33,197 bases of DNA from Candidatus Altimarinota bacterium (GTDB lineage: Bacteria > Patescibacteriota > Gracilibacteria > CAIRYL01): assembly GCA_016839105.1 (NCBI GenBank), contig DQTD01000040.1:1-33197 (forward strand), given 5' to 3'. This document shows, piece by piece, positions 1 to 33,197 of this stretch (positions are counted from its first letter, which is position 1; each line of letters opens with the position of its first letter). A program made the translations under genes and the position numbers. The notes beneath the pieces are model-generated. The model saw nothing but the letters and a program-made list of their open reading frames with translations. It was not told the DNA's origin and made no database searches.

Positions 1-1587
1 AAAATGGTAAGAATTCCAGAAGTTTTAGATTGCTGGTTTGAAAGTGGGGCAATGCCATATGCGAGTAGAGGAGTGCATTTTCAAAATGAAAATTTTGAAA
101 AACCTGTACAAGCTGATTTTATTGCTGAAGGATTAGATCAAACTCGTGGGTGGTTTTACACGCTTCACGTTTTGGGGTGTGCATTGATAGGTGAAAATAT
201 TTATAAAAATGTTATTACAAACGGAATTGTTTTAGCTGAAGATGGGCAAAAAATGAGTAAATCAAAACAAAATTATCCTGATCCAAATATTATTTTTGAT
301 AAATATGGAGCTGACGCAATGAGATTTTATATGTTGTCGTCGCCTGTGGTACGGGCAGAAAATTTTAGATTTATGGAAAATGGAGTGCAAGAAGTGGTAA
401 AAACAATTCTTCTTCCTTTACAAAATGTATACGCATTTTTTTCTACATACGCAAATATTGATGAATGGCAGGCAACAAATACCTTACAACCAAAAACAGA
501 TTTAGATAAATGGATTTTGTCGGAATATGAAGAATTACGCTCTGAATTTACTGAAAAATTTGAAGCGTATAAACTCGATGATGCATTACGTGGATTCCCA
601 GATTTTGTAGATTCATTAACAAATTGGCATGTTCGTCGGTCACGAGATAGATTTTGGACAAGTGAAATTTCGGCAGAAAAAATATCTGGATATGAAACAT
701 TACATTTTATTTTAAAAAATGTAGCAAAAATGTTAGCACCAATTTCTCCATTTTTTGCAGAAAATTTATGGAAAAATTTAACAGGAAATGAAGTGGAAAA
801 TTCTGTTCATCTTCAAAATTTAGCAGAAAGTGCACAGCAATTTTTAAATCCAGAATTATCGGAACGAACAAAATTGTTGAGAGATACAATTAAATTGGCT
901 TCGGCAATTCGAACACGAAAAAAAATAAAATTGCGTCAACCTTTGGCAAAACTTTCATTTGCATTGTCTGGAAAAATTGAATTTACAGAATCTGATTTAG
1001 AAATTTTGAAAGAAGAATGTAATGTGAAAAATGTGGTAATTTTAGATAATTTAGACGGACTAGCAAAACAAATTGTGAAAGCAAATGCACGAGTTGTAGG
1101 AAAACGATTTGGAAAGAAAACACAAGAAGTGATTAAAGCTGGAAAAGCAGGGGAGTTTGAAATTTTAGAAAATGGAGATATCTCATTGGTTGGAGAAATT
1201 TTATCTGGAAATCCAGATTTAAATGAATTTGAATTTGGATTTGAATGTGCCGAGGGAATAGAAGGAGATGGAAATAGTAATGCGGTAGTTCTTTTAGACA
1301 CAGAAATTTCTGGAGATTTAGCATTAGAAGGACTTTCGAGAGAATTAATTCGAGCGATTCAAGAAGGACGAAAATCGTCTGGGTTTGAAATTTCAAATAG
1401 AATTGAAATAGAATTTGCAACAACTTCAGCAAAAATTATAGAAAGTTATGAAAAATTTGGAAAAATAATTGATCATGACACGTTAACTGTTGCACGAAAA
1501 AAGGTTGAGGAAATATCAGGAAAAAATATTGTGAAAGTAGAAATTGACGGAGAAGAAATTGTGTTTGGGTTGAAAGTTTCTGGGTAG
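1..1587 (+). CDS. ileS: Isoleucyl-tRNA synthetase, C-terminal part (5' truncated by window edge)
   Basis: Charges tRNA-Ile with isoleucine in the cytoplasm. The reading frame is open from base 1, so the ATG at 4 is an internal Met and the N-terminal part with the HIGH motif lies outside the window. Visible are the class I catalytic core (VLDCWFESG, then GLDQTRGWFY) and the KMSKS loop at residues 83-87 counted from that Met. The anticodon-binding helical domain follows (about 165-300), then a long C-terminal region of the kind found in eukaryote-like bacterial IleRS (the DUF5915-type tail), the form often associated with natural mupirocin resistance. No C-terminal zinc-finger cysteines typical of the E. 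coli form are seen. It ends in TAG. A second copy of about 55 bases of its 3' end lies at 1641-1696. The family call is firm; the subtype is inferred from the tail. Confidence 0.95.
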   Translation, partial: KMVRIPEVLDCWFESGAMPYASRGVHFQNENFEKPVQADFIAEGLDQTRGWFYTLHVLGCALIGENIYKNVITNGIVLAEDGQKMSKSKQNYPDPNIIFDKYGADAMRFYMLSSPVVRAENFRFMENGVQEVVKTILLPLQNVYAFFSTYANIDEWQATNTLQPKTDLDKWILSEYEELRSEFTEKFEAYKLDDALRGFPDFVDSLTNWHVRRSRDRFWTSEISAEKISGYETLHFILKNVAKMLAPISPFFAENLWKNLTGNEVENSVHLQNLAESAQQFLNPELSERTKLLRDTIKLASAIRTRKKIKLRQPLAKLSFALSGKIEFTESDLEILKEECNVKNVVILDNLDGLAKQIVKANARVVGKRFGKKTQEVIKAGKAGEFEILENGDISLVGEILSGNPDLNEFEFGFECAEGIEGDGNSNAVVLLDTEISGDLALEGLSRELIRAIQEGRKSSGFEISNRIEIEFATTSAKIIESYEKFGKIIDHDTLTVARKKVEEISGKNIVKVEIDGEEIVFGLKVSG

Positions 1588-1599
1588 GGAAATTTGTAG

Positions 1600-1626
1600 G
1601 GGCGTACCCTTGTGGTCGCCCTTTTT
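1600..1626 (+). terminator. GC-rich hairpin plus T-run after ileS
   Basis: GGGCG (1600-1604) pairs with CGCCC (1617-1621) around a 12-base loop, followed by five Ts. It stands out as the most GC-rich spot in an AT-rich stretch. It can serve as the ileS terminator. The surrounding sequence, GTAGGGGCG...GGTCGCCC, also resembles short interspersed palindromes seen in many bacterial genomes, so a repeat origin is possible. Confidence 0.5.
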
Positions 1627-1640
1627 GAAATTATATATTA

Positions 1641-1696
1641 AGGAAATATCAGGAAAAAATATTGTGAAAGTAGAAATCGATGGTGAAGAAATTGTA
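1641..1696 (+). pseudogene. Duplicated fragment of the ileS 3' end
   Basis: These bases repeat 1508-1563 at a constant offset of 133. Within the aligned 55 or so bases only three positions differ, and all three are third-codon positions (att/atc, gac/gat, gga/ggt) that leave the peptide EIDGEE unchanged. A further gtg/gta difference at the edge is also synonymous. After that the copy diverges and reads into TGA at about 1715-1717. It has no start codon and no upstream part, so it is a remnant and not a gene. The synonymous-only pattern suggests it derives from another coding ileS allele and not from decay of a simple local duplication. Confidence 0.75.
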
Positions 1697-1723
1697 CTTG
1701 AATTTTTCCTTTTTTGAGAAAGC

Positions 1724-1752
1724 TTGTAAAAATATATTTTTTATGATATAAT
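1724..1752 (+). promoter_or_regulatory. Sigma-70-type promoter of the surface protein gene
   Basis: TTGTAA (1724-1729), a 17-base spacer, and a perfect TATAAT (1747-1752) preceded by TGA, which makes an extended -10. Transcription would start near 1759, giving a leader of about 55 bases before the ATG at 1815. The leader contains no Shine-Dalgarno motif. Confidence 0.75.
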
Positions 1753-1814
1753 TATCTGAATTATTTAAAAGATGAGTACAAGTCTTTAAATAAACATATA
1801 TAAAAATTAATTTC

Positions 1815-4800
1815 ATGATGATGAAAAAAATAACAAAAATACAAAATTTTCTATTTGGATCACTTGCTTTGCTGGTAACTATCGGCTCTAGCTTCTTTTT
1901 TACAAATTCAAATTTTTTAACAGCAGATCTCTTTTCCGAAACTGAAAATACACAAATATTGGAAACCGACACGGTGTTTTATATTCCCGATACTTATAAA
2001 AGTAAGGTAGGACAAGTTGGAGAAATTATTGTAAAAACACATGTAAAAGTTGATTCATTACTTGGTTTTTCGTTTGATATAGAGTTTCCGCATAATGCTC
2101 TTCAGTTTGAAGGAATTAGTACAAAAAATACAGCGTTAGAAGGGAAAAACTTTTTTGTACAAGAAAATACAAATATTGAGGGAAAAATATCTGTTGTTGG
2201 GGCAACTGGTGGAGATAGTATCGCTATAGATTCAGAAAAAGAATTTTTGTTTTTCTCGTTTACCGTAAAAGAAGGACTTACAAATGAAGTGCAAAACATA
2301 GAATTGAAATTAAACAATATGAAAATTATTGGGTCTGATATGCAGGAAAAATCTGCAAAAACAGCTAATGGTAATATTAAAATTTTACACGATTTTGCAG
2401 AATTACGAATTGATGAATTTACAGTGAGTGAAAATGGTGAATTAAAAATTCAATTTAATAATTTATTGAAAGATGATATAACTCTTGATGATTTTACTTT
2501 TTCTCCAGAAGCAAAAAATGAGTTTTCGACAGTACATGTAGATAAAGAAAATATTATATTTAAGCGTTTAGATTTATTGGGAGGTGAAAAATATACATTC
2601 GCATTTGTGAATGAAGCTATTGGAAAAAAAGGAGAAAAAATTGAAAGTGAAACGAATCCTATTTCATTTTTTGTTGCGAAAGATAAATCTCCAATTTTTC
2701 AAATAATTAAAACAGAAATTGTTAGTATTGAAGAAAATACTATTAAGCTCACCTTTTCGGAAGAAATAAATACAAATAGTGTTCAGTTGAGAGATTTTCA
2801 ATCCAAAACATTGGAAGTTGAAACATTTAGTATTAGTTCAGATAAAAAAATAATTACGGTAAAATTTAATGATACGATGCGAATTCAAGATTTGCATAAT
2901 CCCGATCCATTTCGTGTATATTATATTGAAAGTGCAAGTGAAAAACCACTTATGGGATACCTTACTGATATATTTTTATATCCTGAAAATGTATCAGATA
3001 AAGGACCTGAAATAAAAAGTGCATCACGAATTAATAATAATACAATTGTCTTAGAATTTTTTAATGCATTAAAAGAAGACACTATTAATTTAGATGATTT
3101 TGAAATTTTTAAATTTACAAATCTAGAAACATGTAAACTTTGTGATGAAACTGGATGTGAAAATAATAAAAATATTATTGATGAAAATACAAAATTTGAA
3201 GTATCTGTAGACGGAAAAACAGTTACAATTATAAATTTACAATTAGAACCAACTCAGGAGTATGTTGTAATGATAAAAAAACAAACATTACAAGACCATG
3301 AAACAAATATGACTGAATATCATCAGTTGAAATTTGCACTGAATAATACAAAAAAAGAATATGATCAAGAATTTGGAATTGTAGCACCAAATGGAGTAAT
3401 TGCGATTAATAATGAAACTATTTCGGTTGAGTTTATAAAAGAACCAAAAAAAGAAAGTATGAAACGTATTTATTTTGAAATATCAAATGCGAATCAGAAT
3501 ATAGAAGTGTATTCAGTTGAACAAGATACAACAAATAAAAAGAAATACATTCTAAAAACTGCAGTGCAAACTCCGCAGGATAGATATGTCTTATCGTTAA
3601 ATCCAAAGTATTTTGAAACGAATAATGATTTATTTTTAGGTGGAAAAAATACGGTTATTTACACGGCGGCTTCCGCACCAAAAGTATTTACGTTTAGTAA
3701 TATTTCTCCGTATAGAGTGGTTATTAATACAACTGAAGAAATTACGGTTACTGGACAAAATATTCCAGCAGATTTACAAGCATATGCAGGAACATACAAT
3801 TTAGAAAAAATAAGTAGTACAGAAATAAATGTAAAATTTAAAGTTCCAAGCAATATTTTAAAACAAGTATATGATATAGAATTTAAATGGACAGATGGAG
3901 GGGTTTCAAAAAATCTGATAAAGAAATCTGCATTTATTGTAGAAGATTTGAAAAAAGATGAAATCAAAATTTTGTCAGATAAAAGTTATGCTTCACCTAA
4001 AAAAGTAAAGAATAACGGAAACGATACAACAAATTTATATGTATATGTGGATGATACGAGGGGGCTTGCCGATTTAGAAAAAGTTACAGCTGATTTACGA
4101 ATAATTAATGGACCAGCCGTTGTAGTTTTAGGAAAAGGAGAAATTGAAAATGGAATGCAAATTTATGTATTGGAAAATATAACTGTTCCTGAAACCGTTG
4201 CTACTTCAATAACTCCGTATAAAATTCCAATTGTTGCACAGAATAAATCAGGAATACATGCACAGGGATTTGTTTCACTATGGGTTTCACGTGATACAAC
4301 GTCATCTATTGCACCTGTTATTGAAGAGTTCACTATAACTCCAACAAGTGTAAATCCGTCAGATAGAGATCATCCAATGTTAATTTCGGCAAAAATAAAA
4401 GATGAAGATGGAGGAGAAGATATTACAACAGTTGCAGTAGATTTATCAGCACTACAATTAAATACAATATTTTTAAAAGCATTAAACACAGGGCAAAAAA
4501 GTAGTAAAACACGATTTTTTGAAAATCAAACAATTCTAGTTATTCCAGAATCTGTTGCAGACGGTGTATATGAAATAAAATTAACAGTTATTGATGCACA
4601 AGGAGAGGAAGCTGAAAAAATTAAAACAATTACGGTTTCACGAAGTAATGGAGGAGCTCCAAGTATGACAAGTGACGATACATATATCACACCATCAAAT
4701 CATTTAGTAAAAGATGGAAAAACAACTTTTCAAATTCATACAAAAGTTACAGATCCACAAGGAGCTGATAATATTACAAACGTATCTGCAAATTTATCAA

Positions 4801-6689
4801 GCTTAGGTCTTCCGCCTTTAACATTAAAAGGAGGAGCTATTGAAGGGCGTTCTCAATGGTATTCGTCTGATATTCTTATTTTACCTATGGCAGCATCTGT
4901 TGGGAAAAAGGAAATTAGAATTTCTGCAACGGATAAAGAGGGAAATGAATCAGCTAAAACATTATGGATAGAGATTGATCATAGTGCAGATAATGGGCGA
5001 CCACCACAAATTTTATCTGATAAAAATTATATAACGCCAATTGAGGCAATTTCTGATGGGGAAACAAATTTTTCGGCATATGTGTTTGTAAAAGATGTAG
5101 ATGATGATATGTCTCATGTTATTTTAAAATTAGGAAATACTGCACTATTTAAAGGCGCGGAGCTTCCAAAGGGAACTTCTTCAAAAGATATAAATGGACA
5201 AGAACAGTGTATTTCAACCAGAACATTATTGTGCATGCAACCGATTATGAAAGAAAATAACGGACAATGGTATTATATTTCAGATTTAATTATTCCAAAA
5301 ACAACTAAAGCACGAGATGAAGATTATATTTTAGAGATTACAGCAATTGATAAAAATAAAAATAGTAGTGCGGGAACTCTAAAAATACCAGTGAGAACGA
5401 TAGACACAATTTTACAAGATGGCACAAATAAAGTTTCAGTTGTGCAAGCTGTGAGAAATAATGAAATTCAAATTGTATTTAAAAAAGCAATTGACCCATC
5501 TCAGTTAAAGGCTGAATTGTTTAAAATTACAAATGCAAACGATAAAACAAAAAGATTAGATATTTATAGTGTTACAGCGAGTCCAGATGGAAAACTTGTA
5601 ACATTAAAAACAGAAAAACAAAAAGAAAACAAGGATTATGCATTAAATATTGATTCGCAAAAAATAGGGTTAGTGTATTCGTCATTTGCAGATAGAATTT
5701 TTAATTTTACTGGATATTTTATGCCACCAGATAAAGACCGTCCAAATTTTAAGCTTACAAATATTTCAACAGCTTCACCCGAAAAAGTAACTCTTGAATT
5801 TTCACAATCGCTTTTGGCTTCTTCTATTTTAAATAAAGAAAATATTTTAATTTTAAAAATAGGAACAAAGGATAGGCTTGAAATTTTAGATTTAAGGCTA
5901 AAAAATAAAACAAGTTTGGAGGTTACAACAAAAAGTCAACAAGCAGGGGCAAAATATAACTTATATTACCAAGGTATTTCTTCTATTTATAATAAAAAAA
6001 TAGAGAAACGAAAATTGATTCAATTTAATGCATTTTCTGCACCACTTGGAGAAAATTTAGGAAATTTATATGGAACTGCAGATTTTAATAATGATAAAAA
6101 AGTAGATTTTTCAGATTTTACTTTGTTTGCTGCAGTGTATGGAAAAACATATAATGAGGTAAATTCTGGAGATTTTGATGGAGATGGAAAAGTAGATTTT
6201 AAAGATTTTACTTTATTTTCTGCTCAATATGGAGAGGTATTATCAGAACTAAAAGATTCAAGTTCTTCTCATTCAGAAGATATAAAAAATAATACAAATC
6301 CAAATAATTATATAGGAACAGATGGTTCAACAAATTCAAGTTCGGGAATTTCAGGTGGAACAATTCATACGCAGGAAAATAATATTTTAAAATATTCGGC
6401 AACACCTACTCCTGTCTTTTCTACAACGCCTTTGCCGCTTTCAACACCAACTCCACAAGTCACAGCTGTAACGAGTGAAAATACTCCTGCTTCAACCGTA
6501 ACATTACATTCAGCGGGAGGTATAACACCACTTCCAATATATTCTGCTGCACTAACATCGACGGCAATGGCAACAAGTGTTGTAACACCTCTTTCTACTG
6601 CTATTTCAACTCCGACTCCGACTCCTACGCCTACGCCTACAAGTTCTGAGAGTGGGGTTGATCCTTTGGCAGCATTGCTTGGAGGGTAA
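1815..6689 (+). CDS. Giant secreted surface protein: cohesin-like, Ig-like repeats, dockerin, Pro/Thr tail
   Basis: A 1624-residue exported protein of unknown target. Residues 1-37 form a signal peptide (MMMKK, hydrophobic stretch, small residues near 36). Residues about 55-190 look like a cohesin-type beta-sandwich. Several SbsA/Big_5-like Ig domains follow (about 195-620), with a Cys cluster CKLCDETGC near 440, then an IPT/TIG-like domain (about 620-715). Four regularly spaced Ig-like repeats begin near 718, 834, 949 and 1064, each opening with a SD.xYITP-like phrase. Two more Big_5-like domains lead to a dockerin: paired calcium loops at 1423-1434 (DFNNDKKVDFSD) and 1453-1464 (DFDGDGKVDFKD). 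A Ser/Thr/Pro-rich tail with a TP run ends in DPLAALLGG. There is no LPXTG or transmembrane anchor. Three ATGs (1815, 1818, 1821) could start it. Likely adhesion or surface-assembly role, by inference. Confidence 0.85.
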   Translation: MMMKKITKIQNFLFGSLALLVTIGSSFFFTNSNFLTADLFSETENTQILETDTVFYIPDTYKSKVGQVGEIIVKTHVKVDSLLGFSFDIEFPHNALQFEGISTKNTALEGKNFFVQENTNIEGKISVVGATGGDSIAIDSEKEFLFFSFTVKEGLTNEVQNIELKLNNMKIIGSDMQEKSAKTANGNIKILHDFAELRIDEFTVSENGELKIQFNNLLKDDITLDDFTFSPEAKNEFSTVHVDKENIIFKRLDLLGGEKYTFAFVNEAIGKKGEKIESETNPISFFVAKDKSPIFQIIKTEIVSIEENTIKLTFSEEINTNSVQLRDFQSKTLEVETFSISSDKKIITVKFNDTMRIQDLHNPDPFRVYYIESASEKPLMGYLTDIFLYPENVSDKGPEIKSASRINNNTIVLEFFNALKEDTINLDDFEIFKFTNLETCKLCDETGCENNKNIIDENTKFEVSVDGKTVTIINLQLEPTQEYVVMIKKQTLQDHETNMTEYHQLKFALNNTKKEYDQEFGIVAPNGVIAINNETISVEFIKEPKKESMKRIYFEISNANQNIEVYSVEQDTTNKKKYILKTAVQTPQDRYVLSLNPKYFETNNDLFLGGKNTVIYTAASAPKVFTFSNISPYRVVINTTEEITVTGQNIPADLQAYAGTYNLEKISSTEINVKFKVPSNILKQVYDIEFKWTDGGVSKNLIKKSAFIVEDLKKDEIKILSDKSYASPKKVKNNGNDTTNLYVYVDDTRGLADLEKVTADLRIINGPAVVVLGKGEIENGMQIYVLENITVPETVATSITPYKIPIVAQNKSGIHAQGFVSLWVSRDTTSSIAPVIEEFTITPTSVNPSDRDHPMLISAKIKDEDGGEDITTVAVDLSALQLNTIFLKALNTGQKSSKTRFFENQTILVIPESVADGVYEIKLTVIDAQGEEAEKIKTITVSRSNGGAPSMTSDDTYITPSNHLVKDGKTTFQIHTKVTDPQGADNITNVSANLSSLGLPPLTLKGGAIEGRSQWYSSDILILPMAASVGKKEIRISATDKEGNESAKTLWIEIDHSADNGRPPQILSDKNYITPIEAISDGETNFSAYVFVKDVDDDMSHVILKLGNTALFKGAELPKGTSSKDINGQEQCISTRTLLCMQPIMKENNGQWYYISDLIIPKTTKARDEDYILEITAIDKNKNSSAGTLKIPVRTIDTILQDGTNKVSVVQAVRNNEIQIVFKKAIDPSQLKAELFKITNANDKTKRLDIYSVTASPDGKLVTLKTEKQKENKDYALNIDSQKIGLVYSSFADRIFNFTGYFMPPDKDRPNFKLTNISTASPEKVTLEFSQSLLASSILNKENILILKIGTKDRLEILDLRLKNKTSLEVTTKSQQAGAKYNLYYQGISSIYNKKIEKRKLIQFNAFSAPLGENLGNLYGTADFNNDKKVDFSDFTLFAAVYGKTYNEVNSGDFDGDGKVDFKDFTLFSAQYGEVLSELKDSSSSHSEDIKNNTNPNNYIGTDGSTNSSSGISGGTIHTQENNILKYSATPTPVFSTTPLPLSTPTPQVTAVTSENTPASTVTLHSAGGITPLPIYSAALTSTAMATSVVTPLSTAISTPTPTPTPTPTSSESGVDPLAALLGG
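6606..6641 (+). repeat. Thr-Pro coding microsatellite
   Basis: Near-perfect repeats of a six-base ACTCCG/ACGCCT unit encode a TPTPTPT run near the C-terminus of the surface protein. Such a run can change length by slippage in steps of two residues without breaking the frame. It probably forms an extended wall-spanning or linker segment. Confidence 0.7.
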
Positions 6690-6711
6690 AAATGTAAATA
6701 ATTTATTACAC

Positions 6712-6738
6712 AAAAAAACGCCCTTATTATAGGCGTTT
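6712..6738 (-). terminator. Terminator for the tRNA-Pro transcript
   Basis: A 7-bp stem (AAACGCC at 6716-6722 with GGCGTTT at 6732-6738, 9-base loop). On the minus strand it is followed by seven Us, from the A-run at 6712-6718. It lies 41 bases beyond the CCA end of tRNA-Pro. On the plus strand only three Ts follow, so it could weakly end the surface protein transcript as well. Confidence 0.75.
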
Positions 6739-6778
6739 ATAGCTTCTTGGATTTCAAGAAAATGGAAAAAAATTTAAA

Positions 6779-6855
6779 TGGTCGGGGTTACAGGACTCGA
6801 ACCTGTGGCCTCACGCTCCCAAAGCGCACACTCTAGCCAACTGAGCTAAACCCCG
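6779..6855 (-). tRNA. tRNA-Pro (anticodon UGG)
   Basis: A full cloverleaf folds by eye: acceptor CGGGGTT with AACCCCG, D arm GCTC...GAGT, anticodon stem closing the loop TTTGGGA, T arm ACAGG-TTCGAGT-CCTGT, discriminator A73, and an encoded CCA. The anticodon is bases 6819-6821 read on the minus strand (UGG). The C1-G72 pair is the usual bacterial tRNA-Pro identity element. A UGG anticodon can read all four proline codons. A TATAAT on the minus strand at 6894-6899, 38 bases upstream, could be its promoter. Confidence 0.95.
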
Positions 6856-6913
6856 AAAAAATCTTTTTGCCAAAACATTTTCCTTCATTTCGAATTATAA
6901 TGCAAGTGAAATA

Positions 6914-7666
6914 TTATTTTTCTTCAATTAAATTTGTATCATAGTAATAATTAAATACTTTTGTTGTGCTTCCATATGATGCATTTAATGTAATATATGC
7001 TCCAAATCGTTTTCCAAATTTATTTGGACACAAATCGCATGTTCCGTTTAACAAAATGGCACTTGATAAATGTTTTTTGTCAAAATCGTATTTTAGGAGG
7101 TGAAATTCTTTTTTCCCATCTGCACTTGCTCCTAAAAATAATGCAGTTTTTCCTTCATTCGAAGTACAGACAGTGTAAAAATCAGAACTTTGAAGTTGTC
7201 GATCTGCAGCTGAAAAATAAAATGTAGAATTTTGAAGTGATGCTTTGAAGTCATTAAACCACGGTTTGTGTGTCGCAACTGATAGAGTTCCACATTCGTC
7301 AAATTTATATTCCTCTTGTTTTGTTTCTTTTAAATATTTTTTTAATATTGGGGCAAATTGTTGTATTTGGTTTTCTGATGAAGAAGAATTGAAAGAAAGA
7401 GATTGTAATTGTTTTTTTTCGGTTTGACATGTTTCAAGTTCTTCTTGCAAAACGGTTATTGCTTCTGAAAAACTATCTCGTTCTTCTTGAATTGCGGTGC
7501 ATGAATTGGTGTCTATTGATATAATCGGTGTAGGGCTTGAGGTATTTGTAGAAGGAAGTGTTGTAACTGGAATAGGAGTTGGAATACTTTCTGGAATTTC
7601 AATATTTCCACATCCTGAAAGGAATAATAGGCTGAGCATCGCAAATGGAGAATAAGGAAATGACAT
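6914..7666 (-). CDS. Putative lipoprotein with Pro/Thr linker and coiled coil
   Basis: Not recognised as a named family. The 250-residue product starts with a short hydrophobic segment and a lipobox LSGC with Cys19, so it should be lipidated by Lgt (encoded at 32 kb) and anchored to the membrane. A Pro/Ser/Thr-rich linker follows (about 23-50), then a probable coiled coil (about 55-95, rich in E, Q and L), and a soluble C-terminal domain of about 150 residues containing a CDLC pair. The N-terminus is unusual in having no Lys or Arg before the hydrophobic stretch. An in-frame TAA lies just upstream, so a longer start is excluded; Met10 is an alternative start. It is divergent from the gene at 7774. 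Confidence 0.7.
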   Translation of the reverse strand: MSFPYSPFAMLSLLFLSGCGNIEIPESIPTPIPVTTLPSTNTSSPTPIISIDTNSCTAIQEERDSFSEAITVLQEELETCQTEKKQLQSLSFNSSSSENQIQQFAPILKKYLKETKQEEYKFDECGTLSVATHKPWFNDFKASLQNSTFYFSAADRQLQSSDFYTVCTSNEGKTALFLGASADGKKEFHLLKYDFDKKHLSSAILLNGTCDLCPNKFGKRFGAYITLNASYGSTTKVFNYYYDTNLIEEK

Positions 7667-7761
7667 AATTTTTTATAAAAAGATGATAAAATCTGTATAA
7701 CATTATCGTAATACGGGCTATAATCCGAAAAAAATCCCTTTTATAGATGTTGATTTTCTAG

Positions 7762-7767
7762 TATAAT
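7762..7767 (+). promoter_or_regulatory. -10 box giving a probably leaderless mRNA
   Basis: A perfect TATAAT sits six bases before the ATG at 7774. The normal distance from -10 to the start site would put the first transcribed base on or next to the A of that ATG. No convincing -35 is seen (TTTTAT at 7739-7744, spacer 17). The leaderless reading is an inference from spacing. Confidence 0.5.
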
Positions 7768-7773
7768 AACTTG

Positions 7774-8616
7774 ATGAATTTTTTATATAAAACAGTGTTG
7801 GCTAATTTATTTGTTGTGAGCTATGTTTTCATGTTTTTATTGATAGCTCCATTTTTTATTGTTTTATTTGTTGCAAAGGCAGGAGATACATTAATAGTAG
7901 GGGTTCAAGATGATTTTCATTTAAATTCACATGTTTTTCTTATGAATACATCTCAAACAATTGTTGATCAAAATTTCCTTATGCTTCAATCTCTTCGCTA
8001 TATGTATGCAAAAAATATACCTATTTCTGAGACAGATGTATATTTATTAGAAAAAAATAATAGAGATTTTATATTTAATACTTTAGATTTGGAAAAAAAT
8101 AAAAAATACTCTCGTTCTGGCCAATATATGGGGAAATTACGAGATATTGAAGTATTCGCAAAAAGAAATTTAGTAAAAGAATTAAATATTATTGGAGATG
8201 ATTATAAATTACGAGAAAATCATATAAATGAATATATTCTTTTGGGAGAAGTGTTGAGTGATAGTGGAACAGAATATTTTACATATTTTTCGAATACAGA
8301 AAAATTATTAAAAGCTGAAATAAAAGAATTGCGAAATCAAAAGAAACAATTATTTGATAGTTATAAGCAGTTTATAAAAAATAAAAATTTAATAAAGAGT
8401 GAGGAAACAGGAAAAAAAATTAATACTCTTTCTAAAAATCTTGTGCCAAAAGAATTGGCAGAAATCAGATATACTATTTTTTTAAAAGATATACAAAAAA
8501 ATAATATAATTGTAAAAAAAAATATGAATGCAATTTTAGAAAATAAAGATGCGTTAATTAAAAATGTAACAATAAAATTGAAAAGTGGTGAATATATAAA
8601 GATTATAGAAAAATAA
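7774..8616 (+). CDS. Membrane-anchored protein of unknown function upstream of ftsA
   Basis: Not recognised. The 280-residue product has one long N-terminal hydrophobic segment (about 5-36) and then a soluble, Lys/Asn/Glu-rich domain that is mostly helical, with a probable coiled coil around 175-235. The start is set at the ATG at 7774; a TTG one codon upstream is less likely. It precedes ftsA by 118 bases, the place FtsQ often occupies. However, the soluble part shows no POTRA or FtsQ-like beta pattern, so it cannot be called FtsQ. A role linked to the envelope or division is suggested only by position and topology. Confidence 0.65.
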   Translation: MNFLYKTVLANLFVVSYVFMFLLIAPFFIVLFVAKAGDTLIVGVQDDFHLNSHVFLMNTSQTIVDQNFLMLQSLRYMYAKNIPISETDVYLLEKNNRDFIFNTLDLEKNKKYSRSGQYMGKLRDIEVFAKRNLVKELNIIGDDYKLRENHINEYILLGEVLSDSGTEYFTYFSNTEKLLKAEIKELRNQKKQLFDSYKQFIKNKNLIKSEETGKKINTLSKNLVPKELAEIRYTIFLKDIQKNNIIVKKNMNAILENKDALIKNVTIKLKSGEYIKIIEK

Positions 8617-8632
8617 TTAAATCTAAATTCAA

Positions 8633-8686
8633 GCCATAATTTTATACAAAAATCAAAAAGACTTTCTCTTTGTTTGAAAATATGGC
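8633..8686 (+). promoter_or_regulatory. Nested inverted repeats in the ftsA upstream region
   Basis: An outer imperfect inverted repeat, GCCATAATTTT (8633-8643) with GAAAATATGGC (8676-8686), encloses an inner hairpin, CAAAAAGA (8654-8661) with TCTCTTTG (8665-8672), with one mismatch. There is no T-run of terminator type after it. It could be a structured leader or an operator for ftsA-ftsZ. Function is not known. Confidence 0.4.
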
Positions 8687-8734
8687 ATTCTTAATCAGAA
8701 AAGTTTATATTTGTTTTTTTACCGACTCCTGTTT

Positions 8735-9964
8735 ATGGCTCGTGAACAAGTTGTTGCGTCGCTGGATATTGGAAATTCAAAAGTGAGATGTGTAATCTCT
8801 GTAATTTCTCCTGATCAGAAAGAACCGCATGTTGTAGGAATAGGGGAGGCTGAATCTTTAGGGATTCGTGACGGAATGGTTTCGAGTATTGAAGAAGTTG
8901 TCTCTAATATCAATACTGCAGTTGAAAATGCAGAACGAATGAGTGGACTTGCCGTTCATCATGTTTACCTTGGTACTTCTGGTTCACATATTGAAACGAC
9001 TCCTTCTCGAGGGGTTATTGCAGTGTCTCATCAGGAAATTTCTGATGCAGATATTCAAAGAGTTATTGAGGCTGCTCAAAATGCACCAATTGGACGAAAT
9101 GCTCATATTTTACGAATTATCCCCAGAACCTTTGCCATAGATGATCAGAGTGATATTCAAAATCCCTTAGGAATGTCTGGAATTCGTTTGGAGGTAGATG
9201 CTCATGTTATAACAGGAAATGTTTCAATTTTAAAAAATCTTGAAAAATCTGCGTATCAAGCATCTATAGATGTAAATGATATTATTCCAGCTCCGCTTGC
9301 GTCTGCAGAGGCTGTATTGACTCGAAGACAAAAAGAATTGGGAGTTGTTGCAATCGATATTGGTTCTTCTTCTACATCTGTTACTGTATATGAAGAAGGT
9401 TCTCTTGTTCATACTGCTATTGTTCCAATAGGAGGAGCCAGTGTTACAAAAGATATTGCGATTGGGTTGAGGACGTCAATTGACGCAGCTGAGCGATTAA
9501 AAATAGGATATGGAACAAATATTGTAAATGAAGTTCTAGAGGATGAAGAAATTGATTTAGAAAAAATTTCTAAAATAGATTCTCATATTGTATCACGAAA
9601 ACATTTATCCGAAATTATTCAAGCTCGGTATTATGAAATTTTAATGCTAGTAAAAGAGGAATTGAAGCTTGTTGGTAGAGATGGAGTTTTGCCCGGAGGA
9701 GCCACTCTTTCAGGAGGAGGTTCGAAAATGGCTGGAACATTAGAACTTTCAAGAGAAGTCTTGTCTATTCCTGTTCAAGTAGGATATCCGCAGGGAGTGC
9801 AAGGAATGGTTGATCAAATAAATGACCCTTCGTATGCAACTGCTGTTGGTTTAATTCTTTGGGGAGTTCATAACGATAACAAGGAGTTACGTTCGGATGT
9901 TTCCTTTGATTTTACGGCAATTGCAAAAATGATTGGAGATTTCTTTAAAAAACTATTACCATAG
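8735..9964 (+). CDS. ftsA: Cell division protein FtsA
   Basis: Actin-like ATPase that tethers FtsZ to the membrane and recruits later division proteins. Visible are the phosphate-1 segment VASLDIGNSKVRC at the N-terminus, the SHS2 (1C) region about 80-165, the second phosphate motif VAIDIGSSSTSVTVY, the adenosine motif GGATLSGGGSKM, and a C-terminal amphipathic helix, MIGDFFKKLLP, which is the usual membrane-targeting tail. The product is 409 residues, normal for the family. The start is the ATG at 8735 (MAREQVV); an in-frame TTG at 8711 would add eight unconserved residues. ftsZ follows after 43 bases, so the two are likely co-transcribed. Stop is TAG. Confidence 0.95.
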   Translation: MAREQVVASLDIGNSKVRCVISVISPDQKEPHVVGIGEAESLGIRDGMVSSIEEVVSNINTAVENAERMSGLAVHHVYLGTSGSHIETTPSRGVIAVSHQEISDADIQRVIEAAQNAPIGRNAHILRIIPRTFAIDDQSDIQNPLGMSGIRLEVDAHVITGNVSILKNLEKSAYQASIDVNDIIPAPLASAEAVLTRRQKELGVVAIDIGSSSTSVTVYEEGSLVHTAIVPIGGASVTKDIAIGLRTSIDAAERLKIGYGTNIVNEVLEDEEIDLEKISKIDSHIVSRKHLSEIIQARYYEILMLVKEELKLVGRDGVLPGGATLSGGGSKMAGTLELSREVLSIPVQVGYPQGVQGMVDQINDPSYATAVGLILWGVHNDNKELRSDVSFDFTAIAKMIGDFFKKLLP

Positions 9965-10007
9965 TAATGTATAAAAATATTATTTATAAAAATTTAAAAT
10001 AAAAAGT

Positions 10008-11234
10008 ATGTCAGACTCAAGAATTAAAGATATTTTTTCAGGGAATAGCTCTAAATTACGTAGAATACCTACAAAAAATGTAGAAGTTCCTACGTTGGAG
10101 CAATTTGGACCAGGGGCTGTTATTAAAGTTATTGGATGTGGTGGAGCAGGTGGTAATACCCTAGCTGCAATGATTGGCCATGTGAAAGGGGTTAGTTTCG
10201 TTGCGATTAATACTGATATTCAGGCATTGGAAATGACTGGAGCTGAAGAAAAAATTAATATAGGAAAAGGAACTACAAAGGGTCTTGGGGCAGGAGCAAA
10301 TCCAGAAATTGGAAGACAGGCTGCAGAAGAATCTTCTGAAGAAATTCGAAAAGCATTAGAAGGTGTAGATCTCGTTTTTATTACTGCAGGAATGGGTGGT
10401 GGAACTGGGACAGGTTCTGCTCCAGTTGTTTCTGAAATAGCAAAAGAGTTAGGTTGTTTAACGGTTGCAGTTGTGACAAAACCATTTTCTTTTGAAGGTG
10501 CAAAACGACGAAAACAATCGGCAGAGGGTTTGAAGCAATTAAAAGCAAGTGTTGATACTCTTATCACAATTCCAAATGATAGACTTCTTGGGCTTATTGA
10601 TAAAAAAATGCCATTAACTGAGGCGTTTGCAATTGTGGATGAAGTTCTTCGGCAAGGTATTCAGGGGGTTTCTGATTTAATTACCGTTCATGGTTTAATT
10701 AATGTCGATTTTGCAGATGTTAAATCTGTTATGAAATCTGCAGGTTCTGCATTAATGGGAATTGGATTTGGAACTGGTGAAACACGAGCAGCAGATGCTG
10801 CAACTGCTGCAATTGAATCACCACTTCTTGAGCAGTCTATCAATGGTGCAAAAGGTTTATTATTAAATATTACAGGAGGAACTGATCTTTCAATGTTTGA
10901 GGTAAATGAAGCAGCAGAAATTATTACTGAGTATATAGATGAGGATGCTAATATTATTTTTGGAGCAGTCGTAAATGATTCATATACAGGGGAGGTTAAA
11001 TGTACTGTGATTGCGACTGGTTTTGATGACGATTCGGTAATGGAGGATACACCATTATCTCGAAAAAATCATAAAACTGAGCAGTCGGGACTTCGGTCTT
11101 TGTCGTTAAAATCTGATAAAAAATCTATACAAACTACTTCTAGCAGACCGCAAACAATTGATAATTCTGAAAAAAAATCTTCTCCAAATCTTGATGATTT
11201 AGAGGTTCCGGCATTTTTACGACGAAAAGTTTAA
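10008..11234 (+). CDS. ftsZ: Cell division protein FtsZ
   Basis: Tubulin-like GTPase that polymerises into the division ring. The N-terminal nucleotide-binding start [13 protein letters not shown] is followed by the tubulin signature GGGTGTGS at residues 130-137 and the T7-loop region with NVDFADV. The C-terminal linker (about 345-390) is short and charged, and the final [13 protein letters not shown] is the conserved peptide that binds FtsA. Length 408 is normal. It follows ftsA by 43 bases and is closed by the strong hairpin at 11264-11298. The upstream region is A-rich with no Shine-Dalgarno motif. Confidence 0.98.
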
Positions 11235-11263
11235 TAGTGATAATAACAGAACGAGTATGATTT

Positions 11264-11298
11264 AAAAAAACACGAAGATGTACTCTTCGTGTTTTTTT
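11264..11298 (+). terminator. Strong terminator after ftsZ
   Basis: AAAAAAACACGAAGA (11264-11278) pairs perfectly with TCTTCGTGTTTTTTT (11284-11298) around a five-base loop. The A-run and T-run on each side allow it to work in both directions, though all neighbouring genes are on the plus strand. It ends the ftsA-ftsZ unit. Confidence 0.9.
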
Positions 11299-11372
11299 TA
11301 TTATTTAAATTTGTATCTATGTGTTCATTTGTGTTATTCTGCCTACAATATTTATATATTTTTATAAAACAC

Positions 11373-12917
11373 ATGAAATATTCATTCTCGATAGATGAAA
11401 CAATTCCATTTTTGGCATTTCGTAAATTAAAAGAGATTGCAGAGAAAGAAGTCGGAGCAATTAATGTTTTAGATTTGTCACAAGGTGAACCGGGATATGG
11501 GTTTTCACCTAATGTAAGATCTCGACAATTTTTTTCGTTTATTGCAATGCTTGATATTGAGTTTAATAATCATAATATTGAGAGTAGTACGAATTTATTT
11601 TTTAAACGAACTGAAGCTGAATTAACTGAAATTGAACTTATTGTTGAAAAAGTTGCAAACGAGAAATATTCAAAAGATTTAGCAAAAGAATTAATAGTAG
11701 ATTGGAAAGAATTTATTTCTGCTTTAGAGGTAATTTGTAACGCACAAAATTTAAATTACTCACGATTTGATATTTATTATGAACTTTTTAAATATTCAAA
11801 TTTAATGGGAGGTCGGTATCCTCAACCAGCAGGGCATCCACTTTTGCAGGCAACAATGGCAGAAGAATATTCTGAGTATCTGGGTGTAAAGGTAAAAGCA
11901 CATGAGCTTATTGGAATTATGGGCGCTTCGCATGGGATTGGTGCAACATTTAAGGCATTGGGAAGTGAAGGAATTGAGTATTTAAAACGAGGGCATACGG
12001 TTGTAATGACTTCGCCTGTGTATGCACCATATAATAATCTTTTTGAAGAACGAGGAATTAATGTTGTTTCAGTTTCTGTTGATCCACAAACTGGAGAAAT
12101 TGATCCTGCAGATTTAAAAAAAATAGAGAATTTAGAGAAAAAAGTACGGGCAATTATTTTAATTGATCCAAATAACCCTACTGGATTTGCAAGTAGTGAT
12201 ACGTTTTTAAAAGGAATTATTGATATTGCCGAGGAACATAACTCGCTAATTATTACAGATAGTGTATATCTTCGATTTTTTGATGATACTCAAACTATTT
12301 GTCATTATCCACAGGCAAGAAAAAGACTTATTCAAGTAGATTCACTTTCAAAAATTGAAAGAGCAACGGGTGTGAGAGCAGGAGATATTTATGTATCAGA
12401 TGAAGCAAATGATTATATTACTAATAATATATTGCAAAATTATTTTTTGAAAAAGTATAAAAATATTAGGCATTTATTATTTTTAGCAAAATCTCCTGGA
12501 GGAAAAAATATTGGATTATTTCAGCATATTACGGGGATTCCAGGACCATCTGTTGCAATTTCTTTATCACATGTAATTTTAGGAAAACCTGAAAGAGCTG
12601 AATATGTACAAATGCTTCGAAAAAAAGTTACAATTTTTTATAAAAATTTAGAAGTGCAGCATAATGGAAATAGTTATTATGGAATGGTAGATTTGGAAAC
12701 TATCGAATCTGAAACTTCGAAATTGAGAGATATTGAAGCCGTAATGGAGGATATTGCCAAGTTGGGAGTTGTAGTAATGCCTGCAAATTTATTCTTTTCA
12801 CGGTCAGATCGGCACAAAAAAGATAGAACACGAGTGATTAGAGTGAGTCTTCCAAATTTATCGTATGAGGGAACAAAAAGAGCAGCCGAAATTATAAAAG
12901 AGGTTGTTTCAAGATAA
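11373..12917 (+). CDS. Fold-type I aminotransferase with long helical insertion (aspartate 4-decarboxylase-like layout)
   Basis: PLP-dependent class I/II aminotransferase of 514 residues, about 110 longer than a typical aspartate aminotransferase. Seen: an N-terminal SQGEPGYG substrate loop, the NPTG motif at 268-271, ITDSVY with the PLP-ring aspartate, and the Schiff-base Lys327 in DSLSKIERATGVR. A helical insertion (about 55-145) separates the N-terminal segment from the core. The size, this insertion and C-terminal phrases such as the YYGMVDL strand recall bacterial L-aspartate beta-decarboxylase, but this is resemblance only. The substrate is not determined. The ATG at 11373 is chosen because a longer frame would begin inside the ftsZ terminator. 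A gene for a small membrane protein follows seven bases after the stop. Confidence 0.8.
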   Translation: MKYSFSIDETIPFLAFRKLKEIAEKEVGAINVLDLSQGEPGYGFSPNVRSRQFFSFIAMLDIEFNNHNIESSTNLFFKRTEAELTEIELIVEKVANEKYSKDLAKELIVDWKEFISALEVICNAQNLNYSRFDIYYELFKYSNLMGGRYPQPAGHPLLQATMAEEYSEYLGVKVKAHELIGIMGASHGIGATFKALGSEGIEYLKRGHTVVMTSPVYAPYNNLFEERGINVVSVSVDPQTGEIDPADLKKIENLEKKVRAIILIDPNNPTGFASSDTFLKGIIDIAEEHNSLIITDSVYLRFFDDTQTICHYPQARKRLIQVDSLSKIERATGVRAGDIYVSDEANDYITNNILQNYFLKKYKNIRHLLFLAKSPGGKNIGLFQHITGIPGPSVAISLSHVILGKPERAEYVQMLRKKVTIFYKNLEVQHNGNSYYGMVDLETIESETSKLRDIEAVMEDIAKLGVVVMPANLFFSRSDRHKKDRTRVIRVSLPNLSYEGTKRAAEIIKEVVSR

Positions 12918-12924
12918 ATTTTGT

Positions 12925-13398
12925 ATGAGTGGTATAGAATTGATATTTTTTAATTTCCTAAAAGAGAAGGGTTTTATTGTACCTTTCTTTTGGAGTGTTG
13001 GAGTTTTTATTATATTTTTACTTTTGTATAAGTTATATAAAAGTATTCAAGCCGTCATTTTATCTTTTCAAATAAAAAAGAAGCTTGCTTCTCAAATTAG
13101 AAATTTATTAAAAAAGAATAAATCTTATCCTTATTCTTTTAATAATCAAAAAATATTAGAATATGATAAAATATTAGATAAAGTTTTAAGGTTTTATCAA
13201 TGTACAGGAAGCACTGGGAAAAAAATGAAACAAATACAAAACAATAAAAATTTTAGATTTTTATCAAGAAATGATATTTGGTTTGCGCATAAGTTGAGAA
13301 ATAAAATAGCACATGAAATTCAATATAAAATTTCGGATGCTGACTTTAAAAAAGCTGAAAATATTTATATTAAGGAGATCTTACGTCTTATAGGTTAA
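12925..13398 (+). CDS. Small membrane protein with HEPN-like Rx4H motif
   Basis: A 157-residue protein with one transmembrane segment (about 18-35), a basic stretch, and a helical cytoplasmic domain. Near the C-terminus it carries HKLRNKIAHE, in which Arg125-Asn126-...-His130 matches the Rx4-6H signature of HEPN domains, many of which are RNases of toxin or defence systems. The flanking helices, ending in ADFKKAENIYIKEILRLI, fit the last HEPN helix. No antitoxin or nucleotidyltransferase partner is adjacent. Similar RN-x-x-AH domains also occur in proteins with no known RNase activity, so function is not assigned. The start is the ATG at 12925; an earlier TTG at 12904 would overlap the aminotransferase gene. 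Confidence 0.65.
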   Translation: MSGIELIFFNFLKEKGFIVPFFWSVGVFIIFLLLYKLYKSIQAVILSFQIKKKLASQIRNLLKKNKSYPYSFNNQKILEYDKILDKVLRFYQCTGSTGKKMKQIQNNKNFRFLSRNDIWFAHKLRNKIAHEIQYKISDADFKKAENIYIKEILRLIG

Positions 13399-13500
13399 TT
13401 ATTTCTCAATATTCTGAATAAGTTATTATACTGATTTAAAAATAAAATTCAAGTTATATTAAGTTAAAATTCAAACTTCACTCTTTTCATGTTTGTATAT

Positions 13501-13530
13501 TTGATATACTCTTTATAGAATTGTTATATA
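13501..13530 (+). promoter_or_regulatory. Probable aspS promoter
   Basis: TTGATA (13501-13506), an 18-base spacer and TATATA (13525-13530). Transcription would begin about 13536, leaving only about ten bases before the ATG at 13546. A second possible -10, TATACT at 13505-13510, overlaps the -35. The 147-base gap after the preceding gene holds no other recognisable element. Confidence 0.5.
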
Positions 13531-13545
13531 AATTATTTACAAAAT

Positions 13546-15315
13546 ATGTTTCGAACAAACACATGTGGAGAATTACGAATTAAAGATGCAGGGAAAGAAG
13601 TAACGCTTTCTGGGTGGACTTTTCATAGACGAGATCATGGAGGAATTGTTTTTATTGATTTGCGAGATAGATACGGAATTACACAGCTTGTATTTGATCC
13701 AGCTGCAGGAAAAGAAGCGCATGCAGTTGTTGATAAAGTTCGAATCGAATGGGTGTTAAAAGTTACAGGAACGGTTCGACCTCGAGGAGAAGGGCTTACA
13801 AATCCAAATCTTGAAACAGGAGAAGTAGAGCTTTTAGTTACAAAGCTTGAAGTTTTAAATACTTCAAAAACACCTCCATTTGAAATTTCAACAGAAAAAG
13901 ATGTGAGAGAAGATTTACGACTTGAGTATAGATATTTAGATTTGCGTCGGGCAAAAATGCAAAAAAATATGAAATTGCGACATGATATGACGCATGTCAT
14001 TCGAAATTATTTTCATGATAACGATTTTCTTGATATTGAAACACCAATTATGGTAAAAGGAACTCCTGAAGGTTCTCGAGAATATCTTGTTCCATCTCGG
14101 CTTCACGCAGGAGATTTTTATGTATTGCCACAATCTCCACAACAACTGAAACAAATGTGTATGGTTGGAGGAATTGATAAATATTATCAAATTGCACGAT
14201 GTTTTCGAGATGAAGATTTACGAGGAGACCGTCAGCCAGAATTTACACAATTAGACTTGGAAATGAGTTTTGTTAAACAAGAAGATGTTATTCAAGTAAT
14301 AGAAGGAATGTTGCATGAATTAACAGAAAAATGTGCTCCACAAAAAGAATGGAAAAAGCATTTAGTAGATAATAAATTTCGAAGATTGACATGGCAAGAA
14401 GCTATGGAAAATTATGGAAGTGATAAACCAGATTTACGATTTGGAATGGAATTTGTAAATATTTCTATTGAGGCAAAAAGTTCTGGATTTGGAGTTTTTG
14501 AAAAATCTGAATGTTTATTTGCATTAAAAGCAGAAAAAGCGAATGGATCTCTTTCTCGAAAAGATATTGATAATTTAACAAAACTTGCTCAACAACATGG
14601 AGCAGGAGGACTTGCATGGTTACGAGTAGGTGAAGAAAGTGGACCTGTTGCAAAAAATTCAAACCCTGAGTTTATTGCTGAGGTCGTTGCAAAAACAAAA
14701 GCACAAGCAGGAGATGTTGTATTTTTTGGAGCCGGAGAATTTATAGCATCTACAGAACCACTTGGTGCAGTTCGATCGGAACTTGGAAATATGTTTAATT
14801 TAAAAAATAAAAACGAATTTGCATTTGCATGGATTCTTGATTTTCCAATGTTTGAGAAAAAAGATGACGGATCTATTCAATCAGCTCATCATCCATTTAC
14901 TCAACCACAAGCAGAAGATTTAGAACGATTAGAATCGGATCCTATGTCTGTAAAATCGTATGCATATGATGTAATTATGAATGGTGTTGAACTTGGAGGA
15001 GGTTCTGTTCGAATTCATGATCCAAAAATGCAAGCACGAATGTTTGCGGCTCTTGGCTTAACTCAAGAAGAAACTGAAATGAAATTTGGACATATTATTA
15101 AGGCATTTGAATATGGTTGTCCTCCACATGCAGGGTGTGCATTAGGTTTAGATAGACTTGTTATGTTATGGGCAGATGAAGCAACGATTCGAGAAGTTAT
15201 AGCATTTCCAAAAGACCAAAATGCAAGAGATTTAATGTTACGCTCTCCTTCTCCAATGCCAGAGGCTGAACTTGCCGAGCAAAATATTCAAGTGTTAGAA
15301 GAACAATTAGATTAA
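13546..15315 (+). CDS. aspS: Aspartyl-tRNA synthetase, non-discriminating type predicted
   Basis: Class II synthetase of 589 residues, the usual bacterial length. Domains in order: N-terminal OB-fold anticodon-binding domain (1-105), class II core with motif 2 around CFRDEDLRGDRQPEFTQ, the bacterial GAD insertion (about 285-415), and motif 3, GCALGLDRLVML. In the OB fold, the residues that separate the two bacterial types are His31 (RRDHGG) and Gly83 (RGEGLTNPN). These match enzymes that charge both tRNA-Asp and tRNA-Asn; E. coli-type discriminating enzymes have Leu and Lys there. If so, the cell also needs GatCAB amidotransferase to make Asn-tRNA. panB starts three bases after its stop, so the two are co-transcribed. 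Confidence 0.95.
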   Translation: MFRTNTCGELRIKDAGKEVTLSGWTFHRRDHGGIVFIDLRDRYGITQLVFDPAAGKEAHAVVDKVRIEWVLKVTGTVRPRGEGLTNPNLETGEVELLVTKLEVLNTSKTPPFEISTEKDVREDLRLEYRYLDLRRAKMQKNMKLRHDMTHVIRNYFHDNDFLDIETPIMVKGTPEGSREYLVPSRLHAGDFYVLPQSPQQLKQMCMVGGIDKYYQIARCFRDEDLRGDRQPEFTQLDLEMSFVKQEDVIQVIEGMLHELTEKCAPQKEWKKHLVDNKFRRLTWQEAMENYGSDKPDLRFGMEFVNISIEAKSSGFGVFEKSECLFALKAEKANGSLSRKDIDNLTKLAQQHGAGGLAWLRVGEESGPVAKNSNPEFIAEVVAKTKAQAGDVVFFGAGEFIASTEPLGAVRSELGNMFNLKNKNEFAFAWILDFPMFEKKDDGSIQSAHHPFTQPQAEDLERLESDPMSVKSYAYDVIMNGVELGGGSVRIHDPKMQARMFAALGLTQEETEMKFGHIIKAFEYGCPPHAGCALGLDRLVMLWADEATIREVIAFPKDQNARDLMLRSPSPMPEAELAEQNIQVLEEQLD

Positions 15316-15318
15316 TAT

Positions 15319-16074
15319 ATGAAAAAAGTTTGGATTACCGCTTATGATGTGTCATCTGCAACAGTTTCTATTGAATCTGGTGTGGATGGTATTTTGGTTG
15401 GTGATTCGCTCGGTATGACAGTATATGGATTTGATTCAACGAGAGAGGTAACCGTCGAAATAATGTGTAGACATTTTGAAGCAGTATATAAAATATATAA
15501 AAAAAATAATTCCGATATACAATTAGTCTTAGATTTTCCTTTTGGTACAACAGATAATATATTAATTGCGGTTGAAACAGCAGAAAAATTTAAAAATATT
15601 GGTGCGAATTGTTTTAAATTAGAAGGAGGAAAAGAAATAATTTCAATAATTTTAGAACTTATTTCTAGAGGATTTGAGATAGTTGGGCATTTGGGTTTAA
15701 GACCGCAAACATCAGAATTACAATTGCATGCAAGAACAGAGGCAGAACAAAATGAATTGCTAGAAACTATTAAAATTTTTGATGATATTGGAGTGAAAAA
15801 CATAGTACTGGAATGTGTACCAGCAGATTTTGCGCAGCGTGCTCAAAAAATATTTTCTGGTGATATTATTGGAATTGGTGCAGGGAGAAATGTGAATGCT
15901 CAAATTTTAGTTTTTGATGATGTAATTGGAAAAACACATTCAGATTTTCAGCCAAAATTTTTACGACGATTTGGAAATATTTTTGAGCACAGTGTGAATG
16001 CTGTAAAAAATTATAAAAGTGCTGTTTTAGCAGATAATGAAGAAAGTTTTCCTCGTGATACAGAGAGTTATTAA
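15319..16074 (+). CDS. panB: 3-methyl-2-oxobutanoate hydroxymethyltransferase (ketopantoate synthase)
   Basis: Transfers a hydroxymethyl group from methylene-tetrahydrofolate to alpha-ketoisovalerate, the first committed step to pantothenate and CoA. Family marks: TAYD near the N-terminus, the metal-binding VGDSLGM (Asp29), the second acidic site DFPFG, FKLEGG, HLGLRPQ, the catalytic-Glu phrase LECVP, and GIGAG. At 251 residues it is slightly short; the N-terminus is trimmed by about 15 residues compared with E. coli PanB. It follows aspS by three bases with no Shine-Dalgarno motif, which suggests translational coupling. No panC, panD or panE is present in the window. Confidence 0.92.
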   Translation: MKKVWITAYDVSSATVSIESGVDGILVGDSLGMTVYGFDSTREVTVEIMCRHFEAVYKIYKKNNSDIQLVLDFPFGTTDNILIAVETAEKFKNIGANCFKLEGGKEIISIILELISRGFEIVGHLGLRPQTSELQLHARTEAEQNELLETIKIFDDIGVKNIVLECVPADFAQRAQKIFSGDIIGIGAGRNVNAQILVFDDVIGKTHSDFQPKFLRRFGNIFEHSVNAVKNYKSAVLADNEESFPRDTESY

Positions 16075-16149
16075 ATATAAAATAAAATATGTTGAAAATA
16101 ATAAAAAACTGATACACTTTGTATACTTATATTTATTTTTTATCATTTT

Positions 16150-17583
16150 ATGATTACCGCACTTTCTCCGCTAGATGGTCGATATTCTTCAAAAGTTGCA
16201 GAACTTTCAGAGTTTTTTTCAGAATACGCATTAATTAAATATCGATGTAGAGTTGAAATAGAATGGTTTAAGCATTTAGCAGAAAGAGAGGATATTCCAG
16301 AAATGCGAAAATTGACAGATACTGAAATTAAAATTTTAGATTCTATTCTCACAGAATTTAATGAACAATCAGCACAACATGTTAAAGATATTGAAAAAAC
16401 AACTCGGCATGATGTAAAAGCTGTTGAATATTTTTTAAAAGATCAATTAAAAGATACATCGTTAGAGCGACTTTCTGAATGGATGCATTTTACATGCACA
16501 AGTGAAGATATAAATAATTTGTCATATGCATTAATGTTGAAAGATGCGCATCAGAAATTAATGATGCCAGCGGTAGATTATATTCTAGAAATACTAGAGA
16601 ATAAATCGAAACAATGGCAAGAAGTACCACTACTTGCATTAACTCATGGGCAAGCGGCTTCACCAACAACAGTTGGGAAATCAATTTTTGTTTTTGCTGC
16701 ACGTATTTCTGCACAATTAAAACATTTAATGTCTCAAGAATTTCTTGGAAAAATAAATGGAGCAACGGGAAATTTTAATGCACATCTTGTGGCGTATCCA
16801 GATGCAAATTGGTTAGAAATATCTCAAACATTCGTTGAAGGGTTAGGATTACAATGGAATCCATTTTCAGATCAAATAGATCCACATGATTTTATTGCAG
16901 AACTATCGCATACAAATATTCGAGTAAATACAATCTTAATAGATTTATCTCGAGATGTTTGGGGATATATTTCAAGAGGAGTATTTACACAAAAAACAAA
17001 AGCAGGAGAAATTGGATCATCGGCTATGCCTCATAAAGTGAATCCAATTGATTTTGAAAATGCAGAGGGGAATTTTGGAATTGCAAATGTGTTATTTGAC
17101 CATTTTGCATTAAAACTTCCAATTTCTCGATGGCAACGAGATTTAACAGATTCTACTGTTTTACGAAACTTAGGAGTAGCATTTGGGCATCAATTGTTAG
17201 CATTAAAAAGTTTGAATGCAGGGCTTGAAAAAATTGAAGTGTCGCCAGAAAATTGTAAAGCAGAGCTTGCAAAAAATGTAGAAGTTTTAGCCGAAGCGGT
17301 ACAAACAGTTATGCGAAAATATGAAATTGAAGAACCATATGAAAAATTAAAAGAATTAACAAGAGGGAAACGAATTACTTTAGATGATTATAGAGAATTT
17401 GTTGAAAAACTTGAAATTCCAGAAGATGCAAAAGAACGGTTATATAATCTGACTCCAGAAACGTATACAGGTATTGCACCACAAATGGTTGATATATTTA
17501 TGCAAGATGCAGAGTTATTAGGTGATGATGAATCGGAGGAGGAAAGTAGTGATTGCTGTGAAAGTGGATCGTGTAGCAAATAA
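16150..17583 (+). CDS. purB: Adenylosuccinate lyase with Cys-rich C-terminal tail
   Basis: Cleaves adenylosuccinate to AMP and fumarate (and SAICAR to AICAR where de novo purine synthesis exists). The N-terminal LSPLDGRYSSKV and the superfamily signature GSSAMPHKVNP (289-299) with the flexible catalytic loop are clear. The fold is the all-helical fumarase/aspartase type, normally a tetramer. Length 477 is about 20 longer than E. coli PurB because of an acidic tail that ends in DCCESGSCSK, with three cysteines. The tail is not part of the core. No other purine gene is nearby. The 75-base spacer after panB holds several AT-rich -10-like boxes (for example TATACT at 16122-16127) but no clear promoter. 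Confidence 0.95.
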   Translation: MITALSPLDGRYSSKVAELSEFFSEYALIKYRCRVEIEWFKHLAEREDIPEMRKLTDTEIKILDSILTEFNEQSAQHVKDIEKTTRHDVKAVEYFLKDQLKDTSLERLSEWMHFTCTSEDINNLSYALMLKDAHQKLMMPAVDYILEILENKSKQWQEVPLLALTHGQAASPTTVGKSIFVFAARISAQLKHLMSQEFLGKINGATGNFNAHLVAYPDANWLEISQTFVEGLGLQWNPFSDQIDPHDFIAELSHTNIRVNTILIDLSRDVWGYISRGVFTQKTKAGEIGSSAMPHKVNPIDFENAEGNFGIANVLFDHFALKLPISRWQRDLTDSTVLRNLGVAFGHQLLALKSLNAGLEKIEVSPENCKAELAKNVEVLAEAVQTVMRKYEIEEPYEKLKELTRGKRITLDDYREFVEKLEIPEDAKERLYNLTPETYTGIAPQMVDIFMQDAELLGDDESEEESSDCCESGSCSK

Positions 17584-17682
17584 TGTTTGTTTTTATAAGT
17601 GCAATATGCACATACCTCTTCTAAAATTATTAGCTTTAGTTTTTTGAGCTAGATCATATCTAGCCTCTTTATATGCTTTTGA
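17584..17682 (+). other. Non-coding stretch with two short perfect palindromes
   Basis: Between purB and the HsdR remnant there are two small perfect inverted repeats: GTGCA-ATA-TGCAC (17599-17611) and GCTAGAT-CAT-ATCTAGC (17648-17664). Neither is followed by a convincing T-run, although one of them may end purB transcripts. In the frame of the downstream remnant this stretch has stops (TAG at 17650, TGA at 17680) and no recognisable protein homology. Confidence 0.45.
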
Positions 17683-17925
17683 AAATATTCTTCTATTAAA
17701 TTGGTTGATTGGGAGCAAAAAGCAGATGTTCGTGCAAAACTTCGTTTAGCAGTAAAAAAACTTTTAATAAAATATGGATACCCGCCAGATGTTGCACGGA
17801 TAGAAGCTGATAAGGTCTTGGTACAAGGAGAAGCATTGGCGAAAAGATTTGTACAAGGTTTAAATGTTTCGGTTATTAATAAAATCTCTTGCATTGTTTC
17901 TATGATTTTCTCTATACTCTTTTAG
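17683..17925 (+). pseudogene. Remnant of type I restriction enzyme R subunit (HsdR), C-terminal end
   Basis: Read from 17683, the frame gives a peptide whose VDWEQKADVRAKLRLAVKKLL, KYGYPPD and final ALAKRF phrases match the extreme C-terminus of HsdR proteins, the ATP-dependent restriction/translocation subunit of type I systems. Only about 55 of the usual 800-1100 residues remain, and a TGA closes the frame upstream at 17680. No hsdM or hsdS is present. The last 25 codons before TAG (17923-17925) no longer look like HsdR and instead contain the rplJ promoter. This is most likely a fossil of a lost or moved system; expression as a 74-residue peptide from the TTG at 17701 is unlikely. Confidence 0.7.
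17889..17918 (+). promoter_or_regulatory. Promoter of the rplJ-rplL operon
   Basis: TTGCAT (17889-17894), an 18-base spacer and TATACT (17913-17918). The start of transcription, about 17925, falls exactly where the L10-type leader begins. It overlaps the 3' end of the HsdR remnant. Confidence 0.75.
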
Positions 17926-18010
17926 CGTTGAAGACAGCAGGCATTTATCATTTTTTTTGATAAAGAAATAAGCCCCGCCGAGACTATAATCAAATTCGAT
18001 TTGAAAATTT
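17925..18010 (+). ncRNA. L10 leader (ribosomal protein autoregulatory RNA)
   Basis: The sequence GAAGACAGCAGGC...AGCCCCGCCGAGACT has the marks of the L10(L12) binding leader found before rplJ in many bacteria: a lower helix, a kink-prone asymmetric internal region, and the conserved GCCGAG segment. Inside it ATTTATCA pairs with TGATAAAGAAAT through a U-rich loop. A second small hairpin, TCAAAT-TCG-ATTTGA (17990-18004), follows. Free L10-L12 complex is expected to bind here and lower operon expression. The call rests on motif and position; no covariance search was possible. Confidence 0.75.
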
Positions 18011-18018
18011 CTTTATAG

Positions 18019-18071
18019 AAACTCGTCTTTCAATTGCACTTTTACTAGCGCAAATAAAGACGAGTTTTTTT
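18019..18071 (+). terminator. Attenuator terminator between L10 leader and rplJ
   Basis: AAACTCGTCTTT (18019-18030) pairs with AAAGACGAGTTT (18056-18067), with an internal TTGC/GCAA extension in the loop, followed by a T-run to 18071. It stands within the leader, 65 bases before the rplJ start, so readthrough is needed for expression. This fits control by transcription attenuation, with the upstream leader fold deciding the outcome. Confidence 0.8.
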
Positions 18072-18136
18072 ATTCACGCGTTTTATCATTTAAACACTTT
18101 CTGCGATGACGGACAAAATGGGAGTTGGAATATAAT

Positions 18137-18664
18137 ATGGCTATATCACGATCAAAAAAAGAAGAAGTTTTAAACGCTTTAATCGAATTATTTGGATCTG
18201 CTAAATCTATTGTTTTTGCTAAAAATAAAGGACTTACAGTTGCTGATTCAAAAAACCTTCGAGCACTTTTGCGAGAAGAAAACGTTACTTTTACTGTTGC
18301 TAAAAAAACATTGTTTAAAAAAGCAGCTGAGAGTAATGGAATTGAAGGATTTGATCTTTCAGTTTTAGACGGTGCTGTTGGTGCTGCTGTTTCTTCAGAA
18401 GATGAAGTAATTGGAGCAAAAGCAATCGCTACTTTCGCTAAAAATAACCCAAATATTGAGCTTGTTGCAGGTATCGTAGACGGAGAATTTCTTGGAACAA
18501 AAGAGATTGTTAATCTTTCGAAATTACCTTCAAAAGAAGAACTTTATGCTCAAATGCTTGGTTCTATGCAAGCACCTCTTTCGAATTTTGTTGGAATCGG
18601 AAACAACCTTATCTCAGGTTTTGTACGATGTCTTGACCAAGTTGCGGAACAAAAAGACGCATAA
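18137..18664 (+). CDS. rplJ: 50S ribosomal protein L10
   Basis: Base of the L7/L12 stalk; anchors L12 dimers to 23S rRNA near L11 and is normally the autorepressor of its own operon. The N-terminal RNA-binding domain has the family's KKEEVLNALIELFGSAKSIVFAKNKGLTV and LRALLREENVTFTVAKKTLFKKA; the C-terminal helix that binds L12 dimers follows. 175 residues, normal. The start is the ATG at 18137: GGGAG at 18120-18124 and GGA at 18127-18129 lie upstream, the only Shine-Dalgarno-like bases before any gene in this window. rplL follows after 59 bases. Confidence 0.96.
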   Translation: MAISRSKKEEVLNALIELFGSAKSIVFAKNKGLTVADSKNLRALLREENVTFTVAKKTLFKKAAESNGIEGFDLSVLDGAVGAAVSSEDEVIGAKAIATFAKNNPNIELVAGIVDGEFLGTKEIVNLSKLPSKEELYAQMLGSMQAPLSNFVGIGNNLISGFVRCLDQVAEQKDA

Positions 18665-18700
18665 TTATACTTTACTGAAAATTATTCGCAAAAATTATAT

Positions 18701-18706
18701 TATACT
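18701..18706 (+). promoter_or_regulatory. Possible internal -10 box before rplL
   Basis: TATACT at 18701-18706 in the 59-base rplJ-rplL spacer would start a transcript about 11 bases before rplL. No good -35 is present. An extra rplL promoter would help supply the several copies of L12 per ribosome. Confidence 0.3.
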
Positions 18707-18723
18707 ATTTAAAATAAATTCTT

Positions 18724-19119
18724 ATGTCAGAATGTACTGAACTACCAGAATTGTCTGCTAACGGACAAAAAATCCTTGACCTTGTGAAAGAACTTACTGT
18801 TCTAGAATTATCTGCTGTTGTTAAAAACATGGAAGATGTATTCGGAGTTTCAGCTGCTGCTGTTGCTGCACCTGCTGCTGCAGGAGCTGCAGAAGAAGTT
18901 GCTGAACAAACTGAGTTTGATGTTATCATCACTGCGGTTGGTTCTTCTAAAATTGGAGTTATTAAAGCTGTACGAGAAGTTACAGGTCTTGGTCTTAAAG
19001 AAGCTAAAGCTGTTGTGGATAGCGCTCCAGCTCCAGTTAAAGAAAAAGTCTCTAAAGATGAGGCTGCTACTCTTAAAGCAAAACTTGAAGAAGCAGGAGC
19101 TTCAGTTGAAGTTAAATAA
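18724..19119 (+). CDS. rplL: 50S ribosomal protein L7/L12
   Basis: Multi-copy stalk protein that recruits translational GTPases. An N-terminal dimerisation domain ([19 protein letters not shown]) is followed by an Ala-rich hinge ([15 protein letters not shown]) and the conserved C-terminal factor-binding domain ([38 protein letters not shown]). 131 residues, usual size. Co-transcribed with rplJ and closed by the hairpin at 19151-19183. Confidence 0.98.
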
Positions 19120-19150
19120 TTTTTTAAATTTACGTTTAAAAAAGCATATA

Positions 19151-19183
19151 AAAAACCCAAAAGAATTTTCTTTTGGGTTTTTT
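19151..19183 (+). terminator. Terminator of the rplJ-rplL operon
   Basis: AAAAACCCAAAAG (19151-19163), loop AATTTT, then CTTTTGGGTTTTTT (19170-19183). Perfect stem with flanking A- and T-runs. Confidence 0.9.
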
Positions 19184-19243
19184 ATTATTTTATATATTAA
19201 TCTTCGCATTAATGATACTATTTCTTTATATTAGATATAAAAA

Positions 19244-20521
19244 ATGAATATTCTTCTTGATTTTAGACCATTCCTTAATGAAATTCCATCAAATGGACAA
19301 TATTTTTGTGAAGATTTTTGTCATGCATTATTTAGAAATAATTCAAGTGATGTGTTTTATATTTGGACAACAGGGGGAGAACACTTACCAGCACAATATA
19401 AGTTTGATCAATATAGTAATGTCAGAAGGATACATACCAATATTGAAATTGATAGATTGTATACATTAATTCGTTTTTTTGGTTACCCCGCAATAGATGA
19501 TTTAGTAGAAACATTAGCTATGAAAAATGGTCATATGGCGTGGGTAGGAAAATTTGATGTTGCATTTTTTGCGACGCCCATGCCTGTTTTACTCGAAGGA
19601 GATTGTTTGCATGTGCAAATTACGAATCACTTAAAACCATTGCATACTCCAGATATTTTTTTGGAAGATCACATGAAATACCAAGAAAAAAAATGGTATA
19701 AAAAAAATTGGAGCAATGCAGATATAAATGTTGTTCCGTCCGAATTTTTAGCAAATGAATTACGAAAAGAGATAGATGAAGATGATAATCCTATTTTTTT
19801 AAGTAATGTTGGAATTACTCAAAATATTATTCGATTTGTTCCAAATGAAGATGTAAATATTAAAGAGGAAGAAATTGATGATATTATAGAAATGAATGAT
19901 CTATATAATGAGCGTTCTTATCAACAAAAAAAATATGATGAACTTCCTACACACTTTTTTTATTCAAAAGAAACACTCGAAACAATTGAGAATACACTAA
20001 AAGCATTTTCGCTGTTTCGTGGTAGATATTCTCATTCAATAGTAGAATTAATAATAGAAGAACCGTTTAAAGATGCATTTAAATTTACCAATTTTTTATC
20101 GAGAAATAATTATATAAAAATTATTCCTCCTGTTTTGAGTAATGATAAAATTATTATATTGTCAAAATGTATAGCATTTATACAACCAGATATTTATAAC
20201 ACAGAGGGAATTTCGTTATTGGAAGCAATGAAATGTGGGGCTCCGATTATTTGTTCTAGTTTTGGAGTTTTTCCTGAAATTTGTCCTCCTTCAAATTATT
20301 TTTTTGATCCGATGTCATATAATGAATTATTTAGAGGTATGAAGCATATGTATAATTTGCACAAGTTTCATATAGAAGAAGAGGATAATTCAGAATATAA
20401 TATTCTTTCACAAGAAAATATAAAAATTGCAAGTGAAAATAAATATTCATGGGACGATATAACATTGAATCTCATGCGAAATATTCAAGATATTTTAGAA
20501 GAAAAAGAATTTGGTATGTAA
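19244..20521 (+). CDS. Glycosyltransferase, GT-B fold, family 4-like
   Basis: A 425-residue cytosolic protein with the two-domain GT-B layout. The C-terminal half contains the sugar-nucleotide region: FIQPDIYNTEGISLLEAMKCGAPIICSS, then GVFPEI and a YFFDP strand, as in family 4 retaining transferases. The usual E-x7-E motif is altered: the first Glu (321) and the second (327) are separated by five residues. The N-terminal acceptor domain (MNILLDFRPFLNEIPSNGQY) is less conserved, and there is an acidic insertion near 205-230. No membrane segment is seen. Donor and acceptor are unknown. It sits alone between ribosomal protein transcription units, with no polysaccharide genes next to it. Confidence 0.75.
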   Translation: MNILLDFRPFLNEIPSNGQYFCEDFCHALFRNNSSDVFYIWTTGGEHLPAQYKFDQYSNVRRIHTNIEIDRLYTLIRFFGYPAIDDLVETLAMKNGHMAWVGKFDVAFFATPMPVLLEGDCLHVQITNHLKPLHTPDIFLEDHMKYQEKKWYKKNWSNADINVVPSEFLANELRKEIDEDDNPIFLSNVGITQNIIRFVPNEDVNIKEEEIDDIIEMNDLYNERSYQQKKYDELPTHFFYSKETLETIENTLKAFSLFRGRYSHSIVELIIEEPFKDAFKFTNFLSRNNYIKIIPPVLSNDKIIILSKCIAFIQPDIYNTEGISLLEAMKCGAPIICSSFGVFPEICPPSNYFFDPMSYNELFRGMKHMYNLHKFHIEEEDNSEYNILSQENIKIASENKYSWDDITLNLMRNIQDILEEKEFGM

Positions 20522-20589
20522 AATTAAAGAAATCCCTTATCTTACAATATATTCAATAAAAAACATTAGGATATTTTGGGAATATTCGA

Positions 20590-20595
20590 TATAAT
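20590..20595 (+). promoter_or_regulatory. Probable -10 box for rplO-secY
   Basis: TATAAT at 20590-20595 with a poor -35 candidate, TTAGGA (20566-20571, spacer 18). It would give a leader of about 27 bases. The 108-base spacer after the glycosyltransferase holds no terminator. Confidence 0.45.
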
Positions 20596-20629
20596 TTTTT
20601 GGCATATTATTATTTTATTTTATTTATAT

Positions 20630-21085
20630 ATGTTATTACACGAAGTAGGGCCGAATAAAGGGGCTCGAAAGTCACGAATTCGAAGAGGACGAGGAGATGC
20701 ATCTGGATACGGAAGTTTTTCTGGTCGAGGATGTAAAGGTCAAAATGCACGAAGTGGGGGAGGTGTTAAACTTGGTTTTGAAGGGGGACAAACTCCTCTT
20801 TGGAAACGAATGCCTAAACTGAAAGGGTTCCGAAATCCTAACCGAGTTGCATTTTTAGCCGTTAATCTTCTGAAAATCGAAAATAACTATGAAAATGGTG
20901 AAACTGTTAATGAACTAACTCTTCTTGAAAAAGGAATTATTAGCTCTACAAATAGTCCTATTAAAATTTTAGGAAGTGGAGAATTAACAAAAAAAGTTAC
21001 ATTCGAAAATGTAGAATTTTCTTCTGGAGCAAAAGTAAAAGCAGAAAAATCTGGATCTACAATCGTTGGTTCAGATACTGAATAA
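20630..21085 (+). CDS. rplO: 50S ribosomal protein L15
   Basis: Late-assembly protein of the large subunit. The N-terminal extension binds rRNA: LLHEVGPNKGARKSRIRRGRGDASGYGSFSGRGCKGQNARSGGG matches the family closely in order and spacing, followed by GFEGGQTPLWKRMPKLKGF. The start is the ATG at 20630, which gives the conserved N-terminus and 151 residues. An in-frame TTG at 20576 would add a false hydrophobic segment. secY follows 32 bases later, as in the spc operon of most bacteria, but the usual upstream genes (rplR, rpsE, rpmD) are missing here. Confidence 0.96.
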   Translation: MLLHEVGPNKGARKSRIRRGRGDASGYGSFSGRGCKGQNARSGGGVKLGFEGGQTPLWKRMPKLKGFRNPNRVAFLAVNLLKIENNYENGETVNELTLLEKGIISSTNSPIKILGSGELTKKVTFENVEFSSGAKVKAEKSGSTIVGSDTE

Positions 21086-21117
21086 TTTTTAGTATTTTTA
21101 TAGTTTTATATACATAT

Positions 21118-22398
21118 ATGAATTTATTGGCTCAAATCTGGCAGTCGGAAACGCTGCGAAAAAAAGTATTCTATACAATCTTAATTTTAGTTGTATATAG
21201 AATACTTGTTCAAATATCTGTTCCAGGTGTAGATATCGATGGAGTTCGAGAATTTTTTACATCGGGTGAAAATTCTGTTTTTAGCATGTATTCAATGCTG
21301 ACTGGTGGAGCAATGGAAAAATTTTCTATTTTAATGATGGGGCTTGCTCCATATATTAATGCTTCAATTATCATGCAATTGATGACAGTAGTTGTTCCAA
21401 AATTGGAATCTCTGCAAAAAGAAGGAGACGCTGGTCAAAAGAAAATTAATTTCTATACAAGAATATTAACTGTTATTTTTGCAATTGGGCAATCATATGG
21501 GGTTTTGTATTATATTGGTTCAAATATTCCTTCTGTAAATCTTGGAAATATTTATGATGTTTTACCTTTAATGCTTGTAATTACAGCAGGAACAATGCTT
21601 CTTGTGTGGTTAGGAGAACAAATTACTGAAAAAGGTTTAGGAAATGGTATTTCTTTAATTATTTTTGCATCTATTGTTTCAAATATTCCAACAATTTTTT
21701 CAAATATTCTAGGAAGTGTTGGAAGTATTACAGGTGATACAGGAAAACTTATTCCATTTGTTGTTTTCTTAGCTCTTGTGATTGTTCTTGTTATTTTAAC
21801 AATTTTAGCAACGGAAGGACAAAGAAGAATTCCAGTAAATTATGGAACAGGAGGTCAATCTATGGCTTCTAATCTTCCAATTAGAGTGTTACAAGCTGGA
21901 ATGATTCCAATAATATTTGCGTTATCTCTTGTTACTTTTCCATCTGTAATTTTACAAATGGTACAACCTGAAAATTCTCCAGTTGCAGATTTTATTACAC
22001 AAAATTTGAATCCTGCATCTTCATCTCCATACTTTTTTGCAATTTATACAGCATTAATTGTATTCTTTTCTTATTTTTACGTTTCTATTGTTTTTAAAAC
22101 AGAAGAGATTGCTGAAAATATTCAAAAACGAGGAGGGTTTATTCCTGGGTATCGACCTGGTCGAGAAACTGCAGAGCATCTTTCAGATGTATCGTTTCGG
22201 TTAAACTTGTGGGGAGGGTTATTCCTTGCTTTTGTTGCAATTATTCCAATGGTATTTACTTTGTTTTCAGGTACGCTTACATCGCAAGATTTAATTGTTT
22301 CTGGTTCTGGTATCATTATTATTGTAGGAGTTGTACTTGATTTAATTCGAAGAATTAATGATCAACTGGTAACACAAGATTATGATAAATTAAAATAA
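21118..22398 (+). CDS. secY: Protein translocase subunit SecY
   Basis: Channel of the Sec translocon in the cytoplasmic membrane. 426 residues with ten hydrophobic segments. Conserved marks: VYRILVQISVPGVD in TM1, the SMYSMLTGGAMEKFSILMMGLAPYINASIIMQL stretch that forms the plug and TM2, GLGNGISLIIF, the RRIPVNYG cytosolic loop, and the C-terminal GYRPGRETAEHL loop that contacts SecA and the ribosome. It exports the signal-peptide proteins seen here (surface protein and lipoproteins). It is the last gene of the rplO-secY unit; adk, map and infA do not follow. Confidence 0.98.
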   Translation: MNLLAQIWQSETLRKKVFYTILILVVYRILVQISVPGVDIDGVREFFTSGENSVFSMYSMLTGGAMEKFSILMMGLAPYINASIIMQLMTVVVPKLESLQKEGDAGQKKINFYTRILTVIFAIGQSYGVLYYIGSNIPSVNLGNIYDVLPLMLVITAGTMLLVWLGEQITEKGLGNGISLIIFASIVSNIPTIFSNILGSVGSITGDTGKLIPFVVFLALVIVLVILTILATEGQRRIPVNYGTGGQSMASNLPIRVLQAGMIPIIFALSLVTFPSVILQMVQPENSPVADFITQNLNPASSSPYFFAIYTALIVFFSYFYVSIVFKTEEIAENIQKRGGFIPGYRPGRETAEHLSDVSFRLNLWGGLFLAFVAIIPMVFTLFSGTLTSQDLIVSGSGIIIIVGVVLDLIRRINDQLVTQDYDKLK

Positions 22399-22428
22399 TA
22401 ATTTATCATTCTGTTCTATCGAATATAT

Positions 22429-22464
22429 AAAAAAAGCTTCACTGTAATAGTGAAGCTTTTTTTT
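22429..22464 (+). terminator. Bidirectional terminator between secY and recQ
   Basis: AAAAAAAGCTTCACT (22429-22443), loop GTAAT, AGTGAAGCTTTTTTTT (22449-22464). The stem is perfect and has an A-run and a T-run on its two sides, so it can end both the plus-strand secY and the minus-strand recQ transcripts. Confidence 0.92.
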
Positions 22465-22484
22465 GATTGAAAATTTGTCTTAAT

Positions 22485-24641
22485 TTAACGGAGTAATACT
22501 CTTACAATTTTTAGGTCATCATATGAATATTTTTCGTTTAAGTCTTCAAAAATTGGTTTTAATCGGTCTGTTCCTAGTTTTTGAAAAGAATATTTAATTG
22601 TTTCAAATTGTGTTGGTTCTGGTAATAAATGTTGAATAAGAGTTAGATTTTCTGTACTTTCTAATATTTCAATAATGTATTTATAAATAGTTGAATCGCT
22701 TAAATCTAAAATTTTTACTATTTTTTTTACTGATTTTTTTTGTTCTAATAATTCTTGAGTTTTATTTATTCGAGATTGCTTGCTTGAAATTTTTGATTTT
22801 TTTATAGTATTGTTTGTTGTAAATTCTGAATTTTCAGGAATAGGTTTTGGTGATAAATTATACATAGTGGTCATTTTTTGTATTTTTTCTACAAAAATAT
22901 GTGCAAACTCTTCTTTTTTTTGTGCTCCAATTCCCGATATTTTTCCAAATCCACTTATGCTTTGGGGGAGATAATACGCAATTTCTTGTAATGTTGCATC
23001 ATTAAAAATAATGAATGGTGGTACATTTTTTTTATCAGCAATTTGTTTTCGCAACGCTTTTAATCCTGTAAAAACTTGTCTATCAAATTTTATAATTTGA
23101 TTAATTTTTCCAGAAATAATTTCTTCGTCGTGTTCAATTTGTGGTAAGAATATTTGTTCTTTATTTTTTAACCACTGTAATCCTATGGTTGAAAGTCTAT
23201 ATGTTGGAAAATCTCCATTATTTTTTTCAAGAATTTTTTTATGAATGAGATGTTCAAAAATATCGGATAATTCATTTTTTGAATATTGTTGCTCAATTCC
23301 CCAAACAGGTAAATTTTCATGCCCCCATTTAATAATATTTTGTGCTTTTGATCCACGAAGTACTCCGATTACATGATTTTTTCCAAATCTATTTTCGGTT
23401 CGTACAACCGCTGAAACAATTTTTTGTGTAATTTCAGTTGCGTCAAAAACATCATTTGAAGCGAGGCACACATCACAATTTCCACATTCTTCAAATTGTG
23501 GAGTTTCTCCAAAATACGAAATAATTTGGTACCATCTACAAATTCGTTGGTTGCAAAATTCCATGACTTCTTTCATTTTTACCCGTTCGAGGTCTGCTTG
23601 TTCTTTGTTATCTGATTTATCTATAAAAAATTCATGTTTTCTCGCATCTCCAGAGCTCCACATTAAAATACACTTACTTTCGAGTCCATCACGCCCAGCA
23701 CGTCCAGTTTCTTGATAATATCCTTCTAATGTTTTTGGGAAATTTGTATGAATTACGGTTCTGATATTCGGTTTATCTACTCCCATTCCAAAGGCAATTG
23801 TGGCGGTTACTACTTGAATATCATCTTTTAAAAATTGGTCTTGGACAGCACTTCTTGTTTCGTGTGGAAGTCCCGCATGATACGCTTTTGCTTTTACTCC
23901 TTCTTGCTGAAGCATTTCAGCAATTTCTTCTGTTTCTTTTCGTGAATAACAATAAATAATAGTTGCATCATCTTTATTTTTTGTGCAATGGTCCACTATT
24001 TTGTGTTTCATATTTCGCTTTGGTGTTATTTGTAGCGATAAATTTTTTCTATAAAAACTCGATTGAAAAATATTTACATCTTCTAATCGTAAGCATGAAA
24101 CTATATCTTTTTGTACTTTTGGTGTGGCACTTGCAGTAAGTGCAATAATTGGAAGGTGTGGAAATTGTGATTTAAATAATTGTAAATTTCGATAATCTGG
24201 ACGGAAATCATGTCCCCATTGAGAAATACAATGAGCTTCGTCTACGGCAATTCCAGATAAATTTATACGTTTTAACCATGCAATAAAATTTGGATTTCCA
24301 AGTCGTTCTGGAGCTATATAGAGTAATTTATATTCTCCCGATTCTGCATTTTGCATAATCGCCGATTGCTCTATTGGGCTGAGTGTTGAGTTTAAAAATA
24401 TTGCAGAAATTCCCATACTTTGTAGCGCATCAACCTGATCTTTCATTAGTGCTATTAACGGTGAAATAACCAGCATTGTTCCTTCTTTCATGAGGGCTGG
24501 AATTTGATAACAAATCGATTTACCTCCTCCTGTTGGCATTAAAACAAGTGTATCTTTTTTATTGGTAAACGATGAAATAACCTCTTCTTGCAAAGGGCGA
24601 AATTTTTGGTATCCAAAATATTGAGAGAGAAGAGAATGCAT
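22485..24641 (-). CDS. recQ: ATP-dependent DNA helicase RecQ
   Basis: 3'-5' superfamily 2 helicase for recombination and fork repair. 718 residues: FRPLQ (14-18), Walker A MPTGGGKS (35-42), DEAH (134-137) followed by the RecQ-specific CISQWGHDFRP loop, motif VI QETGRAGRDG, and the zinc-binding cysteines of the RQC region (CNQRICRWYQ ... ECGNCDVC). A winged-helix RQC domain follows, then an HRDC domain (about 515-595) and a C-terminal helix-turn-helix (about 625-665, KSVKKIVKILDLSDSTIYKYI). This is the full long form. It is the only gene of its unit, convergent with secY. The ATG at 24641 is the first start consistent with the family. Confidence 0.97.
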   Translation of the reverse strand: MHSLLSQYFGYQKFRPLQEEVISSFTNKKDTLVLMPTGGGKSICYQIPALMKEGTMLVISPLIALMKDQVDALQSMGISAIFLNSTLSPIEQSAIMQNAESGEYKLLYIAPERLGNPNFIAWLKRINLSGIAVDEAHCISQWGHDFRPDYRNLQLFKSQFPHLPIIALTASATPKVQKDIVSCLRLEDVNIFQSSFYRKNLSLQITPKRNMKHKIVDHCTKNKDDATIIYCYSRKETEEIAEMLQQEGVKAKAYHAGLPHETRSAVQDQFLKDDIQVVTATIAFGMGVDKPNIRTVIHTNFPKTLEGYYQETGRAGRDGLESKCILMWSSGDARKHEFFIDKSDNKEQADLERVKMKEVMEFCNQRICRWYQIISYFGETPQFEECGNCDVCLASNDVFDATEITQKIVSAVVRTENRFGKNHVIGVLRGSKAQNIIKWGHENLPVWGIEQQYSKNELSDIFEHLIHKKILEKNNGDFPTYRLSTIGLQWLKNKEQIFLPQIEHDEEIISGKINQIIKFDRQVFTGLKALRKQIADKKNVPPFIIFNDATLQEIAYYLPQSISGFGKISGIGAQKKEEFAHIFVEKIQKMTTMYNLSPKPIPENSEFTTNNTIKKSKISSKQSRINKTQELLEQKKSVKKIVKILDLSDSTIYKYIIEILESTENLTLIQHLLPEPTQFETIKYSFQKLGTDRLKPIFEDLNEKYSYDDLKIVRVLLR

Positions 24642-24699
24642 TTTTCTTATGTGTGAATATACTGAACTTATCTTCTCATGAATGGGATAAAATTAAAGC

Positions 24700-26544
24700 T
24701 TAAATTATTGCAATTGAATGATAATTTTTTTTATTATTTTGATAATAAAGGTCTATTAAATCTGCATGATACATTCTCATACATCCATGGCTTGCAGAGG
24801 ATCCGACCATTGTAATGCTTTGTTCTTTATTTGTTGCATGCACACCTACTCCATCTCCATCTTTAATAGAATAAAACAATGTAGAAACGGTTACTTTCCC
24901 ACTTTGTACAGAGGGTATATATGCATTTTTAGAATATTTCTGTTTTGTTCGTTTACTCCGTTTTTTTAATTTAATTTCGTCTGAAAATTTCTTATTGTAT
25001 GCAGTAGGACTCATTCTGTCTTCATTAGACAAAACTTTTCCAAGCCCACCTTTTTTCATTATTCCCATTTCGAAGATACCCTTTGGGGTTCTGTGCCCTC
25101 TTGCTCCAATGGCAGTTTTATATACTTTTTCATACACAAACCCAGTTTCATTTGAGCTGACTACATATAAATTTTTTGTTTTGTAGTCTAATAATAAACC
25201 TTTTTTCTTATTAAGAAATAAACGTTTTTGTAATCTTTGAAATGGACGAGTTTTAGCAAGTCTATTCTCTAGATTTTGAATTTCTGCTCCTTTTTTACCA
25301 TTTTTTGTTATTTTTGGTACTCTTGAAGAAAAATTCATATATTTTTTATATGTCTTATATCGGGGTTTATCAAATTTCTCTAATTGTGTTATTATTTGTA
25401 ATCGTGCAATTTCAGCATTTCCAGATAGTTTTGTGTCAATTTTTCTTTTCCAAATTTTTTCTAAAGTAAATGTACCAATGTCTCCATCTGTCTTTTTAAA
25501 CTTTAATATCGTTTGAATACGATTCGCAAACGTAATTTCTGCATTTTTTCCTTGTGGAAGTTGTATGTTTAGAAGTCTTGCTAATCCTCTTTCTTTGTTA
25601 TTACTGCGTGCTAATTGTTCAAGTTCCCAAGGGTCTATGTTTTTTAATGCACCTATACTCAGGTTTTGTAATTTTTCATTTAATTCTTCTTTTCTTTGTT
25701 TTAAAAATGTAGGATTTTTTTGTTGTAAAAATTTCAATAATGTTCCAGATCCAATTTGAGTATCAATATTTTGCATGTTTAAAGCACGCTGAAAAATATC
25801 TCCAAATTCTTCAAGTTTTTTTTGAATTTCTTGTTTAAATATTTTTTTAAATCCTAAAATTTCTGCTATTTTTTTATTGTGTAGTCCACGTGTTCCATAT
25901 AATTCGGAAATCTCAAGTTTCTCTTTGCTTGATAAATTATCAAGTCTTTTTTTCATATATTCTACAGATTTATTTATATCTATAGATTTTTTATTAATTT
26001 CAGGTTTTTTATCTTGATTTTCAGCTTTCGCTCTTCTTTTATTTGGCTCTGTTTGTACTAAACTGATAAATTTTAAAATAGTATCTTTCCCAATAATTCC
26101 ATCAGCTTTATTTCTTTTATCTGTATCATTTATTTTCATTCCTAGTGCTTCTTGAAATGCAAAGCCAAAATCTTTTAAAGCAGTATTACTATCTCCTATA
26201 TTTACATGCAAAATATCAAGAATTGTTTGATTTGTTATATTTTTTCTATTTTGTAATGCAATAATATTCTTTATCATGTCAGTCGTTATATCAAATGGAG
26301 TCGTAAATAATCCATTTGTTAATTTTTCTTTTAAAACTGAATATTTATCAAAAAGGCGTACTACTTCTATTTTTTGTTGAAGTTCTGTGAAACCGTCTTT
26401 TGAATCTTTACGAATATTTGTAATTTGATTTTTTAAATCTTCAGGAGAAACTAATTCTTTAGTATGTTTTATGTTTAAAAAACTTTTTAATGTATTATTA
26501 GGTGACATATTTTTTGATGCTAATGATGAAGAAAGTTGTGTCAT
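24700..26544 (-). CDS. L,D-transpeptidase (YkuD), signal-less, second of a tandem pair
   Basis: Predicted peptidoglycan 3-3 cross-linking or protein-anchoring enzyme with a catalytic Cys. The C-terminal YkuD domain (about 450-614) has His569 (VHATN), Ser585, His586 and Cys588 in SHGCMRM, the canonical active site. Upstream there are several PG-binding-1-like units (about 125-165, 240-285 and 325-365) with the DGxIGxxTLxxI pattern. The N-terminus (MTQLSSSLASKNM) is polar, and no signal peptide or transmembrane segment is seen in 614 residues, which is odd for an enzyme that must act outside the membrane. It starts six bases after the stop of the upstream paralogue, so the two form an operon. 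Cytoplasmic retention, non-classical export or a missed upstream start are possible, but no frame is open upstream. Confidence 0.85.
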   Translation of the reverse strand: MTQLSSSLASKNMSPNNTLKSFLNIKHTKELVSPEDLKNQITNIRKDSKDGFTELQQKIEVVRLFDKYSVLKEKLTNGLFTTPFDITTDMIKNIIALQNRKNITNQTILDILHVNIGDSNTALKDFGFAFQEALGMKINDTDKRNKADGIIGKDTILKFISLVQTEPNKRRAKAENQDKKPEINKKSIDINKSVEYMKKRLDNLSSKEKLEISELYGTRGLHNKKIAEILGFKKIFKQEIQKKLEEFGDIFQRALNMQNIDTQIGSGTLLKFLQQKNPTFLKQRKEELNEKLQNLSIGALKNIDPWELEQLARSNNKERGLARLLNIQLPQGKNAEITFANRIQTILKFKKTDGDIGTFTLEKIWKRKIDTKLSGNAEIARLQIITQLEKFDKPRYKTYKKYMNFSSRVPKITKNGKKGAEIQNLENRLAKTRPFQRLQKRLFLNKKKGLLLDYKTKNLYVVSSNETGFVYEKVYKTAIGARGHRTPKGIFEMGIMKKGGLGKVLSNEDRMSPTAYNKKFSDEIKLKKRSKRTKQKYSKNAYIPSVQSGKVTVSTLFYSIKDGDGVGVHATNKEQSITMVGSSASHGCMRMYHADLIDLYYQNNKKNYHSIAII

Positions 26545-26550
26545 AAAATT

Positions 26551-28506
26551 TTAGACAATTAAAATACCTGTATATCGAATATCGTTGTTATATGCCGAGA
26601 GTGTAGCAATGTCTGCAGGTAATATTCTTATACATCCACTGGAATTATTAGTTCCTAATGCGGTAATAGAGGAAATTTTATCTGATCCATGACCTGCCAG
26701 TCCAGACGCATCAAACCCCATTCTTAACGTAATCATAGATGGTTTTTTGTTACGAGGAATACTGAGTGTATTTTCATGTCCTTTTCCTTTTGGATATTGT
26801 CCATTTGTTTTTTTATCTTTAAATGAAACAATTTTTGTTAATGTTTTATTTTTTATCCCTATAGTCTCATGAAAATAATGATATCCAGCAGGAGTCGCAT
26901 GTCCTTTTACGAAAGTATTTGTAAAATGAAATTGCCATTTTGAAACAGTATCGGTTCCACCTTCTTTAAAACTTCCATCTGGCTGTCTCGTTGCATGTAT
27001 TTTACTTGTACCATATGTATTTATATAAAAATTTGGGTCTAATACTGATTGTTTATTTATTTTTTGTCCAATTGATGTTTTTACTGCCATACTAAGTGTA
27101 ACCCCTCCATCGTTATTGGCTTCAACTACATATAAATTCTTTGTTCTGGAATCGAGTAATAAACTTTTTTGTCCTTTATTTGCGTTCTTTATTAATATGT
27201 TAAATCTAGGTGTTCCGTCAGATTTTAGTGATTTCTTTGCCCATGCTATTACATTATTTTCTTCAGCTTTTTCAACGGTACGAGCTGTATATGTCATACT
27301 ATCTTTAAACTTTTGATAATCAGAAAATTTTTTTACTGCTTTATCTACTTTCACTCGAATTTCTTCAGATTTTCCATCAAGTTTATCATTTAACTTACGT
27401 TCCCAGATTTTTTTTAGTGTATAATTCCCAATTAATCCATCAATTCCTTTTGACCCACTTCCTTTTAACCCAATAGTTTTTTGTACGTGTTTTGCAAATG
27501 TTACTTTTGCAACTTTTCTTAAATCAACTTTAAGAATTTTTGCTAAAGCCGCTAATGTATCTTTTGATCCATTTCTTAATAATTGCTCAATTTCATATTG
27601 ATGGCTTTTAATTTTTCCTTCTGTTAAATTTTCTAAATTTTCATTTAAAGTTTCATTTAAAGTTTCGTTATTTTTTTTAACTTCTTCTGTTTCTCTCTTC
27701 TTTGGTTTTTTGTTCTTTTCTATTTGAATTAATTTTCCACCTGAATTTACTGAAAATTTGTACACCTTCTGTTGTGTATAATATAGATATGTTTCGTCAT
27801 GTAGCTGTGGAAGTATTGAAAGTTCTCCTCTTGCATCTTTTACATAATATTTATTATCAAATTCTACAATTTTTTCTCCGTTATCTAATTGTAATATTAT
27901 TTTAGAAGAATTTGGAGTTTGTTGAATTTTTTTGGTTGGTATAATTTTTGAAGAAATAACTGATTGTCCATTTTTATTAGTAATGGTTATTTGATATTTT
28001 TTATCATTTTTATCGGTAAAAATATTATTAGGTAATTTTTTTGCTATTCCTGTTTTTGTTTTTTCATAAATATTATCATTATCTATATATAAATATGCAT
28101 CAATTGTTTTAAAATGCATTATAGATATAATTTCATTTTTGTGATTAATACTTACATAGAGAGGAATATTCTTTGCATTGTTATGATTTTGAACTTGTAG
28201 AAAATGACCACTTTTATCAAAATGTGCATTATATTGTCCTAATTCTCCAAAACTAACAGAATAGTTATTCTCATCAATTTTTTCAACAACATTACTATTT
28301 ATAATAATATTTTTATCATTATTTTTTACAGTACTTTGTAATGTATTTAATCGTTGTTTTAATGAGAGATTTTGCAAAGTTTCATTTGTTTTTAGGTTTT
28401 TTTCTCTCGCTTCAATTTTTCCCTCTTGCAGGGAATCTTGAATTTCTTCGTCTTTTTTATTTTGTTGTTCTGCGAAAGTTAGTTGGTATTGTTCTCCTGT
28501 AGCCAT
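26551..28506 (-). CDS. L,D-transpeptidase-like protein with SSGC active site, first of a tandem pair
   Basis: 651 residues. The last 330 or so align by eye with the downstream paralogue: a PG-binding-like unit (about 330-370, IDGLIGNYTLKKIWERKL), LLLDSRTKNLYVVEA, and the YkuD core. The active-site region has His606 (AGHGS) and Cys625 in SSGCIRI, so the His of the usual SHGC is Ser623. YkuD proteins with SxGC[IV]R exist, so activity is still possible. The core holds a longer insertion than the partner (about 505-590). Residues 1-280 are beta-rich, polar, Lys/Asn-rich and unrecognised. No signal peptide is present (MATGEQYQLTFAEQ). Transcription likely starts from the duplicated region at 28529-28672. 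Confidence 0.8.
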   Translation of the reverse strand: MATGEQYQLTFAEQQNKKDEEIQDSLQEGKIEAREKNLKTNETLQNLSLKQRLNTLQSTVKNNDKNIIINSNVVEKIDENNYSVSFGELGQYNAHFDKSGHFLQVQNHNNAKNIPLYVSINHKNEIISIMHFKTIDAYLYIDNDNIYEKTKTGIAKKLPNNIFTDKNDKKYQITITNKNGQSVISSKIIPTKKIQQTPNSSKIILQLDNGEKIVEFDNKYYVKDARGELSILPQLHDETYLYYTQQKVYKFSVNSGGKLIQIEKNKKPKKRETEEVKKNNETLNETLNENLENLTEGKIKSHQYEIEQLLRNGSKDTLAALAKILKVDLRKVAKVTFAKHVQKTIGLKGSGSKGIDGLIGNYTLKKIWERKLNDKLDGKSEEIRVKVDKAVKKFSDYQKFKDSMTYTARTVEKAEENNVIAWAKKSLKSDGTPRFNILIKNANKGQKSLLLDSRTKNLYVVEANNDGGVTLSMAVKTSIGQKINKQSVLDPNFYINTYGTSKIHATRQPDGSFKEGGTDTVSKWQFHFTNTFVKGHATPAGYHYFHETIGIKNKTLTKIVSFKDKKTNGQYPKGKGHENTLSIPRNKKPSMITLRMGFDASGLAGHGSDKISSITALGTNNSSGCIRILPADIATLSAYNNDIRYTGILIV

Positions 28507-28509
28507 TTT

Positions 28510-28530
28510 TTATATTTATATTTATATTTA
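28510..28530. repeat. TATATT hexanucleotide run in the transpeptidase leader
   Basis: About 3.5 copies of TATATT lie directly upstream of the first transpeptidase start (minus strand), where the ribosome would bind. No Shine-Dalgarno motif is present. Slippage here could change leader length. Confidence 0.6.
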
Positions 28531-28549
28531 TATGAATTTATTTCATATA

Positions 28550-28558
28550 ATTATATCA
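28550..28558 (-). promoter_or_regulatory. Extended -10 promoter of the transpeptidase operon, proximal copy
   Basis: On the minus strand, TGA followed by TATAAT (28555 down to 28550) forms an extended -10. The start of transcription would be about 28543, some 36 bases before the ATG at 28506. No good -35 is seen. The TATATGAA/TTCATATA palindrome lies right downstream of it, where a repressor could block initiation. Confidence 0.5.
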
Positions 28559-28621
28559 AGATTTTATCTTTTAGGCTAGAGTTATTTTGATTTTTAGAAT
28601 TATATGAATTTATTTCATATA

Positions 28622-28630
28622 ATTATATCA
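28622..28630 (-). promoter_or_regulatory. Extended -10 promoter of the transpeptidase operon, distal copy
   Basis: The same TGA-TATAAT as in the proximal copy, 72 bases further from the gene, created by the tandem duplication. It may give a second, longer transcript. Confidence 0.45.
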
Positions 28631-28711
28631 AGATTTTATCTTTTATGCTAGAGTTATTTTGATTTTTAGAATTACAATAAAAAATAATTATTACCATTTT
28701 CAATTCTTCTC

Positions 28712-31387
28712 ATGACAAATAATACTTCAGAAATTAAAGAAATTTTCTTAAAAGATTACACCGTTTCAAATTATCAAATATCAACTGTAGATATAACATT
28801 TGATATTTTTGAAGAATATACACTTGTTACGAATGTTTCAAAATTTGTAAAAATTACTTCTGATGCAAAAAATTTGGAGCTAAACGGTGAAGAATTAGAT
28901 TTACAAGAAATTTATATAAATAATAAAAAATTAGCCAATAATCCTCTTTCAAACTCTGATATATATGAAGTTTCTGAAAATTTTTTAATTATAAAAAATA
29001 TAGAAAAATATACAGATGAAAATTCTGCATTTACACTAAAAACTATAGTGAAAATTGACCCAGAAAAAAATAAACAACTCATGGGATTATATAAATCTGA
29101 TGGAATGTATTGCACACAAAATGAACCAGAAGGATTTAGACGCATTACCTATCATTTAGACCGACCAGATGTAATGAGTTTGTATACCACTACAATTATT
29201 GCAGATAAAACTTTGTACCCAGTATTGCTTTCAAATGGAAATAAAACAGAAGCAAAATGTTTTGAAGAAGATGAAAGTTTGGGAGAAAATAGACATATGG
29301 TAAAATGGGAAGATCCGTTTAAAAAACCATGTTATTTATTTGCACTTATCGCAGGAGATTTAGAATTTACTCAAGACAGTTTTACAACCATGACCGGTAG
29401 AAATATAATTTTGCAAATTTTTACTGATGCAAAAAATCAAAGTAGAATAGACCATGCAATGGTATCTTTGAAAAAAGCAATGAAATGGGACGAAGAACGA
29501 TTTGGTCGAGAATACGATTTAGATATTTTCATGATTGTTGCAGTAGACGCTTTTAATTCTGGTGCAATGGAAAATAAAGGATTAAATATTTTTAATTCAG
29601 CGGCTATTTTATGCGATCAAAAAAGTGCAACAGACCGAGATTTTCAATATATTGAAGCGGTAGTCGCACATGAATATTTTCATAATTGGACAGGAGACAG
29701 AATTACATGTCGAGATTGGTTTCAATTAACGCTGAAGGAAGGATTGACTGTATTTAGAGATGCAGAATTTTCAGCAGATATGGGAGACAGAATTTTAAAA
29801 CGAATTGAAGACGCAAGTTATATGAGAGCAGGACAATTTGCAGAAGACGCAGGACCAATATCGCACCCAATTCAACCACAATCATTTATTCAAATAGAAA
29901 ATTTTTATACACAAACAGTATATGAAAAAGGGGCTGAAGTTATTCGTATGCTACAAACATTATATGGCAAAGAAAATTTTAGAAAGGCTTTAGATTTTTA
30001 TTTTGAAACATATGACGGACAAGCAGTAACAATAGAAGAATTTTTATTCAGTTTCGAAAAAACTTTAGATATAGATTTAACACAATTTAAAAATTCGTGG
30101 TATTTTCAAGCAGGAACACCAACCGTAAAAATTACAGATGAATATAATTCAGATGAAAAAACATATACTCTCGTAGTGGAACAAAGTTGTAATTATCCAG
30201 ATAAAACAAATAATCCAGAACATAAATATACAAATTATCATTTTCCACTTCAATTTGGATTATTAAACCAATACGGAAAAAATCTTGATTTAGGAGAACA
30301 GTCTGATATTTTAGAAATTAGAAAACAGTCGGAAACATTTGTATTTAAAAATATTGAAGAAAAACCACTGCCGTCATTATTACGAAATTTTTCAGCTCCA
30401 GTAAAACTAGAATATAATTATACGTTAGAACAAGACTTGTTTTTATTTATGAATGATTCAGATTTATTTAATAAATATGAAGCAGGACAACGGGTTGCTC
30501 GGCGAGTGATTACAGATATTATGCTAGAAAAAATTGAAGAATTTCCAGAAGCTGTACTTAATGCATATTTAAAAATTATAAAAAACTCCGATTTATCAAA
30601 TGGATTTAAAGCGGAATGTTTAACTCTTCCTGCATTATTTACTATCGTTGAGCCTTTTGAAATATATGAATATAAAAAAGCATTTGAAGCAAAGAAAAAG
30701 TATCAAAATATTATTGCGACTCATTTAAAAGAAGTATTTTTAAATACATATCATAAAAATCAAAAAGATATATATTCAATTACTTCAAACGATATTGGAT
30801 CTCGAGCATTAAAAAATACATGTTTATCATTTTTATCAGAATCTGATACAGATTATACAAATTTGATTATGACACAGTTTGAAACTGCAAATAATATGAC
30901 AGATAAATTACGTGCTTTAGCATTATTATGTAAAAAAGATTCGCAAGAAAAAACAAACGCATTATTTGATTTTAATGCAGAATGGGCAAATGACCCACTT
31001 GTGATGAATAAATATTTTGCAGTGCAAGCTTCTACCCCAAATGAAAAAAGTTTAGAAATTATTAAAGAATTAGAAAAAACTGAAAGCTTTGACTTAAAAA
31101 ATCCTAATAAAATTCGCGCATTATATGGTGCATTTGGGCGTTCTGTTATAAATTTTCACAATGAAGACGGAAAAGCATATGAATTCATGGCAAACAAAAT
31201 TATAGAAATAGATATTTTTAATAATAAAGCGTCAAGTGGATTAGTGCATGTTTTTGATGAATATGCAAAAATGCCAGAAAATTTAAAATTGCTTATAAAA
31301 ATTCAGTTAGAAAAAATTATTAATTCTGTAAATATTTCAGATGCACTTTTTGAAATTGTAACAAAAATATTAAAAAGTGGTGAATAA
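28712..31387 (+). CDS. pepN: Aminopeptidase N, M1 family (PepN type)
   Basis: Zinc metallopeptidase that removes N-terminal residues from peptides, likely cytosolic since no signal peptide is seen. 891 residues. The GAMEN substrate motif is at 284-288, the zinc site HEYFH at 320-324, and the third ligand Glu343 in KEGLTVFRD. Flanking phrases (FNSAAILCDQKSATDRDFQYIEAVVAHEYFHNWTGDRITCRDWFQLTLKEG) and the long C-terminal half match the E. coli PepN (DUF3458-containing) subgroup and not the eukaryotic type. For a cell with few biosynthetic genes it would recover amino acids from peptides. It runs to within two bases of the convergent lipoprotein gene, with no terminator between. Confidence 0.95.
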   Translation: MTNNTSEIKEIFLKDYTVSNYQISTVDITFDIFEEYTLVTNVSKFVKITSDAKNLELNGEELDLQEIYINNKKLANNPLSNSDIYEVSENFLIIKNIEKYTDENSAFTLKTIVKIDPEKNKQLMGLYKSDGMYCTQNEPEGFRRITYHLDRPDVMSLYTTTIIADKTLYPVLLSNGNKTEAKCFEEDESLGENRHMVKWEDPFKKPCYLFALIAGDLEFTQDSFTTMTGRNIILQIFTDAKNQSRIDHAMVSLKKAMKWDEERFGREYDLDIFMIVAVDAFNSGAMENKGLNIFNSAAILCDQKSATDRDFQYIEAVVAHEYFHNWTGDRITCRDWFQLTLKEGLTVFRDAEFSADMGDRILKRIEDASYMRAGQFAEDAGPISHPIQPQSFIQIENFYTQTVYEKGAEVIRMLQTLYGKENFRKALDFYFETYDGQAVTIEEFLFSFEKTLDIDLTQFKNSWYFQAGTPTVKITDEYNSDEKTYTLVVEQSCNYPDKTNNPEHKYTNYHFPLQFGLLNQYGKNLDLGEQSDILEIRKQSETFVFKNIEEKPLPSLLRNFSAPVKLEYNYTLEQDLFLFMNDSDLFNKYEAGQRVARRVITDIMLEKIEEFPEAVLNAYLKIIKNSDLSNGFKAECLTLPALFTIVEPFEIYEYKKAFEAKKKYQNIIATHLKEVFLNTYHKNQKDIYSITSNDIGSRALKNTCLSFLSESDTDYTNLIMTQFETANNMTDKLRALALLCKKDSQEKTNALFDFNAEWANDPLVMNKYFAVQASTPNEKSLEIIKELEKTESFDLKNPNKIRALYGAFGRSVINFHNEDGKAYEFMANKIIEIDIFNNKASSGLVHVFDEYAKMPENLKLLIKIQLEKIINSVNISDALFEIVTKILKSGE

Positions 31388-31389
31388 AA

Positions 31390-32019
31390 TTACAAGATAA
31401 TGGTAAACGATGTTAAAATATCCATAATCAGCTCTTTTTCTTTTTCGCTTGCATTCATGTCACATAAAATATTTATAACATAGGTTTTTTTTTCTTTGTA
31501 TGACAAAACATTTAAAGAATATATTTGTGCAAACGAATTATTACTCGTGTATTTTTCTGTATAAATTACAAGTTTGGAAGCAGGTTCACGTGTTTCTTCT
31601 GGGTTAATATATTTTTTTTGTTCTGTTTTGTTTTCGTCTGTTTGTTCTTTTCTAACTTCTTTGGTAGTAAAATCTGTTTCTGAAATAATTTTAAAATCTT
31701 GAGATTCTCTTCTTACAATTTCATAATTTTTTTTAATTAAAATTTCTAAAGACTCAGGCAATGATTGTGTTTGAGAAATGGTAATGGTAATGGGTACATT
31801 TGAAGAATATTCACCTTGGCGTGCGGCAAATATCATGTTTTTTTCAAATTCATTTTTAGGAAAAATTTCCCATGTATTTGGAATAGAAATGCTATAGTTT
31901 TTCGTATCTTTTACTTCTTGGGTTTCGGTGTCATTCGTGTCTGTTCCATCAAAGCATCCAGAAAATGTGAGTAATGGTAATAATAAACAAGGCAGAAATA
32001 TTTTTTTATAAGTGTTCAT
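31390..32019 (-). CDS. Putative lipoprotein, PsbP/DcrB-like
   Basis: 209 residues. A basic N-terminus (MNTYKK), hydrophobic core and lipobox FSGC with Cys22 make a textbook lipoprotein signal. After a Thr/Asp/Glu-rich linker comes a domain of about 165 residues that begins YSISIPNTWEI, a phrase typical of PsbP/DUF1795-like lipoproteins, and ends with a strand-helix ASEKEKELIMDILTSF. Function unknown. The gene is divergent from lgt, whose product would modify it, and convergent with pepN, with a gap of only two bases. Confidence 0.75.
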   Translation of the reverse strand: MNTYKKIFLPCLLLPLLTFSGCFDGTDTNDTETQEVKDTKNYSISIPNTWEIFPKNEFEKNMIFAARQGEYSSNVPITITISQTQSLPESLEILIKKNYEIVRRESQDFKIISETDFTTKEVRKEQTDENKTEQKKYINPEETREPASKLVIYTEKYTSNNSFAQIYSLNVLSYKEKKTYVINILCDMNASEKEKELIMDILTSFTIIL

Positions 32020-32032
32020 GTTTTTATTAGGT

Positions 32033-32038
32033 ATTATA
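32033..32038 (-). promoter_or_regulatory. -10 box of the lipoprotein gene
   Basis: A perfect TATAAT on the minus strand, 13 bases before the ATG at 32019, so the leader would be about seven bases. No strong -35 is seen. The 59-base gap must also hold the lgt promoter, which I cannot place. Confidence 0.5.
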
Positions 32039-32078
32039 GTGTAATCTATAAGTATAAATACTTTGTTAAATATATTAT

Positions 32079-32867
32079 ATGTCTTTTGAATTTTTTCCTC
32101 AACCGAATGTTATTTTGCAAATAGGGAGTATTTCTTTATATTTTTATGGTGCGATGTATGCACTTTCTGCAATAAGTGCATATTTTATTACACAATATTG
32201 GGTTCAAAAATTTCAAATTAAAAACTGCACACATGACGATATTTTAGATATAATTTTTTGGAGTATGATTTCTGGTGTGGTGGGCGGACGAATATTTTAT
32301 ATGTTGGTGTATAATTTTCAAAATTTTTTAGAAGATCTGCTGTCTATTTTTACCGTATGGAATGGTGGAATGAGTATTCATGGAGGTTTGATTGGTGGAG
32401 CGATTGGGTTTATTATTATTACAAAAATAAAAAGAATTAATGTTTTAGAGTTTGCGGATATTGCCGTTGTTTCTATTGCATTTGGAATGGCTTTGGGACG
32501 ATTGGGAAATTTTGTGAATAAAGAATTGGTTGGAAGAGTGACAGATATTTCTTGGGCAATAGATTTTGGAGATGGGCTAATGCGACACCCCTCACAGTTG
32601 TATGCTATGGGAAAAGATTTAATGTTATTTTTTATTTTTTGGTATATTTTGTTAAAAATTTCTGATAATAAAAATTATACATCTGGAATAATTTTTTCGG
32701 GGTTTATAGTAACGTATGCAATTTTCAGGTTTATTGTAGAATTTTTTCGTCAACCAGATCCGCAATTAGGATTTATATTTTTAGAATTTTCAATGGGACA
32801 AATCCTTTCTGTTGCATTGTTTTTTGTGGGAGCTTTTAGTTTTTTTATTGTACGAAGGAAAAAATAA
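32079..32867 (+). CDS. lgt: Prolipoprotein diacylglyceryl transferase
   Basis: Integral membrane enzyme that attaches diacylglycerol from phosphatidylglycerol to the lipobox Cys, the first step of lipoprotein maturation. 262 residues with about seven hydrophobic segments. Family marks: GSISLYFYGAMYA near the N-terminus, GGRIFYM, WNGGMSIHGGLIGG with the essential His region, the signature GRLGNFVNKE, and RHPSQLYA. The divergent neighbour at 31390 and the gene at 6914 are predicted substrates. Lsp (signal peptidase II) is not in the window. Confidence 0.96.
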   Translation: MSFEFFPQPNVILQIGSISLYFYGAMYALSAISAYFITQYWVQKFQIKNCTHDDILDIIFWSMISGVVGGRIFYMLVYNFQNFLEDLLSIFTVWNGGMSIHGGLIGGAIGFIIITKIKRINVLEFADIAVVSIAFGMALGRLGNFVNKELVGRVTDISWAIDFGDGLMRHPSQLYAMGKDLMLFFIFWYILLKISDNKNYTSGIIFSGFIVTYAIFRFIVEFFRQPDPQLGFIFLEFSMGQILSVALFFVGAFSFFIVRRKK

Positions 32868-32879
32868 AAAATAACTTTT

Positions 32880-32920
32880 AATTCTTATAATCATGTGGTA
32901 TAATTATAAGAATTTTTTTT
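32880..32920 (+). terminator. AT-only hairpin after lgt overlapping the next promoter
   Basis: AATTCTTATAAT (32880-32891) pairs perfectly with ATTATAAGAATT (32903-32914) across an 11-base loop and is followed by a T-run to 32920. This has the shape of a terminator for lgt, but with only one G-C pair in the stem it may be weak. It overlaps the -10 of the following gene and could instead be an operator. Confidence 0.5.
32896..32904 (+). promoter_or_regulatory. Extended -10 promoter of the last gene
   Basis: TGG followed by TATAAT (32899-32904), an extended -10 in the loop and 3' arm of the palindrome at 32880-32914. The transcript would start about 32911, some 21 bases before the ATG at 32932. 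No clear -35. Confidence 0.55.
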
Positions 32921-32931
32921 ATACATTTAAA

Positions 32932-33197
32932 ATGGGATTGTCTAATGGTCCATCGTTGGAATATAAAGTTGATGCTAAATTAGCTGGTTATTTATGGGAT
33001 ACAGATTTAAAAATCGAAAATGTTCCAGATAATTTAAAAATGAAAGAAGAAGAAGCTGTTATGGGAGAAATAACAGATAATTTACGAGATTTGGCAAAGA
33101 ACGAATTGAGTCCTGATAAAATGGAACATCTGTCAGTTGAGGAATTAAATGCGTATGAAGAAGCACGATGGCAATATTTGGCAAAAGAGAATGGGGT
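32932..33197 (+). CDS. Unrecognised protein, N-terminal 88 residues (3' truncated by window edge)
   Basis: The frame from the ATG at 32932 is open to the end of the window. The visible part begins MGLSNGPSLEYKVDAKL and is soluble, acidic and helical, with no signal peptide or membrane segment (phrases such as MKEEEAVMGEITDNLRDLAKNEL and SVEELNAYEEARWQYL). I do not recognise the family. It has its own extended -10 promoter and no Shine-Dalgarno motif. Codon use matches the other genes. Confidence 0.65.
   Translation, partial: MGLSNGPSLEYKVDAKLAGYLWDTDLKIENVPDNLKMKEEEAVMGEITDNLRDLAKNELSPDKMEHLSVEELNAYEEARWQYLAKENG

Follow-up and report, generated by a model that had tools for sequence, protein, structure and literature searches.

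The YkuD protein of Bacillus subtilis carries a LysM unit and is not known to have a signal peptide. It is 164 aa long (1y7m, 2mtz) and its active-site motif reads SKGC. ElsL of Acinetobacter baumannii is described as a leaderless, cytosolic YkuD L,D-carboxypeptidase, with orthologues of 105–200 aa that lack a PG-binding domain (PMC8649774). Tlde1a of Salmonella has an altered YkuD fold and is reported to act, as a T6SS effector, on the peptidoglycan of another cell (PMC9638812). The VirB1-like wall hydrolases associated with T4SS are presented as having transglycosylase and amidohydrolase/peptidase domains (PMC12102498).

Here, we describe two YkuD proteins, A and B, of a Gracilibacterium genome (G000). 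Judging by its class, the organism is probably an epibiont. The genes lie in a window of 33,197 nucleotides, the whole stretch of DNA that was analysed. Both are on the minus strand, to which all window coordinates below refer, and are separated by 6 bases. Gene B (26551–28506; 651 aa) is the upstream member and gene A (24700–26544; 614 aa) the downstream member. Hence, the tandem arrangement reported in the initial annotation is confirmed. The proteins are like B. subtilis YkuD in catalytic domain and motif, but at 614 and 651 aa they have large N-terminal regions of their own and PG-binding-1-like units. As in ElsL, the YkuD domain is leaderless, judged for A and B by hydropathy. VirB1-like hydrolases are wall-active and occur in cells with a T4SS; A and B have YkuD instead. 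We tentatively read A and B as peptidoglycan-acting YkuD enzymes that work outside the cytoplasm and leave by a non-Sec route (T4SS or lysis), and give this reading slightly less than an even chance.

As proposed earlier, the proteins share their C-terminal part. Residues 286–614 of A align with residues 285–651 of B (BLASTP; 30.9% over 385 columns, E 2e-29). The N-terminal regions, residues 1–285 of A (25690–26544) and 1–278 of B (27673–28506), show no detectable kinship with each other (z 0.8, 200 shuffles). Each is instead related to its counterpart in another species of the genus (G003), with 55.4% identity for A and 27.8% (z 8.2) for B. The N-terminal 280 residues had been called unique. 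For the N-terminal 275–279 residues, a search of nine genomes gave meaningful E values only for the A orthologues of the genus itself. The kinship between B and its G003 counterpart B' emerged from direct alignment, and was missed by the genome search.

PG-binding-like units had also been proposed. In A, one such unit precedes the catalytic domain (residues ~333–373; 25426–25548) and a second, weak one was found by alignment (residues ~120–164; 26053–26187). B has a unit at residues ~331–376 (27379–27516), identified by alignment and hhalign. Comparison of the A and B units with PG_binding_1-type units of the genus by hhalign gave a probability of 71% (E 4e-5), so support for the units is weak. 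The Pfam family itself was not recovered. PF01471 had no match at E ≤ 1 in contig C22, where the units lie, and seven PG-binding-like units scanned singly, including all three described here, had no Pfam match.

The catalytic domain of A (residues 452–601; 24742–25191) matches PF03734 with 46.6–49.6 bits (E 7e-12 at 46.6), above the cut-off of 23.4. The best-matching part of B (residues 534–637; 26596–26907) scores between 22.7 bits (E 1.7e-4) and 23.4 bits, so is borderline. The catalytic motif H...[S/T]xGC is present in both proteins. In A, it comprises His569 (24838–24840) and Cys588 (24781–24783); in B, His606 (26689–26691) and Cys625 (26632–26634). The histidines, catalytic by motif, and the cysteines are invariant in 5/5 aligned rows, and each cysteine is the only one in its protein. 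The initial annotation gave the motif letters correctly, as SHGC in A and SSGC in B, and read SSGC as a possible sign of modified activity. This argument fails because position 2 of [ST]xGC is variable. The residue is not histidine in 30 of 65 rows from the class, and B. subtilis YkuD, like B, has another residue (lysine) here. We therefore reject SSGC as a sign of altered activity.

Structural comparison was made for A. Its predicted structure has a mean pLDDT of 54.9 and is poor between residues 494 and 588; that of B has a mean of 43.4, with the catalytic half below 50. Foldseek with the A model gave a best E of 0.21 (Bdellovibrio Bd1075) and nothing below 0.001. In a second comparison, mostly L,D-transpeptidases ranked on top, with 42 chains at Z ≥ 5 and none at 8. 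The A model aligned to B. subtilis YkuD (1y7m) at rank 2, over 97 residues (Z 6.0, rmsd 3.1), tied with rank 1 (4xxt, Z 6.5). The match is supportive only, because all Z scores are below 8 and the rows mainly cover residues 429–614.

Neither protein has a signal peptide or membrane helix, as first noted, by hydropathy, which was the signal test used throughout. In the first 60 aa, the best 11-residue Kyte-Doolittle mean was 0.04 for A and -0.30 for B, against 2.68–3.20 for four controls chosen from this genome for their signal- or membrane-type N-terminus. Best 19-residue means across the whole proteins were 0.85 (A) and 0.80 (B). It could be argued that the leader only seems to be missing, through an error in assembly, in start choice or in the genetic code applied, and the assembly is indeed fragmented (102 contigs). 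We looked for an upstream start that might add a signal peptide. Such a start is impossible, since in-frame stops lie one codon upstream of the B start and two codons upstream of the A start. Read-through cannot hide a leader either, as TGA acts as a stop; it ends 4 of 178 sampled ORFs of at least 200 aa, and prfB scores above its cut-off. Hence, both forms of hidden leader are ruled out. Homologues with clear signal peptides had been named as a further challenge, but the orthologous pair in G003 also has no signals. An artefact is thus extremely improbable.

Other properties of A and B would fit enzymes that work outside the cytoplasm. There is no non-catalytic cysteine in their combined 1265 aa. 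Our sample of the genome comprised 232 ORFs, 7 being left out since their contigs were all N; the 145 sampled proteins with no TM segment contain 1.05% cysteine. Cysteine poverty is unspecific, with less than 0.2% in 3 of the 27 sampled no-TM proteins of at least 500 aa, RpoB (C18) included. Proteins with a hydrophobic N-terminus are moderately poor only (0.60%). Net charge per 100 aa is +8.3 for A and +4.8 for B, compared with a sample mean of -0.58. Only 1 of the same 27 proteins reaches +3.5.

In G003, the pair is kept near pepN and is without signals by hydropathy. A' starts at ATG 8294 and has 633 aa, its row in our alignments and models having one extra residue at the start. An alternative ATG (8216) gives 659 aa and a best 11-residue mean of 1.27 in the first 60, well below the controls. 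A' contains 4 cysteines, so 3 are non-catalytic. No YkuD match was found in G002 and G004, among five genomes of the genus. Scanning named collections with A alone found no relative. With alignment A1, the same scan gave two loci, on contigs that by their length correspond to G003:C31 and G001:C26 and are assigned to uncultured Candidatus Gracilibacteria bacterium.

What sets A and B apart is how fast the catalytic part changes. Between G000 and G003, identity in this part is 85.6% for A and 34.9% for B, and the end branches of the tree are 0.076 and 0.12 for A but 0.94 and 1.21 for B. The tree is built on 184 columns and has long branches, so that L067, L074, L052 and L002 are placed with little certainty; in its labels, L088 is marked leaderless though ambiguous, and L083 is unmarked though its full frame is leaderless. 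One interpretation is that A works as an enzyme and its relative B decays under relaxed constraint, leaving the pair with no joint function. The unequal rates and a YkuD score barely at the cut-off agree with this. Conversely, B retains an intact frame of 651 aa and all four catalytic residues (His, Ser, Gly, Cys), and its middle part is 56.7% identical to that of B' in G003. Decay of B is, in our judgement, quite unlikely. If both proteins are enzymes that act outside the cytoplasm, A would be a constrained enzyme. B would be its old tandem relative, keeping the four catalytic residues while the rest of the catalytic part changes fast, as might be expected of an enzyme adapting to its target or of relaxed constraint.

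To place the pair in context, we used a YkuD search of the class, with 75 match rows listed. Of these, 68 were considered further; the five pair genes (A and B, A' and B' of G003, and A'' of G001) and G071:C1 were excluded, and two pieces of G010:C14 were counted as one. A hydrophobic segment upstream of the YkuD domain, at a threshold of 1.8, is present in 54 of the 68 rows, so the class normally exports or anchors its YkuD enzymes. The genetic code was picked by frame length; this gave table 25 for 19 rows, although some of these genomes probably use table 11. The frame reached the edge of the fetched stretch in four rows (L038, L055, L083, L092), and the motif count above covers 65 of the 68. 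Eight of the 14 rows with no segment are borderline (1.54–1.79) and six are clear (L053, L054, L055, L057, L067, L083). The protein of G117 (L088) is above the threshold but ambiguous.

From their sequences, leaderless YkuD proteins appear to recur across the class, in four families besides that of the pair (G109, G125, G143 and G029). That of G109 sits beside a leaderless muramidase (PF11860). G125 encodes a leaderless VanY+DUF1615+YkuD protein of 1385 aa, G143 a leaderless YkuD protein of 884 aa, and G029 a further one. In G109, a short N-terminal stretch, MKxLxK...Y, is common to four different proteins of wall type or unknown nature. A profile of this stretch (A5), searched against 7 genomes, recovered these four genes and three weak matches (12.7–13.9 bits). 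There was no match in G000 or G125, so A and B do not have this stretch.

Leaderless YkuD enzymes need not leave the cell. The main rival to our reading places A and B in the cytoplasm as wall-recycling L,D-carboxypeptidases similar to ElsL, with extra domains that serve another role. ElsL itself is a precedent, and YkuD proteins of the class score weakly on the ElsL model, NF040925: 30.2 bits for G029, 24.5 for the third YkuD of G001, 19.4 for A of G003, 16.4 for a third YkuD of G000 on contig C88, and 14.6 for A. The C88 protein has no N-terminal signal but a weak internal hydrophobic stretch; at 1.78, it is one of the borderline rows. Its gene is paired with an ORF that weakly matches GH3 / beta-N-acetylhexosaminidase, and enzymes of this type act in recycling. 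Nevertheless, the scores are far below the model cut-off of 270 bits and B has no match. The pair also differs from the reported ElsL orthologues in size and in its PG-binding-like units. Two adjacent copies of 600 aa, with near-zero cysteine and strong positive charge, would be unexpected of a recycling enzyme. We consider a recycling role rather unlikely.

Phage endolysins are often leaderless. A and B could thus be cargo of the endolysin type, carried by a phage or another mobile element that frees them by lysis. In this respect, two other wall-type proteins of the genome are relevant. The C41 protein (1919 aa) is leaderless, cysteine-poor and basic, with PG_binding_1 above cut-off and a stop upstream of its start; it had no match to PDB chains at E ≤ 0.1. 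The C102 protein is a paralogue of similar appearance (1435 aa, in a frame that runs to the contig end). PHROGs endolysin families match both of them as well as the G109 muramidase. However, neither A nor B matches any PHROGs family at E ≤ 0.05. Their surroundings include recQ, pepN, secY and lgt, and the side with pepN is preserved in G003. No relative turned up when viral contigs were scanned with the alignment, nor in searches for A in phage records and B in plasmid records. Cargo of this kind is therefore very unlikely.

The initial annotation suggested release by lysis or by a non-Sec route. We found T4SS parts in G000 that could serve as a route: contig C99 encodes a VirB4-type ATPase and two T4SS pilins, and C17 a coupling-protein-type ATPase. 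The pair does not share a contig with the VirB4-type gene; its neighbours are recQ and pepN, of which pepN alone persists in G003, and no secretion gene adjoins it. Among five genomes of the genus, G002 had no VirB4-type match above cut-off. In Gracilibacteria, VirB6 homologues are reported absent and several T4SS parts lie away from virB4 (PMC12102498). Hence, the evidence in G000 is for T4SS parts and not for a complete system. The phage/eCIS sheath family PF04984 had no match in 10/10 genomes. A Gracilibacterium genome paper lists 104 non-classically secreted proteins with no signal peptide, as predicted by SecretomeP (PMC6851277).

Tlde1a offers a precedent for a YkuD-fold enzyme that is delivered to another cell. 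In both A and B, the 15 residues between His and Ser fit the spacing of the motif as printed for Tlde1a (PMC9638812). For the Tlde1 motif with [S/T]HGC, A fits, but B has the right spacing and SSGC (PMC9638812). The Tlde1a gene lies in a T6SS island, together with a gene for immunity; by inspection, no immunity-like gene is near A and B. In the reading that we tentatively favour, A and B would be made as soluble proteins and leave the cell with no Sec or Tat signal, either through the type IV secretion machinery of Patescibacteria or on cell lysis. The PG-binding-like units may attach them to wall material. Outside the cytoplasm, they would act as L,D-transpeptidases, L,D-carboxypeptidases or both, on the peptidoglycan of their own cell or, more likely, of an attached cell. 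The leaderless C41 protein, the C88 YkuD protein and the leaderless YkuD proteins elsewhere in the class speak for this reading. On the other side, BLASTP at E ≤ 1 gave A and B no stretch in common with the C41, C102 or C88 proteins apart from weak matches (E 0.57 or worse with C41 and C102).

The leaderless pair, present in two species, and the further leaderless wall enzymes of the genome and class are candidates for Sec-free exit and action on the wall of a partner, and so bear on how Patescibacteria breach or reshape the walls of the cells that carry them. A wider proposal, which we regard as doubtful, is that Gracilibacteria have a repertoire of leaderless wall enzymes, made up of YkuD pairs, very large PG-binding proteins, and clusters of muramidase and YkuD, which serve as non-Sec cargo. 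The Patescibacterial T4SS would be a plausible route, the wall of a host or prey the target, and a stretch of the G109 type, MKxLxK...Y, the loading signal. If A and B are cytoplasmic instead, they would be recycling carboxypeptidases of unusual size.

Genes A and B encode adjacent YkuD-family proteins on the minus strand of contig C22, one of 102 contigs in this 860,266-base genome. B (26551–28506; 651 aa) lies upstream of A (24700–26544; 614 aa) and the ORFs are separated by 6 bases. The pair is flanked by recQ (22485–24641), on the same strand, and by pepN (28712–31387) on the plus strand. The stretch separating pepN from the start of B holds 2.3 copies of a 72-base unit (28510–28674; 93% matches). 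In both proteins the YkuD domain is C-terminal; the profile score is a clear match for A (46.6 bits) and at the cut-off for B (22.7 bits in one run, 23.4 in another). The C-terminal parts are 30.9% identical over 385 columns, which bears out the initial annotation of two YkuD paralogues, six bases apart, with a common C-terminal part. No relationship between the N-terminal parts was detectable by alignment (z 0.8).

The pair had also been described as lacking an export signal, and this observation is correct. The best 11-residue hydropathy within the first 60 residues is 0.04 for A and −0.30 for B, compared with 2.68–3.20 in four controls from this genome. An upstream start adding a signal is blocked by an in-frame stop, one codon before the start of B and two codons before that of A. 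TGA is a stop in this genome: it ends 4 of 178 sampled ORFs of at least 200 aa. In addition, prfB scores over its cut-off. In-frame TGA was seen in other genomes of the class. None of the 14 window genes examined uses TGA as its stop. Because the window itself encodes SecY and Lgt, an ordinary export route exists in the organism.

The leaderless pair holds in a second species. Among 117 genomes, A matched three: its own and two of the same genus, G003 and G001. B matched these and, weakly, G113. The B matches in G001 fall on its A fragment and therefore give no support for B there; this fragment, the last 442 residues of A, sits at a contig end. G003 also carries both genes, and their order is conserved; the pair and pepN are transcribed divergently, and a single 137-aa ORF separates them. 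The G003 proteins are B′, of 722 aa with the motif SNGC, and A′, of 633 aa with SHGC; neither has a signal. No YkuD match was found in G002 (81% complete) or G004 (76% complete), also of this genus. In a tree of 73 YkuD rows, A groups with A′ (100/80), joined by the A of G001 (100/99), and B groups with B′ (96/85). Therefore, the two copies predate the species split.

YkuD matches occur in 61 of the 145 genomes sampled from the class. We compared 68 other fetched YkuD rows, leaving out the match of G071, for a hydrophobic 13-mer (mean of at least 1.8) upstream of the domain. Such a segment was present in 54 rows; 8 were borderline and 6 clearly lacked it. These six are the third YkuD proteins of G001 and G003, and proteins of G029, G109, G125 and G143, from other families of the class. 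The full frames from G125 (1385 aa) and G143 (884 aa) start without a signal. The third YkuD protein of our genome, a 325-aa protein of contig C88, lacks a signal at its N-terminus but contains a weak internal hydrophobic stretch. Its gene (motif STGC) is directly preceded by a 5′-truncated ORF with a weak GH3/beta-N-acetylhexosaminidase match (L098:3-2562). With 12 rows labelled leaderless, the 73-row tree required 5 changes; shuffled labels required 11.3 on average.

The active-site motif is SHGC in A and SSGC in B, and the initial annotation suggested that the pair may have split into active and modified-activity forms. The motif does not sustain this view. The motif is present in 65 of the 68 rows and its second residue is variable (H 35, M 16, R 4, A 3, S 2, N 2, Y 1, I 1, T 1); in B. 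subtilis YkuD the motif is SKGC. Judged from these comparisons, SSGC by itself is uninformative about activity. The catalytic His, Ser, Gly and Cys are retained in B. Between our genome and G003, identity for A is 55.4% in the N-terminal part, 59.5% in the middle part and 85.6% in the catalytic part; for B the values are 27.8%, 56.7% and 34.9%. This asymmetry in rate replaces the active-site difference as a real contrast between A and B. It is compatible with adaptation or relaxed constraint alike, and the data favour neither.

The middle parts of A and B contain units of pattern Q...G.IG..T, annotated initially as PG-binding-like. When hhalign compares them with the genus's own PG_binding_1-type units, the probability is 71%, but the middle units had no match in Pfam. 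The structure model of A has a mean pLDDT of 54.9, with 71–88 by blocks across residues 281 to 400; the model of B is poor. A second-look alignment of the A model returned mostly L,D-transpeptidases, and B. subtilis YkuD aligned with Z 6.0 over 97 residues (rmsd 3.1). Foldseek with the A model gave nothing under E 0.001.

Two more large, basic, Cys-poor proteins of the genome have PG_binding_1 over cut-off: those of contigs C41 (L146:82-5841; 1919 aa) and C102 (L148:40-4347; 1435 aa). They are paralogues (35% over 1265 columns). Both contain a GVHCAxYV-like stretch. A stop precedes the start of the C41 protein; the N-terminus of the C102 protein is uncertain because the frame reaches the contig end. 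Among 117 genomes, the C41 protein has matches beyond its own only in G004. Taken together, A, B and these two have 0.13% Cys and a net charge of +4.89 per 100 aa; the corresponding values for a sample of 145 proteins lacking a TM segment are 1.05% and −0.58. Three of 27 large no-TM proteins in the own-genome sample are equally Cys-poor, and A′ has three non-catalytic Cys.

Leaderless wall-type genes also occur elsewhere in the class. G109 has four leaderless genes within 6.2 kb (G109:C106, L094:2439-8603): a YkuD gene, a muramidase, an ORF that weakly matches endolysin and tail lysozyme and, on the other strand from these three, an ORF of no known kind. Their protein bodies differ and share MKxLxK...Y in the first 20 or so residues; a profile of this stretch had good matches within G109 to those four only. 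In G125, the leaderless 1385-aa protein combines VanY, DUF1615 and YkuD (G125:C18, L093:3235-7991). The 3′ end of its gene overlaps that of an opposite-strand 200-aa gene with a signal-like start.

As to routes, the phage/eCIS sheath PF04984 was found in none of ten genomes. A VirB4-type ATPase was over cut-off in nine, including G000 (our genome), G001, G003 and G004, and was not in G002. Our copy, on contig C99, lies about 5 kb from two type IV secretion system (T4SS) pilin genes, and a coupling-protein-type ATPase is on contig C17. The sequence revealed nothing that connects A or B to the T4SS. PMC12102498 describes T4SS as widespread in Patescibacteria and VirB6 as absent from Gracilibacteria; type II and IV secretion genes are reported in Gracilibacteria in PMC6851277 and PMC11452946. 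Non-classical secretion in a Gracilibacterium is a prediction already in print, covering 104 proteins that lack a signal peptide (PMC6851277). The word "transpeptidase" is absent from the main text of that paper and of PMC11452946. For Vampirococcus, a predatory CPR bacterium, wall hydrolases predicted to be secreted are reported (PMC8080830). Among the titles listed on YkuD or transpeptidases in Patescibacteria, and on leaderless proteins or transpeptidases in Gracilibacteria, none dealt with leaderless YkuD proteins; absence is unproven.

Known YkuD proteins offer parallels for two readings. ElsL, a carboxypeptidase of Acinetobacter, is leaderless like A and B, and cytosolic (PMC8649774). 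With this precedent, a cytoplasmic role for A and B is the main alternative, and we consider it rather unlikely. Tlde1a is an altered YkuD-fold effector delivered by a T6SS (PMC9638812). We tentatively favour the reading that A and B are putative wall enzymes, which would exit the cytoplasm by a route other than Sec.
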